Under the pieces are notes generated by a model, which saw only the letters and a list, made by a program, of their open reading frames with translations, made no database searches and was not told the origin of the DNA. Of a DNA stretch of 64,000 bases, positions 1 through 64,000 are shown piece after piece; within the stretch, counting starts at the first letter, position 1, and the number at the start of each line of letters is the position of its first letter. The stretch is from the NCBI RefSeq assembly GCF_900101625.1, contig NZ_FMYZ01000002.1:310001-374000 (forward strand), in the 5' to 3' direction. The position numbers and the translations under genes were made by a program. Source of the DNA: Cupriavidus sp. YR651. Lineage in GTDB: Bacteria; Pseudomonadota; Gammaproteobacteria; Burkholderiales; Burkholderiaceae.

Positions 1-23
1 GAAATGACAGGGGATCACAGAAT

Positions 24-1025
24 ATGTCTTCTTTACGTGGAAAATTCCTGGCCATGTCGCTGATTGCGACGCTGGCCCTCGGGGTCGCGCTGGACGCCAA
101 TGCCAAACGGCTGGGCGGCTCGCGCAGCGTTGGCAAGCAGTCGTCCAGCGTGACGCAGCAACGCCAGCAGGCACCGGCGCAGAATGCGCCAGCCCAGCAG
201 CAACCGGCTCAGCAGCCCAATCAGGCAGCGCCCGCCACGGCTGGTGCAGCCGCCGGCGGTGCCGCCGCCGCGGCGCCCAAGCGTAACTGGGGCGGCATGC
301 TGGGTGGCCTGGCGGCCGGCCTGGGTCTCGGCTACCTGCTGTCGCACTTCGGCCTGGGCGGCGCAGCCGCCAGCTTCCTGGCCAACGTGATCATGATCGC
401 GGCCATCGCCCTGCTGGCGCTCTGGCTGTTCCGCAAGTTCCGTGGCGGCAGCGCCCGCCCGCAGCAACCGGCCTACGCCGGCATGGGCAACAACGGATTG
501 GGCGGCGGCATGCCGCGCAGCGCCGAGCCGACACTGCGCGAGCCCGAGCCGGCGCAACCGGCGTCTTACGGTGGCGCGTCGTCGGCACCGGTCATGGCCG
601 GCGCGGCGGCCGGGGCAGCCGGTGTGGCAGCGGCTCCGCAGCCTTGGGGTGTGCCGGCGGACTTCGACACCGAATCCTTCCTGCGTAACGCCAAGGTTCA
701 CTACGTCCGCCTGCAGGCCGCGTGGGACGCCGGCAACCTCGACGATATCCGGGAATTCACCACCCCGGAAATGTTCGCCGAGATCAAGATGGACCTGTCC
801 GAACGGGGCGCCGAGGTCAACAAGACCGACGTCGTCACGCTGGATGCGCAACTGCTCGGTATCGAGTCGACGGCGGCCCAGCACATCGCCAGCGTGCGCT
901 TCTCGGGCATGATCCGCGAGCGTGCGGGCGATCCGGCCCAGCCGTTCGGGGAAGTCTGGAACCTCGCCAAGGCCACGTCGGGTACCGGCGGCTGGCTGCT
1001 GGCCGGCATCCAGCAGGAGTCCTGA
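24..1025 (+). CDS. Tim44-like domain membrane protein
   Basis: The protein has 333 residues. It has an N-terminal signal sequence (hydrophobic residues 7-22, likely cleavage after DANA near 27), a Pro/Gln/Ala-rich low-complexity linker (about 40-85), a Gly-rich hydrophobic segment and a clear membrane helix (about 93-137), then a soluble C-terminal domain (about 205-333) of the Tim44-like type. In mitochondria Tim44 tethers the import motor, but the bacterial role is not established. A fold that binds membrane or small hydrophobic ligands is the usual view. It lies just upstream of ubiJ-ubiB but is separated from them by an intrinsic terminator. The ATG at 24 gives a complete signal peptide. 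The family call rests on layout and C-terminal pattern. Confidence 0.8.
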   Translation: MSSLRGKFLAMSLIATLALGVALDANAKRLGGSRSVGKQSSSVTQQRQQAPAQNAPAQQQPAQQPNQAAPATAGAAAGGAAAAAPKRNWGGMLGGLAAGLGLGYLLSHFGLGGAAASFLANVIMIAAIALLALWLFRKFRGGSARPQQPAYAGMGNNGLGGGMPRSAEPTLREPEPAQPASYGGASSAPVMAGAAAGAAGVAAAPQPWGVPADFDTESFLRNAKVHYVRLQAAWDAGNLDDIREFTTPEMFAEIKMDLSERGAEVNKTDVVTLDAQLLGIESTAAQHIASVRFSGMIRERAGDPAQPFGEVWNLAKATSGTGGWLLAGIQQES

Positions 1026-1080
1026 GCATGGCCGCGCCTGCCCGCATCAGGTGATGCGGCGGGCGAGTAGCTTAGAATGG

Positions 1081-1109
1081 AGGCCCACGCGTGCGTGGGC
1101 CTTTTTTAT
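1081..1109 (+). terminator. Intrinsic terminator after the Tim44-like gene
   Basis: The arms AGGCCCACGC (1081-1090) and GCGTGGGCCT (1093-1102) are perfectly complementary and run into a six-T tract (1102-1107). It lies 55 bp after the Tim44-like stop and 29 bp before ubiJ. Confidence 0.85.
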
Positions 1110-1137
1110 TGGGCATGATCCCCGCAATCCGGACGCC

Positions 1138-1812
1138 ATGAACGCTCTGCCTACCTCGCTGGCCTCGCCGATCGTCGCCGCGCTGAACCACCTGATTGAA
1201 CAGGAGCCCTGGGCCTGCAGCCTGCTGGCGCCCTTTGCTGGCCGCGTGATCCGCTTTGACGCGGCCGCCTTTGCGCTGTCGCTGAAGGTGACGGAGCAGG
1301 GCGGCATCGAACAGGCCCCTGCGGCAGATGGCGCCGCCGTGACGCTGATCGTGCCGCTGCAGCAATGGCCACTGGTGGTGGCCGATGTGGCGGAAGGCGG
1401 GCAGGCCGCGGCGATGCGCCATGTCCGGATCGAGGGCGATGCCGAACTGGCCAACGTCGTCTCCACGCTGGCTCGCAACCTGCGCTGGGACGCCGCCGAA
1501 GACCTGTCGCGCGCGTTGCGCGGCGTCATGGGCGGCCCGGTCAGCGACAGCGTGGCCCAGCGCATGGTCGACGGCGCCCGTCAGGTGCATGAAGGCGCCA
1601 CGCGCGTGGGCCGTGCGTTGCTCGACAACGTGACCGAATATTTGCTCGACGAACAGCCGACCCTGGTGCGCCACGCGGCGCTGGATGGGTTTGGCGCCGA
1701 CGTGGCTCGCCTGCGCGACGACCTGGCGCGGCTGGAAAAGCGCCTGGAGCGGCTGGAGCGGCAATCGCCGGCCACCGGTAGTCCGGGCGCGCTGCCATCC
1801 GCCCACCGCTGA
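1138..1812 (+). CDS. ubiJ: Ubiquinone biosynthesis accessory factor UbiJ
   Basis: The protein has 224 residues, with an SCP2/sterol-carrier-like N-terminal domain (about 10-115) and a C-terminal amphipathic coiled coil (LRDDLARLEKRLERLERQ, about 195-212). This is the layout of UbiJ, the lipid-binding accessory protein that works with UbiK in the soluble ubiquinone-synthesis complex. The gene sits directly upstream of ubiB, as in the ubiE-ubiJ-ubiB order of many proteobacteria. The ATG at 1138 is chosen because the frame upstream of it reads through the terminator at 1081-1109. Confidence 0.85.
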   Translation: MNALPTSLASPIVAALNHLIEQEPWACSLLAPFAGRVIRFDAAAFALSLKVTEQGGIEQAPAADGAAVTLIVPLQQWPLVVADVAEGGQAAAMRHVRIEGDAELANVVSTLARNLRWDAAEDLSRALRGVMGGPVSDSVAQRMVDGARQVHEGATRVGRALLDNVTEYLLDEQPTLVRHAALDGFGADVARLRDDLARLEKRLERLERQSPATGSPGALPSAHR

Positions 1813-1882
1813 TCCCGCCAACGCCTTCGCCATGTTGCTTCCCGTTGCCGCGCCGCGCGGCTCCGCTTTCTGAAGACCCCGC

Positions 1883-3460
1883 ATGACCCGCCTCCTGCGT
1901 CTCTGCAAGATCATCTTCGTCATCCTGTACTACGGGCTCGATGAACTCGTCCTGTCCGGCTTCAAGAGCCGGCGCATCAAGTTCCTGGTACGCGTCATCA
2001 CCATCGGACGCAAGCTCGAGCAGCCGCGCGGCGAACGCCTGCGCATGGCGCTGACCGCGCTGGGCCCGATCTTCGTGAAGTTCGGCCAGGTGCTGTCCAC
2101 GCGTCGCGATCTGATGCCACCGGACATTGCCGACGAACTCGCCAAGTTGCAGGACCAGGTGCCGCCGTTCGATTCGGTGGTGGCCGTGAAGATCATCGAG
2201 AAGTCGCTGGGCCGCCCGCTTGCGCAACTGTTCGAGAACTTCGAGCACCAGCCCGTGGCCAGCGCGTCGATCGCCCAGGTGCACTTTGCCACGCTGCGCG
2301 GCGGATCGAACCATGGCCGCGAGGTAGCGGTGAAGGTGCTGCGCCCCGGCATGTTGCCGGTGATCGACAGCGACCTCGCGCTGATGCGCGACATGGCCAC
2401 ATGGCTGGAGCGCGTCTGGGTGGATGGCCGCCGCCTGAAGCCGCGCGAAGTGGTGGCCGAGTTCGACAAGTACCTGCACGACGAGCTGGACCTGATGATC
2501 GAGGCGGCCAACGCCAGCCAGCTGCGCCGGAATTTCGCGGACAGCAACCTGCTGCTGGTGCCCGAGGTGTTCTGGGACTGGTGCACGAGCAGCGTGTTCG
2601 TGATGGAGCGCATGCATGGCATTCCGATCTCGCGCACGGAATCGCTCAAGGCCGCCGGCGTGGACATGCACCAGCTGGCCGAGGAGGGGGTGGAGATCTT
2701 CTTCACGCAGGTGTTCCGCGACGGCTTCTTCCACGCGGACATGCACCCCGGCAACATCCTGGTGTCGATCCGGCCGGAGACGTTCGGGCGCTATATCGCG
2801 CTGGATTTCGGCATCGTCGGCGCGCTGTCCGAGTTCGACAAGAATTACCTGGCGCAGAACTTCATTGCGTTCTTCCGCCGCGACTATCACCGTGTGGCGC
2901 TGCTGCACGTCGAATCCGGCTGGGTGCCGCGCGAGACGCGGGTGGAGGAACTGGAATCCGCCGTGCGCGCGTGCTGCGAGCCCTATTTCGACAAGCCGCT
3001 GCGCGAGATCTCGCTGGGCATGGTGCTGATGCGGCTGTTCCAGACGTCGCGCCGCTTCAACGTGGAAATCCAGCCGCAGCTGGTGCTGCTGCAGAAGACG
3101 CTGCTCAATATCGAAGGGTTGGGCCGTCAGCTCGATCCCGAACTCGACCTCTGGAAAACCGCCAAGCCGTTCCTGGAACGCTGGATGTACGAGCAGGTGG
3201 GCTGGCAGGGCGCGTGGGAGCGCATCAAGGTGGAAGCCCCGCAGTGGGCCAAGATGCTGCCGGATTTTCCGCGCCTGGCGCACCAGTTCCTGGAAAATCG
3301 CGCCATGCAGAACAACGGCGAGCAGGAGCGGCTGCTGGCGCAGCTCGTCGTCGAACAGCGGCGGACCAATCGCCGGCTGTCCACGGCGCTGCTGCTGGTC
3401 GGCGGCTTCCTGGTGGGTATCGTGCTCGTGCAGGCGCTGGCCTGGGCCGGCTACTGGTAA
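1883..3460 (+). CDS. ubiB: UbiB-type protein kinase-like ATPase for ubiquinone synthesis
   Basis: The protein has 525 residues, close to the usual UbiB length of about 545. UbiB/ADCK proteins are atypical kinase-fold ATPases needed for ubiquinone synthesis and thought to help move lipid precursors out of the membrane. Visible motifs are the invariant KxGQ element (KFGQ, 66-69), the Ala-rich loop [10 protein letters not shown] (about 129-138), the HADMHPGNI segment (about 284-292) and the metal-binding DFG (about 308). Two short hydrophobic helices (about 497-521) form the C-terminal membrane anchor. It follows ubiJ by 70 bp and is 6 bp from the methyltransferase downstream, so the three are probably cotranscribed. 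Confidence 0.96.
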
Positions 3461-3466
3461 CGGACG

Positions 3467-4090
3467 ATGAGCGCCACCGAGGATTCCAGGCCAGTGTTTG
3501 AAACCCGCAATGCCGCCGATGCCGCATTCTGGGACGAACGCTTTGCCCGCAACTTCACCCCCTGGGATGCGCGCGGCGTGCCGGCGGAATTTCAGGCGTT
3601 TGCCCAGGCGATGGCGCCGTGCTCGACGCTGGTTCCGGGGTGCGGGAATGGCTGGGAAGCGGGCTGGCTGGCCGAGCGGGGCTGGCCGGTGACGGCCATC
3701 GATTTCTCCGCCGAGGCGGTGGCCTCGGCGCGCCGCGCTCTCGGGCCGGCGGGGGCGGTGGTGCAGGAGGCGGATTTCTTCGACTTCACGCCGGAGCCGC
3801 CTTGCACGCTGATCTACGAACGCGCCTTCCTGTGCGCGCTGCCGCCGGCCCTGCGCGAATCCTACGGCGAACGGGCGGCGGCGCTGCTACCGCCGGGCGG
3901 CCTGCTGGCCGGCTACTTCTTCATTGGCGATGCCCGTGGCGGTCCGCCGTTCGCGATGCCGGAATCGGATCTCAACGCCTTGCTGTCGCCAGCCTTCGAG
4001 CAAATCGAGGATCGTCCTTCCGCAGCGCCCCTGCCGGTGTTCACCACCGGGCAGGAGCGCTGGCAGGTCTGGCGCCGTCGTCAGGCCTGA
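3467..4090 (+). CDS. TPMT-family SAM-dependent methyltransferase
   Basis: The protein has 207 residues and the thiopurine S-methyltransferase fold. It opens with FWDERFARNFTPWD (21-34), followed by SAM-binding motif I, LVPGCGNGWEAG (55-66). The acidic end of strand beta-2 is in TAIDFSAEA (about 77-85). Bacterial members methylate soft nucleophiles such as thiols, selenols or tellurite, but the substrate cannot be read from sequence. The gene starts 6 bp after the ubiB stop and probably shares its transcript. It is not UbiG or UbiE, whose motifs differ. Confidence 0.8.
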   Translation: MSATEDSRPVFETRNAADAAFWDERFARNFTPWDARGVPAEFQAFAQAMAPCSTLVPGCGNGWEAGWLAERGWPVTAIDFSAEAVASARRALGPAGAVVQEADFFDFTPEPPCTLIYERAFLCALPPALRESYGERAAALLPPGGLLAGYFFIGDARGGPPFAMPESDLNALLSPAFEQIEDRPSAAPLPVFTTGQERWQVWRRRQA

Positions 4091-4102
4091 GGCGCCGCTC
4101 CC

Positions 4103-4699
4103 TTAGCCACGCTGGCGGCCGTTGTGCTTTTCGCGGTAAATGCCGCCGCTGGCGTGGTTCTCCGTCCGATCGATGGCGCGCTGCTCGCCCGCGCCGACAT
4201 GGCCGTTGCGGCCGGCACGTGCCTCCGTGCGATCCACGTGCGCCTGGCCGCGCTCCAGCCGCGCCGTCTCCCGGTTAGTCAGCGAGCCGTTCTGCACCCC
4301 GTTGCGAATCCGCGTCTCCTGGTTGATGTTGCGCTGCACATCGGCCTGCGTCCTCTGCGACGACGCGCTGTCCGGATTGCCAATCCTGCCGTTATGGGTG
4401 TCGCGGGCGATGTCCTGGCTCACGCGGTTCTGGGCATTCTGGATCCGGGCCTGCTCCTGCGGCGATACCGAGCCGTTCTTCATGGCGTTCGCTTCCATCC
4501 GGTCGACCTTGGCGGTCTGCTTTTCCAGGCTGGAGGCTTCCTTCGTGGTCAGCGCGCCGGACTGCAGGCCATTCTCGATGCGCTGCTGCTGGTTCACGTC
4601 GCGTTGCACTTCATGGGTGACGGCGCCGGTCTGGGCGCTGGCAATGCCGGACAGGGCGGCGGCCATCAGGCCGGCGAGCAGCAGGGGGGTACGCGTCAT
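4103..4699 (-). CDS. Secreted protein with internal duplication, function unknown
   Basis: The protein has 198 residues: a signal peptide (1-22, ending ASA|QT) and a charged, cysteine-free mature part. I do not recognise it as a characterised family. The mature part is two copies of a unit of about 74 residues. Copy 1 (about 31-105) opens VQRDVNQQQRIENG and ends THNGR. Copy 2 (about 118-192) opens VQRNINQETRIRNG and ends KHNGR. Each copy holds two helix-like sub-motifs of the form NG-x-L/V-T/S-x2-E-x3-L/I, faintly recalling EF-hand-type loops but lacking the full acidic ligand set. The ATG at 4699 is preceded by a good GGAGGA ribosome site. It converges with the methyltransferase gene. Confidence 0.7.
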   Translation of the reverse strand: MTRTPLLLAGLMAAALSGIASAQTGAVTHEVQRDVNQQQRIENGLQSGALTTKEASSLEKQTAKVDRMEANAMKNGSVSPQEQARIQNAQNRVSQDIARDTHNGRIGNPDSASSQRTQADVQRNINQETRIRNGVQNGSLTNRETARLERGQAHVDRTEARAGRNGHVGAGEQRAIDRTENHASGGIYREKHNGRQRG

Positions 4700-5104
4700 G
4701 GTGGATTCCTCCGTTGTGGGTTTGCGTTCGGGCCGCCCGCCGCAGGCAAGACGGCGGTGGCCTGCCTGCACTAATGCGGGAGGCCGGATGCCCGCCGACC
4801 GGAGGTTTGTAAGCCGTGTAACCGGCGGTTTCGGCGCCCGCGCAACAAGGGGCGCGCCTCCGGTGACCCCGGCGATGCACCGATGTGGGGAAATGCCTGC
4901 GTCCGGGAATTTTTTTCTCCCACGAAGGTCTGCGTCGCTATAATCCGCGTTTTGATTCGGCTACGACCGCATTTGCCCGCCCCGGGCGCCCGCGGCCCCG
5001 ACCGATGAATTGGACTCCGGCTGGTGCCGGCCGCTCAGGTTGCGGCGCACCCGGCCGGCTTTCGGTTTTTCGCCACCAGGGCATTTCTGGGATAGGGCAG
5101 CGGC
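4700..5104. other. Divergent intergenic region with leader hairpin
   Basis: This 405-bp gap separates the repeat-protein gene (minus strand) from the symporter gene (plus strand). It holds a TATAAT at 4939-4944 with a weak -35 (TTCTCC, 18-bp spacing). About 80 bp further, in the symporter leader, perfect 8-bp arms GCCGGCCG (5026-5033) and CGGCCGGC (5052-5059) are followed by a T-rich stretch (5060-5070). The hairpin could be an attenuator or incidental GC-rich structure. I see no gene or riboswitch that I recognise. Confidence 0.4.
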
Positions 5105-6541
5105 ATGCTGATCTGGTTCGTCATCGTCTATTGGGTTATCTCGGTCGGTATCGGCCTGTGGGCGGCGCTGCGCGTCAAGGGCACCGCAGACTTCGCCGTC
5201 GCCGGACGCAGCCTCCCGTTCTATATCGTCACCGCCACGGTGTTCGCCACGTGGTTCGGCTCCGAGACCGTGCTGGGCATTCCGGCCGTATTCCTCAAGG
5301 AAGGGCTGTCGGGCGTGGTGTCCGATCCCTTTGGTTCCTCCCTCTGCCTGATCCTCGTGGGATTGTTCTTCGCCCGGCCGCTGTACCGGATGAACCTGCT
5401 CACGATCGGCGACTACTATCACAACCGCTACGGACGGCTGGCCGAAGTGCTGACCACGCTATGTATCGTGGTGTCGTACCTTGGCTGGGTGGCCGCGCAG
5501 ATCAAGGCGCTGGGCCTGGTGTTCTATACGGTGTCCGACGGCGCGCTGTCGCAGGACGCCGGCATGATGATCGGCGCAGCCAGCGTGCTGGTCTATACGT
5601 TGTTCGGCGGCATGTGGTCGGTGGCCGTGACCGACTTCATCCAGATGATCATCATCGTGGTCGGCATGCTCTACATCGGCTACGAGGTCAGCGGGCAGGC
5701 CGGCGGCGTGGCGGCCGTGGTGTCGCATGCGGCGGCGGCTGGCAAGTTCGAATTCCTGCCGTCGCTGGACCTCGTACAGATCATTGGCTTTGCGGCGGCG
5801 CTGTTCACGATGATGCTGGGCTCGATTCCCCAGCAGGATGTGTTCCAGCGCGTCACCTCGTCACGCACGGAGCAGATTGCCGGCCGCGCCTCGGTTCTGG
5901 GCGGCGTGCTGTACTTCTTCTTCGCCTTCATCCCGATGTTCCTGGCCTACTCGGCCACGATGATCGACCCGACGATGGTGGAGAAATACATCAACGCGGA
6001 TTCCCAGCTGATCCTGCCGCAGCTCATCCTGACCCACGCGCCGATGTTCGCGCAGGTGATGTTCTTCGGGGCGCTGCTGTCGGCCATCAAGAGTTGCGCC
6101 TCGGCCACGTTGCTGGCGCCGTCCGTGACCTTTGCCGAGAACATCCTGCGCCCTTATTTCCGGCACCTGAGCGACAAGCAGTTCCTGCGCGTGATGCAGT
6201 GTGTGGTGCTGGTATTCACGACGCTGGTGACGTTGTTCGCGCTGAACTCGCACCTGTCGATCTTCCACATGGTCGAGAACGCCTACAAGGTGACGCTGGT
6301 GTCGTCGTTCGTGCCGCTGGCCTTTGGCATGTTCTGGAAGCCGGCCACCCGCCAGGGCGGACTGGCCGCGATCCTTCTGGGCCTGACGTCATGGCTGACG
6401 TGCGAGGTGACATTCGCCGACGCGACGGTGCCGCCGCAGATGGTGGGGCTGCTGTTCTCGATTGGCGGCATGGTCGTGGGATCGCTGATGCCGCAATGGA
6501 TCAGCGATCGGCCCGGTGTCCGGGAAGTGCATATTGCTTAA
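5105..6541 (+). CDS. Sodium:solute symporter (SSS family)
   Basis: The protein has 478 residues, almost wholly hydrophobic, with about 12-13 predicted membrane helices. It has the SSS (PutP/SGLT) pattern: the early segment FAVAGRSLPF (about 31-40), the substrate/sodium-site region TWFGSETVLGIPA (about 49-61), and GGMWSVAVTDFIQM (about 161-174). These transporters import small organic solutes with sodium. The substrate cannot be assigned, although proline-, pantothenate- and carboxylate-type members are possible. The ATG at 5105 is the first start in frame after the TATAAT-like promoter. The gene stands alone. Confidence 0.88.
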   Translation: MLIWFVIVYWVISVGIGLWAALRVKGTADFAVAGRSLPFYIVTATVFATWFGSETVLGIPAVFLKEGLSGVVSDPFGSSLCLILVGLFFARPLYRMNLLTIGDYYHNRYGRLAEVLTTLCIVVSYLGWVAAQIKALGLVFYTVSDGALSQDAGMMIGAASVLVYTLFGGMWSVAVTDFIQMIIIVVGMLYIGYEVSGQAGGVAAVVSHAAAAGKFEFLPSLDLVQIIGFAAALFTMMLGSIPQQDVFQRVTSSRTEQIAGRASVLGGVLYFFFAFIPMFLAYSATMIDPTMVEKYINADSQLILPQLILTHAPMFAQVMFFGALLSAIKSCASATLLAPSVTFAENILRPYFRHLSDKQFLRVMQCVVLVFTTLVTLFALNSHLSIFHMVENAYKVTLVSSFVPLAFGMFWKPATRQGGLAAILLGLTSWLTCEVTFADATVPPQMVGLLFSIGGMVVGSLMPQWISDRPGVREVHIA

Positions 6542-6881
6542 CTTGTGGCGCGTCGGCTGGTCCGGCGCGCAGGCAGGAACCCGATCCGAGGCACTGGAAC
6601 TCTCGTCCCGCGGCGTCGCTGTGCGATGGCAAAACAGGGCGCGCGACAGCCAACTCGCACCCGGAGACGCTCCAATCGCCGTCCGGGAAGCATTCAAGAG
6701 GCGTATGCGCCTCGGAATGGCATCTTTTCCCGGCGATGGTCGGGCCGCCGACAGTTTATAATCCGAGGCTTTGCATCGCCGTGCGGGTTTCTTCCGCGTT
6801 TTTGCCATGGCTGCCATTGCAAATGGTGCCGGCGCTGCCACCTTTAGTTTTTCCGATCCAGATTTCCGCGAAAGAACCACG
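6542..6881. other. Intergenic region before the FmdB gene
   Basis: This 340-bp gap has no convincing gene. A modest hairpin (GAGGCG 6698-6703 / CGCCTC 6708-6713), followed ten bases on by a TTTT, may end the symporter transcript. A TATAAT at 6757-6762 lies about 120 bp before the FmdB ATG and is the best -10 candidate. Its -35 region is poor (CGATGG). Confidence 0.35.
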
Positions 6882-7220
6882 ATGCCGATCTATGCCTACC
6901 GTTGCGACGCCTGCGGCCACGGGCGCGATGTGCTGCAGAAGATGAGCGATGCCCCGCTCACGGACTGCCCATCCTGCGGCGCTGCCGGGACCTTCAAGAA
7001 ACAACTGACCGCCGCCGGCTTCCAGCTCAAGGGCTCGGGCTGGTATGTCACGGATTTCCGTGGCGGCAGCGGCGGCACCAGCGCTCCGGCCACGGCCGGC
7101 GGCGCGGCAGCGACGGCCGCAACGTCCTCGGCGGCATCGGCTGGCGAGTCGACTGGCGGCAGCACCGCCGCCGCGGCTCCGGCTGCCGGGGGCTGCGCTG
7201 GCTCCTGCGCCTGCCACTGA
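6882..7220 (+). CDS. FmdB-family zinc-ribbon protein
   Basis: The protein has 112 residues. It opens MPIYAYRC, the signature start of FmdB/CxxC_CxxC_SSSS regulatory-type zinc ribbons. Zinc ligands are Cys8, Cys11, Cys29 and Cys32. After the ribbon comes an Ala/Gly/Ser-rich low-complexity region (about 60-100) and a second Cys-rich tail ending GGCAGSCACH. FmdB was named for a role in formamidase/amidase regulation, but most members have no proven function. The gene sits 13 bp before the DUF502 gene and upstream of aspS, an arrangement common in beta-proteobacteria. Confidence 0.88.
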   Translation: MPIYAYRCDACGHGRDVLQKMSDAPLTDCPSCGAAGTFKKQLTAAGFQLKGSGWYVTDFRGGSGGTSAPATAGGAAATAATSSAASAGESTGGSTAAAAPAAGGCAGSCACH

Positions 7221-7233
7221 ACCCGGACACGTC

Positions 7234-7983
7234 GTGGTCGCCAAGAAAACCGTCGTGGTCAAGAAGACCTCCGCCCTCAAGACCTGGTTCCTGACCGGTC
7301 TGCTCGTGCTGGTGCCGCTGGGCATCACGCTGTGGGTGCTCAACCTGATCATCGGCACGATGGACCAGAGCATGGCCCTGCTGCCGGTGGCATGGCAGCC
7401 CGAGAACCTGTTCGGGCGCCGCATTCCGGGCCTGGGCGCCATCCTCACGCTGCTGTTCATCCTGGTGGTGGGCGTACTGGCCCATAACTTCATCGGCCAG
7501 CGCCTGGTGCGCTGGTGGGAAGCCCTGCTCGGACGCATCCCCGTGGTGGGCCCGATCTACACCAGCGTGAAGCAGGTGTCGGACACGCTGCTGTCCTCGT
7601 CCGGCAACGCTTTCCGCAAGGCGCTGCTGGTGCAGTATCCGCGCGAGGGTTCCTGGACGATCGCATTCCTGACCGGCCGCCCCGGCGGAGACGTGCAGAA
7701 CCACCTGCAGGGCGAATACGTCAGCGTCTACGTGCCGACCACGCCGAATCCGACTTCGGGCTTCTTCCTGATGATGCCCAAGGCCGACACCATCGAACTC
7801 GACATGACTGTCGACGCCGCCCTCAAGTACATCGTCTCGATGGGGGTGGTGGCGCCGACGGAACTGCCCCGCAAGAACGGCATCGCGAGCCGTCCGGCGG
7901 ATGCGGTGGCCCCTGCGGCCGTGGCCGGCGACGCCGGCGACGACGAAGCGGTCGCGGCCACCGATCCCACCCATACCAATTGA
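7234..7983 (+). CDS. DUF502 inner-membrane protein
   Basis: The protein has 249 residues. A short basic N-terminus is followed by two membrane helices (about 18-40 and 66-86) and a soluble domain with the DUF502 hallmarks [14 protein letters not shown] (about 103-116) and [14 protein letters not shown] (about 168-181). An Ala/Asp-rich tail ends it. The function is unknown across the family. The start is taken as GTG at 7234, giving MVAKK. The only upstream alternatives would run deep into the FmdB gene. It is probably cotranscribed with FmdB and aspS. Confidence 0.8.
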
Positions 7984-8026
7984 GCGCGGGCCGCATCGCG
8001 GCCGCGCATTACCGGGAATCTCTCCT

Positions 8027-9835
8027 ATGTCCTCCATGCGTACTCACTACTGCGGTCTGGTGACCGAACAACTGATCGGCCAGGAAGTGGCCCTGACCGG
8101 CTGGGTGCAGCGCCGGCGCGACCACGGCGGCGTGATCTTCGTCGACCTGCGTGACCGCGAGGGCCTGGTGCAGGTGGTGTGCGATCCGGACCGCCCGGAG
8201 ATGTTCAAGGCGGCCGAGGAAATCCGCAACGAGTTCTGCATCCGCATTACCGGCAAGGTGCGCCCCCGTCCTGCCGGCACCGAGAACGCCAACCTGACTT
8301 CGGGCAAGATCGAGGTGCTGTGCCATGAGCTGACCGTGCTGAACCCGTCGGTCACGCCGCCGTTCCAGCTGGACGACGACAACCTGTCCGAGACCACGCG
8401 CCTCACGCACCGCGTGCTGGACCTGCGCCGTCCGCAGATGCAATACAACCTGCGCCTGCGCTACAAGGTGGCCATGGAAGTGCGCAAGTTCCTGGACGCC
8501 CAGGGCTTCATCGACATCGAAACGCCGATGCTGGGCAAGAGCACGCCCGAAGGCGCGCGCGACTACCTGGTGCCGTCCCGCGTGAACCCGGGCCACTTCT
8601 TCGCGCTGCCGCAGTCGCCGCAGATCTTCAAGCAGATGCTGATGGTCTCGGGCTTCGACCGCTACTACCAGATCACCAAGTGCTTCCGCGACGAGGACCT
8701 GCGCGCCGACCGCCAGCCCGAATTCACGCAGATCGACTGCGAGACGTCGTTCCTGACCGAACAGGAAATCCGTGACCTGTTCGAAGGCATGATGCGCACC
8801 GTGTTCAAGAACGCCATCGACGTGGACCTGGACGCCAAGTTCCCGGTGATGGAGTTCCGCGAGGCCATGGCCCGCTTCGGCTCGGACAAGCCGGATCTGC
8901 GCGTGAAGCTGGAGTTCACCGAGCTGACCGACGTGATGAAGGACGTCGACTTCAAGGTGTTCTCGGGCCCCGCCAACAGCGACAACGGCCGCGTGGTCGG
9001 CTTGCGCGTGCCGGGCGGCGGTGCGATCTCGCGCGGCGAGATCGATGCCTACACCCAGTTCGTGGCGATCTACGGCGCCAAGGGCCTGGCCTGGATCAAG
9101 GTCAACGAAGTGGCCAAGGGCCGTGACGGCCTGCAATCGCCGATCGTGAAGAACCTGCACGACGCGGCGATCGCCGAGATCCTGAAGCGCACCGGCGCTC
9201 AGGACGGCGACATCATTTTCTTCGGTGCGGACAAGGCCAAGGTGGTCAACGACGCCATCGGCGGCCTGCGCCTGAAGATCGGCCATTCCGATTTCGGCAA
9301 GGCCAGCGGCCTGTTCGAGGACGTGTGGAAGCCGCTATGGGTGATCGACTTCCCGATGTTCGAGTACGACGAGGAAGATGCCCGCTGGGTCGCGATGCAC
9401 CACCCGTTCACGAGCCCGAAGGACGAGCATCTGCAATACCTGGAAACCGATCCGGGCAAGTGCATCGCCAAGGCCTACGACATGGTTCTCAATGGCTGGG
9501 AAATGGGCGGCGGCTCGGTGCGTATCTACCGTGAAGACGTGCAGAGCAAGGTGTTCCGCGCCCTGAACATTGGCGAGGAAGAAGCCCGTGCGAAGTTCGG
9601 CTACCTGCTGGACGCGCTGCAGTACGGCGCGCCTCCGCACGGCGGCCTGGCCTTCGGTCTGGACCGTATCGTCACGATGATGGCCGGTGCCGATTCGATC
9701 CGCGACGTGATCGCCTTCCCGAAGACCCAGCGCGCACAGGACCTGTTGACGCAGGCCCCGAGCTCGGTGGACGAGAAGCAACTGCGCGAGCTGCATATCC
9801 GCCTGCGCGCGCAGGAGCCGAAGACCACGGCCTGA
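8027..9835 (+). CDS. aspS: Aspartyl-tRNA synthetase
   Basis: The protein has 602 residues, the normal size of a bacterial class IIb AspRS. It charges tRNA with aspartate in the cytoplasm. The N-terminal OB-fold anticodon-binding domain (about 10-105) contains [11 protein letters not shown]. Class II motif 2 is [18 protein letters not shown] (about 220-237), and motif 3 is [14 protein letters not shown] near the C-terminus. A bacterial GAD insertion lies between motifs 2 and 3. In beta-proteobacteria with GatCAB this enzyme is often non-discriminating (Asp/Asn), which cannot be decided here. ATG 8027 and ATG 8036 are both possible starts, and the longer form is given. An intrinsic terminator follows. 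Confidence 0.98.
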
Positions 9836-9878
9836 GGACCGGCCCCGTCACAGTCGGCAGTCCGCTGCCGCCGCAAGA

Positions 9879-9905
9879 AAGCCGCGCCGATGCGCGGCTT
9901 TTTTG
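9879..9905 (+). terminator. Intrinsic terminator after aspS
   Basis: GCCGCGC (9881-9887) pairs with GCGCGGC (9892-9898), with a 4-nt loop, followed by TTTTTTT from 9899. It lies 44 bp after the aspS stop and closes the FmdB-DUF502-aspS unit. Confidence 0.9.
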
Positions 9906-10031
9906 TTGTCTGAGCAAGGATGCGTTTCCATTTGTTACGACTCGGAACGAAGCCCGATTGCCCAAGGTCTCCTCCTGATGCGCGTGATGCGGGCACACTA
10001 CGAAGGCCGCCGCGACGTGGGAGGAAAAACC

Positions 10032-10967
10032 GTGAATATCGATATCGAACAGATTCGCCAGTTCCTGCAGCTGCATGCGGAAACCATCCTGACCTGGCTC
10101 GTCGCCGGATTCCTGATGATGCTGCTGGCGCGCTTTGAACTGCGCCGGGCGGTGCGCAAGTCCGCCCTGGCGATGTCCGAATCCGTGGCAACCACCGTGG
10201 CCGCCTGTGTGCCGGAAATTGCCCATGCCGCGCAGACGGCGCATCCCGCGCCTGTGGGCGGCGCCGATGCCGTCGAGCCGGTGGCGGCGCAACGTGCCGA
10301 CGCCCTGCGTCGCCTGGCGCTCGATACGGTCGCCACCGTGATGGCGCGTGGACGGTGGCTCGAGGATGTGGGCAACCTGCGCTTGCCGGAAGATGCGCTG
10401 CTGTCCGGCAGCCGCGCCGGCGGCGCCGATCCCTTGCTGGTGGTGGCGCCACAGCCCGTGGTGCAGGCGTACCTGGCTGCGCAGCGCACGTTCGAGGGCG
10501 AGGCGACGCGGCTGCAGACCCATCGGCGCGAGGCGTTGCGCCTGCAGGAAGCGCTGCAGGACCTGGCGGCCGAGGCGAGCCACGTCGAACAGGAGACCGC
10601 CAGCATCGTGATGCGTTTCGAGCAGGTCAACGCCCAGGCGGCGCAGGGTGTCGAAGCCGGCGACTATCAGCGATTCCTGATCCAGAAGTACAACCAGCTG
10701 GGCGTGCGCGAAAAGGAAATCGGCCAGGAACGCGCCGCGCTGGCAGCCCAGGTGCGCGAAAGTGCGGACGCGCTGGCCGAACATGCGCATGTGGCGTCGC
10801 AGCGCTACACGCAGTCGCTGGCGCCGCTGATGCAGCAATTGCGATCGGCGTGGGGCCACGGGGATTCTCCCGAGGTCTTCGACACCTGGCTGCGTTCCAC
10901 GCCTTCACCGGAGGCCGCCACCCCGACGGCCGCGGTCCAGCCGGGCACCGCACGCAGCGCGGCCTGA
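10032..10967 (+). CDS. Membrane-anchored coiled-coil protein, function unknown
   Basis: The protein has 311 residues. A single membrane helix near the N-terminus (about 18-35, TWLVAGFLMMLLARF) is followed by a long, Ala/Glu/Gln-rich soluble part. Heptad-like stretches run at about 150-205 and 230-260, suggesting an extended coiled coil facing the cytoplasm. I do not recognise a named family. The start is GTG at 10032 because a strong ribosome site (GGGAGGA, 10018-10025) sits at the right distance. ATGs further upstream lack one and begin next to the aspS terminator. It interrupts the common aspS-nudB neighbourhood. Confidence 0.65.
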   Translation: MNIDIEQIRQFLQLHAETILTWLVAGFLMMLLARFELRRAVRKSALAMSESVATTVAACVPEIAHAAQTAHPAPVGGADAVEPVAAQRADALRRLALDTVATVMARGRWLEDVGNLRLPEDALLSGSRAGGADPLLVVAPQPVVQAYLAAQRTFEGEATRLQTHRREALRLQEALQDLAAEASHVEQETASIVMRFEQVNAQAAQGVEAGDYQRFLIQKYNQLGVREKEIGQERAALAAQVRESADALAEHAHVASQRYTQSLAPLMQQLRSAWGHGDSPEVFDTWLRSTPSPEAATPTAAVQPGTARSAA

Positions 10968-11150
10968 TCGCCCGATCTCGGGATTGCCGATATCCCGCGA
11001 TACTGGCGAGATTCCACATCCTGGGAAAAGTCTGCAACGTCTTATCGCCGATGCCCCGCGCGGAGTGGAGCCAGGGTCATCGGGCGCGTCACGGGCGTGG
11101 CAACGCCACCGGGCTGCGTTATGCTTGGGTTTGTCCTTTTCACTCGCCCC

Positions 11151-11624
11151 ATGCCCTACAAGATTCCCGAATCGGTGCTGGTCGTCATCTACACGCCAGA
11201 CCTGCAAGTCCTGCTGATCGAGCGCGCCGACCGGCCAGGCTACTGGCAATCGGTCACGGGTAGCCTCGATGCCGACGATGAGCCCCTGCTGGTCACGGCG
11301 GCGCGCGAGGTGGCCGAGGAAACCGGCCTCATCGCCGGCAATCACGCGCTGACCGACTGGCAACACACCATCGACTACGAAATCTATCCCCAGTGGCGGC
11401 ACCGCTATGCGCCCGGTATCGTGCGCAACACGGAGCACTGGTTCGGCCTGTGCGTGCCGGCGCCGGTGCCCGTGACGCTGGCGCCGCGCGAACACCTGCG
11501 CTACGAATGGCTGCCCTGGCAGGCGGCTGCGGAGCGCTGCTTTTCCAGCAGCAATGCGGAAGCGGTGCGCCAGCTGGCATGGCGCGCCGCGGCGGGGCTC
11601 GACGTCACCTCCGGAGCCGCATGA
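11151..11624 (+). CDS. nudB: Dihydroneopterin triphosphate diphosphatase NudB
   Basis: The protein has 157 residues. It is a Nudix hydrolase that removes pyrophosphate from dihydroneopterin triphosphate in folate synthesis. The Nudix box spans about 38-60: GSLDADDEP, then AAREVAEETGL, carrying the RExxEE catalytic core. The opening YKIPESVLVVIYTPDLQVLL is typical of NudB. The ATG at 11151 is preferred over an in-frame ATG at 11097, which would add an atypical extension. Its stop overlaps the start of the next gene (ATGATGA), so the two are translationally coupled. Confidence 0.93.
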   Translation: MPYKIPESVLVVIYTPDLQVLLIERADRPGYWQSVTGSLDADDEPLLVTAAREVAEETGLIAGNHALTDWQHTIDYEIYPQWRHRYAPGIVRNTEHWFGLCVPAPVPVTLAPREHLRYEWLPWQAAAERCFSSSNAEAVRQLAWRAAAGLDVTSGAA

Positions 11625-12379
11625 TGAAGTTGCGCGTGGTTACCTACAACATCCACAAAGGGGTGCAGGGGTTTACCGGCAAGCCGCGTATCCAGAACGT
11701 TCGCACGGGCCTGCAGGCGATGGACGCCGACATCGTCTTCCTGCAGGAAGTGCAGGACCGCAACGACCGGCTGGTTGCCGCCGAACTGTTCGATCCCGAC
11801 CACACGCAACTGAACTACCTGGCCACCGACGCCTATCCGCACTCGGTCTACGGCCGCAATGCGGTCTATGACCACGGACATCATGGCAACGCGATCCTGT
11901 CGCGCCACCCGATCCTGATGTCCGAGAATCTCGATATTTCCGACCACCGCTTCGAACAGCGCGGCCTGCTGCATGCCGTCGCCGATATCAACGGTGTGGA
12001 GGCACACCTGATCTGCGTGCACTTTGGCCTGTTCGCCCGCAGCCGGGCCCGGCAGGCCAGTGCGCTGGTGGAGCGCGTGCGCAGCGTGGTGCCGTCCAAT
12101 GCGCCGCTGGTGATCGCAGGGGATTTCAACGACTGGAATCACCGGCTCGATGCGCAGATCTGCAATACGCTCGGTGCCGTGGAGTCCGCACACGCGAAGA
12201 GCGGGCGGATTCATACGTTTCCCAGCCACATGCCGTGGTGGCAACTCGACCGCATCTACGTGCGCGGTTTTGAGATCGAACGTACGCATGCATTGACGGG
12301 CCGCGAATGGGCGCAGCGCTCGGATCACGTGCCGCTGGTTGCCGAACTGGCGCGGCACGTGGCGATTCCGGAAGTCTAG
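11621..12379 (+). CDS. Endonuclease/exonuclease/phosphatase (EEP) family hydrolase
   Basis: The protein has 252 residues with the full EEP fold. Motifs are VVTYNIHKG (about 6-14, metal-ligand Asn), FLQEVQDRN (about 38-46, catalytic Glu), GDFNDWN (about 167-173) and RSDHVPLVAEL near the end (catalytic Asp-His). Members include phosphodiesterases, DNA repair nucleases and membrane-associated hydrolases. In Burkholderiales it travels with clsB and nudB, so a role in phospholipid metabolism is possible but unproven. It starts inside the nudB stop and converges with mobB 7 bp downstream. Confidence 0.9.
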   Translation: MMKLRVVTYNIHKGVQGFTGKPRIQNVRTGLQAMDADIVFLQEVQDRNDRLVAAELFDPDHTQLNYLATDAYPHSVYGRNAVYDHGHHGNAILSRHPILMSENLDISDHRFEQRGLLHAVADINGVEAHLICVHFGLFARSRARQASALVERVRSVVPSNAPLVIAGDFNDWNHRLDAQICNTLGAVESAHAKSGRIHTFPSHMPWWQLDRIYVRGFEIERTHALTGREWAQRSDHVPLVAELARHVAIPEV

Positions 12380-12386
12380 ACGCGGC

Positions 12387-12896
12387 TCAGCCCTTGAGAG
12401 CGTCCCGGACCCAGCGGTAAATGGCGTCGACGTCGGCCAGGTCCATGACCGGCAGCGAAGTTTGCGCGGCCACTTCGGCCGGCGCATCGGTCGCCACGGC
12501 CACCACGCCCGGCACGTCGTGCCATAGCGGCGCCTTGCCATTGGCGGGCCGATAGATTTCCAGCTTCGGGAAGTCGCTCCACTTGTAGCCTTCCACCAGC
12601 ACCAGGTCGGTATCGGGCGGCAGCACGGCCAGTGCCTCGCCAATCTCGGGCGAAGCCTTCGATTCCGGATAGTGCCGCATCAGCGTCAGATGCCGCGCAC
12701 CCACCAGTACCACGTTCTCGCAGCCAGCCTCGCGCATGCGCCACGAGTCCTTGCCGGGCGTGTCGGGGTCGAATCCGTGGTGCGTATGCTTGATGCCGGC
12801 CACCCGCAGGCCGTCAGCCACGAAGCGCGCAATCAGTTGGTCCAGCAGTGTGGTCTTGCCGCTGCCCGACGAACCGGCAATGCCGAATACCTTCAC
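12387..12896 (-). CDS. mobB: Molybdopterin-guanine dinucleotide biosynthesis adaptor MobB
   Basis: The protein has 169 residues. It is a P-loop GTP-binding protein that assists MobA in attaching GMP to molybdopterin. Walker A is GSSGSGKTTL (8-17). The family motif IKHTHHGFDPDTPGKDS (about 35-51) follows, and LVEGYKWSDFPKLE (about 100-113) is characteristic. It is divergent from clsB, with a 94-bp gap, and convergent with the EEP gene. Molybdenum cofactor genes are not otherwise present here, so it looks like a stand-alone insertion between the EEP gene and clsB. Confidence 0.95.
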   Translation of the reverse strand: MKVFGIAGSSGSGKTTLLDQLIARFVADGLRVAGIKHTHHGFDPDTPGKDSWRMREAGCENVVLVGARHLTLMRHYPESKASPEIGEALAVLPPDTDLVLVEGYKWSDFPKLEIYRPANGKAPLWHDVPGVVAVATDAPAEVAAQTSLPVMDLADVDAIYRWVRDALKG

Positions 12897-12990
12897 AATA
12901 CTTTCCGTTTTGTGGCGTCAGAATCTAATGACAATAGCAGAGATGACTGCGGCGATGTGCAGGAACCGCCCGTTGGTCGATAATCGAGCC

Positions 12991-14322
12991 ATGTCACGGA
13001 TCTACGACCGGGTCGACCCCGCTCCCCCGTCCCCCCCGTCTCCTCAGACGCCCACGTCAGGCCTGACGGAGCCTGCGCCGGCGGACGCCGCCACGCCCGC
13101 CCGCCTGATGCGCTGGGTGCGACGCCGTGGCAGTCCCGTGCCGGGCAACCTCGTCCATCTTCTTTCCAACGGGCAGGCCTTTTTTCCCGCGCTGATTGCT
13201 GCAATCGACGAGGCCAGCATCCATGTTGTGCTGGAGACCTACATCTACGCCGACGATGACGTCGGCGCGCGCGTGACCGATGCGCTGGTCCGCGCCGCGC
13301 AGCGTGGCGTGGATGTGCGGGTGGTCGTCGATGGCTTTGGCGCGGGCGACATGTCTGATTCCCTGGCCACGCGCCTGCGCGAGGGAGGCGTCAAGCTGGA
13401 GATCTATCGCCCGGTGCGCGGCTTCAAGCTGGCACGGCGACATCTGCGCCGGTTGCATCGCAAGCTTGCCGTCATCGACGGCGAAGTGGCCTTCGTCGGC
13501 GGCATCAACATCATCGACGACCACAATCACGGCCCGATCGACTTGCCGGACCTTGGGCCGCGTTTCGACTTCGCCTTGCAGGTACGGGGGCCGCTGGTGG
13601 CGCAGATTGCGCTGGCGTCCGCGCGGCTCTGGTTCCGCATTGCACAACGCCGCGGCCTGCGCGAAACCGCCGAGGCGTTCGAGGAAGTCGAGACCCTGGC
13701 CACGGCTGCGCGCCAGGCGCGGCGCAGTGTGCAGCCGGGTGGCGTACCGGCCGCGTTGCTGCTGCGCGACAACCTGCGCAATCGCCGCACGATCGAGCGG
13801 GAGTACCTGTATGCGCTGGGCTCGGCGCGCCAGGACGTGATCCTGGCGAACGCCTACTTCCTGCCGGGGCACAAGATGCGTCGCGCCTTGCTGGCCTGCC
13901 GGAAGCGCGGCGTGCGCGTGCGGCTGCTGTTGCAGGGCATGGTCGAATACCGGCTCCAGCACTACGCCACGCACGCGCTCTACGCCACGCTGCTGGCCGC
14001 CGGCGTCGAGATCTACGAGTACGAGGCCAGCTTCCTCCATGCCAAGGTCGCCGTGGTCGATGACACGTGGGCGACGGTGGGGTCCAGCAACATGGATCCG
14101 TTCAGCCTGTTGCTGGCGCGCGAGGCCAACGTGGCCGTCTATGACGCGACCTTCGCCAACGAACTGCGCGCCCGGCTGGAGCGGGCCATGGCCCAGCGCA
14201 GTGCGCGCGTGATGCCGGAGGTCCATGCCAGGCTTCCCCGCCTGCGCCGGTTTGCCAATTGGGCCGCGTACTACGTGTTGCGCGTGGGCGTCGTCATCGC
14301 GGGTGTGACAGGGCGTTACTGA
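12991..14322 (+). CDS. clsB: Cardiolipin synthase B
   Basis: The protein has 443 residues and belongs to the phospholipase D superfamily. It makes cardiolipin at the inner membrane from phosphatidylglycerol plus phosphatidylethanolamine or a second PG. The two HKD motifs are present: HRKLAVIDGEVAFVGGIN (about 154-171) and HAKVAVVDDTWATVGSSN (about 350-367). There is no N-terminal membrane pair, unlike ClsA, which supports the ClsB type. The ATG at 12991 is chosen. The frame continues upstream, but that part overlaps the mobB promoter region and has no family pattern. Confidence 0.92.
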   Translation: MSRIYDRVDPAPPSPPSPQTPTSGLTEPAPADAATPARLMRWVRRRGSPVPGNLVHLLSNGQAFFPALIAAIDEASIHVVLETYIYADDDVGARVTDALVRAAQRGVDVRVVVDGFGAGDMSDSLATRLREGGVKLEIYRPVRGFKLARRHLRRLHRKLAVIDGEVAFVGGINIIDDHNHGPIDLPDLGPRFDFALQVRGPLVAQIALASARLWFRIAQRRGLRETAEAFEEVETLATAARQARRSVQPGGVPAALLLRDNLRNRRTIEREYLYALGSARQDVILANAYFLPGHKMRRALLACRKRGVRVRLLLQGMVEYRLQHYATHALYATLLAAGVEIYEYEASFLHAKVAVVDDTWATVGSSNMDPFSLLLAREANVAVYDATFANELRARLERAMAQRSARVMPEVHARLPRLRRFANWAAYYVLRVGVVIAGVTGRY

Positions 14323-14452
14323 GGCTGCCCGCGCTACCATGCTGCCCTGCCGCACGCCATGTCCCCCGCGTGTTGGCGCAAGACCGTTTTAAGCCGATGC
14401 TGCAATGCGCTGCCGTTGCCGTCCGTTTAGAAACCAAGGTCTAATTAATTGC

Positions 14453-14495
14453 TTGATGCCAATCGGCCCCGCCAGAATAATCTGAACGACCGTTC
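14453..14495 (+). promoter_or_regulatory. Promoter and TetR-type operator of the beta-oxidation regulator
   Basis: TTGATG (14453-14458) and AATAAT (14476-14481) are 17 bp apart. Directly after the -10 lies GAACG-AC-CGTTC (14484-14495), a perfect inverted repeat at the expected start of transcription. The half-site type and spacing suit a TetR repressor that blocks its own promoter. Confidence 0.6.
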
Positions 14496-14574
14496 TTTTT
14501 TGGCTTAGACTGCGTGCATTCGCGGTTGTCACGGCATCCGCAATGCCTGTTTCAAAGCAAAGTCAGGGTCATAT

Positions 14575-14597
14575 GCAGCCCCTCGGGGAGGGGCTGC
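14575..14597 (+). repeat. Strong leader hairpin upstream of the TetR gene
   Basis: The arms GCAGCCCCTC (14575-14584) and GAGGGGCTGC (14588-14597) are perfectly complementary, with a GGG loop. The hairpin ends just before the GGAGAG ribosome site (14603-14608) of the TetR gene. It has no T tract, so it is more likely a stability or translation element than a terminator. Confidence 0.6.
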
Positions 14598-14615
14598 GAG
14601 AACGGAGAGAAAACC

Positions 14616-15254
14616 ATGCGACACCAGTCAGTTCGTCTTGAATCCGCCGCCGCACCCACGCCCTTGCGCAAGGGCGAGATGACGCGCGTGGCGATTCTCG
14701 ATGCCGCACTGGAACTGTCGTCCCGCGACGGGCTGGAAGGGCTGACCATCGGCCTGCTCGCGGAACGCATGCAGATGAGCAAGAGCGGCGTGTTCGCGCA
14801 TTTTGGTTCGCGCGAAGACCTGCAGGTGGAAGTGGTGCGGGAGTATCACCGCCGGTTCGAGCAAGAGGTGTTCTATCCCTCGCTGCAGGAGCCACGCGGT
14901 CTGCCCCGACTGTGGTCGATGGTGCGGCGCTGGATGGAAAAGCGCATCCAGGAAGTGACCACGGGCTGCATCTACATCAGCGGGGCGGTCGAATACGACG
15001 ATCGCGCGGAAAGCCCGGTGCGGGACGAACTCGTCAAGAGCGTCACCATCTGGCGGGCCGCGCTGATGCGCGCAATCGACCAGGCGAAGGAAGAGGGGCA
15101 CCTGCGCGCGGACTGCGATCCGCGCACGATGCTGTTCGAGATGTACAGCCTTGAACTAGGCTTGCATCACGACGCCCGTTTCCTGCGCCTGCCCGACAGT
15201 GCCGAGCTTGCCATGGTCGCGCTCAACAAACTGATTCAGTCCTACCGTACCTGA
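14616..15254 (+). CDS. TetR-family regulator of fatty-acid beta-oxidation
   Basis: The protein has 212 residues, with an N-terminal TetR helix-turn-helix domain (about 20-66: MTRVAILDAALELSSRDG, then GLLAERMQMSKSGVFAHFG) and a ligand-binding C-terminal domain. As first gene before acyl-CoA dehydrogenase, hydroxyacyl-CoA dehydrogenase and thiolase genes it most likely represses them and is released by acyl-CoA. A beta-proteobacterial TetR regulator of this pathway has been called FadP, but I cannot confirm that this is it. The ATG at 14616 follows a GGAGAG ribosome site. A palindrome at its promoter suggests autoregulation. Confidence 0.88.
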   Translation: MRHQSVRLESAAAPTPLRKGEMTRVAILDAALELSSRDGLEGLTIGLLAERMQMSKSGVFAHFGSREDLQVEVVREYHRRFEQEVFYPSLQEPRGLPRLWSMVRRWMEKRIQEVTTGCIYISGAVEYDDRAESPVRDELVKSVTIWRAALMRAIDQAKEEGHLRADCDPRTMLFEMYSLELGLHHDARFLRLPDSAELAMVALNKLIQSYRT

Positions 15255-15336
15255 AGCCGCCCCCGGGCAACGGCCTCGACCCCTGGTGGCGAGGCATGCG
15301 CGTGTGGCGGCATTGAAAACCTCCAAGGAGTCTTTG

Positions 15337-17124
15337 ATGGGCCAGTACACCGCACCGTTGCGCGACATGCAGTTCGTGCTCCATGAACTGCTCGGCGCAG
15401 AAGCCGAACTCAAGGCGATGCCGCAACACGCGGACGTCGACGCGGACACCATCAACCAGGTCATCGAGGAAGCCGGCAAGTTCTGCGCCGACGTGGTCTT
15501 CCCGCTCAACCAGCCGGGCGACCGCGAGGGCTGCACCTATGTTGGCGACGGTGTGGTGCGCGCGCCCAAGGGCTTCAAGGAGGCCTACCAGCAGTACGTC
15601 GAAGCCGGCTGGCCCGCCCTGGCGTGCGATCCGGAATTCGGCGGCCAGGGCCTGCCGATCATCATCAACAACGCGCTGTACGAGATGCTGAACTCGGCCG
15701 GCCAGGCGTGGACGATGTACCCGGGCCTGTCGCACGGCGCCTACGAGGCCCTGCATGCCCACGGCACCCCCGAGCTGAAGCAGGCTTACCTGCCGAAGCT
15801 GGTCTCGGGCGAATGGACCGGCACGATGTGCCTGACCGAGCCGCATTGCGGCACCGACCTCGGCATCCTGCGCAGCAAGGCCGAGCCGCAGGCCGACGGT
15901 TCGTACCTGATCACGGGCACCAAGATCTTCATCTCCGCCGGCGAACACGACCTGGCCGAGAACATCATCCACCTGGTGCTGGCCCGCCTGCCGGACGCGC
16001 CGCAAGGCACCAAGGGCATCTCGCTGTTCGTCGTGCCGAAGTTCATTCCCGATGCCAGTGGCAATCCGGGCGAGCGCAATGGCATCAAGTGCGGCTCGAT
16101 CGAGCACAAGATGGGCATCCACGGCAACGCCACCTGCGTCATGAACCTGGACGGCGCCCGCGGCTGGATGGTGGGCGAGCCCAACAAGGGCCTGAACGCC
16201 ATGTTCGTGATGATGAACGCCGCGCGGCTGGGCGTGGGCGCACAGGGCCTGGGTCTGACCGAGGTGGCGTACCAGAACTCGGTGGCCTACGCCAAGGACC
16301 GCCTGCAGATGCGCGCGCTGACCGGCCCGAAGGCGCCGGAGAAGCCCGCCGATCCGATCATCGTGCACCCGGACGTGCGCCGCATGCTGCTGACGCAGAA
16401 GGCCTACGTCGAAGGTGGCCGCGCGTTCAGCTACTGGACCGCCCTGCAGATCGACCGCGAGCTGTCGCACCCGGACGCCGACGTGCGCAAGGAGGCCGGT
16501 GACCTGGTGGCGCTGCTGACGCCGGTGATCAAGGCATTCCTGACGGACAACGCCTTCACGTCGACCAACGAAGGCATGCAGGTGTTTGGCGGCCACGGCT
16601 ACATCGCCGAGTGGGGCATGGAGCAATACGTGCGCGACGCCCGCATCAACATGATCTACGAAGGCACCAACACGATCCAGGCGCTGGACCTGCTGGGCCG
16701 CAAGATCCTGGGCGACATGGGCGCGCGGATGAAGGTCTTCGGCAAGATCGTGCAGGCCTTCGTCGAGGAAGAGGGCACCAACGAAGCCATGCAGGAGTTC
16801 GTCAATCCGCTGGCGGACATCGGCGACAAGGTCCAGAAGCTGACGATGGAAATCGGCATGAAGGCCATGGGCAACCCGGACGAAGTGGGCGCCGCCGCCG
16901 TGCCGTACCTGCGTGTGGTGGGTCACCTGGTGTTCTCGTACTTCTGGGCCCGCATGGCCAAGATCGCACTGGAGAAGGAAGCCAGCGGCGACAAGTTCTA
17001 CACCAGCAAGCTGGCCACGGCACGCTTCTACTTTGCCAAGCTGCTGCCGGAAACCGCCGCCGAAATCCGCAAGGCGCGCGCCGGTTCCGCCACGCTGATG
17101 GCGCTGGACGCAGACCTGTTCTGA
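15337..17124 (+). CDS. Acyl-CoA dehydrogenase (large, C-terminally extended type)
   Basis: The protein has 595 residues. It catalyses the first, FAD-dependent step of beta-oxidation. It is longer than ordinary 380-residue enzymes because of a C-terminal extension, as in the DmdC/AidB-related group. Visible signatures are CLTEPHCGTDLG (about 164-175), the substrate/FAD segment ITGTKIFISAGEHD (about 193-206), GGHGYIAEWGMEQYVRDARI (about 417-436) and the catalytic-Glu motif MIYEGTNTIQ (about 439-448). The ATG at 15337 has an AAGGAG ribosome site. It is the first enzyme gene of the operon. Confidence 0.95.
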   Translation: MGQYTAPLRDMQFVLHELLGAEAELKAMPQHADVDADTINQVIEEAGKFCADVVFPLNQPGDREGCTYVGDGVVRAPKGFKEAYQQYVEAGWPALACDPEFGGQGLPIIINNALYEMLNSAGQAWTMYPGLSHGAYEALHAHGTPELKQAYLPKLVSGEWTGTMCLTEPHCGTDLGILRSKAEPQADGSYLITGTKIFISAGEHDLAENIIHLVLARLPDAPQGTKGISLFVVPKFIPDASGNPGERNGIKCGSIEHKMGIHGNATCVMNLDGARGWMVGEPNKGLNAMFVMMNAARLGVGAQGLGLTEVAYQNSVAYAKDRLQMRALTGPKAPEKPADPIIVHPDVRRMLLTQKAYVEGGRAFSYWTALQIDRELSHPDADVRKEAGDLVALLTPVIKAFLTDNAFTSTNEGMQVFGGHGYIAEWGMEQYVRDARINMIYEGTNTIQALDLLGRKILGDMGARMKVFGKIVQAFVEEEGTNEAMQEFVNPLADIGDKVQKLTMEIGMKAMGNPDEVGAAAVPYLRVVGHLVFSYFWARMAKIALEKEASGDKFYTSKLATARFYFAKLLPETAAEIRKARAGSATLMALDADLF

Positions 17125-17259
17125 TTGGCCGGAGGGACGCCCGACCTGCCGCTTCGCTCGATCGCCGCTCCCGTGAACCGGGGCGGCGCGAATAACGAGC
17201 GGCGGCCCGGCGCCCCCGGCACACCTCTCATCTCAACGCTCACGACTCAAGGAGCGCGC

Positions 17260-19686
17260 ATGTCCAATTTCATCGTCAAGAAGGTCGCCGTGCTGGGTGC
17301 CGGCGTCATGGGCGCGCAGATCGCCGCCCACCTGGTCAACGCCCGCGTGCCCGTGGTGCTGTTCGATCTCCCCGCCAAGGAAGGCCCGAAGAACGGCATC
17401 GCCCAACGTGCGATCGAGAACCTGAAGAAGTTGTCCCCGGCGCCGCTTGGCATCAAGGACGAAGCCGGCCTGATCCGTCCCGCCAACTACGAAGACGATA
17501 TCGCCCTGCTGAAGGAGTGCGACGTTGTCATCGAAGCCATCGCCGAGCGCATGGACTGGAAGCACGACCTGTACAAGAAGGTCGCTCCGCATCTGGCGCC
17601 GAATGCGATCTTCGCGACCAACACCTCGGGCCTGTCGATCACCGCGCTGTCCGACGGGTTTGATGCCGATCTGAAGGCGCGCTTCTGCGGCGTGCACTTC
17701 TTCAATCCGCCGCGCTACATGCACCTGGTGGAGCTGATCCCCACGGCCACCACGCAGCCCGAGATCCTGGACCGCCTGGAAGCGTTCCTGACCACCACGC
17801 TCGGCAAGGGCGTGGTGCGTGCCAAGGACACGCCGAACTTCATCGCCAACCGCGTCGGCATCTTCTCGATCCTGGCCGTGTTTGCCGAAGCCGAGAAGTT
17901 CGGCATCCCGTTCGATGTCGTCGACGACCTCACCGGCTCCAAGCTGGGCCGCGCCAAGTCGGCCACGTTCCGCACCGCCGACGTGGTCGGTCTGGACACG
18001 ATGGCGCACGTCATCAAGACGATGCAGGACAACCTGACCAACGACCCGTTCGCGCCGGTGTACAAGACCCCGGCCGTGCTCAAGGGCCTGGTCGACGCAG
18101 GCGCACTGGGCCAGAAGACCGGCGCCGGCTTCTACAAGAAGGAAGGCAAGGCGATCAAGGTGCTGGACGCGAAGACGGGCCAGTACGTGGAGTCGGGCAA
18201 GAAGGCCGACGAGATCGTCGTACGCATGTTGAAGAAGGACCCCGCCGAGCGCATCAAGCTGCTGCGCGAGTCGACCAACCCGCAGGCGCAGTTCCTGTGG
18301 GGCGTGTTCCGTGACGTGTTCCACTACATCGCCGTGTACCTCGAACAGATCGCCGGTTCGGCGGCCGATATCGATCTGGCCATCCGCTGGGGCTTCGGCT
18401 GGAACTCGGGTCCGTTCGAAGACTGGCAGGCCGCGGGCTGGAAGCAGGTGGCCGAGTGGGTCAAGGAAGATATCGATGCTGGCCGCGCGCTGTCGAACGC
18501 GCCGCTGCCGGCATGGGTGCTGGACGGTGCCGTGGCTGCGAACCAGGGCGTGCACAGCGCGCAAGGTTCGTGGTCGCCGGCGGCCAGCGCCTTCGTCAAG
18601 CGCGCCGCGCTGCCGGTCTATGAGCGCCAGGTGTTCCGCGCCGCGCTCAAGGGCACGGATGCCGCCGATCCGCGCAAGGCTGGCAAGACCGTCGAAGAGA
18701 ATGATGGCGCGCGCATCTGGACCAGCGAAGGCGCTGACGATGTGCTGATCATCTCGTTCAAGAGCAAGATGAACACGGTCGGCCCGGACGTGCTCGATAC
18801 GATCGTGCGTGCCGTGGAACTGGCCGAAGCCGACTACAAGGGCCTGGTGGTGTGGCAGCCGACGTCGCTGCAACTGGGCGCGCCGGGCGGCCCGTTCTCC
18901 GCCGGTGCCAATCTGGAAGCCGCGATGCCGGCCTTCATGATGGGCGGTGCCAAGGGCATCGAACCGTTTGTGAAGAAGTTCCAGGACACCATGATGCGCG
19001 TGAAGTACGCCGCGGTGCCGGTGGTGCCAGCGGTGTCGGGCATCGCGCTCGGCGGCGGCTGCGAGCTGATGCTGCAGTCGGCCAAGCGCGTGGTGGCGCT
19101 GGAAAGCTACGTGGGCCTGGTGGAAGTTGGCGTGGGCCTCGTGCCGGCCGGCGGCGGCCTGAAGGAAGCCGCGATTGCCGCTGCCCGGGCCGCACAGGCC
19201 GCCGGCAGCACGAACTACCTGAGCTTCCTCACCAACCGCTTCCAGGCGGCGGCGATGGCCAAGGTGTCGACCTCGGCGCTGGACGCCCAGAAGATGGGCT
19301 ATGTGCAGCCGACCGACACCATCGTCTATAACGTGCACGAGCTGCTGTACGTGGCGCAGAGCGAAGTGCGCGCGCTGGCCAACGCCGGCTACCGTGCGCC
19401 GGTGCCGGGCGCGCTGGTGCCAGTGGCGGGCCGTTCTGGCATCGCCACGATCAAGGCGTCGCTGGTCAACATGCGCGACGGCAATTTCATCTCCGCGCAT
19501 GATTTCCTGATCGCCTCGCGCATTGCCGAAGCCGTCTGCGGCGGCGATGTGGAAGCCGGCTCGCTGGTCAGCGAGGAATGGCTGCTGGCGCTGGAACGCA
19601 AGGCATTCATCGAACTGCTGGGCACGGGCAAGACGCAGGAGCGCATCATGGGCATGCTGCAGACCGGCAAGCCGGTGCGCAACTAA
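17260..19686 (+). CDS. 3-Hydroxyacyl-CoA dehydrogenase / enoyl-CoA hydratase fusion
   Basis: The protein has 808 residues and is bifunctional for the second and third steps of beta-oxidation. The NAD-binding 3-hydroxyacyl-CoA dehydrogenase is N-terminal (GAGVMGAQIAAH, about 12-23; HFFNPPRYMHLVELIPT, about 147-163). The crotonase-fold enoyl-CoA hydratase part is C-terminal (oxyanion-hole motif GIALGGGCELML, about 590-601). This order is reversed relative to E. coli FadB and matches the FadN-like class. A strong ribosome site (AAGGAG) precedes ATG 17260. The thiolase gene starts 23 bp downstream, so the pair can act like a split FadBA complex. Confidence 0.95.
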   Translation: MSNFIVKKVAVLGAGVMGAQIAAHLVNARVPVVLFDLPAKEGPKNGIAQRAIENLKKLSPAPLGIKDEAGLIRPANYEDDIALLKECDVVIEAIAERMDWKHDLYKKVAPHLAPNAIFATNTSGLSITALSDGFDADLKARFCGVHFFNPPRYMHLVELIPTATTQPEILDRLEAFLTTTLGKGVVRAKDTPNFIANRVGIFSILAVFAEAEKFGIPFDVVDDLTGSKLGRAKSATFRTADVVGLDTMAHVIKTMQDNLTNDPFAPVYKTPAVLKGLVDAGALGQKTGAGFYKKEGKAIKVLDAKTGQYVESGKKADEIVVRMLKKDPAERIKLLRESTNPQAQFLWGVFRDVFHYIAVYLEQIAGSAADIDLAIRWGFGWNSGPFEDWQAAGWKQVAEWVKEDIDAGRALSNAPLPAWVLDGAVAANQGVHSAQGSWSPAASAFVKRAALPVYERQVFRAALKGTDAADPRKAGKTVEENDGARIWTSEGADDVLIISFKSKMNTVGPDVLDTIVRAVELAEADYKGLVVWQPTSLQLGAPGGPFSAGANLEAAMPAFMMGGAKGIEPFVKKFQDTMMRVKYAAVPVVPAVSGIALGGGCELMLQSAKRVVALESYVGLVEVGVGLVPAGGGLKEAAIAAARAAQAAGSTNYLSFLTNRFQAAAMAKVSTSALDAQKMGYVQPTDTIVYNVHELLYVAQSEVRALANAGYRAPVPGALVPVAGRSGIATIKASLVNMRDGNFISAHDFLIASRIAEAVCGGDVEAGSLVSEEWLLALERKAFIELLGTGKTQERIMGMLQTGKPVRN

Positions 19687-19709
19687 GAGGCCAACGAGGA
19701 ACCGACATC

Positions 19710-20906
19710 ATGAAACAACTGCAAGACGCTTACATCGTCGCGGCTACCCGTTCGCCGATCGGCAAGGCCCCGAAGGGCGCATTCAAGAACACGCGTCCGG
19801 ATGACCTGCTGGCCACGATCCTGAAGGCTGCCGTGGCCCAGGTACCCGGCCTGGACCCGGCCCTGATCGAAGACGCCATCGTCGGCTGCGCGATTCCCGA
19901 AGCGCAGCAGGGCCTGAACGTGGCGCGCATCGGCGCGCTGCTGTCCGGCCTGCCCAACACCGTGGGCGGCATCACCGTGAACCGCTTCTGCGCCTCCGGC
20001 CTGTCTGCCGTGGCGATGGCCGCCGACCGCATCCGCGTGGGCGAATCCGACGTGATGATCGCCGCCGGCATCGAATCGATGAGCATGGTGCCGATGATGG
20101 GCAACTCGCCGTCGATGTCGCCGTCGATCTTCGAGCGCGACGAGAACGTGGGCATCGCCTACGGCATGGGCCTGACCGCCGAAAAGGTGGCCACCCAGTG
20201 GAAGGTCAGCCGGGAAGATCAGGATGCGTTCTCGCTGGCATCGCACCAGAAGGCGATCGCCGCGCAGCAGGCCGGCGAGTTCAGCGACGAAATTACCCCG
20301 ATTGAGGTAGTCGAGAAATTCCCGGATCTGGCCACTGGCGAGGTCAGCGTAAAGACGCGTACTATTTCGCTCGACGAAGGTCCGCGTCTCGATACGTCGC
20401 TGGAAGGACTCGGCAAGCTGCGCCCCGTGTTTGCCAACAAGGGCAGCGTCACGGCCGGCAACAGCTCGCAGACTTCGGATGGCGCGGGCGCACTGATCCT
20501 GGTTTCGGAAAAGATCCTCAAGCAGTTCAACCTGGTGCCGCTGGCGCGCTTCGTGTCGTTCGCGGTGCGCGGCGTGCCGCCGGAGATCATGGGGATCGGC
20601 CCGAAGGTGGCGATTCCTGCCGCGCTGGCCGCGGCCGGCCTGACCCAGGATCAGATGGACTGGATCGAACTGAATGAAGCGTTTGCCGCGCAGTCGCTGG
20701 CGGTGATGCGCGACCTGGAGCTGGACCCGGCCAGGGTCAACCGGATGGGCGGTGCGATCGCACTGGGCCATCCGCTCGGTGCGACGGGCGCGATCCGCTC
20801 GGCCACCGTGGTGCACGCGCTGCGCCGCCATAACCTGAAGTACGGCATGGTCACCATGTGCGTGGGAACGGGCATGGGTGCAGCCGGAATCTTCGAGCGC
20901 GTCTGA
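19710..20906 (+). CDS. Acetyl-CoA acyltransferase (3-ketoacyl-CoA thiolase)
   Basis: The protein has 398 residues, full length for a thiolase. It cleaves 3-ketoacyl-CoA to acetyl-CoA and shortened acyl-CoA. The nucleophilic Cys is in NRFCASGLSAVA (about 90-101). The His motif is GGAIALGHPLGATGA (about 346-360), and the C-terminal Cys motif is CVGTGMGAAGIFE (about 384-396). It follows the dehydrogenase/hydratase gene closely and is followed by a strong hairpin, which may lower expression of the genes after it. Confidence 0.96.
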   Translation: MKQLQDAYIVAATRSPIGKAPKGAFKNTRPDDLLATILKAAVAQVPGLDPALIEDAIVGCAIPEAQQGLNVARIGALLSGLPNTVGGITVNRFCASGLSAVAMAADRIRVGESDVMIAAGIESMSMVPMMGNSPSMSPSIFERDENVGIAYGMGLTAEKVATQWKVSREDQDAFSLASHQKAIAAQQAGEFSDEITPIEVVEKFPDLATGEVSVKTRTISLDEGPRLDTSLEGLGKLRPVFANKGSVTAGNSSQTSDGAGALILVSEKILKQFNLVPLARFVSFAVRGVPPEIMGIGPKVAIPAALAAAGLTQDQMDWIELNEAFAAQSLAVMRDLELDPARVNRMGGAIALGHPLGATGAIRSATVVHALRRHNLKYGMVTMCVGTGMGAAGIFERV

Positions 20907-20916
20907 ACGCGCCGAC

Positions 20917-20941
20917 GGGACAGCCAGCCGCTGGCTGTCCC
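20917..20941 (+). terminator. Hairpin after the thiolase gene
   Basis: GGGACAGCCAG (20917-20927) pairs perfectly with CTGGCTGTCCC (20931-20941), with a 3-nt loop. There is no T tract, so it may act as a partial terminator or an mRNA 3'-end stabiliser between the core operon and the DegV gene. Confidence 0.55.
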
Positions 20942-21018
20942 ACCCTCTGATCAGGTGAAGAAAGTAGTGCGATGGACACGGAGATGCCAACACACTTGAA
21001 ACGGAGGAAAACAACAAT

Positions 21019-21975
21019 ATGCAGGAGACAGCAATTCTGGCCGACGCGGCATGCGACATGCCGCGCGCAATGATGGACGCCCTGGGCGTCCGCACCATTC
21101 CTTTCCGCATCCGCGCGGGCGACCGCTTCGTGGTCGACACCCGCGACGAGGAAGCGCTGCCCGATCTGTATCAGCAATACCTGGTCGGCAAGCAGGACCA
21201 CTACGCCGAATCGATTCCCCTGCTCGAACGCGAGCTGGAGGACCACTTGCTCAGGAATGTGGTGGCCGGCTGCGATCGCGCCATTCTGCTGACCATCGCG
21301 AGCACGCGCAGCAAGTTCTACGCGAACGCCACGGGTGCCGTGGTCGGGACCGTCGCACGCAGTTTCAAGCTGCGCAAGGACGCCGGCCGTAGCGGCCTGT
21401 TCGATCTGACCGTGATCGACACCGGCGCGATCGGGCCGGGGCAGGCGCTGATCGTGCGCGAGGCCGCGCGCATGCTGGCCGATGGCGCCGATGCCGCTGC
21501 CGTGTCGGACGCCGTCGAAACCCGGTTGCGCGACGCCGCCCACATGTTCCTGATTCCCAACGAACTGCTGTACATGTACACGCGCGCCAAGCTCAAGGGC
21601 GAGAACAGCATCACATGGAGCCGCTACATGCTGGGTAGCGCGTTCAATATCCGTCCGGTGATCCATATGCACCAGGGGGACACCGCGGCCATCGCCAAGG
21701 CGCGCGGCCCCGAAGACGGCATCCGTCGACTGCTGGCCCATACCGAGACCTGCATCCGCAACGGCTGTCTGCTCACGCCGGCGATTTCCGCCGCCTACGC
21801 GGGCAATATCGGCGACGTGCGGGCATGGCCCGCGTGGCAGTCGCTGGCCCGGACGGCGCAGACGCATGACGTGGAGCTGATGCTGGCCCCGATGAGCCTG
21901 ACCGTCGCGCTCAACGTGGGCGCGGGCGCGTTTGGCCTGAGTTACCTTTCCGAAGTGCCGCCACCGTTCGTCTGA
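21019..21975 (+). CDS. DegV-family fatty-acid-binding protein
   Basis: The protein has 318 residues. The DegV/FakB fold opens with ILADAACDMP (about 6-15), and the family's second region is VIDTGAIGPGQALIVREAA (about 133-151). In Firmicutes FakB proteins present fatty acids to the kinase FakA. No FakA is visible here, so the protein may simply bind or shuttle fatty acids to beta-oxidation. Its position between thiolase and enoyl-CoA hydratase genes supports a fatty-acid role. A ribosome site (GGAGG) lies 12-16 bp upstream of ATG 21019. Confidence 0.85.
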   Translation: MQETAILADAACDMPRAMMDALGVRTIPFRIRAGDRFVVDTRDEEALPDLYQQYLVGKQDHYAESIPLLERELEDHLLRNVVAGCDRAILLTIASTRSKFYANATGAVVGTVARSFKLRKDAGRSGLFDLTVIDTGAIGPGQALIVREAARMLADGADAAAVSDAVETRLRDAAHMFLIPNELLYMYTRAKLKGENSITWSRYMLGSAFNIRPVIHMHQGDTAAIAKARGPEDGIRRLLAHTETCIRNGCLLTPAISAAYAGNIGDVRAWPAWQSLARTAQTHDVELMLAPMSLTVALNVGAGAFGLSYLSEVPPPFV

Positions 21976-22019
21976 GCGGCGCACGATAACCACCGAGCAC
22001 GATAGAGACGAGGTTTGAC

Positions 22020-22796
22020 ATGAGCATTGCCACCCGCATCGACCAGGGCATCCTGACCATTGGCTTCGATCGCATCGACAAGAAGAACGCCATCACCGCG
22101 GCGATGTACCAGACGATGGCCGACGCCCTGCGCGCCGCCGAGACCGATACCGCCGTGCGCGTGATCGTGATCGAAGGCAAGCCGGAGATCTTCACGGCCG
22201 GCAACGACCTGGAGGACTTCATGAAGCGTCCGCCGACGCACGGCGCGGATGGCACGCCGGCGCCGGTGTTCCAGTTCCTGCACGCGATCAGCCACGCGAG
22301 CAAGCCGGTGGTGGCATCGGTAAGCGGTGCAGCGGTGGGTATCGGCACCACGCTGCTGCTGCATTGCGATCTGGTCTATGCGTCGGATTCCGCCAGGCTG
22401 TCGCTGCCGTTCGCGCAGTTGGGCCTGTGCCCGGAGGCAGCGTCGAGCCTGTTGCTGCCGCGTCTGGTCGGCTACCAGCGTGCCGCGGAGAAGCTGCTGC
22501 TGGGCGAGGCGTTCAGCGCGCAGGAAGCCCACGCGATGGGGTTGGTGACCAAGGTGCTCCCCGTGGCCGAACTGGCGGACTACGTGCGTCAGCAGGCAGC
22601 GAAGCTGGCCGCGTTGCCGGCGTCGTCGCTACGGGAGACCAAGCGGCTGATGAAGGGGGATGATGTGGCGGCCGTGGAGAAGAAGATGGCCGAGGAAGGC
22701 GAGGTGTTCCGCCAGATGCTGGGAGCGCCGGAAGCGAAGGAGGCGTTCTCGGCGTTCTTCGAGAAACGCAAGCCGGATTTCTCGAAGTTCAGTTGA
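22020..22796 (+). CDS. Enoyl-CoA hydratase/isomerase
   Basis: The protein has 258 residues with the crotonase fold. It hydrates or isomerises enoyl-CoA. Visible motifs are the Ala-rich FTAGNDLEDFM (about 59-69) and VVASVSGAAVGIGTTLLLHC (about 98-117, oxyanion hole). The second catalytic region contains LGLCPEAASSLLLP (about 138-151), where Glu replaces neighbouring residues seen in strict hydratases, so isomerase activity is possible. It is the last gene of the operon, following the DegV gene by 44 bp. Confidence 0.9.
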   Translation: MSIATRIDQGILTIGFDRIDKKNAITAAMYQTMADALRAAETDTAVRVIVIEGKPEIFTAGNDLEDFMKRPPTHGADGTPAPVFQFLHAISHASKPVVASVSGAAVGIGTTLLLHCDLVYASDSARLSLPFAQLGLCPEAASSLLLPRLVGYQRAAEKLLLGEAFSAQEAHAMGLVTKVLPVAELADYVRQQAAKLAALPASSLRETKRLMKGDDVAAVEKKMAEEGEVFRQMLGAPEAKEAFSAFFEKRKPDFSKFS

Positions 22797-22867
22797 GCGG
22801 CGCGCGCCTCGGTGTTTTCCCGGGCGCCCAAAGCCGATGCTTCGGCGGCGCGCGTCGAAGGCTGAGG

Positions 22868-22907
22868 TGTGGCCTCGCTCTCCCGCTTGCGGGGCGGCGA
22901 GGCCACA
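22868..22907. terminator. Large hairpin between convergent genes
   Basis: TGTGGCCTCGC (22868-22878) is a perfect complement of GCGAGGCCACA (22897-22907). A nested CCCGC/GCGGG stem lies inside the loop. It sits between the converging enoyl-CoA hydratase and thioesterase genes and may stop both transcripts, although neither side has a clear T tract. Confidence 0.5.
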
Positions 22908-22918
22908 GCCGGCGAAGT

Positions 22919-23323
22919 TCAGGCCGTCGGCAGCGTGCGCGGCTGGCGGCTCTCATCCGTTGCCACGTACGTCAACGTGGCTTCCGTGACCTTCACCACC
23001 GCGTGCCTGTGGCGCATGCGTTGCGCGTACACCTCCACGGACACCGTGATCGAGGTCCGGCCCGTCTTCACGATCTCCGCATAGAAGCTCACGAGGTCTC
23101 CCACGAACACGGGGTGCTTGAACAGGAACGAATTGACCGCCACCGTGGCCACGCGGCCCTGGGCGCGTTCCACCGCGGGGATGGACCCCGCGATATCCAC
23201 TTGCGACATGATCCAGCCGCCGAATACATCGCCGTGCACATTGGCATCGGCCGGCATGGGCACGACGCGCAGGGCGGGGTTCTTGCCGGCTGGCAGTTCG
23301 GAGAGGGGGGCAGGTATGGTCAT
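22919..23323 (-). CDS. YciA-like acyl-CoA thioesterase
   Basis: The protein has 134 residues with a single hot-dog domain. The catalytic-Asp helix segment is NVHGDVFGGWIMSQVDIAG (about 28-46), typical of YciA/BFIT-type thioesterases that release free fatty acid and CoA. FKHPVFVGDLVSFYAEI (about 68-84) is the second family signature. It faces the beta-oxidation operon head to tail on the opposite strand and may adjust acyl-CoA levels there. The TTG/ATG choice is clear, because ATG 23323 begins the conserved length. Confidence 0.9.
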   Translation of the reverse strand: MTIPAPLSELPAGKNPALRVVPMPADANVHGDVFGGWIMSQVDIAGSIPAVERAQGRVATVAVNSFLFKHPVFVGDLVSFYAEIVKTGRTSITVSVEVYAQRMRHRHAVVKVTEATLTYVATDESRQPRTLPTA

Positions 23324-23408
23324 GGCGGGCAGGTAGGGTACGGAGGGCTTGATCTGCCGGGCTGTGCGATCTCTGCGACAATCGCGGCATTGGCCCGAAT
23401 TCTAACGT

Positions 23409-25301
23409 ATGCGCCGCTATTCCACGACCGCCGAGCCCGCCCCCGCCGACCCGGCCAACACGCTGTTCCATAACACCGGTGCGCCTCGCAGCGACTGGCA
23501 GACCGTCCGTAACCTCCTGCCCTACGTCTGGCACTACAAGTGGCGCGTGATGCTGGCGCTGACCTGCCTGGTGGCGGCCAAGGTGGCCAACCTGGGCGTG
23601 CCCGTGCTGATGAAGAAGCTGGTCGACAGCATGAACATCGGGCCGGGCGACACGGCTGCCTTGCTGGTGGTGCCTGTCGGGCTGATTGTTGCCTATGGCG
23701 TGCTGCGACTCTCCGGCACGTTATTCACCGAGTTGCGCGAGATCCTCTTTTCCAAGGTCACGCAGAGCGCCGTGCGCGAGATCGCGCTGCAGGTGTTCCG
23801 GCATCTTCATGCCCTGTCGCTACGCTTCCACCTGGAGCGGCAGACTGGCGGCATGAGCCGCGACATCGAGCGCGGCACGCGCGGCATCCAGTCGCTGATT
23901 TCCTATTCGCTGTACAGCATCCTGCCCACGCTGGTGGAGATGTCGCTGGTGATCGGCTTCTTCGTCGTGCGCTACGACATCTGGTTCGCGGCCATCACCA
24001 CCTGCGCGCTGGTGGGCTACATCGTCTTCACGATCGTCGTGACCGAGTGGCGCACGCACTTCCGGCGCAAGATGAACGAGCTCGATTCGCGTGCCAACCA
24101 GAAGGCCATCGACTCGCTGCTGAACTTCGAGACCGTGAAGTACTTCGGCAACGAGGAGTACGAGGCGCGGCGCTATGACGAGAACCTGCGCACCTATCGC
24201 ACGGCGGCCATCCGCTCGCAGAACTCGCTGTCGTTCCTGAACTTCGGCCAGCAGGCGATCATCGCGGTGGGGCTGATCCTGATCCTGTGGCGCGCCACCG
24301 TCGGCGTTGCGGCCGGCAAGCTGACGCTCGGCGATCTTGTGCTGGTCAACACGCTGATGATCCAGCTCTATATCCCGCTGAATTTCCTGGGCGTGATCTA
24401 CCGGGAAATCAAGCAGGCCACCACGGACATGGATCGCATGTTCGTTCTGCTGGGCACGAACATGGAAGTGGCGGACGCGCCCGACGCGCCGGCGCTGCAG
24501 GTGACGGGTGCCGAGGTGCGCTTCCGCCACGTTGGCTTTGGCTACGAAAACAATCGCGTGATCCTGAATGATGTGGACTTCACGATCGCGGCGGGCACGA
24601 CGACGGCCGTGGTCGGGCATAGCGGTTCGGGCAAGTCGACGCTGGCGCGGTTGCTGTTCCGCTTCTACGACGCCAGCAGCGGCGGCATCGAGATCGACGG
24701 GCAGGATATCCGCAGCATCCGCCAGGCGAGCCTGCGTGCGTCGATCGGCATCGTGCCGCAGGACACCGTGTTGTTCAACGACAGCATCTACTACAACATC
24801 GCCTACGGCCGTCCCGAAGCCACGCGCGACGAGGTCATCGACGCCGCGCGCGCCGCGCAGATCGACAGCTTCATCCGCGAACTGCCACAGGGCTACGACA
24901 CGCCGGTGGGCGAGCGCGGCCTGAAGCTGTCGGGTGGCGAGAAGCAACGCGTGGCCATCGCCCGGACGCTGCTGAAGAACCCGCCGATCCTCGTGTTCGA
25001 CGAAGCCACGTCGGCGCTGGATTCCCGCACCGAGCAGGCGATCCAGGCCGAGCTCATGCGGCTGGCGCAGAACCGCACCACGCTGCTGATCGCCCACCGA
25101 CTGTCCACGGTGGTCCACGCCGACCAGATCCTGGTGATGGATCACGGCCGCATCATCGAACGCGGTACGCACGCCGCGCTGATGCGGGCCAACGGGCGCT
25201 ATGCCGAGATGTGGCAGATTCAGGCGCGCAGCGCGGCCGAAGGGGCGCCACACTCGGACGCGCTGGCCATCGACGTCGGTGACGCCACGCAGGACGCCTG
25301 A
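23409..25301 (+). CDS. atmA: Atm1-type ABC exporter (AtmA-like)
   Basis: The protein has 630 residues: a fused half-transporter with six membrane helices (about 35-325) and an ATPase domain (about 365-600). Walker A is [10 protein letters not shown] (about 404-413), the signature is LSGGEKQRVA (about 507-516), and Walker B is ILVFDEATSALDS (about 527-539). The coupling region NFETVKYFGNEEYE (about 239-252) is diagnostic of Atm1/HMT1 transporters, which export glutathione-linked sulfur or metal compounds. The C. metallidurans relative AtmA is linked to nickel and cobalt tolerance. It starts divergently from the thioesterase gene. Confidence 0.9.
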   Translation: MRRYSTTAEPAPADPANTLFHNTGAPRSDWQTVRNLLPYVWHYKWRVMLALTCLVAAKVANLGVPVLMKKLVDSMNIGPGDTAALLVVPVGLIVAYGVLRLSGTLFTELREILFSKVTQSAVREIALQVFRHLHALSLRFHLERQTGGMSRDIERGTRGIQSLISYSLYSILPTLVEMSLVIGFFVVRYDIWFAAITTCALVGYIVFTIVVTEWRTHFRRKMNELDSRANQKAIDSLLNFETVKYFGNEEYEARRYDENLRTYRTAAIRSQNSLSFLNFGQQAIIAVGLILILWRATVGVAAGKLTLGDLVLVNTLMIQLYIPLNFLGVIYREIKQATTDMDRMFVLLGTNMEVADAPDAPALQVTGAEVRFRHVGFGYENNRVILNDVDFTIAAGTTTAVVGHSGSGKSTLARLLFRFYDASSGGIEIDGQDIRSIRQASLRASIGIVPQDTVLFNDSIYYNIAYGRPEATRDEVIDAARAAQIDSFIRELPQGYDTPVGERGLKLSGGEKQRVAIARTLLKNPPILVFDEATSALDSRTEQAIQAELMRLAQNRTTLLIAHRLSTVVHADQILVMDHGRIIERGTHAALMRANGRYAEMWQIQARSAAEGAPHSDALAIDVGDATQDA

Positions 25302-25316
25302 GACCGTCCTCGCATC

Positions 25317-25342
25317 GACCGCGATTGTCGACAATTGCGGTC
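25317..25342. promoter_or_regulatory. 26-bp dyad upstream of the ABC importer operon
   Basis: GACCGC (25317-25322) and GCGGTC (25337-25342) flank the fully palindromic core ATTGTCGACAAT (25324-25335). Only one symmetric pair (25323/25336) fails to match. The core fits the loose GntR/FadR-type pattern TNGT-NN-ACNA. It lies 16 bp after the atmA stop and about 150 bp before the importer ATG. It could be an operator or an atmA 3' hairpin, although there is no T tract. Confidence 0.5.
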
Positions 25343-25458
25343 GGCAACTGCGCTCCACACGCACCTGCGCACAATCATGGTTCGTCAATGGACCACGTTC
25401 ACGCCCTGCATCGGGGCGCGACGGCCATGTGAATAGCTGGCACGCGCCTTGCGAAAAG

Positions 25459-25490
25459 CCTTCTCCAGAGAGATCAACTACTGGAGAAGG
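25459..25490 (+). promoter_or_regulatory. Hairpin that sequesters the importer ribosome site
   Basis: CCTTCTCCAG (25459-25468) is the exact complement of CTGGAGAAGG (25481-25490), with a 12-nt loop. The right arm is the ribosome binding site (GGAGAAGG) of the gene starting at 25494. When folded, translation should be blocked, which suggests control at the RNA level. Confidence 0.6.
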
Positions 25491-25493
25491 TTC

Positions 25494-26552
25494 ATGCCGC
25501 AATCCCTCGCGCGCCGTCAATGCCTGAAGCTGAGCGCCGCCCTTGGCACTGCGATGGTGCTGTCGACACTCTGCGCAGGCACCGCACAGGCGCAAGCCAC
25601 CACCAGGATCCGTTTCCAGCTCGACTGGCGCTTCGAGGGCCCGTCCGCGCTGTTCCTGCTGGGCGAGCAGAAGGGCTACTACAAGAGCGAGCGCCTGGAT
25701 GTGTCGATCGACGCCGGCAACGGGTCCGGCAACGTGGTCAACCGCGTGGCCACCGGCACGTATGACATGGGCTTTGCCGACATGGCGTCGGTGATGGAGT
25801 TCTACGGCAACAACCCGGACGCGAAGAACAAGCCGGTGGCCGTGATGATGGTCTACAACAACACGCCCGCGGCCGTACTGGCGCTGAAGAAGTCCGGCAT
25901 CCGCGCGCCGAAGGACCTGGCCGGCAAGAAGCTCGGCGCCCCGGTGTTTGACGCGGGCCGCCGCGCATTCCCGATCTTCGCCAAGGCCAACGGCTTGCAG
26001 GCGTCGTCGTTCAACTGGCAGGCGATGGATCCCACGCTGCGCGAGACCATGCTGACGCGTGGCGATCTCGATGCGATCACGGGCTTCTCCTTCACGTCGA
26101 TCCTGAACCTCAATGCGCGCGGCGTGAAGGACGAGGACATCGTCGTGCTGCCGTATCCCCAATACGGCGTGAAGCTGTATGGCAACGCGGTGATTGCCTC
26201 GGAGTCGTTCCTGAAGAGCAATCCGGAGGCCGTCAAGGCGTTCCTGCGCGCGTTTGCCAAATCCGCGCGCGACGTGATCGCGCATCCGGAGGAGGGCATC
26301 AAGGCGGTCAAGGCGCGCGACGGGATCATCGACGAGAAGCTGGAGGTGCGCCGCCTGAAGCTCGCCCTTGATAGCGTGGTGAAGTCGCCGGATGCCAGGG
26401 CGGAGGGCTTTGGGCGGGTGAGCAAGCCGCGGCTATCGCTGATGGCGTCGCAGGTGGCCGATGCCTTCGGCACCAAGGGCCGCATCAACCCGGACGCGTT
26501 GTGGACCGACGCCTACCTGCCGCCTGCGGCTGACCTGGATGTGCTGCGATGA
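25494..26552 (+). CDS. NMT1/THI5-type ABC transporter substrate-binding protein
   Basis: The protein has 352 residues. The N-terminal export signal carries a twin-arginine-like RRQCLK (about 7-12) and a hydrophobic stretch, with cleavage near ~34 (AQA). The mature protein has the NMT1/THI5/SsuA fold: RFQLDWRFEGPSALFLLGEQ, then ATGTYDMGFADMASVMEF (about 82-99). Relatives bind pyrimidine precursors, sulfonates, nitrate or aromatic acids. The ligand here is not assignable. The ATPase gene starts inside its stop (ATGATGG). The ribosome site is buried in a hairpin. Confidence 0.88.
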   Translation: MPQSLARRQCLKLSAALGTAMVLSTLCAGTAQAQATTRIRFQLDWRFEGPSALFLLGEQKGYYKSERLDVSIDAGNGSGNVVNRVATGTYDMGFADMASVMEFYGNNPDAKNKPVAVMMVYNNTPAAVLALKKSGIRAPKDLAGKKLGAPVFDAGRRAFPIFAKANGLQASSFNWQAMDPTLRETMLTRGDLDAITGFSFTSILNLNARGVKDEDIVVLPYPQYGVKLYGNAVIASESFLKSNPEAVKAFLRAFAKSARDVIAHPEEGIKAVKARDGIIDEKLEVRRLKLALDSVVKSPDARAEGFGRVSKPRLSLMASQVADAFGTKGRINPDALWTDAYLPPAADLDVLR

Positions 26553-27394
26553 TGGCAAGGCAGGACATTTCCCCCGCCACGGGCGGGGCGCCTACCGAGA
26601 GCAAGCCGTTCGTCGATTTCAATCGTGTCTGGCTGGCCTATGACGACGAACTCGCCCGCCGTGGCGAGTTCGCGGTGGAAGACATTTCGCTGCAGGCGGC
26701 GGCGGGCGAGTTCATCGCCATCGTCGGCCCGTCCGGCTGCGGCAAGTCGACGTTCATGAAGCTGGCCACCGGCCTGCGTCCGGCCACGCGCGGCGCGGTG
26801 AGCATTGCCGGCGAGAAGGTCCACGGCCCGCTCAAGCAGGTCGGCATGGCCTTCCAGGCGCCGACGCTCCTGCCGTGGCGAACCACGCTCGACAACGTGA
26901 TGCTGCCGCTGGAGATTGTCGAGCCGTACCGGTCGACCATGCGCGCGAAGCGCGATGCATACGTGGCGCGTGCGCGCGAATTGCTGAAGACCGTGGGGCT
27001 GTCCGGATACGAGGACAAGTATCCGTGGCAGCTTTCGGGCGGCATGCAGCAACGCGCGTCAATCTGCCGGGCGCTGATCCACCGGCCACGCATGTTGCTG
27101 CTGGACGAACCGTTTGGCGCGCTCGACGCGTTCACGCGTGAAGAACTCTGGTGCGTGCTGCGCGATCTCTGGCAGGCGCAACGCTTCAACGTGATCCTCG
27201 TCACGCACGATCTGCGTGAGGCGGTGTTCCTGGCCGACACCGTCTACGTGATGAGCGCCCGGCCGGGCCGCATCCTGTTGCGCAAGGAAATCGACCTGGC
27301 GCGCCCGCGACCGCTCGAAGTCACCTACACCGAACCCTTTGCCGAACGCGTGCACGAACTGCGCGAGAAGATCGGCCACGTCCGGCAGCATTGA
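26549..27394 (+). CDS. ABC importer ATPase (TauB/SsuB/NrtD type)
   Basis: The protein has 281 residues. Walker A is GPSGCGKSTFMKL (about 63-75), the Q-loop is in FQAPTLLPWRTT (about 103-114), the signature is LSGGMQQRAS (about 158-167), and Walker B is LLLDEPFGALDA (about 181-192). This subclass partners with single-component permeases and NMT1/SsuA-type binding proteins. It overlaps the binding-protein stop by 4 bp and precedes the permease by 2 bp, so all three are one transcript. Confidence 0.93.
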   Translation: MMARQDISPATGGAPTESKPFVDFNRVWLAYDDELARRGEFAVEDISLQAAAGEFIAIVGPSGCGKSTFMKLATGLRPATRGAVSIAGEKVHGPLKQVGMAFQAPTLLPWRTTLDNVMLPLEIVEPYRSTMRAKRDAYVARARELLKTVGLSGYEDKYPWQLSGGMQQRASICRALIHRPRMLLLDEPFGALDAFTREELWCVLRDLWQAQRFNVILVTHDLREAVFLADTVYVMSARPGRILLRKEIDLARPRPLEVTYTEPFAERVHELREKIGHVRQH

Positions 27395-27396
27395 TC

Positions 27397-28170
27397 ATGA
27401 CGACACTGACGTCTTCCCAGGCGAGGCGCGTGCAGCGCGTCGCGCCGTGGCTTCTGCTGGGTGCCTTCCTGCTGCTGTGGCAGGGTGCGTGCCTGATCTT
27501 TGATATTTCCGACTTCATCCTGCCGAGCCCGTCGGCCATCGTGTCGTCGCTGACCGAATATGGCGACGTGATCGCGGGCCATGCGTGGCGCACGTTCTGG
27601 ACCACGATGGTCGGCTTCGGGCTGGCCATCGGCGTAGGCGTGGTGCTGGGGCTGCTGATGGGTTCGTCCAGGCTGACCTATGCGGCCACGTATCCGCTGA
27701 TGACGGCGTTCAATGCGCTGCCCAAGGCGGCATTCGTGCCCATCCTGGTGGTGTGGTTCGGCCTTGGCGCAGGCCCGGCCATCCTGACCGCGTTCCTGAT
27801 CTCGTTCTTCCCGATCATGGTCAACATCGCCACGGGCCTGGCCACGCTGGAGCCGGAACTTGAGGACGTGCTGCGCGTGCTCGGCGCCAGGCGGCGGGAC
27901 GTCCTGTTCAAGGTCGGCCTGCCGCGTGCCATGCCATTTTTCTTTGCGTCGCTGAAGGTGGCGATCACGCTCGCGTTCGTCGGCACGACGGTGTCCGAGA
28001 TGAACGCGGCGAACGAAGGAATTGGCTATCTGCTGGTGTCCGCCGGTTCGGCGATGAAGATGCCGCTGGCGTTTGCGGGGCTCGTGGTCATCGCCGCGAT
28101 GGCGATGGGGATGTACGAGCTGTTTTCCGTGCTGGAGAAGCGAATGACAGGATGGGCGCATCGCGGCTGA
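27397..28170 (+). CDS. ABC importer permease (SsuC/TauC type)
   Basis: The protein has 257 residues with about six membrane helices. The permease-ATPase coupling loop (EAA-type) is LATLEPELEDVLRVLGARRRD (about 150-169). It forms the channel of the importer encoded with the two genes before it. The ATG at 27397 is used; a TTG six bases upstream overlaps the ATPase stop and is less likely. Its stop codon lies in the loop of a 12-bp hairpin. Confidence 0.92.
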   Translation: MTTLTSSQARRVQRVAPWLLLGAFLLLWQGACLIFDISDFILPSPSAIVSSLTEYGDVIAGHAWRTFWTTMVGFGLAIGVGVVLGLLMGSSRLTYAATYPLMTAFNALPKAAFVPILVVWFGLGAGPAILTAFLISFFPIMVNIATGLATLEPELEDVLRVLGARRRDVLFKVGLPRAMPFFFASLKVAITLAFVGTTVSEMNAANEGIGYLLVSAGSAMKMPLAFAGLVVIAAMAMGMYELFSVLEKRMTGWAHRG

Positions 28171-28188
28171 TGAGGCCCGCGATGCGCC
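28155..28188 (+). terminator. Hairpin spanning the permease stop codon
   Basis: GGCGCATCGCGG (28155-28166) pairs perfectly with CCGCGATGCGCC (28177-28188), and the TGA (28168-28170) is in the loop. A short T stretch follows at 28198. It probably ends the importer operon before the convergent Lrp gene. Confidence 0.55.
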
Positions 28189-28206
28189 GTTCGCGTCTTT
28201 GGCGGC

Positions 28207-28665
28207 TCAGGCGTAGTCGAGCGGCAGTGCCGTGGTGTATTTGATTTGCTCCATCGCGAAGCTCGAGCTGACATCGGCCAGCTCCGCGCCCTGGATCAGC
28301 TTCTTGTACACGGCGTCATAGGCGGCGATGTCCGGCACGACCACGCGCAGCAGGTAGTCGGTATCCCCGGCCATCCGATAGAACTCGGTGACCTCGGGAA
28401 TCGACGCGACCAGCCCGTGAAAGGCCTTCAGCCACTTCACGTTGTGCTGGTTGGTCCGGATCGAGACGAACACCGTCACGCCCACATTGAGCTTGCCGGC
28501 ATCCAGCAGCGCCACGCGCTTGCGGATGACGCCGGATTCTTCCAGCTTCTGCACCCGGCGCCAGCAGGGCGTGGAGGTCAGTCCGACCTGTTCGCCGATC
28601 TCGGCGACGGGCACGGTGGCATCTTCCTGCAGGATGCCGAGGATCTGGCGGTCATAGCGGTCCAT
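28207..28665 (-). CDS. Lrp/AsnC-family transcriptional regulator
   Basis: The protein has 152 residues, normal for Lrp/AsnC. It has an N-terminal winged helix-turn-helix (about 5-60: LDRYDRQILGILQEDA-like start, then IGEQVGLTSTPCWRRVQKLE) and a C-terminal RAM/ActD ligand-binding domain with EFYRMAGDTDYLLRVVVPD (about 90-108). Such proteins sense amino acids. The ATG at 28665 (MDRYDRQ) is preferred over an upstream in-frame start. The divergent-order neighbour is the thiol dioxygenase gene on the same strand, so it may control cysteine or other amino-acid catabolism. Confidence 0.93.
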   Translation of the reverse strand: MDRYDRQILGILQEDATVPVAEIGEQVGLTSTPCWRRVQKLEESGVIRKRVALLDAGKLNVGVTVFVSIRTNQHNVKWLKAFHGLVASIPEVTEFYRMAGDTDYLLRVVVPDIAAYDAVYKKLIQGAELADVSSSFAMEQIKYTTALPLDYA

Positions 28666-28734
28666 GGCGTCTCGCGTCAATGGGTAATGGGCCCCGGGGC
28701 GCTGCACACCCGCCGGGGCCCGGCGCCGCGAGTG

Positions 28735-29331
28735 TCAGGTCGTGACGGTGTCGATCAGCAGGTTGACGCCGGTGGCGATGCGGTCCTGCTCCACGCCGTA
28801 GATGTGGAGCGAGATGGCGACCTCGTCGCTGGTGTTGCCCAGCGCGTGGATATGCTGCAAGCCGGCCGGCACGCTGAACGTCGCGCCGGCCTCGCGCGTT
28901 ACCGCGTTGACTTGTGTGGCGGTCCGGCTCTCGGGATTCCAGCGGTAGTGCCGCTCGGACAGCGTGCCGCGCAGCACGCGGTACGCGCACCAGGTGCGAT
29001 GGCCGTGGACGGGGCTGAACTGGCCGGGACGCCAGATCAGCAGCATGACGGAGAACCGCTCGTATGGATCGGCATGGACCAGATGGCGCGTGTAGGTCTC
29101 GGGGCTGCCGTCCAGCGCGCCGGGCGGCAGCGCTGCCAGCAGCGTATCGGCATCGGACAGGCTGGCTGCCACGTGGGCGGCGACCATGCGGGCGCTCTGG
29201 GCCAGCGTGGCTTCCATGCCGGTGGCCAGCAGGTTCAGGGGAGACGTCGTGGGCCCACTGGGGACGCATGGTTGAACGGCGGACGTGTGCGGGGCGGGCA
29301 TGGCTGGCTCGGATTCGATGTGGTATGCCAT
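28735..29331 (-). CDS. Cysteine dioxygenase-family thiol dioxygenase
   Basis: The protein has 198 residues. It has a small cupin that oxidises a thiol (cysteine or 3-mercaptopropionate) to its sulfinate using non-haem iron. The three His ligands are visible: HGH in FSPVHGHRTWCAYRVLRG (about 108-125), and the third in LQHIHALGN (about 155-163). A Cys six residues after the first His is close to, but not exactly at, the place of the Cys of the Cys-Tyr cofactor in mammalian enzymes, so substrate assignment is open. It is transcribed away from the LysR gene, across a 147-bp shared region. Confidence 0.85.
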   Translation of the reverse strand: MAYHIESEPAMPAPHTSAVQPCVPSGPTTSPLNLLATGMEATLAQSARMVAAHVAASLSDADTLLAALPPGALDGSPETYTRHLVHADPYERFSVMLLIWRPGQFSPVHGHRTWCAYRVLRGTLSERHYRWNPESRTATQVNAVTREAGATFSVPAGLQHIHALGNTSDEVAISLHIYGVEQDRIATGVNLLIDTVTT

Positions 29332-29478
29332 CCATCATAGAAGTGCCTCCGGAGCAAGATCATGCATTCTTTGGTCGGAATCGGTTCCAAATTGTAATCC
29401 TGTTCTACAGGCTGGCAGAAAATTGGAATCAGCTTGCTCATCGTGCGCTACGACGAGCGGCAAGCGATAATTCGCGCC
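29332..29478. promoter_or_regulatory. Divergent region between thiol dioxygenase and LysR genes
   Basis: This 147-bp gap is AT-richer than its neighbours. GGAA-TCGG-TTCC (29377-29388) is an inverted repeat, and it is flanked by TTGG (29371) and CCAA (29387), giving a wider dyad. A related GGAATC recurs near 29424. These are plausible LysR sites, but no strong -10/-35 pair stands out. Confidence 0.4.
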
Positions 29479-30423
29479 ATGGAAATCAAATGGCTTGAAG
29501 ACTTCGTCAGCCTGGCCGAGACGCACAGCTTTTCGCGCTCGGCGGAGCTGCGGCACGTGACCCAGCCGGCGTTCTCGCGCCGCATCCAGTCGCTGGAGGC
29601 GTGGGTTGGCACCGAGCTGATCGACCGCTCCAGCTATCCCACCAGCCTGACGGCGGCTGGCAAGGTGTTCTACGAGCAGGCCCTGGCGATGCTGGCGCAG
29701 GTCAGCGAAACCCGCGCGCTGATGCGCGGCCAGCGTTCCGCCAACGCGCAGGTGCTGGAATTCGCGGTGCCGCACACGCTGTCCCTGACATTCTTCCCGG
29801 AATGGCTCAAGGGCGTGGAGCGCAAGGTCGGCACGCTGCCGTGCCGGCTGCGCGCGCTGAACGTCCACGACGCGGTGCTGATGCTGGTGGAAGGGGGGTG
29901 CGACCTGGTCATGGTCTATCACCACGCGCGCCAGGCGATCCAGCTTGATCCGGCGCACTACGACATGCTGGTACTTGGTACGGAAAGGCTGTCGCCCTTC
30001 AGCGTGCCGGATGCCACCGGGCGGCCATTGTTCCGGCTGCCGGGCACGGACAAGAAGCCCGTGCCGTTCCTGAGCTATACCCCCAATGCCTTCCTGGGCC
30101 GGATGGTGGACATGCTGCTGGCGGAATCGGGCGACACGCTCAAGCTCGACAAATGCTACGAGACCGATATGGCCGAGGCCCTCAAGGTGATGGCGCTGGC
30201 GGGGCACGGCATGGCCTTCCTGCCCGAGAGCGCGGTGCGCGAGGACGTGGCCGCCGGCCGGCTCGTGCGGGCCGAGGCCGCGCGCGGGTTGCCGCGGTCC
30301 ATCGACATGGAGATCCGGCTTTATCGGGAACGGCCCTCCGAGGCGTCCAACGACCGGCGCGGTGGCCAGGTCCGGCGCAAGCGCCAACTGGTGGACAAGA
30401 TCTGGGCGTCCCTGACGGCGTAA
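29479..30423 (+). CDS. LysR-family regulator, HypT/YjiE-like
   Basis: The protein has 314 residues. The N-terminal winged helix-turn-helix starts MEIKWLEDFVSLAETHSFS and includes RHVTQPAFSRRIQSLE (about 27-42). That wording is closest to the HypT/YjiE branch, which in E. coli responds to hypochlorite through methionine oxidation. The effector domain contains LSYTPNAFLGRMVD (about 197-210), similar to YjiE. The link is by my recall of the E. coli sequence, so oxidant sensing is an inference. It may control the divergent thiol dioxygenase and the downstream gdhA. Confidence 0.85.
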   Translation: MEIKWLEDFVSLAETHSFSRSAELRHVTQPAFSRRIQSLEAWVGTELIDRSSYPTSLTAAGKVFYEQALAMLAQVSETRALMRGQRSANAQVLEFAVPHTLSLTFFPEWLKGVERKVGTLPCRLRALNVHDAVLMLVEGGCDLVMVYHHARQAIQLDPAHYDMLVLGTERLSPFSVPDATGRPLFRLPGTDKKPVPFLSYTPNAFLGRMVDMLLAESGDTLKLDKCYETDMAEALKVMALAGHGMAFLPESAVREDVAAGRLVRAEAARGLPRSIDMEIRLYRERPSEASNDRRGGQVRRKRQLVDKIWASLTA

Positions 30424-30437
30424 GACGCGGCAGGCAA

Positions 30438-30460
30438 GGTTATGCAAGGGTTGCATAACC
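30438..30460. promoter_or_regulatory. Perfect 23-bp inverted repeat upstream of gdhA
   Basis: GGTTATGCAA (30438-30447) and TTGCATAACC (30451-30460) are exact complements around GGG. The inner part contains the LysR-type T-N11-A core (T30443...A30455). It lies 15 bp after the lysR stop and 86 bp before gdhA, where an activator site would be expected. There is no T tract, so termination is less likely. Confidence 0.6.
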
Positions 30461-30545
30461 GTTCGGGGGCGGATGAGCAATCGGCATTGGATTCGGGGTG
30501 CGGGGCGCCGATATGCTCCGTGTCACCTTCACTCGGAACCCAACG

Positions 30546-31853
30546 ATGTCTTCCGCAGCACCGTCCAAGTCGTCCGTCAACTCCCATATCCTGCCTTCCT
30601 ACCTGAACGCCGAGGCGCTCGGGCCCTGGGGCATCTACCTGCAGCAAGTCGACCGCGTCACGCCCTACCTGGGCTCGCTGGCGCGCTGGGTCGAAACGCT
30701 GAAGCGCCCCAAGCGTGCGCTGGTCGTGGACGTGCCCATCGAAATGGATAACGGCACGATCGCCCACTACGAGGGCTATCGCGTGCAGCACAACCTGTCG
30801 CGCGGCCCGGGCAAGGGTGGCGTGCGTTTCCACCAGGACGTGACGCTGTCGGAAGTGATGGCGCTGTCGGCGTGGATGTCGGTCAAGAACGCCGCGGTCA
30901 ACGTGCCGTACGGCGGCGCCAAGGGCGGCATCCGCGTGGATCCGCGCTCGCTGTCGAAGGGCGAGCTGGAACGCCTGACCCGCCGCTACACCAGCGAAAT
31001 CAACATCATCATCGGACCGAGCAAGGACATTCCTGCGCCGGACGTCAATACCAACGCCCAGGTCATGGCCTGGATGATGGATACGTACTCGATGAATTCG
31101 GGTAGCACGTCCACCGGCGTGGTGACCGGCAAGCCGATCTCGCTGGGCGGCTCCCTGGGCCGTCACGAGGCCACCGGCCGCGGCGTGTTCGTCGTGGGCT
31201 CGGAAGCCGCCCGCAACCTGGGTATGGACATCAAGGGCGCGCGCGTGGCCGTACAGGGTTTCGGCAATGTGGGCGCGGTCGCCGCCAAGCTGTTCCATGA
31301 GGCCGGCGCCAAGGTCGTGGCCGTGCAGGATCACCGCACCACGCTGTACAACCCGGCTGGCCTGGATGTTCCGGCGATGATGGAATATGCCTCGCACAGC
31401 GGCACCATCGAGGGCTTCCGCGGCGAGGTCCTGGCGACCGGGCAGTTCTGGGAAGTCGAGTGCGACATCCTGATTCCGGCCGCGCTGGAAGGCCAGATCA
31501 CGGCGGAGAACGCGCCAAAGATCACCGCCCGGCTGGTGATCGAGGGCGCCAACGGCCCGACCACGCCGGAAGCGGATGACATCCTGCGCGAGCGCAACAT
31601 CCTGGTCTGCCCGGACGTGATTGCCAACGCCGGCGGCGTGACCGTGTCCTACTTTGAATGGGTGCAGGATTTCTCGAGCTTCTTCTGGACCGAGGAGGAA
31701 ATCAACGAACGCCTGGTACGAATCATGCAAGAAGCCTTCCGGGCGATCTGGCAGGTTGCCCAGGAAAACAAGGTCACGCTGCGTACGGCTGCGTTCATCG
31801 TCGCCTGTACGCGAATCCTGCAGGCGCGCGAGATGCGCGGCCTGTATCCCTGA
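30546..31853 (+). CDS. gdhA: Glutamate dehydrogenase
   Basis: The protein has 435 residues, a hexamer-type Glu/Leu/Phe/Val dehydrogenase. It interconverts glutamate with 2-oxoglutarate and ammonium. The catalytic-Lys region is [15 protein letters not shown] (about 119-133), preceded by [10 protein letters not shown] (about 90-99). The coenzyme-binding GxGxxG is [13 protein letters not shown] (about 236-248). The ATG at 30546 is the start nearest the conserved length. The large PATPDVNT-like segment ([15 protein letters not shown]) is intact. It lies upstream of gltIJKL, which import its substrate. Confidence 0.94.
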
Positions 31854-31921
31854 TTGAGGCGGGACTTGGAGCGGAGATAGTGCTGCGATGCAGCATGACT
31901 CCGCTTCGGCAAATGGCACAA

Positions 31922-31955
31922 CGCGGCGGCCGGAGAGTTCCGGTCGCCGCGTTTT
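31922..31955 (+). terminator. Intrinsic terminator after gdhA
   Basis: CGCGGCGGCCGG (31922-31933) pairs with CCGGTCGCCGCG (31940-31951), with a single G-U pair and a 6-nt loop, followed by TTTT. It lies 68 bp after the gdhA stop. Confidence 0.8.
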
Positions 31956-32066
31956 CGTACCTGTGCGGCCCGCAGCCGAATGGCGCAAGCGTTCGCAGTT
32001 GTGTCTCATTTTGACGCATCGCCGCGAAACCATGCCCGAAACGGCACCACTTAGGGGAAAAACCCG

Positions 32067-32095
32067 TTGTTTTGGGTCACGAGCTAAGCAATACT
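32067..32095 (+). promoter_or_regulatory. Candidate gltI promoter
   Basis: TTGTTT (32067-32072) and AATACT (32090-32095) are 17 bp apart, giving a leader of about 55 nt before the gltI ATG. The rest of the 304-bp gap after gdhA holds the terminator and no gene that I can see. Confidence 0.45.
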
Positions 32096-32157
32096 GTTTC
32101 GCTGGTGGGACCTTTTTGCTAGAGTCCCGCCTTTCTCTTCATGGTCAAGGAGATGTT

Positions 32158-33057
32158 ATGAATGTAGCCAAGCTGGCTAGCCTGATGATCGCGGCGGGCG
32201 TCCTGTGCGGTACCGCGCAGGCAGCCGAGCCGCTGACGGGCACACTGCAGAAGATCAAGGATACGGGTGTTATCACGCTGGGCGTGCGGGATTCTTCGAT
32301 TCCGTTCAACTACAACCTGGGCGGCGTGCGCCAGGTGGGCTATTCCTACGATATCAACATGAAGATCGTGGAAGCCATCAAGGACCAGCTGAAGCTGCCG
32401 AACCTGCAGGTCAAGGAAATCCCGATCACCTCGCAGAACCGCATCACGCTGCTGCAGAACGGCACGATCGACATCGAGTGCGGGTCCACGACCAATAACC
32501 TCGAGCGCCAGAAGCAGGCATCGTTTACCACCAGCATCTTCATCATCGGCACCCGCATCATGGTGAAGAAGGATGGCGGCATCAAGGACTGGGCCGACCT
32601 GAAGGGCAAGAACGTGGTGACCACCGCCGGTACCACGTCCGAGCGCCTGCTGCGCAAGATGAACGATGACCAGAAGCTGGGCCTCAACATCATCAGCACC
32701 AAGGACCATGGCCAGTCGTTCCTGACGCTGGAATCGGGCCGTGCCGTGGCGTTCATGATGGACGACGCGCTGCTCTACGGCGAACGCGCCAAGGCCAAGA
32801 ACCCGGCCGACTGGATCGTCGTGGGCAAGGCGCAGTCGCGCGAGTCGTACGGCTGCATGATCCGCAAGGATGACGCACCGTTCAAGAAGCTGTCCGACAA
32901 CGTGATCACCGGCCTGATGAAGGACGGCTCGATCAACACGATGTATGCCAAGTGGTTCATGCAACCGGTGCCGCCGAAGGGCCTGAACCTGGACTTCCCG
33001 CTGTCCGAAGACATGAAGGCGCTCTTCAAGACCCCGAACGACAAGGCACTCGACTGA
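32158..33057 (+). CDS. gltI: Glutamate/aspartate ABC transporter binding protein
   Basis: The protein has 299 residues. A signal peptide (1-22, ending AQA) precedes the periplasmic amino-acid-binding fold (SBP family 3). Typical segments are TGVITLGVRDSSIPFNYN (about 36-53), GSTTNNLERQK (about 109-119) and WFMQPVPPKGLNL near the end, matching GltI of enteric bacteria. It delivers glutamate or aspartate to GltJK. The ribosome site AAGGAG lies 7-12 bp before the ATG. An intrinsic terminator separates it from gltJ. Confidence 0.93.
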   Translation: MNVAKLASLMIAAGVLCGTAQAAEPLTGTLQKIKDTGVITLGVRDSSIPFNYNLGGVRQVGYSYDINMKIVEAIKDQLKLPNLQVKEIPITSQNRITLLQNGTIDIECGSTTNNLERQKQASFTTSIFIIGTRIMVKKDGGIKDWADLKGKNVVTTAGTTSERLLRKMNDDQKLGLNIISTKDHGQSFLTLESGRAVAFMMDDALLYGERAKAKNPADWIVVGKAQSRESYGCMIRKDDAPFKKLSDNVITGLMKDGSINTMYAKWFMQPVPPKGLNLDFPLSEDMKALFKTPNDKALD

Positions 33058-33079
33058 TCTCCGCGATCAGGGCAGTGCG

Positions 33080-33111
33080 AAACGGAAGGAGAAGTCCTTC
33101 CGTTTCTTTTT
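33080..33111 (+). terminator. Intrinsic terminator between gltI and gltJ
   Basis: AAACGGAAGGA (33080-33090) is a perfect complement of TCCTTCCGTTT (33095-33105), with a GAAG loop, followed by CTTTTT. It ends 11 bp before the gltJ ATG. Partial termination would give more binding protein than permease. Confidence 0.85.
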
Positions 33112-33122
33112 GAGGACGCAAC

Positions 33123-33851
33123 ATGGATTACATCTTTCACTGGGGAGTCTTCCTCGAGCAGGCGGCGCAGAACGAAACGTACCTGGACTGGATGATCTCC
33201 GGTCTCAAGGTCACGGTCGCGCTGGGCCTGTCCTCGTGGGTGATCGCCCTTGCCATCGGGTCGGTGCTGGGCGTGCTGCGCACCGTGCCGAACAAGTGGC
33301 TGTCGGGGCTGGCAGCCACCTACGTCGAAATCTTCCGGAATATTCCGCTGCTCGTGCAGTTGTTCATCTGGTATTTCGTGATGCCGGAGCTGTTGCCCGG
33401 CGGCGAGACGATCAAGCAGATGAACCCGTTCGCGCAGCAGTTCGTCGCTGCCATGCTCTGCCTGGGCACGTTTACCGCCGCGCGGGTTTGCGAGCAGGTG
33501 CGATCGGGTATCAATTCGCTGCCGCCAGGCCAGCGCAATGCAGGTCTGGCGATGGGCTTCTCGCTGGCGCAGACGTATCGCTACGTGCTGCTGCCGATGT
33601 CGTTCCGCGTGATCGTGCCGCCGCTGACCTCCGAGTTCCTGAACATCTTCAAGAACTCCGCGGTCGCGTCGACGATCGGTCTGCTGGAGCTGGCCGCGCA
33701 GGGCCGCCAGCTGGTGGACTACACGGCGCGCCCGTACGAGTCGTTCATTGCGGTCACGCTGATGTATGCGCTGATCAATGTGACGGTGATGCTGATCATG
33801 CGCTGGGTGGAACGCCGTACCCGCGTGCCGGGCTTCATTGGCGGCAAGTAA
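33123..33851 (+). CDS. gltJ: Glutamate/aspartate ABC transporter permease GltJ
   Basis: The protein has 242 residues with about five to six membrane helices. It opens with [20 protein letters not shown], close to enteric Glt[20 protein letters not shown] (about 62-80) is the HisM/GltJ permease signature, and the coupling loop is [21 protein letters not shown] (about 137-157). It pairs with GltK as a heterodimer. It begins 12 bp after the terminator hairpin. Confidence 0.94.
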
Positions 33852-33861
33852 GGGGACGATC

Positions 33862-34545
33862 ATGGCATACGAATTCGATTTCACCTCCATCAATCCCTCC
33901 ACGCTGCACGTGCTGGGCGAGGGCATGCTGGTGTCGCTCAAGATCACCGTCACCGCGGTGGTCGTCGGCATCGTCTGGGGCACCATCCTCGCGATGATGC
34001 GCCTGTCCTCCATCAAGCCGCTGAACTGGTTTGCGCAGGGGTACGTGACTATCTTCCGCTCCATTCCGCTGGTGATGGTGCTGCTGTGGTTCTTCCTGAT
34101 CATTCCGCAGCTGCTGCAGAAGGTGTTCAACCTGTCTCCCGCGGCCGATTTGCGGATGACCTCCGCGCTGGTGGCGTTTGCGCTGTTCGAGGCCGCGTAC
34201 TACTCGGAAATCATCCGTGCCGGTATCCAGAGCGTGTCGCGCGGGCAGATGTTCGCCGCACAGGCGCTGGGCATGACCTACGGCCAGACCATGCGGCTGG
34301 TGGTCCTGCCGCAGGCGTTCCGCAACATGGTGCCGCTGCTGCTGACCCAGGGCATCATCCTGTTCCAGGATACGTCGCTGGTGTACGTGAGCGCGCTGGC
34401 TGACTTCTTCGGCCAGGCCTATGGCATTGGCGAGCGCGACGGCCGCATCGTGGAAATGCTGCTGTTCGCCGGTCTCGTGTACTTCCTTATCTGCTTCTCC
34501 GCTTCGCTGCTGGTCAAGCGTTACCAGAAAAAGGTGGCTGTATGA
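33862..34545 (+). CDS. gltK: Glutamate/aspartate ABC transporter permease GltK
   Basis: The protein has 227 residues and is a membrane permease of the polar amino-acid class. It opens [20 protein letters not shown]. The permease signature is [18 protein letters not shown] (about 62-79), and the EAA-type loop is [20 protein letters not shown] (about 131-150). It starts 10 bp after gltJ with a GGGGA ribosome site. Its stop overlaps the gltL ATG (ATGA). Confidence 0.94.
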
Positions 34546-35276
34546 TCGAAATTAATGACGTTTCCAAGTGGTACGGCGCCTTCCAGGTGCTGACCGACTG
34601 CACCACCAAGGTCGCCAAGGGTGAAGTGGTGGTGGTGTGCGGCCCGTCGGGCTCAGGCAAGTCCACGCTGATCAAGACTGTCAACGCGCTGGAGCCGTTC
34701 CAGAAGGGCGACATCCTGGTCGATGGCACCTCGGTGGGCAATCCGAAGACCAACCTGCCCAAGCTGCGATCGCGCGTGGGCATGGTGTTCCAGAACTTCG
34801 AGCTGTTCCCGCACCTGTCGATCACCGAGAACCTGACCATCGCCCAGATGAAGGTGCTCGGCCGTTCGAAGGAAGAAGCCACCGCCAAGGGCCTGAAGTA
34901 CCTGGAGCGCGTGGGCCTGAAGAGCCAGGCGGCCAAGTTCCCCGGCCAGCTGTCGGGCGGGCAGCAGCAGCGCGTGGCCATCGCCCGTGCGCTGTCGATG
35001 GACCCGATCTGCATGCTGTTCGACGAACCGACGTCGGCGCTGGACCCGGAAATGGTCAACGAGGTGCTGGACGTGATGGTGCAGCTGGCGCAGGAAGGCA
35101 TGACCATGATGTGCGTGACCCACGAAATGGGTTTTGCACGCAAGGTGGCCAACCGCGTGATCTTCATGGACGCCGGCAAGATCGTCGAGGACTGCGCGAA
35201 GGAAGAATTCTTCGGCAACATCGATGCGCGCTCGGACCGCGCCAGGCAATTCCTGTCGAAGATCCTGCATCACTGA
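34542..35276 (+). CDS. gltL: Glutamate/aspartate ABC transporter ATPase GltL
   Basis: The protein has 244 residues. Walker A is [12 protein letters not shown] (about 34-45), the Q-loop is in [12 protein letters not shown] (about 83-94), the signature is [12 protein letters not shown] (about 137-148), and Walker B is [14 protein letters not shown] (about 158-171). It energises uptake through GltJK. It overlaps gltK by 4 bp and is followed by a strong terminator that closes the operon. Confidence 0.96.
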
Positions 35277-35310
35277 TCGACGGCCGGCCTGCAAGGCCTG
35301 GAAGCAAGAA

Positions 35311-35336
35311 GGGACGCCTGCTGGCGTCCCTTTTTT
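35311..35336 (+). terminator. Intrinsic terminator after gltL
   Basis: GGGACGCC (35311-35318) pairs with GGCGTCCC (35323-35330), with a TGCT loop, followed by six T. It lies 34 bp after the gltL stop. Confidence 0.92.
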
Positions 35337-35369
35337 CGTTCCGGCACCCGCATCCGCCGCGGCGCGGGA

Positions 35370-36200
35370 TCAGGTGCAGGCGGTGTTCGCCGCGTTCTTC
35401 GCCTGCACCTCAGGCGGAATCGGCACGGTCAGCGTCATCGTCGGCAGGCCGTTCTCGAACATGATCAGCTCTCCCGGCGCAAAGCGCGTCCAGGTCTCGT
35501 TGTCCGTCAGCGGCGCGGTGGCGATTACCGCCACGCGGTCGTCGGGCGTGGTCACCTGGGCAAAGTCGATCGACAGGTCGGCATCGATCAGATGCGCCTT
35601 GGAGAACGGCCACTGCCGCACGATGTAATACAGGTGCGTGGAGCAATGCGCGAAGAGCGCCTGACCGTTGCAGAGCAGGAAATTGAAGACGCCGTGCAGC
35701 GTGATGTCGCGCGTGATGTCCGCCAGCGCATGGCCGAGTTCGTTCAGCGGCGGCTGGGATCCCGGAAACCGCTTGCGCAGGCCCTGCATCAGCGTGCAGA
35801 ACGCCAGTTCGCTGTCGGTGTCGCCCACGGGCTGGTAGACCCCTGAGAGGAACGGCGCAAAGTTCTTCAGGTCGCCGTTGTGGGCAAAGATCCAGTGCCG
35901 GCCCCAGAGCTCGCGCATGAACGGGTGGCAGTTCTCCAACAGGACCGTGCCCTGCGTGGCCTTGCGGATATGCGAGATGACGTTCTTGGACTTGATCGGA
36001 TATTTCTTGATCAGATCCGCCACGGGCGATGTACCGGCCGACTGGTTGTCGATGAACAGCCGGCAGGCCTTGTCTTCGAAGAACGCCACGCCGAAGCCGT
36101 CGGAGTGATGGTCGGTCACGCCGCCGCGGGCGGCGAAGCCGGTGAAGGAGAACGTCACGTCGGTAGGCGTGGCGCAGTTCATGCCTAGCAGCTGGCACAT
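35370..36200 (-). CDS. Class II glutamine amidotransferase (YafJ-like)
   Basis: The protein has 276 residues. It has an Ntn-type glutamine amidotransferase domain with the nucleophile Cys2 directly after the initiator Met (MCQLLGMN). Further signatures are DGFGVAFFED (about 39-48), VISHIRKATQG (about 78-88) and FAHNGDL (about 107-113). It has no synthetase partner domain, as in E. coli YafJ, whose acceptor substrate is unknown. The CAT at 36198-36200 sets the start, because the catalytic Cys must be residue 2. Longer open frame upstream is not coding. It is divergent from the tartrate dehydrogenase gene. Confidence 0.9.
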   Translation of the reverse strand: MCQLLGMNCATPTDVTFSFTGFAARGGVTDHHSDGFGVAFFEDKACRLFIDNQSAGTSPVADLIKKYPIKSKNVISHIRKATQGTVLLENCHPFMRELWGRHWIFAHNGDLKNFAPFLSGVYQPVGDTDSELAFCTLMQGLRKRFPGSQPPLNELGHALADITRDITLHGVFNFLLCNGQALFAHCSTHLYYIVRQWPFSKAHLIDADLSIDFAQVTTPDDRVAVIATAPLTDNETWTRFAPGELIMFENGLPTMTLTVPIPPEVQAKNAANTACT

Positions 36201-36332
36201 GGCGGGGCACCGGTGCGGCAGGGGGCTGCCGCTTTGCAATAGAATGCGGACATTATCCCGCGCGTGCGGGACGCTGCCAAGCGCGGCGCCCGGGCGCCCC
36301 CTCAAGCTGTTCAGCCCCGACCCTTCCCAGCC

Positions 36333-37406
36333 ATGAGCCAATACAAGATCGCTGTCATTCCCGGAGACGGAATTGGAACGGAAGTGATGCCCGAAGGCAT
36401 CCGTGTCATGGACGCCGCCGCGCGCCGCTTTGGCATCGACTTCCAGTGGGACCACTTCGATTTTTCCAGCTACGCCTACTATGAGCGCCACGGCAAGATG
36501 CTGCCGGACGACTGGTTCGATACGCTGACGAAGTACGACGCCATCTACTTCGGGGCCGTGGGCTGGCCGGAAAAGATCCCTGACCACGTGTCGCTGTGGG
36601 GTTCGCTACTGCAGTTCCGCCGCTCGTTCGATCAATATGTGAACCTGCGTCCCGTGCGGCTGATGCCCGGGATCAAGAGCCCGCTGGCCGATCGCAAGCC
36701 CGGAGATATCGACTTCTACGTCGTGCGGGAAAACACCGAGGGCGAGTACTCCAGCATTGGCGGCCGCATGTTCCCGGGCACGGAGCGGGAAATCGTGGTC
36801 CAGGAAACGGTCATGAGCCGCACCGGCGTGGATCGTATTCTCAAGTTCGCGTTTGAACTGGCGCAGAAACGCCCGAAGAAGCACCTGACATCGGCCACCA
36901 AGTCCAACGGCATTTCGATCACGATGCCCTACTGGGATGAGCGCGTGGAGGCCATGGCCGCCAACTATCCGGGCCTGAAGGTGGACAAGTACCACATCGA
37001 CATCCTGACCGCACACTTCGTGCAGCACCCGGACTGGTTCGATGTCGTGGTGGCCAGCAACCTGTTTGGCGACATTCTTTCGGACCTGGGACCGGCCTGC
37101 ACGGGCACGATCGGCGTGGCGCCTTCCGGCAACATCAACCCGGATCGGACCTATCCGAGCCTGTTCGAGCCGGTGCACGGCTCGGCACCGGACATCGCCG
37201 GGCGCGGCGTAGCCAACCCGATCGGACAGATCTGGTGCGGCGCGATGATGCTCGAACATCTTGGCCATGCCGAAGCGGGTGCCGCCGTGCTGAGTGCGAT
37301 CGAAAAGGTCCTGGCCGCGGGCCCGGGCCACGCCCCGTTGACGCGGGATATTGGCGGCACGGCCAGTACCGCCGACCTGGGCCGCGCGATTGCGGAGGCG
37401 CTGTGA
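36333..37406 (+). CDS. ttuC: Tartrate dehydrogenase/decarboxylase
   Basis: The protein has 357 residues and is in the isocitrate/isopropylmalate dehydrogenase family. The opening YKIAVIPGDGIGTEV (4-18) is the family start. VRENTEGEYSSIGGR (about 132-146) with the Glu-Tyr-Ser variant is the tartrate-dehydrogenase form. The metal site is in NLFGDILSDLGP (about 245-256), and NAD binding is at EPVHGSAPDIAGRGVANP. Substrates are tartrate and malate-like acids. The glycerate kinase gene overlaps its stop (GTGA), which strongly supports the tartrate-to-glycerate pathway. Leucine-pathway LeuB is less likely in this context. Confidence 0.88.
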   Translation: MSQYKIAVIPGDGIGTEVMPEGIRVMDAAARRFGIDFQWDHFDFSSYAYYERHGKMLPDDWFDTLTKYDAIYFGAVGWPEKIPDHVSLWGSLLQFRRSFDQYVNLRPVRLMPGIKSPLADRKPGDIDFYVVRENTEGEYSSIGGRMFPGTEREIVVQETVMSRTGVDRILKFAFELAQKRPKKHLTSATKSNGISITMPYWDERVEAMAANYPGLKVDKYHIDILTAHFVQHPDWFDVVVASNLFGDILSDLGPACTGTIGVAPSGNINPDRTYPSLFEPVHGSAPDIAGRGVANPIGQIWCGAMMLEHLGHAEAGAAVLSAIEKVLAAGPGHAPLTRDIGGTASTADLGRAIAEAL

Positions 37407-38701
37407 GCCTGCATATCGATCCCCGTACATTGCTGCTTGATAGCTTCCGCGCAGCGGTTGCCGCCGCCGATCCGCTCCAGATCGTGGCTGACCATCTGCC
37501 GGAACCCCATGCGGGTGGCCGGACGCTGGTGGTCGGTGCAGGCAAGGCCGCGGCGTCGATGGCGCTGGCCGTGGAGCAGGCCTACGCGGGCCGAGCCACG
37601 CTGGAAGGCATCGTCGTCACGCGCTATGCCCACGGGTTGCCGACCGCGCATATCCGCGTGATCGAGGCGGGCCATCCGGTTCCGGACGAGGCGGGAGAGC
37701 AGGCTGCCGCGGAGATTCTCGCGCGCGTCCAGGCGCTGGGGCCCGATGACCGGCTGATCGTGCTGGTTTCCGGCGGTGGCTCCAGCCTGCTGTCGCTGCC
37801 GGCCGAGGGTATTCCGATGGCGGATCTGAAGGCCACCACGCGCGAATTGCTGCGCTGCGGCGCGCCGATCACCGAGATGAACATCGTGCGCAAGCACATT
37901 TCGCGGATCCAGGGTGGACGTCTGGCGCAGGCCAGCCGCGCGCCGGTGACGACGCTGATCGTCTCCGACGTGGCGGGCGACGACCCGAGCGCGATCGCCT
38001 CGGGCCCGACGGTGGCCGATCCGAGTACCTATGGTGACGCACTCGCCATCCTGAAGCGTTATGGCGCGACCGTGCCGGCCACGGTGCAGTCGCATCTGGA
38101 GCGCGGTGCGCGCGGCGAGATCGATGAAACGCCAAAGCCTGGCGACCCGTTGTTCGCCCGCGTGGACAATCGCATGATCGCCACGGCGCACGGGAGTCTG
38201 GATGCGGCCGCGGCGCTGTTCCGCAAACAAGGCATCCAGCCGGTGGTTCTAGGCGATACCGTCACCGGCGAAGCCCAGGAAGTCGCGCGCGTCTACGCCG
38301 CGCTGGTGCGTGAAATTCGCGCGTACAATGCGCCGTTCGCCGCGCCGGTGGCGCTGATTTCCGGGGGCGAATGCACGGTCACATTGCCGGGCGAAGGCGC
38401 GGACAAGGCCCGCGGCGGGCGTTGTTCCGAATTCCTGCTGTCGCTGGTCATCGAGCTGGCGGGGGCGGAAAATGTCCATGCAATCGCGGCCGATACCGAC
38501 GGCATCGATGGCTCCGAGGACAATGCCGGTGCCCTGGCGGCGCCGGATTCGCTGACGCGGGCCGAGGCCGCGGGCATCTCGGCGCGGCGGCAGCTCGATG
38601 CGCACGATGCCTGGGGGTTCTTCGACGCGATTGGCGATCTCGTCGTGACCGGCCCGACACGCACCAATGTGAACGATTACCGCGCCATCCTGATTCTCTA
38701 A
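37403..38701 (+). CDS. ttuD: Glycerate 2-kinase (MOFRL/TtuD type)
   Basis: The protein has 432 residues, with an N-terminal DUF4147 kinase domain and a C-terminal MOFRL domain. Visible motifs are [13 protein letters not shown] (about 36-48), [14 protein letters not shown] (about 121-134), [16 protein letters not shown] (about 159-174), and [12 protein letters not shown] with [13 protein letters not shown] in MOFRL. It phosphorylates D-glycerate to 2-phosphoglycerate. The start is GTG at 37403, overlapping the ttuC stop by 4 bp with a GGAGG ribosome site just upstream. Confidence 0.9.
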
Positions 38702-38751
38702 CTTCGCACAGTCCCGTCGCTGCCCTCGCGGTTTCGGGACGCATACCAGCA

Positions 38752-39786
38752 ATGACCCAGAAGCTCACGATCACCCGCCCGGACGACTGGCACCTGCACC
38801 TGCGCGACGGCGCGGCGCTGGCCGCCGTGCTGCCTGACACCGCGCGCCAGTTTGCCCGCGCGATCATCATGCCGAACCTGAAGCCGCCCGTGACCACGGT
38901 GGAGCAGGCCCGTGCCTACCGCGCCCGCATCCTGGCCGCGCTGCCGACCGGCATGACGTTCGAGCCGCTGATGACGCTGTACCTGACCGACAACACGCCG
39001 CCCGAGGAAATCGCGGCTGCCAGGGCCAGTGGCTTTATCCATGCGGTGAAGCTGTATCCGGCCGGCGCCACGACCAACAGCGATGCCGGCGTGACCGATA
39101 TCCGCCGGTGCTACGCCACCCTGGAAGCCATGCAGCGCGAAGGCTTGCCGCTGCTGGTGCATGGTGAGGTGACCGATGGCGACATCGACATCTTCGACCG
39201 CGAGGCGGTGTTCATCGACCGCGTGATGCGCCCGCTGCGCAAGGATCTTCCGGAGCTGAAGGTGGTGTTCGAGCACATCACCACGAAGGACGCGGCCGAA
39301 TATGTCGCCGAGGCCGAAGGTCCGGTCGGCGCGACGATCACCGCTCACCACCTGCTATACAACCGCAACGCAATCTTTACCGGCGGCATTCGTCCGCACT
39401 ACTACTGCCTGCCGGTGCTCAAGCGCGAAATCCACCGCGAGGCGCTGGTCAAGGCGGCCACGTCGGGCGATGCGCGTTTCTTCCTGGGCACCGACAGCGC
39501 GCCGCATGCGCGTGGCCTGAAGGAACATGCCTGCGGCTGTGCCGGTTGCTATACGGCCCTGCACGCGATGGAGCTGTATGCCGAGGCGTTCGACATCGCC
39601 GGCGCGCTGGACAAGCTCGAGGCGTTCTCCAGCTTCAACGGCCCGGCGTTCTACGGCCTGCCGCGCAACACGGGCACGCTCACGCTGGCGCGCGAGGACT
39701 GGGAGCTGCCGGCGGAACTGCCGTTTGGCGACACCACGCTGGTGCCGCTGCGTGGCGGCGAAACGCTGCGCTGGAAGGCGCGCTGA
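38752..39786 (+). CDS. pyrC: Dihydroorotase
   Basis: The protein has 344 residues, typical of class II PyrC. It closes carbamoyl-aspartate to dihydroorotate in pyrimidine synthesis. Zinc ligands are in [10 protein letters not shown] (11-20), the carbamylated Lys is in [11 protein letters not shown] (about 99-109), and further His ligands lie in LLVHGEV and [17 protein letters not shown] (about 246-256) carries the catalytic Asp. It starts 50 bp after the glycerate kinase gene and overlaps or abuts the DUF3025 gene. Confidence 0.97.
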
Positions 39787-39791
39787 GCGCA

Positions 39792-40574
39792 TTGTTTGAC
39801 GGCATCGATTGGACGCGGCCGTGGTTCCGGCCATTTGCCGCGTCCGGCATGGCACTGGACGGCGGCGATGTCCGGCAGGCACTCAGCCGGCAAGCTGCTG
39901 GCCTGACCAATGCCCGGGGGCTGCCCCTACGGTTCGTACCGCAGGCCGCGCTGCCGGACGGTCAGGCCTACGAATCCCACATCTTCGCGACCGGTGAGGT
40001 GCCGACGCGCGACAATCTCCACGACGTGTTCAATGCGCTCGTCTGGCTGCATTTTCCCGAGACCAAATCGCTGCTGAACCGGCTGCAGGCCGACGCGATT
40101 GATCGGGACGGCATCCAACCCGTGCGCGGAGGGGTGCGTGATGCGGCAACGCTGTTCGACGAGAACGCGGTGATCCTGGTCACAGAGGACGCTGGCCTGG
40201 TGGCGGCATTGCGCGGGTTTGCATGGCGCAGTCTTTTTATCGACCGCCGGGCGGCCTGGCCCGAAGCCGTCACCGTAGTGCCGTTCGGCCATGCGTTGCT
40301 GCAAAAGCTCGTGCGGCCGTACAAAGCCGTGACGGCTCATGCCTGGTGGATCGCGGCGCCCCCGAATACCCCGCGAGAGGAACTGGACCGGCTGCTGGCG
40401 CGGTCGCTCGCCACGGCGGCGGATCAGGGGACATTGCAGGGCGGGCGCTGCTTCGCGCCGCTCCCGGTACTGGGCATTCCGGGCTGGTGTGACGAAAACG
40501 CCGAGCCGGCGTTCTATGACGACGTCTCCGTGTTTCGCCCGGGCCGGCGCGGGTCGGCTGCAGTGACGGGCTGA
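39792..40574 (+). CDS. DUF3025 protein, function unknown
   Basis: The protein has 260 residues if it starts at the TTG at 39792, 5 bp after the pyrC stop. It would then open with FDGIDWTRPWF, the usual DUF3025 N-terminus. The next ATG (39849) would remove that conserved segment. Other family features are HDVFNALVWLHFP (about 78-90) and the hydrophobic VVPFGHALLQKLVRPYKAVT (about 158-177). There are no catalytic motifs I can name. It is probably translated together with pyrC. Its 3' end overlaps the rnpB promoter. Confidence 0.8.
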   Translation: MFDGIDWTRPWFRPFAASGMALDGGDVRQALSRQAAGLTNARGLPLRFVPQAALPDGQAYESHIFATGEVPTRDNLHDVFNALVWLHFPETKSLLNRLQADAIDRDGIQPVRGGVRDAATLFDENAVILVTEDAGLVAALRGFAWRSLFIDRRAAWPEAVTVVPFGHALLQKLVRPYKAVTAHAWWIAAPPNTPREELDRLLARSLATAADQGTLQGGRCFAPLPVLGIPGWCDENAEPAFYDDVSVFRPGRRGSAAVTG

Positions 40575-40599
40575 CCTGCCGATCCATCAGTGTTAGACT
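40571..40599 (+). promoter_or_regulatory. rnpB promoter
   Basis: CTGACC (40571-40576) and TAGACT (40594-40599) are 17 bp apart and predict initiation near 40606, which fits the 5' end of RNase P RNA. It overlaps the stop of the DUF3025 gene. Confidence 0.7.
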
Positions 40600-40607
40600 G
40601 CGGCCCG

Positions 40608-40946
40608 CAAAGCAGGCCAGACAACCGCTGCTTGCGTCGCAAGGCGCAAGGGGAGGAAAGTCCGGACTCCACAGGGCAGGGTGTTGGCTAACAGCCATCC
40701 ACGGCAACGTGCGGAATAGGGCCACAGAGACGAGTCTTGCCGCCAGGTTCGCCTGGCGGGAAGGGTGAAACGCGGTAACCTCCACCTGGAGCAATCCCAA
40801 ATAGGCAGGCGCTGAAGCGGCCCGCTGAGCCTGCGGGTAGGGAGCTGGAGCCGGCCGGTAACGGTCGGCCTAGAGGAATGGTTGTCACGCGTCGTCCGCC
40901 GCAAGGTGGGCGGGGTGCACAGAATCCGGCTTATCGGCCTGCTTTG
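40608..40946 (+). ncRNA. rnpB: RNase P RNA (type A)
   Basis: This is the catalytic RNA that trims tRNA 5' ends. The conserved core GAGGAAAGTCCGGACTC (about 40653-40669) forms the P4 region. The downstream matching segments AGAGGAATGGTTGTCACG (about 40872-40889) and ACAGAATCCGGCTTATC (about 40919-40935) are intact. P1 is formed by GCAGGCC near the 5' end (40612-40618) and GGCCTGC near the 3' end (40936-40942). The ends are estimated from P1 and may be off by a few bases. Confidence 0.95.
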
Positions 40947-41000
40947 CTTCTGTTTCCCAAGCCACCCGGCGCGGCCGGGCGGCGTCTTCGGTCGGGGCGT

Positions 41001-41423
41001 TCAGCCCTCGACGATTTCCATCGTGTGCGTGATCTCGGCGGTCTTGGCCAGCATGATCGAGGCCGAGCAATACTTTTCGTGCGACAGCTCGATCGCGCGT
41101 TCCACCTTGACGGGGTCCAGGCCGCGGCCGGTAACCGTGAAGTGGAAATTGATCTTCGTGAAGACCTTCGGATCGGCGTCGGCGCGCTCGGCTTCGAGCC
41201 TGACCGAGCAGCCGCGCACGTCCTGGCGGCCGCGCTTGAGGATCAGTACCACGTCATAGGCCGTGCAGCCGCCCGTGCCGAGCAGCACCATTTCCATGGG
41301 GCGCGGCGCAAGGTTGTTGCCGCCGCCATCGGGTGCACCGTCCATCGCAACGATGTGACCGCTACCGGTCTGGGCCACAAAGCTCATGCCCTCGGGGCCC
41401 ATCCATGTCACTTTGCATTCCAT
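41001..41423 (-). CDS. OsmC-family peroxiredoxin-like protein (YhfA type)
   Basis: The protein has 140 residues. The OsmC/Ohr fold has the reactive Cys in LLGTGGCTAYDVVLILKRG (about 47-65) and the second in HEKYCSASIMLAKTAEI (about 114-130). Family members reduce organic hydroperoxides, but this YhfA-like branch is uncharacterised. It converges on rnpB. Its own promoter lies in the 830-bp gap before rplM: a TATACT on the minus strand at 41496-41501 is a candidate -10. Confidence 0.9.
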   Translation of the reverse strand: MECKVTWMGPEGMSFVAQTGSGHIVAMDGAPDGGGNNLAPRPMEMVLLGTGGCTAYDVVLILKRGRQDVRGCSVRLEAERADADPKVFTKINFHFTVTGRGLDPVKVERAIELSHEKYCSASIMLAKTAEITHTMEIVEG

Positions 41424-41659
41424 TTTGTTCGTTCCTTGGTTCCTGATTGTGTGTTTTCGCTCACGTCCGCGTGATCACGAATCTTGCATTTGCTGAGTAT
41501 ATGACATCGGGGTGCGGCGTCGCGGCCAAGGGATTTCCCGCGCAAATCCGAGGGTTTCCTCTAAGTCGGCGTCTGACTGTCATCCGATGACTTTCCTCAA
41601 GCGGTTGTTTTTAAAGAATATTGTGTTCTTGTGTGTATCGTGTAGGGCATTTCGTAATA

Positions 41660-41681
41660 TGCAATGCGATTTCGCAGTGCA
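41660..41681. promoter_or_regulatory. Operator-like dyad upstream of the small RNA promoter
   Basis: TGCAATGCGA (41660-41669) and TCGCAGTGCA (41672-41681) are inverted repeats with one mismatch and a TT spacer. The centre is about 53 bp before the predicted start of the small RNA, a common place for an activator. Confidence 0.45.
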
Positions 41682-41688
41682 AATTTTC

Positions 41689-41716
41689 TTGCATCCGCGG
41701 GACCTGCATGTATAAT
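41689..41716 (+). promoter_or_regulatory. Sigma-70 promoter of the small RNA
   Basis: TTGCAT (41689-41694) and TATAAT (41711-41716) are 16 bp apart, and the region upstream is AT-rich. Initiation is expected near 41723. This is the best promoter match in the window. Confidence 0.8.
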
Positions 41717-41722
41717 TCCAGT

Positions 41723-41898
41723 CATTGAACGACGGCGCATGCAGCGCGCCAGAGTGCGAAAGCGAAAGTCAGGTAATCAACACCTCCATCGCTCGCCGCA
41801 CCGCCCGCCACGACCGGCACCGTCGATCACCCAGTGTCTCCTCCACCCTCCTCCTTTGGTGGATTCAAACCCAAGTCCAACCGACTTGGGTTTTTTTT
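41723..41898 (+). ncRNA. Candidate small RNA with anti-Shine-Dalgarno loop
   Basis: This is a transcript of about 175 nt bounded by a strong promoter and a perfect intrinsic terminator, in a stretch with no credible gene. Just before the terminator, TCCACC (41842-41847) pairs with GGTGGA (41858-41863) and exposes CTCCTCCTTT in the loop (41848-41857). That loop is complementary to ribosome binding sites. Two more CU-rich tracts lie at 41782-41787 (ACCTCC) and 41838-41843 (CTCCTC). The design recalls the CCUCC-loop 'cuckoo' RNAs of rhizobia, but I cannot show homology. A frame that opens at 41739 lacks a ribosome site and reads through the terminator, so it is unlikely to be coding. Confidence 0.65.
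41868..41898 (+). terminator. Intrinsic terminator of the small RNA
   Basis: AACCCAAGTC (41868-41877) pairs perfectly with GACTTGGGTT (41883-41892), with a 5-nt loop, and runs into six more T (41893-41898). Confidence 0.93.
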
Positions 41899-42072
41899 CG
41901 TCCGTGCTTTTGTCCATGCTTTCGTCGATGGCAAGCGGTGACAGATCTCGAAGACAGGGCTCGCGGAGGCAATTATCCAGGCCCGGCGCACATCGCGTGG
42001 CGCCGGAGCCGCATGTTTGCGCGGGTTGCTCGGCATCGGGTCGGACATCTTGACGAAAAGCCACGACTTTGC
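41899..42072. other. Spacer between small RNA and rplM promoter
   Basis: This is 174 bp with no gene or motif that I can support. Both strands are broken by stops or show only short frames without ribosome sites. Confidence 0.5.
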
Positions 42073-42102
42073 TTGTGCGTTCCAGTCGTCCGCCAGTATA
42101 AT
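42073..42102 (+). promoter_or_regulatory. rplM-rpsI promoter
   Basis: TTGTGC (42073-42078) and TATAAT (42097-42102) are 18 bp apart. The predicted leader of about 145 nt before rplM is long enough for autoregulation by L13, but no known leader motif is recognised. Confidence 0.65.
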
Positions 42103-42253
42103 CGACGGCTTTTCCGGTCATTGCCCCCGGGAAAGAAGTCAGGGAGAGCCTGCAAATACAAGCAGGAAGGTCAGGTCCAAAGGGCCGGCCGATCGACAGG
42201 ACGCTAAAACGGCGACCGTCAAATCGGGCAGTATTCAATAGTCAGGAAAAATC

Positions 42254-42682
42254 ATGAAGACCTTTTCCGCCAAGCCTCATGAGGTAAAGCGCGACTGGTA
42301 CGTGATTGACGCGACGGACAAGGTCCTCGGCCGTGTTGCCAGCGAAGTGGCACGCCGACTGCGCGGCAAGCACAAGCCGGAATTTACTCCGCACGTCGAC
42401 ACCGGTGATTACATCATCATCGTCAACGCAGCAAAGCTGCGCGTCACGGGTACCAAAGAAACGGACAAGAAGTATTACCGCCACTCGGGTTACCCGGGCG
42501 GTATCTACGAAACGACGTTCGGCAAGATGCAGCAACGTTTCCCGGGCCGCGCCCTGGAAAAGGCTGTGAAGGGCATGCTGCCGAAGGGTCCGCTGGGCTA
42601 TGCGATGATCAAGAAGCTGAAGGTTTACGCCGAAGCCGAGCATCCGCATGAAGCGCAGCAGCCCAAGGTGCTGGAAATCTAA
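42254..42682 (+). CDS. rplM: 50S ribosomal protein L13
   Basis: The protein has 142 residues, the standard bacterial length. It is an early-assembly large-subunit protein. It opens [19 protein letters not shown], and the conserved [19 protein letters not shown] (about 107-125) is present. It is followed 12 bp later by rpsI, the usual pair. An AGGAAAAATC ribosome-site region precedes the ATG. Confidence 0.98.
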
Positions 42683-42694
42683 GGGGGCCAATCC

Positions 42695-43087
42695 ATGATC
42701 GGTAACTGGAATTACGGTACTGGCCGCCGCAAGAGCGCTGTGGCACGTGTCTTCATCAAGTCGGGCAAGGGCGACATCGTCGTCAATGGCAAGCCCATCA
42801 ATGAGTACTTCGCTCGCGAAACCTCGCTGATGATCGTGCGCCAGCCGCTGGAACTGACGGCTCACGCCGAGACGTTCGACATCAAGGTCAACGTCACCGG
42901 TGGTGGCGAAACCGGCCAGGCCGGTGCTGTCCGTCACGGCATCACCCGCGCCCTGATCGACTATGACGCCACGCTGAAGTCGGCGCTGTCGAAGGCTGGC
43001 TACGTCACGCGCGATGCACGTGAAGTGGAACGTAAGAAGGTCGGTCTGCACAAGGCACGTCGCCGGAAGCAGTTCTCGAAGCGCTGA
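42695..43087 (+). CDS. rpsI: 30S ribosomal protein S9
   Basis: The protein has 130 residues. It carries [19 protein letters not shown] (8-26) and the invariant C-terminal tail [11 protein letters not shown], whose last Arg reaches the P-site t[22 protein letters not shown] (about 70-88) is the central conserved stretch. It is cotranscribed with rplM and followed by a strong terminator. Confidence 0.98.
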
Positions 43088-43130
43088 TGCGCATTCGCAG
43101 GTTCGCTCTGGCGAGCCTTGCGAATCCGGA

Positions 43131-43163
43131 AAAACCGCACGATTCGTCGTGCGGTTTTTTTTT
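43131..43163 (+). terminator. Intrinsic terminator after rpsI
   Basis: AAAACCGCACGA (43131-43142) pairs perfectly with TCGTGCGGTTTT (43147-43158) around a TTCG tetraloop, within a nine-T run (43155-43163). The A-rich left side could make it work on both strands. Confidence 0.95.
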
Positions 43164-43301
43164 GCCCCGACTCGCGCTGTGGCTCGTGATTCGACTCGAA
43201 TACGTTACAGAGATGGGTAAGTGTTCCAGTTGTCATACTTGTCATTCGCACAATGACCGTCCGGAGATACAATCACGGGCCTGCGAATGGAGAGGCAAAT
43301 C

Positions 43302-43370
43302 ATGGAGCACTGGATTGCCGGGCAGTTTGGCGGCCACCGCGCGTCGAGCCGGGTAGCCAGATGGGCCTGA
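43302..43370 (+). CDS. Short leader ORF overlapping the coiled-coil gene start
   Basis: This is 22 codons beginning MEHWIAGQFGG and ending RVARWA. A good ribosome site (GGAGAGG, 43288-43294) sits 7 bp before its ATG. Its TGA (43368-43370) overlaps the start of the next gene (ATG 43361), which itself has no clear ribosome site. This arrangement suggests translational coupling. No homology can be judged at this length. Confidence 0.45.
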   Translation: MEHWIAGQFGGHRASSRVARWA

Positions 43371-44104
43371 AGTACCGGCCGTTGCGGCCTCGCAAGGGTT
43401 TGCGGACGTCGCGCGCGATGCTTCGCGGGCATCGCTCGTGGCGAACATGGGCGCTGAGCGTTGCGCTGTTGCTGTTCGTCGGTACGTGTCTGGCCTTCTG
43501 GGCCTACACCGCCAACAGCCGAATGACCGGCGGACAGGAACTGGCCGCGGTCAATGCACAACTGCGCACGCAACTGGCGGACGTAACGGCCGAGCGCGAC
43601 CGGTTGCGGGCGGGTGCGGACACGGCGGAGGCGCAGCTGGAGATGGCGCATGCGGCGCAGGATCAGCTCGCCCGGCAGTTGAAGACCGCGGAAGCGGAGG
43701 CCGGGCAGTTGAAGGAGGACCTGGGATTTTTCGAGACACTCCTGCCTACGTCCGGCGATACCTCGGGCATTCACGTCCGGAGTTTCCGGGTCGCGATGGA
43801 TGAAACTCGACCGCATGCCATGCACTATCGTTTGCTCGTGATGCAGGGTGGCTCCAAGGCTTTTGTCGAGCAGCCGGAATTTCGGGGTGAATTGCAGTTC
43901 ATAATTTCAGCAATTCGGAGTGGGAAGCCGTTAACGCTCACGGTGCCTCAGCCGAGCGAGCCGCCCTTGCCGGCGGTTCGGCTCACGCATTACCAGCGCA
44001 TCGAAGGCGATCTGGGGATTCCCCAGGATGCCGAAGTCCGCGCCGTATCAGTCCGTGTTCTTCAGAACGGGCAGGTGCGCGCGACACAGTCGGTAACGCC
44101 GTAG
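43361..44104 (+). CDS. Membrane-anchored coiled-coil protein (DUF6776-like)
   Basis: The protein has 247 residues. A basic N-terminus is followed by one membrane helix (about 31-51, WALSVALLLFVGTCLAFWAY), a coiled coil (about 62-120, rich in Ala/Glu/Gln/Arg with regular leucines) and a beta-rich periplasmic domain (about 125-247) containing IHVRSFRVAMDE. The DUF6776 label is from memory of bactofilin neighbourhoods and is tentative. ATG 43361 is used; ATG 43418 is an alternative. It precedes the bactofilin gene by 23 bp, so a partner role in positioning the cytoskeletal protein is reasonable. Confidence 0.7.
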   Translation: MGLKYRPLRPRKGLRTSRAMLRGHRSWRTWALSVALLLFVGTCLAFWAYTANSRMTGGQELAAVNAQLRTQLADVTAERDRLRAGADTAEAQLEMAHAAQDQLARQLKTAEAEAGQLKEDLGFFETLLPTSGDTSGIHVRSFRVAMDETRPHAMHYRLLVMQGGSKAFVEQPEFRGELQFIISAIRSGKPLTLTVPQPSEPPLPAVRLTHYQRIEGDLGIPQDAEVRAVSVRVLQNGQVRATQSVTP

Positions 44105-44127
44105 TTCGCGAGAACAAGGAGAAGAAC

Positions 44128-44625
44128 ATGCTGTTTTCGAAGAAGAAAGGCCTGTCCATCGATACGCTCGTGGGCCAGGATACCGCCATCGAAGGCGATG
44201 TGACGTTTTCCGGCGGGCTGCGGCTGGATGGTCGCGTGCGTGGCAACGTGGTTGCCGCCGACGGTAAGCCCAGCATGCTCGTCATCAGCGAAAAAGGGAT
44301 CGTCGAAGGGGAGGTTCGCGTTGGCCACCTGATCCTCAATGGCACCGTGACGGGACCTGTTCACGCTGGTGAGTTGCTCGAGCTGCAACCGCATGCTCGC
44401 GTCCATGGTGAGGTGCACTATGCTGCGCTTGAAATGCATCAAGGTGCCATCGTCGAAGGTCGTCTGGTGCCGCTGGTCCAGGGCGAAGTGAAGGCACTGC
44501 CGAACTTCTCCGGCTCCGCCGAGGCCAAAACAGGCAAGGCGGACAAGGCAACGGATCAATCCCCCGACGCGGCGGCGATGCAGGACGACGACAACGCCCC
44601 TGAACGCGCGGGTGTGCCCGCATGA
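44128..44625 (+). CDS. Bactofilin
   Basis: The protein has 165 residues. The central DUF583/bactofilin beta-helix (about 14-115) shows short Gly/Val repeats such as GDVTFSGGLRLDGRVRGNV and EGEVRVGHLILNG, flanked by disordered tails. Bactofilins polymerise without nucleotide into filaments that recruit cell-wall enzymes. The N-terminal MLFSKKKGLSI could touch the membrane. The AAGGAG ribosome site is clear. It forms a pair with the membrane coiled-coil protein before it. Confidence 0.94.
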   Translation: MLFSKKKGLSIDTLVGQDTAIEGDVTFSGGLRLDGRVRGNVVAADGKPSMLVISEKGIVEGEVRVGHLILNGTVTGPVHAGELLELQPHARVHGEVHYAALEMHQGAIVEGRLVPLVQGEVKALPNFSGSAEAKTGKADKATDQSPDAAAMQDDDNAPERAGVPA

Positions 44626-44726
44626 GCATGTGGCGTTAGCGCCCAGAGCCCCTTGAAAACAAAGGGCTTCGGCACGATTTGTGAGTAGCGCTTAGAATAC
44701 GAGCGTATCTAAACAGGAGAACCCCC

Positions 44727-45095
44727 ATGAACGCAGTCGCAGAGGCACCCGTAACCGAGGACGTGCCGGCACCGTTCGTCTTTACCGACAGCGCCGCCGA
44801 CAAGGTCAAGCAGTTGATCGAGGAAGAGGGCAATGCCGAGCTGAAGCTGCGCGTGTTTGTGCAGGGCGGCGGCTGCTCTGGCTTCCAATACGGCTTCACG
44901 TTTGACGAAGACGTCAACGAAGACGACACCACGATGGTCAAGAACGGCGTCACGCTGCTGATCGACTCGATGAGCTATCAGTACCTGGTAGGCGCTGAGA
45001 TCGACTACAAGGAAGACATCAACGGCGCCCAGTTTGTGATCAAGAACCCGAACGCTTCGACCACCTGTGGTTGCGGCTCGTCGTTCTCGGTCTGA
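44727..45095 (+). CDS. erpA: Iron-sulfur cluster insertion protein ErpA
   Basis: The protein has 122 residues and is an A-type carrier that passes Fe-S clusters to essential enzymes. The three conserved Cys are in [11 protein letters not shown] (about 48-58) and [11 protein letters not shown] at the C-terminus. The N-terminal extension of about 15 residues is normal in beta-proteobacteria. A TAGAAT at 44693-44698 could be its -10. It is followed by a terminator shared with the converging anmK side. Confidence 0.97.
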
Positions 45096-45114
45096 GACCG
45101 CAGCCTTGCTCAGC

Positions 45115-45142
45115 AAAAAAGCGCACTTCGGTGCGCTTTTTT
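45115..45142. terminator. Bidirectional terminator after erpA
   Basis: AAAAAAGCGCAC and GTGCGCTTTTTT flank a TTCG loop (45127-45130). The A and T tracts on both sides allow it to stop erpA on the plus strand and anmK on the minus strand. Confidence 0.93.
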
Positions 45143-45232
45143 GTTTCTGGATGCTGACGGGGCCTGAGGGGCTGGCACTCGGCCAGGCAAGCACTGCACG
45201 CAGACCCATGTGCAGCGCTTCGCGCGCTCGGT

Positions 45233-46375
45233 TCAACGCGGGTAAATCGCCCCGAGAACGCGCGAGCCCGTGGCACCAGTGACCGTGGGGACGTTGCCCG
45301 GTGCCCGAAGCAGGCACTGGCGCGCCAGCCAGGCGAAGGCGAGGGCCTCCACCTGCGATACGGGCACGCCGAAGTCATCCGTCGTTTGTACGCTGACGCC
45401 CGGCAGCAGTCGCGCCAACGTTGCCATGACGAAGCCGTTGCGCGCGCCGCCACCACAGACGATCAGTCGACTCGCATCGGCGGCGTACGCCTGCACATCG
45501 CGCGCGATGGCCGTGGCTGTCAGCGTGGCCAGCGTGGCCTGGATGTCCCTGGTCGCCGGCTGCTGTTCGCCGAGTGGCGTGAGTAATGCCTGCAACCATC
45601 CGGGATGAAAGAGATCGCGTCCGGTGCTCTTGGGAGGCGCCGCGCGGAAGTACGGCTCCGCCAGGCATTGTTCGAGGAGTGTCGCGTCGACCTTGCCGCT
45701 GGCCGCCCATGCACCGTCGTCGTCGTATGGCAGGCCGCGATGGCGAAGGATCCAGTCGTCGAGCAGCGCATTGCCGGGGCCGCAGTCGAAGCCGGTCACC
45801 GGACGGCCCGTGCTGGCCGCCGGCAGGATGCTGATGTTGGAGATGCCGCCGATATTGCAGACCACTCGCGTCTCGTCAGGCACGCCGAACAGCGCTGCAT
45901 GCACCGCGGGCACCAAGGGCGCGCCTTGGCCCCCGGCGGCGATATCGCGGCTGCGGAAGTCCGCCACCACGTCGATTCGCGTGAGCTCTGCCAGCAATGC
46001 CGGATGCTGGCTCTGCCGTGTGTAGCCGATGTTGTCGTATTGACCGGGCCGGTGACGGATAGTCTGGCCGTGCGCGCCGATCGCGGCCACCGTTGCGGCG
46101 GAGACGCCGGACAGCCGCAGCAGCGTGGCCACGCAATCGGCATAGACGCGTGCCAGGGCGTTGGCTGCCATCGCCTCGCGGTGAATCTCATCGTCGCCGG
46201 GCTGCTGGAGCGCGCCAAATGCCTCGCGCACCGCTGCCGGAAACGGCTCGTGGGCCGCTGCCAGTACCAAGGGCTGCTCACCCGAGAAATCGACGAGCAC
46301 GCCGTCCGCGCCGTCCATGCTGGTGCCCGACATCAGGCCGATGAATCGCTCGCTGGGCACCGGGGGCACGGACAT
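45233..46375 (-). CDS. anmK: Anhydro-N-acetylmuramic acid kinase
   Basis: The protein has 380 residues. It phosphorylates and opens 1,6-anhydroMurNAc during peptidoglycan recycling. The ATP-binding [14 protein letters not shown] (about 14-27) is the family signature. Further motifs are [11 protein letters not shown] (about 93-103), [12 protein letters not shown] (about 174-185) and [11 protein letters not shown] (about 305-315). It is 2 bp downstream of the M23 endopeptidase gene, so both are likely on one transcript and both act on cell-wall turnover. Confidence 0.97.
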
Positions 46376-46377
46376 GG

Positions 46378-47772
46378 TTAGTTGCTGGCGGTCAGGACGT
46401 TGTAGGTGCGCAGCATGTTGATGCGGCTCAGCATGGCGCTGGTATAGGTCAGGAACTGCGCGCGTGACTTGCCGGTCAACGTCGGCGCTTCCATCAGCGT
46501 GATGGTGAGCGGGTTCTGCGGCACGTCGTTGAAGCGGAACTCGTAGTGCAGGTGCGGGCCTGTTGCCCAGCCCGTGGAGCCGACGAACCCGATCACCTGA
46601 CCCTGGTTCACGTGCTGGCCCTGGCGCACGCCGGAAAAGCCGGACAGGTGGGCGTAGTAAGTCGAATAGCCGCCCGCATGTTGCAGCACGATGATATTGC
46701 CGTAGCCGTTCTGCTGGCCAACGAACTCCACGGTGCCGTCACCGGACGCAAAGACCTTGGTGCCTTGCGGCGCGGCAAAGTCCACGCCCTTGTGCTGCGC
46801 CCACCTGTGGTGCAACGGATGATCGCGGCCACCGAAGCCCGACGACACGCGTGAAAACTCCACCGGCGATCGCAGGAACGGGCGCTTCATGCTGCGGCCG
46901 TCGAACGTGTAGTAGGCGCCCGGCTCGCCGTCTTCCGGCGCGTACCAGAGCGCCTGGTGCAGGGCGTTGCGGTTGATCAGTTCCACGGCCACCACACGGC
47001 CGTTGCGCACGAAGCTGCCATCGCGGAAGCCAGCTTCGTAGATGATGCGGAAGCGGTCGCCGCGTGCAATGTCGTGATGGAAGTCGATGACACCCGAGAA
47101 GATCGAGATCATCTGTTCGACGATTTCGTCCGGGACGTTGGCCGCGTCCATCGACTTGAAGAAGCCTGCCGCATCGATGGCGCCGGACGCCATCTCATAG
47201 TGCACGTCGTTGTCGACGGTCTGGATGCGGGCCTTGTAGGTGTAGTCGCCGCCTTCGGTCTTCGGCGCCACGCGCTCGATCACCAGTTCGCGGGAAGCGG
47301 CGGCATCGCCGCCTAGATTGGCCTGCAACGACACCAGCAGGTTGCTGTCGTCGATTTCCGCCTGCAAGGCCTGGCCCGGGTTCAGGTTGAACAGGCCGCG
47401 GGCGGTGGGGTTCTTGAGGATGAAGGACTGCGCATCGGGATCGTCGACGCCCAGGCGGCGCAGCACGGTGGCGATGGTGTCGCCGCGCTGCATGCGATCC
47501 TGCCGCACATAAATGCTGGAGTCGGTCTCGGTCAGCTGATCCAGCTGTGCGCGCAGGTCTGGCATGCGCAGGGGTTGCAGCACGCGGGGTGCCTGGGGAT
47601 CTATATAGGCGTTGCGGGGGGCGACGCCCATCGCCGCTGCCATGCCGAGCGTGAAAACCGTACCGACCGCAACGGTCAGTTGCTTCCGGCGCCGGGCATG
47701 CTGGGGGTTGGTCGGGTCGACAAGCACCACCAGCTCGCGCGCGAAAACTTCGCGGAGTCTGGACCACATCAC
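46378..47772 (-). CDS. M23 peptidoglycan endopeptidase, membrane-anchored
   Basis: The protein has 464 residues. One N-terminal membrane helix (about 30-50) is followed by a LysM/OapA-like region (about 80-150, [15 protein letters not shown]), a Csd3-type middle domain and a C-terminal M23 lysostaphin-like domain (about 315-425). Zinc ligands are visible in [11 protein letters not shown] (His, Asp) and [10 protein letters not shown] (HxH). It cleaves peptide cross-links in the periplasm. The start can be ATG 47772 or 47769. It is divergent from tyrS. The tyrS-M23-anmK-erpA order also occurs in Pseudomonas. Confidence 0.93.
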
Positions 47773-48002
47773 GTAAAATTCAGCCTTAAATTCGGGCTCC
47801 GCTGCCGCGACGATGTGTATCGCCTGCCTTCCTCCCCCGAGGTGCGGCGCGGGCCGTGTTGGTTTGCCGCCTGCGTTGCCGCCTACAATGACGGTTTGGC
47901 GGTTGGCCGGCGGGTAGTCCCACCAGGCGCAAAGCGCGAATTATACCAGAACGCTGCCAGCCATACTTCGAAGATTTCCTATTTATTTCAACGACTTACG
48001 TC

Positions 48003-49244
48003 ATGACTGAAGTGTCCCCGGCCGCCGCGGCCAAATATCCACTTACGCCGTCGGTGATGCGCGCACTTGAGGTCACGAGACGTGGCTGCGACGAGCTGCT
48101 GATCGAATCCGAATGGCTGCAGAAGCTAGCCCGCAGCGAAGCCACCGGCGTGCCCCTGCGGATCAAGCTCGGCCTGGATCCGACCGCGCCCGACATCCAC
48201 CTCGGCCACACCGTGGTCCTCAACAAGCTGCGCCAGCTGCAGGACCTTGGCCACCAGGTCATCTTCCTGATCGGCGACTTCACGTCCACCATCGGCGATC
48301 CCTCGGGCCGCAACGCCACGCGTCCTCCGCTCACCCGCGAGCAGATCGAGGCCAACGCCCAGACCTACTACCGTCAGGCCAGCCTGGTACTCGACCCGTC
48401 GAAGACCGAGATCCGCTACAACAGCGAGTGGAGCGACCCCCTCGGCGCGCGCGGCATGATCCAGCTGGCGGCCAAATACACGGTCGCGCGGATGATGGAG
48501 CGCGACGACTTCACCAAACGGTTCCGGTCTGGGATTCCGATTTCGGTCCATGAGTTCCTTTATCCGCTCATGCAGGGCTACGATTCCGTCGCGCTGAAGT
48601 CGGACCTTGAGCTCGGCGGCACCGACCAGAAGTTCAACCTGCTGGTCGGCCGCGAACTGCAGAAGGAATACGGGCAGGAGCCGCAGTGCATCCTGACCAT
48701 GCCGCTGCTGGTGGGCCTGGACGGCGTGGAAAAGATGTCGAAGTCCAAGAACAACTACATCGGCGTGACGGAAGCCCCGAACGACATGTTCGGCAAGCTG
48801 ATGAGCATCTCGGACGACCTGATGTGGCAGTACTTCACGCTGCTGTCTTTCCGCCCGATGAGCGAGATCGACCTGATGAAGGAGGAGATCGCGCTGGGCC
48901 GCAATCCGCGCGACTGCAAGGTGGCGCTGGCGCAGGAGATCGTCACGCGCTTCCACAGCGCCGCCGATGCCGAGAAGGCCCTGGAAGACTTCAATCACCG
49001 CGCGCGCGGCGGCGTGCCGGACGACATTCCCTCGGTAAGCCTCGCCGGCGCGCCGCTGGGCATCGCCCAGCTGCTCAAGCAGGCCAACCTGGTGCCCTCG
49101 ACCTCCGAGGCCAACCGCAACATCGAGCAGGGCGGCGTGAAGATCGACGGCGCCGTGGTCGGCGACAAGGCGACCAAAGTGGCGGCCGGCACCTACGTGG
49201 TCCAGGTGGGCAAGCGCCGCTTTGCGCGCGTGACCCTGGCCTGA
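48003..49244 (+). CDS. tyrS: Tyrosyl-tRNA synthetase
   Basis: The protein has 413 residues and is a class I TyrRS of the TyrZ-like group common in beta- and gamma-proteobacteria. HIGH is present as HLGH in [14 protein letters not shown] (about 60-73), and KMSKS as EKMSKSKNN (about 245-253). A C-terminal S4-type RNA-binding domain (about 345-413) contains [15 protein letters not shown]. The 230-bp region before it, shared with the M23 gene, holds a weak promoter (TACAAT at 47884-47889). Confidence 0.97.
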
Positions 49245-49251
49245 TGGCGCG

Positions 49252-49722
49252 ATGATTGCCTTGATCCAGCGCGTGGCCCAGGCCCGCGTCACCGTGGAGG
49301 GCCGTACCACCGGCGAGATCGGCGCGGGGCTGCTGGCGCTGGTCTGCGCCGAACGCGGCGACACCGAGGCCCAGGCCGAGCGCCTGCTGGCCAAGATGCT
49401 CGCCTACCGCGTGTTCTCGGATGCCGACGGCAAGATGAACCTGCCCGTGCAGAACATCGACGGCAATGGGACCGCCGGTGGCCTGCTGGTGGTGTCGCAA
49501 TTCACGCTCGCGGCCGATACCAACAGCGGCACGCGGCCCAGCTTTACACCGGCGGCGTCCCCCGAGGACGGCCGCCGGCTGTACGACCACTTCGTGACCC
49601 GCGCCCGCGCCGCGCATCCGTCGGTCCAGACCGGCGAATTCGGCGCGATGATGCAGGTCAGCCTGACCAACGATGGCCCGGTGACGTTCTGGCTGCGCGT
49701 AGCGCCGGCCGGCACGGCATGA
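49252..49722 (+). CDS. dtd: D-aminoacyl-tRNA deacylase
   Basis: The protein has 156 residues. It recycles tRNA mischarged with D-amino acids. Both cross-dimer active-site motifs are intact: [17 protein letters not shown] (about 83-99) and [10 protein letters not shown] (about 139-148), carrying the Gly-Pro motif that rejects L-substrates. It lies 7 bp after tyrS, a functionally apt coupling because TyrRS can charge D-tyrosine. Confidence 0.96.
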
Positions 49723-49756
49723 CGCCACGGCCATCGATACCCTGAAGGAGATCCCC

Positions 49757-50404
49757 ATGAAACTCTGGAGCAAGGCCTTTGCCGACAATGCGCCGATTCC
49801 CGGCGAGTTCGCCTTCTGCGTGCCCGATGCGGCGAACCACGTGGCGTTGTCGAACAACCGCAACCCGGACCTGCATTGGGACGACGTGCCGGCTGGCACG
49901 CGGTCGTTCGCGCTGATCTGCCATGATCCCGATGTGCCCAGCAAGGGCGACGACGTGAACCAGGAAGGCCGTGAAGTGCCGGCGTCGCTGCCGCGCGTGG
50001 ATTTCTTCCACTGGGTGCTGGTCGATATCCCGCCCGGCCTGAACACGATCTCGGCCGGCTCGCACAGCGACGGCGTGATCGCGCGCGGCAAGCCGGGGCC
50101 GGAGGCGCTGGTCGGCACCGCCACGGCTGGCGGCCTGCGTCACGGCCTGAATGACTACACGGGCTGGTTTGCGAACGATCCGGACATGAAGGGCGACTAC
50201 TTCGGCTATGACGGCCCGTGCCCGCCGTGGAACGACTCGATCGTCCACCACTATGTGTTCACCGTGTATGCGCTCGATATCGACCGCCTGCCCGTCGAAG
50301 GCAACTTCACGGGCGCCGACGCTCGCCGCGCCATCCAGGGCCACGTGCTGGCGCAAGCCAGCGTGACCGGCACGTACACGCTCAACCCCAACGTCGCCAG
50401 GTAA
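49757..50404 (+). CDS. PEBP/YbhB-family protein
   Basis: The protein has 215 residues and the phosphatidylethanolamine-binding protein fold: NPDLHWDDVPAGTRSFALIC (about 36-55), then DFFHWVLVDIPPG (about 83-95), then the typical Pro/His-rich GYDGPCPPWNDSIVHHYVFT (about 152-171). Bacterial members are cytosolic or periplasmic and have no agreed function; there is no signal peptide here. It follows dtd by 34 bp with a GGAG ribosome site. Confidence 0.9.
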   Translation: MKLWSKAFADNAPIPGEFAFCVPDAANHVALSNNRNPDLHWDDVPAGTRSFALICHDPDVPSKGDDVNQEGREVPASLPRVDFFHWVLVDIPPGLNTISAGSHSDGVIARGKPGPEALVGTATAGGLRHGLNDYTGWFANDPDMKGDYFGYDGPCPPWNDSIVHHYVFTVYALDIDRLPVEGNFTGADARRAIQGHVLAQASVTGTYTLNPNVAR

Positions 50405-50458
50405 TTCAACCGTCGCCGGGCGAGAGACCCGGCGCGGACGTCGCCCCAAGGAACCGGC

Positions 50459-51133
50459 ATGTCGCAAAGCACCGGGCCGCAGTCGCTGGCCTTCACCCAC
50501 CTGATCGTGATCCGCCATGGCGAGACGGCCTGGAACAAGGAACGGCGCCTGCAAGGCCAGATCGACATCCCGCTGAACGACACGGGCCGTGCGCAGGCGC
50601 GCGCGCTGGCCGAGGCGCTGGCTGGCGAGCCGATCGACGCGGTCTATTCGAGCGACCTCGGCCGTGCGATGGAAACCGCCGCGCCGCTGGCCGGGACGCT
50701 GGGGTTGCCGGTGCGTCCGGAGCCGCGCCTGCGCGAGCGCTGCTACGGCGACCTGCAAGGCATGACGTACGCGGAGGTGGCGGAAAAGCGCCCGGAGGAT
50801 TTCGCACGCTGGCAGGCACGCGTGCCGGACTACGCGCCACCGGCAGGTGAATCCTTGCTCACCTTTCATGAGCGTGCCGTCGAGATTGCGCTGTCGCTGT
50901 CGCGCCGGCATCCGGGCGAGCGCATCGCGCTGGTCGCCCATGGCGGCGTGCTCGACTGCCTCTATCGCGAGGCCACCGGCATGACGCTGGAGGCGCCACG
51001 CCAGCACGAACTTCTCAACGCCAGTGTCAACCGGCTGCGTAGCGACAGCACGCACCTGACGCTGCTGCAGTGGGCCGACGTGGCCCATCTGGAGGCGCTG
51101 GCGCTGGATGAGGTGGACAAGCGGGTGCCCTGA
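50459..51133 (+). CDS. Histidine phosphatase (phosphoglycerate mutase-like)
   Basis: The protein has 224 residues. The phosphorylated-His motif is VIRHGETAWNKERRLQGQID (about 17-36), and the second His is in ALVAHGGVLDC (about 160-170). The catalytic Glu lies in LRERCYGDLQG (about 91-101). It is usually annotated GpmB or PhoE, but members act on many phosphate esters, so mutase activity is not assured. It is the last of the tyrS-dtd-PEBP run and converges with the transporter gene after it. Confidence 0.9.
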   Translation: MSQSTGPQSLAFTHLIVIRHGETAWNKERRLQGQIDIPLNDTGRAQARALAEALAGEPIDAVYSSDLGRAMETAAPLAGTLGLPVRPEPRLRERCYGDLQGMTYAEVAEKRPEDFARWQARVPDYAPPAGESLLTFHERAVEIALSLSRRHPGERIALVAHGGVLDCLYREATGMTLEAPRQHELLNASVNRLRSDSTHLTLLQWADVAHLEALALDEVDKRVP

Positions 51134-51170
51134 GCCTGCCTGGACCCGCCCGCGTCCAGCCCCGGCCCGT

Positions 51171-51932
51171 TCAGACCTTCAGCCGGAACGGCGTGAAGTT
51201 GGTGTGGCGATCGAACCAGTCCTCGTTCTCCGCCCGCTTCAGGAAGCCGACTACCTTGTAGGTCACGGGCGTCATCACGACCTCCCAGCCGGTTTTGAGC
51301 ACGTACTGGGCTACCGCCACCTGGATCACCTTTTCCAGCGGCCAGATGCCATAGAACGCAATCACGTAGAACAAGGACGAGTCGACGAGCTCGCCCGCCA
51401 GTGTCGAGCCGATCGTGCGCGTCCACAGCCAGCGGCCACCCGTCCATAGCTTCATCTTGGCCAGCACGTAGCTGTTGGCAAAGCTGCCGCAGCAGAAGGC
51501 GATCAGCGACCCCAGTGCAATCCGCCATGTGTTGCCGAACACCTCCTCCAGGCTTTTCTGATAGTCCGCCATGAACGGCGCCACCGGCATCTTCAGCACC
51601 ACCAGGCTCATGAACGTGGCGAAGGCCAGCGCCGCGAAACCGGCCCAAACCACGCGACGATCCCGCCCATAGCCGTAAACCTCGGTCAGCACGTCGCCGA
51701 AGATGTAGGAGATCGGGAAGAACAGCACGCCGGCGCCAAAGACGACCGGCCCCAGCACTGGCAGGTCGACCTGCGCCGCCTTGGCGGCGCCAATCAGGTT
51801 GGAGCAGAGCAGCACCGTGACGAATGCCACCATCACGAGGTCGTAGTAGCGATAGACGCGTCCGGTATGTGTGGAGGGGGGCGTGGACGCGTGTGCGGCG
51901 GCGTGGGCGGGGGCGGCGTGGGGCTCGGGCAT
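51171..51932 (-). CDS. yhhQ: Queuosine precursor transporter (YhhQ family)
   Basis: The protein has 253 residues, with a polar N-terminal tail of about 25 residues and six or seven membrane helices. The family signature FPISYIFGDVLTEVYGYGRD (about 72-91) and ELVDSSLFYVIAFYG (about 182-196) identify YhhQ, which imports preQ0/preQ1 for tRNA queuosine. The 167-bp region upstream was checked for a preQ1 riboswitch, and none is recognisable. Confidence 0.92.
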   Translation of the reverse strand: MPEPHAAPAHAAAHASTPPSTHTGRVYRYYDLVMVAFVTVLLCSNLIGAAKAAQVDLPVLGPVVFGAGVLFFPISYIFGDVLTEVYGYGRDRRVVWAGFAALAFATFMSLVVLKMPVAPFMADYQKSLEEVFGNTWRIALGSLIAFCCGSFANSYVLAKMKLWTGGRWLWTRTIGSTLAGELVDSSLFYVIAFYGIWPLEKVIQVAVAQYVLKTGWEVVMTPVTYKVVGFLKRAENEDWFDRHTNFTPFRLKV

Positions 51933-52041
51933 TGTCAGGTTCCGGTCGTCGACACGGTCTTGTCGGTCCGCGACAAGCGACGGCGCGGCGGTTTCGCGCG
52001 ATTATGCCAGCGAGGCGCCTGACGCGCCGGAGGCTGTGGCC

Positions 52042-52071
52042 AAAAGAAAGCTCCCGGCCGGAGCCGGGAGC
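52042..52071 (-). terminator. Intrinsic terminator after the SYLF lipoprotein gene
   Basis: On the minus strand GCTCCCGGC and GCCGGGAGC form a perfect 9-bp stem (52050-52058/52063-52071), followed by a TTTCTTTT tract (complement of 52042-52049). Confidence 0.88.
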
Positions 52072-52099
52072 AATGAGCCTGCGACGACAGGGAAAAAAC

Positions 52100-52684
52100 T
52101 CAGAGCGACAGCTTGCTGATCTTGGATCCGTCCAGCGAGACATCGAACATCAGGCCGGCATTGGTCTGCACGAAGCCGACCACCGGCTGCTGGCCCGTGA
52201 CCGTATCCAGCTTGCCGTTGGCGCCCACCTTGGCTATCGCCACGCTGGCGTCCACGCCGGCCGTCCAGCCGCTGGACTGGACGAACTTGTTGTACGCCTC
52301 CGGCGTCATGAACATGATGATCATGGCCTTGGACTGGCCGCCCGCGATCAGCCCGAACGATCCGGAGATGGTGCGGTAGTAGCCCACCGTGGCGCCCTTC
52401 GAACGCAGCGCACCATCGCCATACTCGGCCCCCACCACCAGGCCGCCGCCAATCACGCGCGGGAAAACGAGGATGCCCTGGGCGCGGCTGGCCAGTTCAC
52501 GCGAGCCGTCCACGGATGCATAGAGCCGGTTCAGCGCGCCATCCACGCCTGCGTCGATCTCCTGTTTCTTCGCGGCGGAGTCCGTCGGCGAGCTGGTGCC
52601 AGTGGTGGTGCAACCGGCAGCGAAGGCCGTGGCCACTACCAGGCCAGACCCGGCAACCCGGGTCACAAAGTGGCGTCGATTCAT
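52100..52684 (-). CDS. SYLF-domain lipoprotein (BPSL1445-like)
   Basis: The protein has 194 residues. It has an export signal with RRHFVT (3-8, twin-arginine-like) and a lipobox FAAGC giving lipid-modified Cys25. The SYLF/DUF500 lipid-binding domain fills the rest: GILVFPRVIGGGLVVGAEYG (about 71-90), GSFGLIAGGQSK (about 109-120). The start is ATG 52684, not an upstream TTG at 52690, because AGGAGG sits 6 bp before it. Homologues in Burkholderia are surface-exposed. The function is unknown beyond probable phospholipid binding. Confidence 0.92.
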   Translation of the reverse strand: MNRRHFVTRVAGSGLVVATAFAAGCTTTGTSSPTDSAAKKQEIDAGVDGALNRLYASVDGSRELASRAQGILVFPRVIGGGLVVGAEYGDGALRSKGATVGYYRTISGSFGLIAGGQSKAMIIMFMTPEAYNKFVQSSGWTAGVDASVAIAKVGANGKLDTVTGQQPVVGFVQTNAGLMFDVSLDGSKISKLSL

Positions 52685-52742
52685 ATGCAACCTCCTGATG
52701 GGGAAAAGTACTGCATTCGACTCTTTTTCGGAGAACCCGGAC

Positions 52743-53336
52743 TCAGCCCGCGCTCGGCGACTTCACCGTGATGGCCACGATTTCGCGGACCACGATCTTG
52801 GCCATCTGTCCCTGCTTGATGTTGGACAGGTCGATATTGGGGTCGTTGACTTTCACCGTCCGCAGCGTCTCGCGCGGACCGCGGAAGGTGATGGTGCGCT
52901 TGGCGGTATCCACCTTGGTGATCTGGGCGGTGATCGTGGTGGTGATTTCCCGCATCACGCCGGGTTTGCCGCCATCGGCCGCGCGGGAGGTGCGTTCCAC
53001 CTGCTCCACCAGGGCGGTGTCCTTGCTGCCCACCGGCTCCAGCGACGCCACGATGGCGGCGCCGCGGGTGAGCGTGACAATATCGCCCTTGCGCACGTTG
53101 CCGATATTCTTGGCTTCGTCACCGGCCACCATTTCCACCACGTTGCCCCGCGGACCCTGGATGATGACGGCCTTGGTGTCGGGATTGACCTCCACGACCT
53201 TGCCGCTGATCACGGCTTCCTCCGCCACGCCGATGGGAGCAGGCGTCTTTTGCGCATGCACAGTACCGGCGGTGGCAAAGGCCAGGCTGGCTACGGCGGC
53301 TGCAAGGGCGAAGGTCGGGCTTACGCGAATGGTCAT
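52743..53336 (-). CDS. Periplasmic protein with two OB-like repeats
   Basis: The protein has 197 residues. The signal peptide is cleaved near 29 (VHA|QK). The mature part holds two similar beta-rich units of about 65 residues. Unit 1 (about 42-105) has SGKVVEVNPDTKAVIIQGPRG, then NIGNVRKGDIVTL. Unit 2 (about 135-195) has TAQITKVDTAKRTITFRGPRE, then LSNIKQGQMAKIVV. The repeat V-x-V-D/N-x6-I-x-x-GPR is clear by eye. I do not recognise a named family. It lies 58 bp upstream of the SYLF lipoprotein gene on the same strand. Confidence 0.75.
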   Translation of the reverse strand: MTIRVSPTFALAAAVASLAFATAGTVHAQKTPAPIGVAEEAVISGKVVEVNPDTKAVIIQGPRGNVVEMVAGDEAKNIGNVRKGDIVTLTRGAAIVASLEPVGSKDTALVEQVERTSRAADGGKPGVMREITTTITAQITKVDTAKRTITFRGPRETLRTVKVNDPNIDLSNIKQGQMAKIVVREIVAITVKSPSAG

Positions 53337-53544
53337 GGCTGTCCTTGTCGCCCGCAGGCGTGATCATCGGATTTGATGCAGCCATTGTGGACAAGAGGCC
53401 GTGGGCCAAGCAATCCACTTCGAAAAAATTTGGGATGGTGCTTGAAAACGTTTAATTGAGGCGCGTGCGCTGCGGCATGTTGCTGCTGGCGCACCGCAGC
53501 AGGCATCGGTTGCCCCGGGTCTGGCGCCCGGGGGCGGGGAGGAA

Positions 53545-54615
53545 TCAGGGTGCGTCGGACGGCGCGCCGCCGGTTTCGCCCTGCGGCGAGGCCAGGCCGA
53601 AATGCAGGTATGCGGCCGCCGTGGCCACGCGACCGCGCGGCGTGCGCTGCAGGTAGCCCTGCTGGATCAGGTACGGTTCCAGCACGTCTTCGATCGTGTC
53701 GCGCTCCTCGCCGATCGCCGCGGCCAGGTTGTCCACGCCGACCGGGCCGCCGCCAAATTTGTGCAGCACGGCTTCCAGCAACTTGCGGTCCATCAGGTCG
53801 AAGCCCACGCGGTCCACGTCGAGCATGGCCAGTGCGGCGTCGGCCAGTTCGCGGGTAATCGTGCCGTCGCTCTTGACCTCGGCATAGTCGCGCACGCGGC
53901 GCAGCAGGCGGTTGGCGATCCGGGGCGTGCCGCGCGCGCGGCGCGCGATCTCGAGCGCGCCTTTCGCGTCGATGGTGGCATTGAGCAACTGCGCGGAGCG
54001 CGTGACGATGCGCGCGAGTTCCTCCGCGGTATAGAACTCCAGCCGGGCCACGATGCCGAAGCGGTCCCGCAGCGGATTGGTCAGCATGCCAGCCCGCGTG
54101 GTGGCGCCCACCAGCGTAAATGGCTGCAGGTCCAGTTTCACGGACCGGGCCGCCGGCCCTTCGCCGATCATGATGTCGATCTGGTAGTCCTCCAGCGCCG
54201 GGTACAGGATTTCCTCGACAACCGGCGACAGCCGGTGGATTTCATCGATGAACAGGACGTCGTTGGCTTCCAGGTTCGTCAGCAGCGCGGCCAGGTCGCC
54301 CGGGCGCTCGAGCACGGGCCCCGACGTCTGGCGCAGGTTGACACCCATCTCGCGCGCGATGATGTGGGCCAGCGTGGTCTTGCCCAGGCCCGGCGGGCCA
54401 AACAGCAGCACGTGGTCCAGCGCCTCGCGGCGGTTGCGGGCCGCATGCATGAAGATGTCCAGCTGTCCGCGCACCTTTTCCTGGCCGACGTACTCGTCCA
54501 GCAGCTTGGGCCGGAGGGCGCGCTCGAAGGCCTCCTCGTGGGTGGAGGCGGGCGTGGCCGAAATCACGCGGTCGGGAATGCGGTCGGCGCCGGTCAGCTT
54601 GTCGGTTTCAATCAT
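53545..54615 (-). CDS. ruvB: Holliday junction helicase RuvB
   Basis: The protein has 356 residues. It is the AAA+ motor that drives branch migration with RuvA. Walker A is [14 protein letters not shown] (about 71-84), Walker B is [13 protein letters not shown] (about 118-130), and sensor 1 is [20 protein letters not shown] (about 168-187, with the Arg finger just after). The C-terminal winged helix contains PRGRVAT. It lies downstream of ruvA with a 127-bp gap, longer than in many genomes. Confidence 0.98.
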
Positions 54616-54742
54616 GGCAGTGGAATACGAGTTGCCGCCATTCTACGCTGGCCGCCCTGGGTGGCCCCAAGGCGTCAGAGGCGCTATCAGAATGAAGCAA
54701 TAGCGTTCTGGCCGGACGCGAGGATCGGATCGATCGTGGCCC

Positions 54743-55324
54743 CTAGCCCTTGGAGAGCGCCTTGAGGGCCAGCTTGATGCCGTCGGACACGCCGGTGCCG
54801 GCTGGCACCTGCTTGATGGCCAGCGCGGCTTCCTTTTCCGAGTAACCCAGTGCCAGCAGCGCGTTGAGGATGTCCACCGCGCTGTCGTGCACCGGCGTGC
54901 CGCCCGGTGCGTGACCCAGTTCGGCGCCCAGCTTGCCCTTGAGCTCCAGCAGCAGCCGCTCCGCGGTCTTCTTGCCGATGCCGGGAATGCGCGTCAGCCG
55001 GCCGGCCTCCTGCAGCGTGATGGCCTGCGCCAGTTCGGAGACCGAGAGCCCCGACAGGACGGCCAGGGCCATGCGGGCGCCGATGCCGGTGATCTTGATC
55101 AGTTCGCGGAACGTGTTGCGCTCCGACGCGGAGCCGAAGCCGTACAGCAGGTGCGCGTCCTCGCGCACGATCTGCTGCGTGAGCAGCGTCACGGGCTGGC
55201 CGACCGCGGGCAGGTTGTAGAACGTGCTCATCGGCACATCGATCTCATAGCCGACGCCGTGGCAGTCGACCAGCAGATGCGGGGGATTCTTCTCGAGCAG
55301 GGTGCCGGCGATGCGTCCGATCAT
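54743..55324 (-). CDS. ruvA: Holliday junction protein RuvA
   Basis: The protein has 193 residues: an N-terminal OB domain ([20 protein letters not shown]), two helix-hairpin-helix motifs ([18 protein letters not shown], about 75-92; [19 protein letters not shown], about 110-128) and a C-terminal RuvB-contact domain ending LALKALSKG. It binds four-way DNA junctions as a tetramer. It is separated from ruvC by the glpQ gene. Confidence 0.98.
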
Positions 55325-55393
55325 GATGAAGCGAATGGGGAAGGCGAAAGTGGCCGCAAGTGTAGCGCGGCCAGCCGTATTGCTGGATCGTGT

Positions 55394-56560
55394 TTATTGG
55401 GCGGCGGTGACGGGTGTGTCCACGGCGCGACGTCCCAATGCCGGATCGTCCGTGAAGACGCCGTCCACGCCGGCGGCGACGAAGGCCTGGATCTCGCGGA
55501 TCATCCCGGACGGACTACGCGTGGCGTCGTCGCCGGCGGCGCGCAGGGGCGTCGGCAGGAAATTGTTCTCGGGCCGGAACGTGTACGGATGGACGACGAG
55601 CCCGGCAGCGTGGGCATTGGCCACGAGCGCGGTGGGCGAGGCCAGCCCGCCCTGCGCGTCACGCGGCACGACGCTGTTCTTCTCCGGGCCGATGCCGTTG
55701 GCATAGGCGGCCACTTCGCGCAGGCCCAGCGGTGTCAGCATGTCCGCATAGGTGCGGGTGTCGCCGGCCAGGCGCCAGTCGGCGGGCCGGTTGCGCGGGT
55801 TGCCGATGAGCTGGACGATCTTCACGTTTGGCATCGACGTGCCCAGCAGTCGCTTCACGGTGCGCAGCGGCCCGACCTCGAACGATTGCACGTAAACCGG
55901 TGCCGTGCGGGCGTAGAAGTTGCCTTGCAGCGTGGCCACGACCTTTTCCTCGAGAGGCAGGCCAATGCCGCGGAAGTAGCTCGGATGCTTCAGTTCCGGA
56001 TAAAGGCCGACGGGCCGCCCACGCTTTTGCGCGGCCTGTTCGGCGAGCTTCAGGATTTCGTCGAACGTGGGCACCTCGAACTGATCGTTCAGCTTGGCGT
56101 TGGCGGGGCGCAGCTTGGGAATCCGCTCGCGGGCGCGCAGCATCTTGAGCTCGGCCAGGGTGAAGTCCTCGGTGAACCAGCCCGTCAGCCGCTCGCCGTC
56201 GATGACCTTGATGCGCTTGCGGTCGGCAAACTGCGGCAGCTCGGCGACGTTGGTGGTGCCGGTGATGTCGTTCTCGTGCCGCGCCACCAGCACGCCGTCC
56301 CGGGTTGGCACCAGGTCTGGCTCGATGATGTCGGCGCCGTCTTCGATGGCCTTGGCGTAGGACGCGAGCGTGTGCTCGGGCCGCAGGGCGCTGGCGCCCC
56401 GGTGGCCGATCACCAGCGCTTTGGGCGCCAGCGTGGCGGGTGGGGTGACCGGGTGAGCAGGCGTCGCGGCGGTAGGGGCCCGGGGCGGCGTCACGCAGCC
56501 GGCGAACAGCGTGGCGGTGGCGGCGGCGACGGCAAGACGGATAACGATCGGATGGCGCAT
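55394..56560 (-). CDS. glpQ: Glycerophosphodiester phosphodiesterase lipoprotein
   Basis: The protein has 388 residues. A lipoprotein signal ends LFAGC (Cys22). The GDPD TIM barrel carries VIGHRGASALRPEHTLAS (about 49-66, catalytic His and Glu), DLVPTRDGVLVARHEND (about 80-96, second His and metal ligands) and YPELKHPSYF (about 179-188). It releases glycerol-3-phosphate from deacylated phospholipids in the periplasm. The gene sits between ruvC and ruvA on the same strand, an unusual site. The ATG at 56560 places the lipobox correctly. Confidence 0.93.
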   Translation of the reverse strand: MRHPIVIRLAVAAATATLFAGCVTPPRAPTAATPAHPVTPPATLAPKALVIGHRGASALRPEHTLASYAKAIEDGADIIEPDLVPTRDGVLVARHENDITGTTNVAELPQFADRKRIKVIDGERLTGWFTEDFTLAELKMLRARERIPKLRPANAKLNDQFEVPTFDEILKLAEQAAQKRGRPVGLYPELKHPSYFRGIGLPLEEKVVATLQGNFYARTAPVYVQSFEVGPLRTVKRLLGTSMPNVKIVQLIGNPRNRPADWRLAGDTRTYADMLTPLGLREVAAYANGIGPEKNSVVPRDAQGGLASPTALVANAHAAGLVVHPYTFRPENNFLPTPLRAAGDDATRSPSGMIREIQAFVAAGVDGVFTDDPALGRRAVDTPVTAAQ

Positions 56561-56678
56561 CGGGACGTTCCTCGTGGACGAACGCCGATTGTAAGAGACG
56601 AAGCGGGTGCGGGCCTGTCGGGCAGCTGGCCGACGCGGGAAACCGGACCCCAATGCGCAGCCGGGCAGGTCGGCCAAA

Positions 56679-56765
56679 CGGATCAGGCGGCCTGCAGGCG
56701 ACGGATCAGGCGACCGGATCGGGCGGATCAGCCGCCGAACAGCCAATCAGCCAATCAGCCAATCA
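56679..56765. repeat. Tandem short repeats at the ruvC 3' end
   Basis: AGCCAATC occurs three times in tandem (56741-56764). Next to it, degenerate units of about 12 bp around GGATCAGGCG recur at 56680, 56703, 56716 and 56725. The ruvC stop codon (minus strand, 56755-56757) lies inside the 8-bp array. It looks like slippage-type repeat growth at a gene boundary. Confidence 0.7.
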
Positions 56766-57300
56766 GGCGGCCACGGCGGACGCGCAAGCCCTTGCGGGCC
56801 AGTTCGGGCGCCATGCCGGCCAGCGTGCCGAGCGTGTCGCCGCCGTTCGCGTGGCAGATCGCCACGCCGAGCGCATCGGCCGCATCGGAGCTGGGCCGCC
56901 CCGACAGCGACAGCAGCCGCATGACCATCTCCTGTACCTGCTCCTTGTTGGCGCGGCCATATCCGACCACCGCCACCTTCAGCTGCAGCGCGGTGTACTC
57001 GAACACGGGCAGGCCCTGGCCAACCAGCCCGCAGATGGCGGCGCCGCGCGCCTGGCCGAGCAACAGCGTGGATTGCGGGTTGACGTTGACGAAGACCTTT
57101 TCGATGGCCGCGCAGTCGGGCGCATAGGTCCGCGCCACCTCGGAGATCCCGTCAAAGAGCGTCTTCAGCCGTTCGGGCAGGCTGGAGTTGCCGTCGCTCC
57201 TGATCGTGCCGGAGGCCACGTAGGCGAGCTTGCTGCCGTGTTTTTCCAACACGCCGAAGCCGGTGGTCCGCAGACCGGGGTCGATGCCAAGGATGCGCAT
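56755..57300 (-). CDS. ruvC: Holliday junction resolvase RuvC
   Basis: The protein has 181 residues. It cuts Holliday junctions as a dimer. The first catalytic Asp is in [15 protein letters not shown] (3-17), the Glu in AIEKVFVN (about 68-75), and the two Asp in [13 protein letters not shown] (about 140-152). ATG 57300 is chosen because it opens directly with the catalytic strand. The last codons (RLIG-stop) are encoded within a short tandem repeat, so the C-terminus may vary between strains. Confidence 0.97.
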
Positions 57301-57343
57301 GAATTCAGAGGGAGTTGGCGGGCGTAGTGTAACGGCAATCCCC

Positions 57344-57381
57344 AAAACAAAAAGGCCTTCGATGCGGACATCGAAGGCCTT
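57344..57381 (-). terminator. Intrinsic terminator after purH
   Basis: AAGGCCTTCGATG (57352-57364) and CATCGAAGGCCTT (57369-57381) form a perfect 13-bp stem with a 4-nt loop, followed on the minus strand by TTTTTGTTTT. It separates purH from ruvC. Confidence 0.93.
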
Positions 57382-57402
57382 CGTGCAAAAACGAGACGCT
57401 GA

Positions 57403-58977
57403 TCAGTGGCGGAAGTGGCGCGTGCCGGTCAGCACCATCGCGATGTTCCGCTCGTCGGCGGCGGCGATCACCTCGTCGTCACGGACCGAGCCGCCCGGCT
57501 GGATCACGCAGCTCGCGCCGGCGTCCACCACCACGTCCAGACCGTCGCGGAACGGGAAGAATGCGTCCGAAGCCACCGCGGAACCGGCCAGGGTCAGCCC
57601 GGCGTTCTGCGCCTTGATGCTGGCGATGCGAGCCGAATCCACGCGGCTCATCTGGCCGGCGCCGACGCCCAGCGTCATGCCGCCACCACAGAACACGATG
57701 GCGTTCGACTTCACGAACTTGGCCACGCGCCACGCGAACATCAGGTCGTCCATTTCCTTCGGGGTCGGGTGGCGCTTGGTCACCACGCGCAGTTCGCCCG
57801 GCTGGACGTTCTTGGCGTCCGGGCTCTGCACCAGCAGGCCGCCGCCCACGCGCTTCAGGTCGTACTGGTTCACGGCCTTGCCCAGCGGGATTTCCAGCAG
57901 GCGCACGTTCTGCTTGGCGGCAAACACCTTGCGCGCCGCGGCGCTGAACGACGGCGCGATCAGCACTTCCACGAACTGCCTGGCCACGGCCTGCGCCGCG
58001 GCTTCGTCCAGTTCCACGTTGAAGGCGATGATGCCGCCGAATGCCGAGGTCGAATCGGTCTTGAACGCCTTGTCGTAGGCTTCCTGCGCGTTCACACCCA
58101 CGGCCACGCCGCACGGGTTGGCGTGCTTGATGATCACGCAGGCGGCGCCGGCGGCGGCGTCGAACGACTTCACGCATTCCCACGCGGCGTCCGCGTCGGC
58201 GATGTTGTTGTACGACAGTTCCTTGCCTTGTAGCTGCACGTAGTTGGCCAGCGCGCCGTCCACGGTCTTCAGGTCGCGGTAGAACGCCGCCGACTGGTGC
58301 GGATTCTCGCCATAACGCATTTCCTGCACCTTGTCGAAGGCCAGGTTCAGCGTCTGCGGGAAGGCGCTGCGCGCCTGGTGCGACTTGTCCGCGCCCAGGC
58401 TGGTGAGGTAGTTGGTGATCGCGCCGTCGTATTGCGCGGTGTGCGCGAACACCTTGGTCGCCAGGTGGAAGTTGGTGTCGTAGCCGACGGTGTTGCCGCT
58501 GGCGCGCATTTCGTCCAGCACCACGGCGTAGTCGGCCGGATCGACGATCACGGTCACGTCGCGGTGGTTCTTGGCGGCCGAGCGCAGCATGGTCGGGCCG
58601 CCGATGTCGATGTTCTCGATGGCGTCCGGCAGCGTGCAGTCATCCTTGGCCACGGTCTGCTGGAACGGGTACAGGTTCACCACCAGCAGGTCGATCGTCG
58701 GGATGTTGTGCTCGGCCAGCGCGGCCATGTGCTCGGGCAGGTCGCGGCGCGCCAGGATGCCGCCGTGCACCTTGGGGTGCAGCGTTTTCACGCGGCCGTC
58801 CAGCATTTCGGGGAAGCCGGTGTAGTCGGCCACTTCCGTCACGGGCAGGCCGGCGTCGGCCAGCAGCTTGGCGGTGCCGCCGGTGGAAAGCAGCACCACG
58901 CCGAGCGCGTTCAGTTCGCGCGCGAAATCGACGATGCCGGTCTTGTCAGAAACGGAGAGAAGGGCTTGCTTGATCAT
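57403..58977 (-). CDS. purH: Bifunctional AICAR formyltransferase/IMP cyclohydrolase
   Basis: The protein has 524 residues, full length. It performs the last two steps of IMP synthesis. The N-terminal cyclohydrolase shows [21 protein letters not shown] (about 30-50) and [11 protein letters not shown] (about 75-85). The formyltransferase half shows [21 protein letters not shown] (about 261-281) and the catalytic Lys-His in [11 protein letters not shown] (about 389-399). It lies 16 bp downstream of fis, so dusB, fis and purH are likely one transcript. Confidence 0.98.
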
Positions 58978-58993
58978 GGCTTGGGGGAACGCT

Positions 58994-59227
58994 TCAAAGT
59001 AAACCGTGTTGCTGCAGCTTCTTGCGCAGCGTGTTGCGATTGATGCCGAGATACGCGGCCGCCAGCGACTGGTTGCGCTCGGCGCGCACCATCACGGCTT
59101 CCAGCAGGGGGCGCTCCACGGCCTCCAGCACCATGTTGTACATGTTGGACGGCTCTTCGCCGTCCAGGTCGCGAAAGTAGGTATCCAGGCTGTCCCGGAT
59201 GCATTGGTCGATGGCGTTGCGGCTCAT
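58994..59227 (-). CDS. fis: DNA-binding protein Fis
   Basis: The protein has 77 residues, the short beta-proteobacterial form that lacks the N-terminal beta-hairpin arms of E. coli Fis (98 residues). The C-terminal helix-turn-helix [20 protein letters not shown] (about 53-72) is intact. It bends DNA and modulates growth-phase transcription. Its start overlaps the dusB stop by 4 bp, the classic dusB-fis pair. The shorter length suggests loss of Hin-type stimulation. Confidence 0.96.
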
Positions 59228-60354
59228 GCGGCAAGCAGTTCCCGTTTCTTGTTGTTTTCAGATTTGTTTTTATCCGGCGCGCCTTCGGCGTCGTCCGTTA
59301 CTGCGGCGTTCTCGTCGACATAAACCAGGCGATCGGAAATCATCGCCTGTTCGTCAAAGAACGCATTGACCGCTTCCAGCTGCGCGTCGGTCGATTCCAG
59401 CGTGTTCATGCGATGCCGGAACAGGTTGGCGCCCTTGAGCCCGCGGGTGTACCACGCGATGTGCTTGCGCGCGGTGCGCACCCCGGTGAATTCGCCGTAG
59501 AAGTCGTAGTGATCGGCCAGGTGGTGGTTCATGATCGCGCGGATCTCGGCCACCTCGGGCGGCGGCAGCATCTCGCCGGTCGCCAGGAAGTGTTCGATCT
59601 CGCGGAACAGCCACGGCCGGCCCTGCGCCGCGCGGCCGATCATGATCGCATCCGCGCCGGTCACCGCCAGCACGTGCTTCGCCTTCTGCGGCGTGGCGAT
59701 GTCGCCGTTGGCGACCACCGGAATGCGGATCGATGCCTTGACCGCGGCGATCGTCTCGTACTCGGCCTCGCCGTGATACAGGTCCGCGCGCGTGCGGCCG
59801 TGGATCGTCAGCATGCTGATGCCGGCGTCTTCCACCAGGCGCGCCACGCGCAGCGCATTCTTGTGCTCGCGATCCCAGCCCGTGCGGATCTTCAGCGTCA
59901 CCGGCACGCGGTCGCCCACGGCGGCCACCACGGCTTCGACGATGCGCACCACCAGCGGCTCGTTCTGCAGCAGCGCCGACCCGGCCGCGACGTTGCAGAC
60001 CTTCTTGGCCGGGCACCCCATGTTGATGTCGATGATCTGTGCGCCGCGGTCCACGTTGTAGCGGGCCGCCTCGGCCATCATGCCGGGCTCGGCACCGGCG
60101 ATCTGCACCGAGATGGGTTCCACCTCGCCGGCATGATTGGCACGGCGCATGGTCTTCTCGCTCTTCCAGAGCTGGGCGTTGGACGCCACCATCTCCGACA
60201 CCGCATAGCCCGCCCCCAGCTGCTTGCAGAGCTGGCGGAACGGCCGGTCCGTCACCCCGGCCATGGGGGCGACAAACAGGTTGTTGCGAAGGCGATGCGG
60301 ACCGATCTGCACGATAGGAGAAGCCCCGGGATGGGCGGCGGGATGCAAAGACAT
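59224..60354 (-). CDS. dusB: tRNA-dihydrouridine synthase B
   Basis: The protein has 376 residues, somewhat longer than enteric DusB (321), with a charged Lys/Asn-rich tail. FMN-binding and catalytic motifs are VAPMAGVTDRPFRQLCKQLG (about 28-47), INMGCPAKKVCN with the catalytic Cys (about 115-126) and MIGRAAQGRPWLFREI (about 232-247). It reduces uridine in the tRNA D-loop. It is the first gene of the dusB-fis-purH unit. Confidence 0.97.
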   Translation of the reverse strand: MSLHPAAHPGASPIVQIGPHRLRNNLFVAPMAGVTDRPFRQLCKQLGAGYAVSEMVASNAQLWKSEKTMRRANHAGEVEPISVQIAGAEPGMMAEAARYNVDRGAQIIDINMGCPAKKVCNVAAGSALLQNEPLVVRIVEAVVAAVGDRVPVTLKIRTGWDREHKNALRVARLVEDAGISMLTIHGRTRADLYHGEAEYETIAAVKASIRIPVVANGDIATPQKAKHVLAVTGADAIMIGRAAQGRPWLFREIEHFLATGEMLPPPEVAEIRAIMNHHLADHYDFYGEFTGVRTARKHIAWYTRGLKGANLFRHRMNTLESTDAQLEAVNAFFDEQAMISDRLVYVDENAAVTDDAEGAPDKNKSENNKKRELLAA

Positions 60355-60405
60355 GCCCCGGCCGAGCTTGCGGTCGGCGTGAGTCGGGTCATGTGCGAGG
60401 GCGGG

Positions 60406-60436
60406 ATTTTACCGCCAAACCGGACGGGTTGCTCAA
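60406..60436 (-). promoter_or_regulatory. Candidate dusB-fis promoter
   Basis: On the minus strand TTGAGC (60436-60431) and TAAAAT (60411-60406) are 19 bp apart, a little long. The leader to the dusB ATG would be about 45 nt. The -35 overlaps a Fis-type site. Confidence 0.45.
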
Positions 60437-60445
60437 GAAATGAGC
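60431..60445. promoter_or_regulatory. Fis-like site over the dusB-fis -35 region
   Basis: GCTCAAGAAATGAGC agrees with the degenerate Fis pattern G-N-TYAAWWWTTRA-N-C at all but two central positions, and its outer G and C are in place. It is also the heart of a perfect 7-bp inverted repeat (TTGCTCA / TGAGCAA, 60429-60447). It would allow Fis to repress its own operon. Confidence 0.5.
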
Positions 60446-60620
60446 AAATATCATGGACCGGCCCGGCCCCGTCGGCTGCGGGCCACGGGGCCGGCGACCA
60501 TCGACGGCTGGAGACGAGAGCTGCCCGTGCCGATGGTCGGGTACGCGTGCCGGCAACAATCACCGGGCCGAAAGCCGAACCGTTGTCGCCACCGCCGCGT
60601 GCGGCGGGGCGACGTGCGCG

Positions 60621-61859
60621 CTACCGGCGTGCGCCGTACATCATCTGGCGCGCCAGGGCGTCCTTGAGCGGGGCGATGCAGGCCAGCGCCGCCAGCGACG
60701 CTCCACGCGCATGGGCAGCCAGCGGTCCGCCGATGCCAAACACGCGCGGCAGCAGGTCGGTCACGCCGATGGTCATCGCGCGATCCACGCGGTGGCGGCT
60801 GGCAAATGCCTGCAGCGCCTGCGGCGTGCAGCCGCCGCGCAGCGAATCCGCCAGCGCAAAGGCATCGCGCAGACCGAGGTTCAGTCCTTGCCCGGCCACC
60901 GGGTGCAGCGTCTGGGCCGCGTTGCCCACGGCGGCGATACGGCCCTTCACCGTCACCGGCGCGGCATTGAGCCCGAGCGGAAACGCGTGGCGCTTGCCGA
61001 TCAGGGTGAACCGGCCCAGCCGCGTGCCGAATGCCTCGCCGAGTTCCTCGGCAAAGGCGGCCTCCGGCAGCGCCAGCCGGCGCACGGCCTGCTCGGGTGC
61101 ACAGCACCACACCAGCGCATAGCCCGGCGTGCCGTGTTCGTCATGGGGCAGCAGCGCCAGCGGGCCTTCCTCGGTGAAACGCTCCCATGCCCAGCCGGGT
61201 TGCGGCTGCGTACAGGTCACATGGCCGATGATCGCGGTCTGCTGGTAGTCGCGGCGCCGTGTCGATTCCGCTGCACCCGACAGGCGCTGGACCTGTTGAT
61301 GGAAGAGGCCGCCTTCGGCCTGCACGGCGATGCTCGCCGCGAAGCTGGCGGGCAGGCCGTCGTGGTCGGCGTGCGACGTTCCGGTCAGCCGCACGCCGGC
61401 GCTCTCAAGCTTGTTGCGCGGGTCGCTCTCGACGATCTCGTCGATGCGCGTTTCGAACGCGCGTTCGAGTCGTCCGGGTGCGGCTTCCGCCGCGCGAGCC
61501 AGTGCGCGCTCAAGCGTCTGGCACAGGTCGCCGTACTTCACGACGTAGCCGAGCGCGGGCACGCAGTAGTCGTCATGGTGCAATTTCACGTGGCCGAAAC
61601 GCCCGCGCTGCGACACGTGGATATGCCCGATCGGCTGCATTGGCATGGGCCACGCGCCGATCTGCTCCAGCAGCTGGCGGCTGCCATGGGACAGCGCAAT
61701 CGCGCGCGGATCGCGTGCGGCCCGCGCGGGCGTGGCGGCATCGATCAGCGTGATGCGCCAAGGTGTAGTGCGCAGCAACTGGCTGGCCAGCGCCAGGCCG
61801 ACGGGGCCACCGCCGACGATGGCGATGTCGCGGGGTTCAGTGCTGTCCGGCTGAGTCAT
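60621..61859 (-). CDS. ubiH: UbiH-type FAD monooxygenase for ubiquinone synthesis
   Basis: The protein has 412 residues and is in the UbiH/UbiF/VisC family of ring hydroxylases. The FAD dinucleotide-binding motif is IAIVGGGPVGLALASQL (about 13-29). The family-specific GNAAQTLHPVAGQGLNLGLRD (about 302-322) binds FAD and substrate. Which ring carbon it hydroxylates cannot be told. The ATG at 61859 places the GxGxxG motif at the N-terminus. It overlaps the preceding gene by 23 bp, so the two are cotranscribed. Confidence 0.9.
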   Translation of the reverse strand: MTQPDSTEPRDIAIVGGGPVGLALASQLLRTTPWRITLIDAATPARAARDPRAIALSHGSRQLLEQIGAWPMPMQPIGHIHVSQRGRFGHVKLHHDDYCVPALGYVVKYGDLCQTLERALARAAEAAPGRLERAFETRIDEIVESDPRNKLESAGVRLTGTSHADHDGLPASFAASIAVQAEGGLFHQQVQRLSGAAESTRRRDYQQTAIIGHVTCTQPQPGWAWERFTEEGPLALLPHDEHGTPGYALVWCCAPEQAVRRLALPEAAFAEELGEAFGTRLGRFTLIGKRHAFPLGLNAAPVTVKGRIAAVGNAAQTLHPVAGQGLNLGLRDAFALADSLRGGCTPQALQAFASRHRVDRAMTIGVTDLLPRVFGIGGPLAAHARGASLAALACIAPLKDALARQMMYGARR

Positions 61860-62316
61860 GGCTGGGCTCCTCGCGCGCGCCAGGGGCGGGCGTCGCGGCT
61901 TCCGTGCTGGCGGCGGCGCGCTTCCACAGGATCGCGTCCGAGCGCGATTTGCCGGCGGCGGCGTCGCGCATCGCGTTGTCCAGTTTCTGCTGGTTGAAAT
62001 CGGGCAGCGCCTGCAGCCGTTCCACGAGCGAATCGTGGTTGGCGGCATCGAGCGGCACCACGCAACCCTGCTGGCTGGCGGCGTCGCCGGCGAGGATCAG
62101 CCAGGCGGTGCCGGCCCACGGCGCGCGGTCGGACACGCGCACGACCACGCGTTCGAGCGCATCCCACGAGATTTCCTCGCGCTGGGCGTCAGGGCGATGC
62201 ACGACCACATGGTCGTCAAACATATTGATCACGAACGGCACGTTCGGGTCGACGCGCCGTGTCGCGGGCTTTGCACTGCCCGCATTGAAAAACCGGTTGC
62301 GCAGCCAATCCATCAT
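61837..62316 (-). CDS. Small conserved protein between pepP and ubiH
   Basis: The protein has 159 residues and no signal peptide. An alpha/beta core shows VPFVINMFDDHVVVHRPD (about 26-43), EISWDALERVVVRVSDR (about 48-64) and a hydrophobic strand TAWLILAG (about 70-77). A charged, probably flexible tail ends it. I do not recognise a named family. Its ATG overlaps the pepP stop (ATGA) and its end overlaps the ubiH start by 23 bp, so it is tightly coupled to both. A role linked to ubiquinone synthesis or PepP is possible but unproven. Confidence 0.75.
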   Translation of the reverse strand: MMDWLRNRFFNAGSAKPATRRVDPNVPFVINMFDDHVVVHRPDAQREEISWDALERVVVRVSDRAPWAGTAWLILAGDAASQQGCVVPLDAANHDSLVERLQALPDFNQQKLDNAMRDAAAGKSRSDAILWKRAAASTEAATPAPGAREEPSHDSAGQH

Positions 62317-63710
62317 TGCAATGCTCCCTCCTTGTCGCGCATCAGCGCTTCGATCTCGTCGGCCTTCACCGGCACGCCGCGCGTCAGGATCTCGCAGTCG
62401 CCTGCGGTGACCACGGCGTCGTCCTCGATGCGGATGCCGATATGCCAGTAGCGTTCAGGTACGTCTTCCGACGGACGCACATAGATGCCGGGTTCGACGG
62501 TCAGGACCATGCCCGGCTGCAGCGGCCGCCACGGGCGCTCGCCTTCGTGCCCCGCGGGCAGCGGGCCCGGCACGCGGTACTCGCCCACGTCGTGCACGTC
62601 CATGCCGAGCCAGTGGCCCGTGCGGTGCATGTAGAAACGGCGGTAGCTGCCGCTTGCCAGCACATCGTCCAGCGAGCCTTCCTTGTTGCGGTCCAGCAGG
62701 CCGGTATCGAGCATGCCCTGCGCCAGCACGCGCACGGCGGCGTCGTGCGGCACGTTGTAAGGCACGCCGGCACGCGTCTCGGCAATGGCGGCTTCCTGCG
62801 CGGCCAGCACCAGGTCATAAAGCTCGCGTTGCGCCGGCGAGAAGCGGCCGGAGACCGGGAAGGTGCGCGTGATGTCCGACGCGTAGCCGTCCAGTTCGCA
62901 GCCGGCATCGATCAGGCAGAGATCGCCGTCGCGCAGTTCGGCGGGGCCGGCGCGGTAGTGCAGCACGCAGGCGTTGGCGCCAGTGGCGACGATCGAGTTG
63001 TAGGCCACGCTTTGCGCGCCGTGGCGACGGAATTCATAGAGCAGCTCCGCCTCCAGGTGGTACTCGCGCAGACCCTGGCGCGACGTGCGCATCGCGCGGA
63101 CGTGGGCCTGGGCCGAGATCTCGCCGGCGCGGCGCATGGTGGCGATCTCGCCGGCATCCTTGAACAGGCGCATCTCGTCCAGCAGCGTGCGCACGTCCAG
63201 CGCCACGGGCGGGGCGGCCACGCCAGCCCGGCCTTGCGTGCGCACGGCATCTAGCCAGCGGCGCACCTTGAGGTCCGTCTCCGCCGATGCGGCCAGCGGG
63301 TAGGCCACCTGGGCCCGGTTTGCCAGCAGCGGCGGCAGTTGCGTGTCGATGTCCTCGACGGAGTACGCATCGTCAAAGCCGAATGTGGCGCGCGCGCCTT
63401 CCGGGCCGTAGCGGAAACCGTCCCAGATCTCGCGCTCCTCATGCTTGGGGCGGCAGAACAGGATGCTGCGGTCGGCGCCGTCGCCGGGCCCGCCGGCCAC
63501 GAGCACCAGCACGGCCTCGGGTTCCGTGAAGCCGGTCAGGTAATAGAAATAGCTGTCGTGCCGGTACGGGTAGTCGCTGTCGCGATTGCGCATGGCTTCG
63601 GCCGCGGTGGGCACGATGGCCACGCCGCCACCGCCGGCACGCAGGTGTTGCAGCACACGGGCGCGGCGGTCGCGGCACGCGCCAAGGAGAGCGGAGTCGG
63701 GTGCGGACAT
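62313..63710 (-). CDS. pepP: Xaa-Pro aminopeptidase P
   Basis: The protein has 465 residues, with an N-terminal creatinase-like domain and a C-terminal M24B pita-bread domain that removes residues before proline. Metal ligands are visible: LIDAGCELDGYASDITRTFP (two Asp, about 267-286), HRTGHWLGMDVHD (His, about 358-370), TVEPGIYV (Glu) and GIRIEDDAVVT (Glu). The pepP-ubiH neighbourhood is conserved in many proteobacteria (pepP-ubiH-ubiI in E. coli). Confidence 0.96.
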   Translation of the reverse strand: MSAPDSALLGACRDRRARVLQHLRAGGGGVAIVPTAAEAMRNRDSDYPYRHDSYFYYLTGFTEPEAVLVLVAGGPGDGADRSILFCRPKHEEREIWDGFRYGPEGARATFGFDDAYSVEDIDTQLPPLLANRAQVAYPLAASAETDLKVRRWLDAVRTQGRAGVAAPPVALDVRTLLDEMRLFKDAGEIATMRRAGEISAQAHVRAMRTSRQGLREYHLEAELLYEFRRHGAQSVAYNSIVATGANACVLHYRAGPAELRDGDLCLIDAGCELDGYASDITRTFPVSGRFSPAQRELYDLVLAAQEAAIAETRAGVPYNVPHDAAVRVLAQGMLDTGLLDRNKEGSLDDVLASGSYRRFYMHRTGHWLGMDVHDVGEYRVPGPLPAGHEGERPWRPLQPGMVLTVEPGIYVRPSEDVPERYWHIGIRIEDDAVVTAGDCEILTRGVPVKADEIEALMRDKEGALQ

Positions 63711-63814
63711 GGGATGAAAGCGGTGAGGGGGAATGTGCCGATTCTAAACCCGTCGGCGCGTGATGCGGGCTGCCCGCGGCCCGGGATGGCACGCGGGCGC
63801 GGGGAGCGGGGCGC

Positions 63815-64000
63815 TCAGGCCCCGCGCGTACCGGTGGCGGGGGCGGTCAGTGCCGCGTCCAGTGCGGCCAGCTGCGCCGGGGTGCCAACGTTCTCCCAGC
63901 GACCGTCGAAGCGCTCGCCGGTAGCCGTGCCGTCGGCAATCGCCGCGCGGTAGTACGGCGACATCGCCACCTTCTCGCCGGGCTCGATGTCGCGGAACAG
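63815..64000 (-). CDS. murU: N-acetylmuramate-1-phosphate uridylyltransferase MurU, 3' end
   Basis: Only the last 61 codons are in the window; the gene continues past the end. The reading LFRDIEPGEKVAMSPYYRAA, then FDGRWENVGTPAQLAALDAA, matches the C-terminus of MurU-type nucleotidyltransferases, which charge recycled MurNAc-1-phosphate with UDP. It would complement AnmK in the same recycling route. It is upstream of pepP on the same strand. Confidence 0.8.
   Translation of the reverse strand: MFRDIEPGEKVAMSPYYRAAIADGTATGERFDGRWENVGTPAQLAALDAALTAPATGTRGA

Follow-up and report, generated by a model that had tools for sequence, protein, structure and literature searches.

The segment 41689-41898 of the window, that is, of the whole 64,000-nt stretch of the Cupriavidus sp. 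YR651 genome analysed here, encodes a member of the RNA family RF02278 ("Betaproteobacteria toxic sRNA"), a new member of an already known family. The product is very probably an RF02278/S17-ortholog RNA of 176 nt, which is likely cut to a 64-nt double hairpin and likely represses carbon-uptake and catabolic genes; this reading draws directly on family membership, gene order, a conserved core, covarying stems, a stem-closed leader and 11 complements of its first seed. The sRNA gene is ordinary for its group, and related sequences are also present in bacteria outside the family's namesake group. For Cupriavidus, the analysis names the RNA and predicts its start, its mature form and 11 targets, the themes of which are propionate and acetoacetate activation and the uptake of organic and aromatic acids. 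Compared with the excerpts of the literature on S17 and RF02278 used here, the additions are the stem-closed leader, the rplM-side link to S17, the list of targets and, most notably, the occurrence outside the Burkholderiales.

Organization of the locus

On inspection of the sequence, the promoter, terminator, hairpin and CU-rich loop were all present where the original prediction had placed them. The features of the locus are as follows.

40609-40949: RNase P RNA gene, close upstream (RF00010, 254.8 bits)
41001-41423, minus strand: osmC-like gene (PF02566, 65.5 bits)
41649-41685, plus strand: tandem dyads ATTTCGTAATATGCAAT and ATTTCGCAGTGCAAATT, 20 bp apart, possible regulator binding sites
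41689-41694, plus strand: -35 box TTGCAT, the commonest -35 box (76 of 172 exact-core places)
41711-41716, plus strand: -10 box TATAAT, 16 bp after the -35 box (5 of 6 columns invariant in 57 genus sequences)
41723-41834, plus strand: 5' leader of the long RNA, start predicted at about 41723, closing stem 41726-41735 with 41820-41829
41835-41898, plus strand: RF02278 module, likely the processed short RNA (covariance match 41835-41899; processing inferred from S17)
41835-41844, plus strand: seed 1, UGUCUCCUCC, complementary to GGAGGAGACA, its first seven letters unpaired in the predicted fold
41842-41863, plus strand: hairpin 1, stem UCCACC/GGUGGA of 6 bp (41842-41847 with 41858-41863)
41848-41857, plus strand: seed 2, the loop of hairpin 1, CUCCUCCUUU (DNA letters CTCCTCCTTT)
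41867-41898, plus strand: intrinsic terminator, 11-bp stem and U tract (stem-loop 41867-41893, 5 of 11 pairs G-C, loop of 5)
42254-42682, plus strand: rplM (L13), downstream neighbour (PF00572, 157.4 bits)

The rpsI gene also lies downstream, beside rplM. The promoter that had been described (TTGCAT, 16 bp, TATAAT) and the 6-bp hairpin just before the terminator, with its loop, were recovered letter for letter; the terminator and its T tract are also there, with a stem of 11 pairs, not 10. The two CU-rich tracts reported further upstream correspond to TGTCTCCTCC at 41835-41844, which is conserved, and to CACCTCC at 41781-41787, where conservation is poor. The predicted 176-nt transcript folds at -59.8 kcal/mol, compared with -44.25 +/- 3.84 kcal/mol in 200 dinucleotide shuffles (z -4.05), none of which folded as well.

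The -35 box agrees with the consensus at three of six letters, and the sRNA promoter is absent from the list produced by a simple consensus scan of 40500-43500, in which both promoters (1 vs 0.9 expected) and terminators (3 vs 3.4 expected) occurred at the level of chance. A like promoter with a score of at least 10 was found upstream of 168 of the 177 exact-core places, against 11.8 expected from shuffles; with a loose score of 8, the TTGCAT-N16/17-TATAAT type precedes 172 of the 177 (67.0 expected). Among the 57 genus sequences, three of the six -35 columns are invariant. The case for the promoter therefore comes from conservation, that is, the -10 columns and the 168 of 177 places, and not from the consensus scan.

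Loci in the rplM slot (Cupriavidus, Ralstonia, Pandoraea, Burkholderia) commonly have the tandem dyads, which are rare at other loci. A 17-bp dyad scoring at least 12 of 16 was present in 66 of 89 distinct upstream regions at rplM-slot loci versus 5 of 71 others, counted in the same sequences from which the motif was derived. A genome search with two palindromic patterns found nothing, but the patterns were too strict even for the window's own dyads, so that it does not bear on a regulon, and we propose no regulator.

Family assignment and gene copies

A covariance search against Rfam, which the original prediction had proposed as a check, returned RF02278 at 66.6 bits (cut-off 50) over model positions 1-64 of 64 (Rfam 15); this is the single Rfam match at the sRNA position and covers its 3' 65 nt. 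Kimelman et al. 2012 is said to be the source cited for the word "toxic" in the family name. The window RNA has a hairpin with an unpaired, CU-rich stretch and, after it, the hairpin of an intrinsic terminator, as described for RF02278, and shares with RNAs of this family the double hairpin (the second being the terminator), the CU-rich seed and the presence of several copies per genome. The original prediction had stated that no named RNA was known at this locus; names for such RNAs exist elsewhere, namely ncS03, ncS05, ncS27 and ncS62 in Burkholderia cenocepacia, Hsnc59, Hsnc63, Hsnc86 and Hsnc107 in Herbaspirillum, and S17 in Bordetella. A literature search for a Cupriavidus sRNA together with Rfam and a transcription start site found no account.

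RF02278 matches the genome four times (66.6, 53, 39.9 and 32.2 bits), twice above the cut-off. UGUCUCCUCC leading into a hairpin is common to all four copies, and the CUCCUCC loop is found in the rplM-side copy only. The loop singled out in the original prediction is present, but the element that the copies share is UGUCUCCUCC. Matches over the cut-off were obtained in 58 of 60 genomes of the genus and 230 of 249 genomes of the family, compared with 0 of 14 control genomes, and a 226-base query found no copy in a plasmid collection.

Several related loci depart from a single leader-bearing gene. Paired sRNA gene copies lie close together at L142 (Pigmentiphaga), L238 and L284, the exact cores at L142 being 377 bp apart, and one genome from another family of the same order (G285) has 10 matches to the model, far above the others listed. 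At L037, L038, L042, L044 and others of L035-L064, a promoter-like sequence stands immediately 5' of UGUCUCCUCC, so that those copies would need no leader removal.

Conserved core, leader and stems

Among 57 genus sequences, selected for an exact 28-nt core from the best hits of the 58 over-cut-off genomes, all 32 columns of 41835-41866 are invariant, as are 18 of 33 terminator columns and 13 of the 117 columns of the leader region (41718-41834). The 58th best hit has a single C-to-T substitution in the loop, and the alignment leaves out the two genomes with weaker best hits, which are 78% and 54% complete. In the named stretches from other taxa, the core is exact by selection.

Although free in sequence, the leader retains a closing stem: a helix of at least 4 pairs between its first and last 20 nt was found in 140 of 147 distinct leaders, where 61.6 were expected from dinucleotide shuffles (duplicates and six places with fewer than 40 nt between the -10 box and the core were excluded). 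By analogy with S17, the leader of about 110 nt is probably a stem-closed element, free in sequence, that is removed from the mature RNA.

When core-bearing and outside sequences were aligned directly with MAFFT, their stems fell out of register, and a model built from 24 sequences, taken from exact-core loci and the family search with none from the set outside the order, was therefore used to align the rest. In the resulting alignment of 51 distinct rows, which is fitted to the model, takes in loci outside the order and includes three weak rows (14-18 bits) that are probably chance matches, 96.1% of cells are paired. The covariation that the original prediction had anticipated was observed: 172 cells are changed on both sides, compared with 44.2 in shuffles, and two-sided change affects 2 of 5 pairs of helix 1 and 9 of 9 modelled terminator pairs. 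Two of the five covariation measures were unremarkable, with 40 of 500 shuffles as high for two-sided pairs and 92 of 500 for further pair types.

A dual-function RNA, with a long form that serves as a short mRNA encoding a small peptide and a short form that is a further product, is very unlikely. S17 does hold a 32-residue frame that runs into its short form, according to excerpts of the S17 preprint (PMC11722255), and in the frame taken as its counterpart 108 of 172 places have a start codon from which reading continues into the core. The remaining two frames give 89 and 172 of 172, however, so the 108 are unremarkable; the distance from the -10 box to the core is spread over all frames modulo 3 (64/57/51), start and stop of the S17-like frame both fall inside the RNA in 53 of the 172 places only, and the frame in the window overruns the terminator. 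A protein reading through the core was likewise rejected, with no frame kept across relatives at the 172 exact-core places, as expected from the original statement that the segment holds no credible gene.

Gene order and relationship to Bordetella S17

A scan of named genomes found the exact 31-nt core in at least 119 stretches, the matches listed including Cupriavidus, Ralstonia, Pandoraea, Burkholderia, Paraburkholderia, Limnobacter and Bordetella, and further Achromobacter, Alcaligenes, Castellaniella, Pigmentiphaga, Caldimonas and a Ca. Methylopumilus bin. In an even draw of the order, the exact core was present in 21 of 300 genomes (15 of 134 genera), so its letters are kept in only part of the order.

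Within the genus, the slot osmC-sRNA-rplM is nearly constant: in the stretch examined around each exact-core locus, osmC lies to the left in 57 of 57 and rplM to the right in 55 of 57, and RplM at same-slot named Cupriavidus loci is up to 99.3% identical. Among the matches listed (120 places), both genes are close in 44. The 68 listed places without an rplM hit have osmC 1.0-1.45 kb upstream in 37 cases, nearer in 10 and elsewhere in 3; it is absent from the examined stretch in 18.

At the loci from Bordetella pseudohinzii (L148) and Achromobacter (L095), OsmC is followed by COQ7, then by the sRNA with the 31-nt core and a glycosyltransferase, and the published order at the B. pertussis S17 locus is coq7–S17–glycosyltransferase (PMC11722255). 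Because an osmC-like gene lies upstream in both arrangements and the two loci show the COQ7/glycosyltransferase order, we conclude that the window RNA is, as judged from gene order and core, the putative positional ortholog of S17 in a rearranged neighbourhood. The 31-nt core is identical in the named Bordetella relatives, a comparison made without the letters of B. pertussis S17 itself, and the short form of S17 is described as having a 27-nt invariant region at its 5' end (PMC11722255). The TTGCAT -35 box and the osmC neighbourhood are further points of likeness, and the long and short forms of S17 (about 190 and 67 nt) compare with 176 and 64 nt predicted here (PMC11722255). The window also has the letters of a sigma-70 type promoter, the kind expected to produce the long form of an S17 ortholog. 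Unlike S17, the window RNA has a different leader sequence and rplM as its close neighbour in place of coq7 and a glycosyltransferase, and the BvgA control of S17 cannot be assumed for it (PMC11722255).

Its position upstream of rplM, on the same strand, would also suit a cis-acting leader or attenuator of rplM-rpsI. This is scarcely credible, as a terminator stands between the sRNA gene and rplM, the RNA adjoins COQ7 and a glycosyltransferase instead of rplM at the Bordetella and Achromobacter loci examined, and the genome has three more copies, at other places, that carry its seed. The cis-leader candidate was rejected, the RNA being found without rplM elsewhere.

Predicted mode of action and targets

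For a trans-acting S17-type RNA, transcription from the promoter at 41689-41716 would yield the 176-nt long RNA, which would likely be cut near 41835, a site borrowed from S17, whose leader differs, to give the 64-nt double hairpin. UGUCUCCUCC, together with the CUCCUCCUUU loop, would then pair with ribosome binding sites and repress carbon-uptake and catabolic genes. For transcription, RNase E processing, Hfq binding and repression we rely on relatives: in the available excerpts, S17 has a long form and an abundant RNase E product that binds Hfq, and represses its targets by pairing at ribosome binding sites (PMC11722255). Its deletion raised 91 genes, 70 of them with S17 sites, and its targets include 32 transporter-related genes or operons, direct repression being demonstrated for one gene, BP2158 (PMC11722255). 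In B. cenocepacia, over-expression of ncS27 slows growth and silencing speeds it, and carbon transport and metabolism are among the predicted targets of the double-hairpin RNAs (PMC5688073). Three of the four RNAs there are 57-67 nt long and unprocessed, unlike the window RNA, for which a leader of about 110 nt is predicted; processing is reported for ncS27, of 92 nt (PMC5688073).

The pattern GGAGGAGACA-N2-9-ATG occurs at 11 sites in the strain's own genome, compared with 0 for the reversed control and 1 for the altered control GGAGGAGAST. All 11 ATGs open frames of at least 300 aa, three of which run off the end of the stretch examined around them. As classified by Pfam or NCBIfam family, the predicted targets include two MFS transporters, two TctC receptors and a porin, together with a protein resembling substrate-binding proteins (L221), which gave only weak NCBIfam matches of 78.5 bits, below cut-off. 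PrpE (TIGR02316) and acetoacetate-CoA ligase (TIGR01217) both score over cut-off, and the others are an outer membrane protein of the phenol type, a PurB/PcaB-type lyase and a short-chain dehydrogenase. Six of the 11 concern uptake, or seven if the outer membrane protein is counted. Pairing energies of -19.7 to -20.4 kcal/mol follow by construction from the exact seed used for the search, and GGAGGAGACA is itself a strong ribosome binding site. The only other exact seed-1 site within the window is the antisense of the sRNA gene. Complementarity to the loop, where the original prediction looked for targets, was found with the seed-2 pattern AAGGAGGAG-N3-10-ATG, which occurs six times, including at two of the 11 sites, and not at all when reversed.

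The loop region contains, from 41850, CCUCCUUU, which we take to be letters of the 16S 3' tail, and the RNA could be directed at the ribosome, lowering translation in general by mimicking the 16S anti-Shine-Dalgarno tail. In the literature excerpts, RF02278 members are toxic on a vector in E. coli, in addition to the slower growth of B. cenocepacia on ncS27 over-expression (PMC5688073). This alternative is nevertheless improbable: over-expression of S17S left the exponential growth of E. coli BL21 unimpaired and affected entry into stationary phase only modestly (PMC11722255), and the conserved part does not stop at the anti-SD letters but includes UGU, the complement of the ACA beside GGAGGAG.

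Pairing with the ribosome binding sites of nutrient-uptake genes is preferred as the likely mode of action, on the basis of homology. The original prediction, which proposed a trans-acting RNA covering ribosome binding sites, saw a real sRNA gene, and its guess at the mode of action appears to have been a good one, supported by the full-length RF02278 match and the positional orthology to S17. The CcsR "cuckoo" RNAs of Rhodobacter carry CU-rich anti-SD loops and are likened to the window RNA through these only, not by sequence. NmsRA and NmsRB of Neisseria meningitidis have two anti-Shine-Dalgarno motifs and repress carbon metabolism genes (prpB, prpC, TCA cycle), which resemble the targets predicted here (PMC5362039); unlike the window RNA they are two tandem sibling copies, and the likeness is again one of description, not of sequence.

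Relatives outside the Burkholderiales

A class-level search with RF02278 (E of at most 0.001) matched 67 of 229 genomes. Three of these are in the Burkholderiales and are the only ones over the cut-off; the other 64 belong to other orders (best 48.7 bits). Forty of these 64 loci, the 34 best and six lower ones, were analysed. The 24-sequence model matched 40 of 40, with 42 matches and two loci matched twice; the loci having been chosen by RF02278, this is no independent discovery. The match starts with CTCCTCC in 36 of the 40 and contains CCATCCTCCTTTGGTGG in 22. TTGAC occurs within 115 nt upstream in 33 loci (4.3 expected from shuffles), 32 of its 38 occurrences lying between -80 and -50, and most of the 40 have the same seed, promoter placement and terminator. 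When 20 of the loci were searched against Rfam, RF02278 was the best match to the sRNA in all 20, always below the cut-off, and three also matched other Burkholderia sRNA families, more weakly. The alignment of the outside loci covaries, with the outermost pair of helix 1 failing in 18 of 34.

One letter of a 23S signature separates Beta- from Gammaproteobacteria. As a check on kinship it was sought in 41 genomes and matched exactly in nine: the six of these from the Burkholderiales carry the beta letter, and the three from outside carry the gamma letter. An exact match was missing in 32 of 41, including 31 of the 34 outside the Burkholderiales. In a phylum-wide draw, 60 of 398 genomes matched; the matches outside the order were weak except for one at 38.2 bits, those outside the class reaching at most 32 bits, so close relatives are uncommon outside the Burkholderiales in that draw.

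RF02278 is stated in one paper, in the part available, to occur exclusively in Betaproteobacteria; another, also available in part, lists a single RF02278 RNA for Aeromonas salmonicida J223, and no first sighting outside the Betaproteobacteria is therefore claimed. A literature search joining Burkholderia bdhR1 or double-hairpin small RNA with Gammaproteobacteria found no account. The relatives below the cut-off outside the Burkholderiales suggest that the Rfam family is too narrowly defined and that this brake on ribosome sites has an older origin than its name implies. We lean towards regarding RF02278/S17 as one branch of a wider, old family of anti-Shine-Dalgarno RNAs in Beta- and Gammaproteobacteria, with a disposable stem-closed leader of variable sequence, a near-frozen CUCCUCC seed and loop and a terminator, in which the letters before the seed are group-specific (UGU in the Burkholderiales copies, most often GA outside) and which would act as a clade-tuned brake on carbon uptake. 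If so, the pre-seed letters would follow the local dialect of ribosome binding sites. At L229-L248 and L279-L298, GA and not GU is the most frequent pair of letters in front of CUCCUCC (18 of 40), a difference that may follow local ribosome-binding-site habits.
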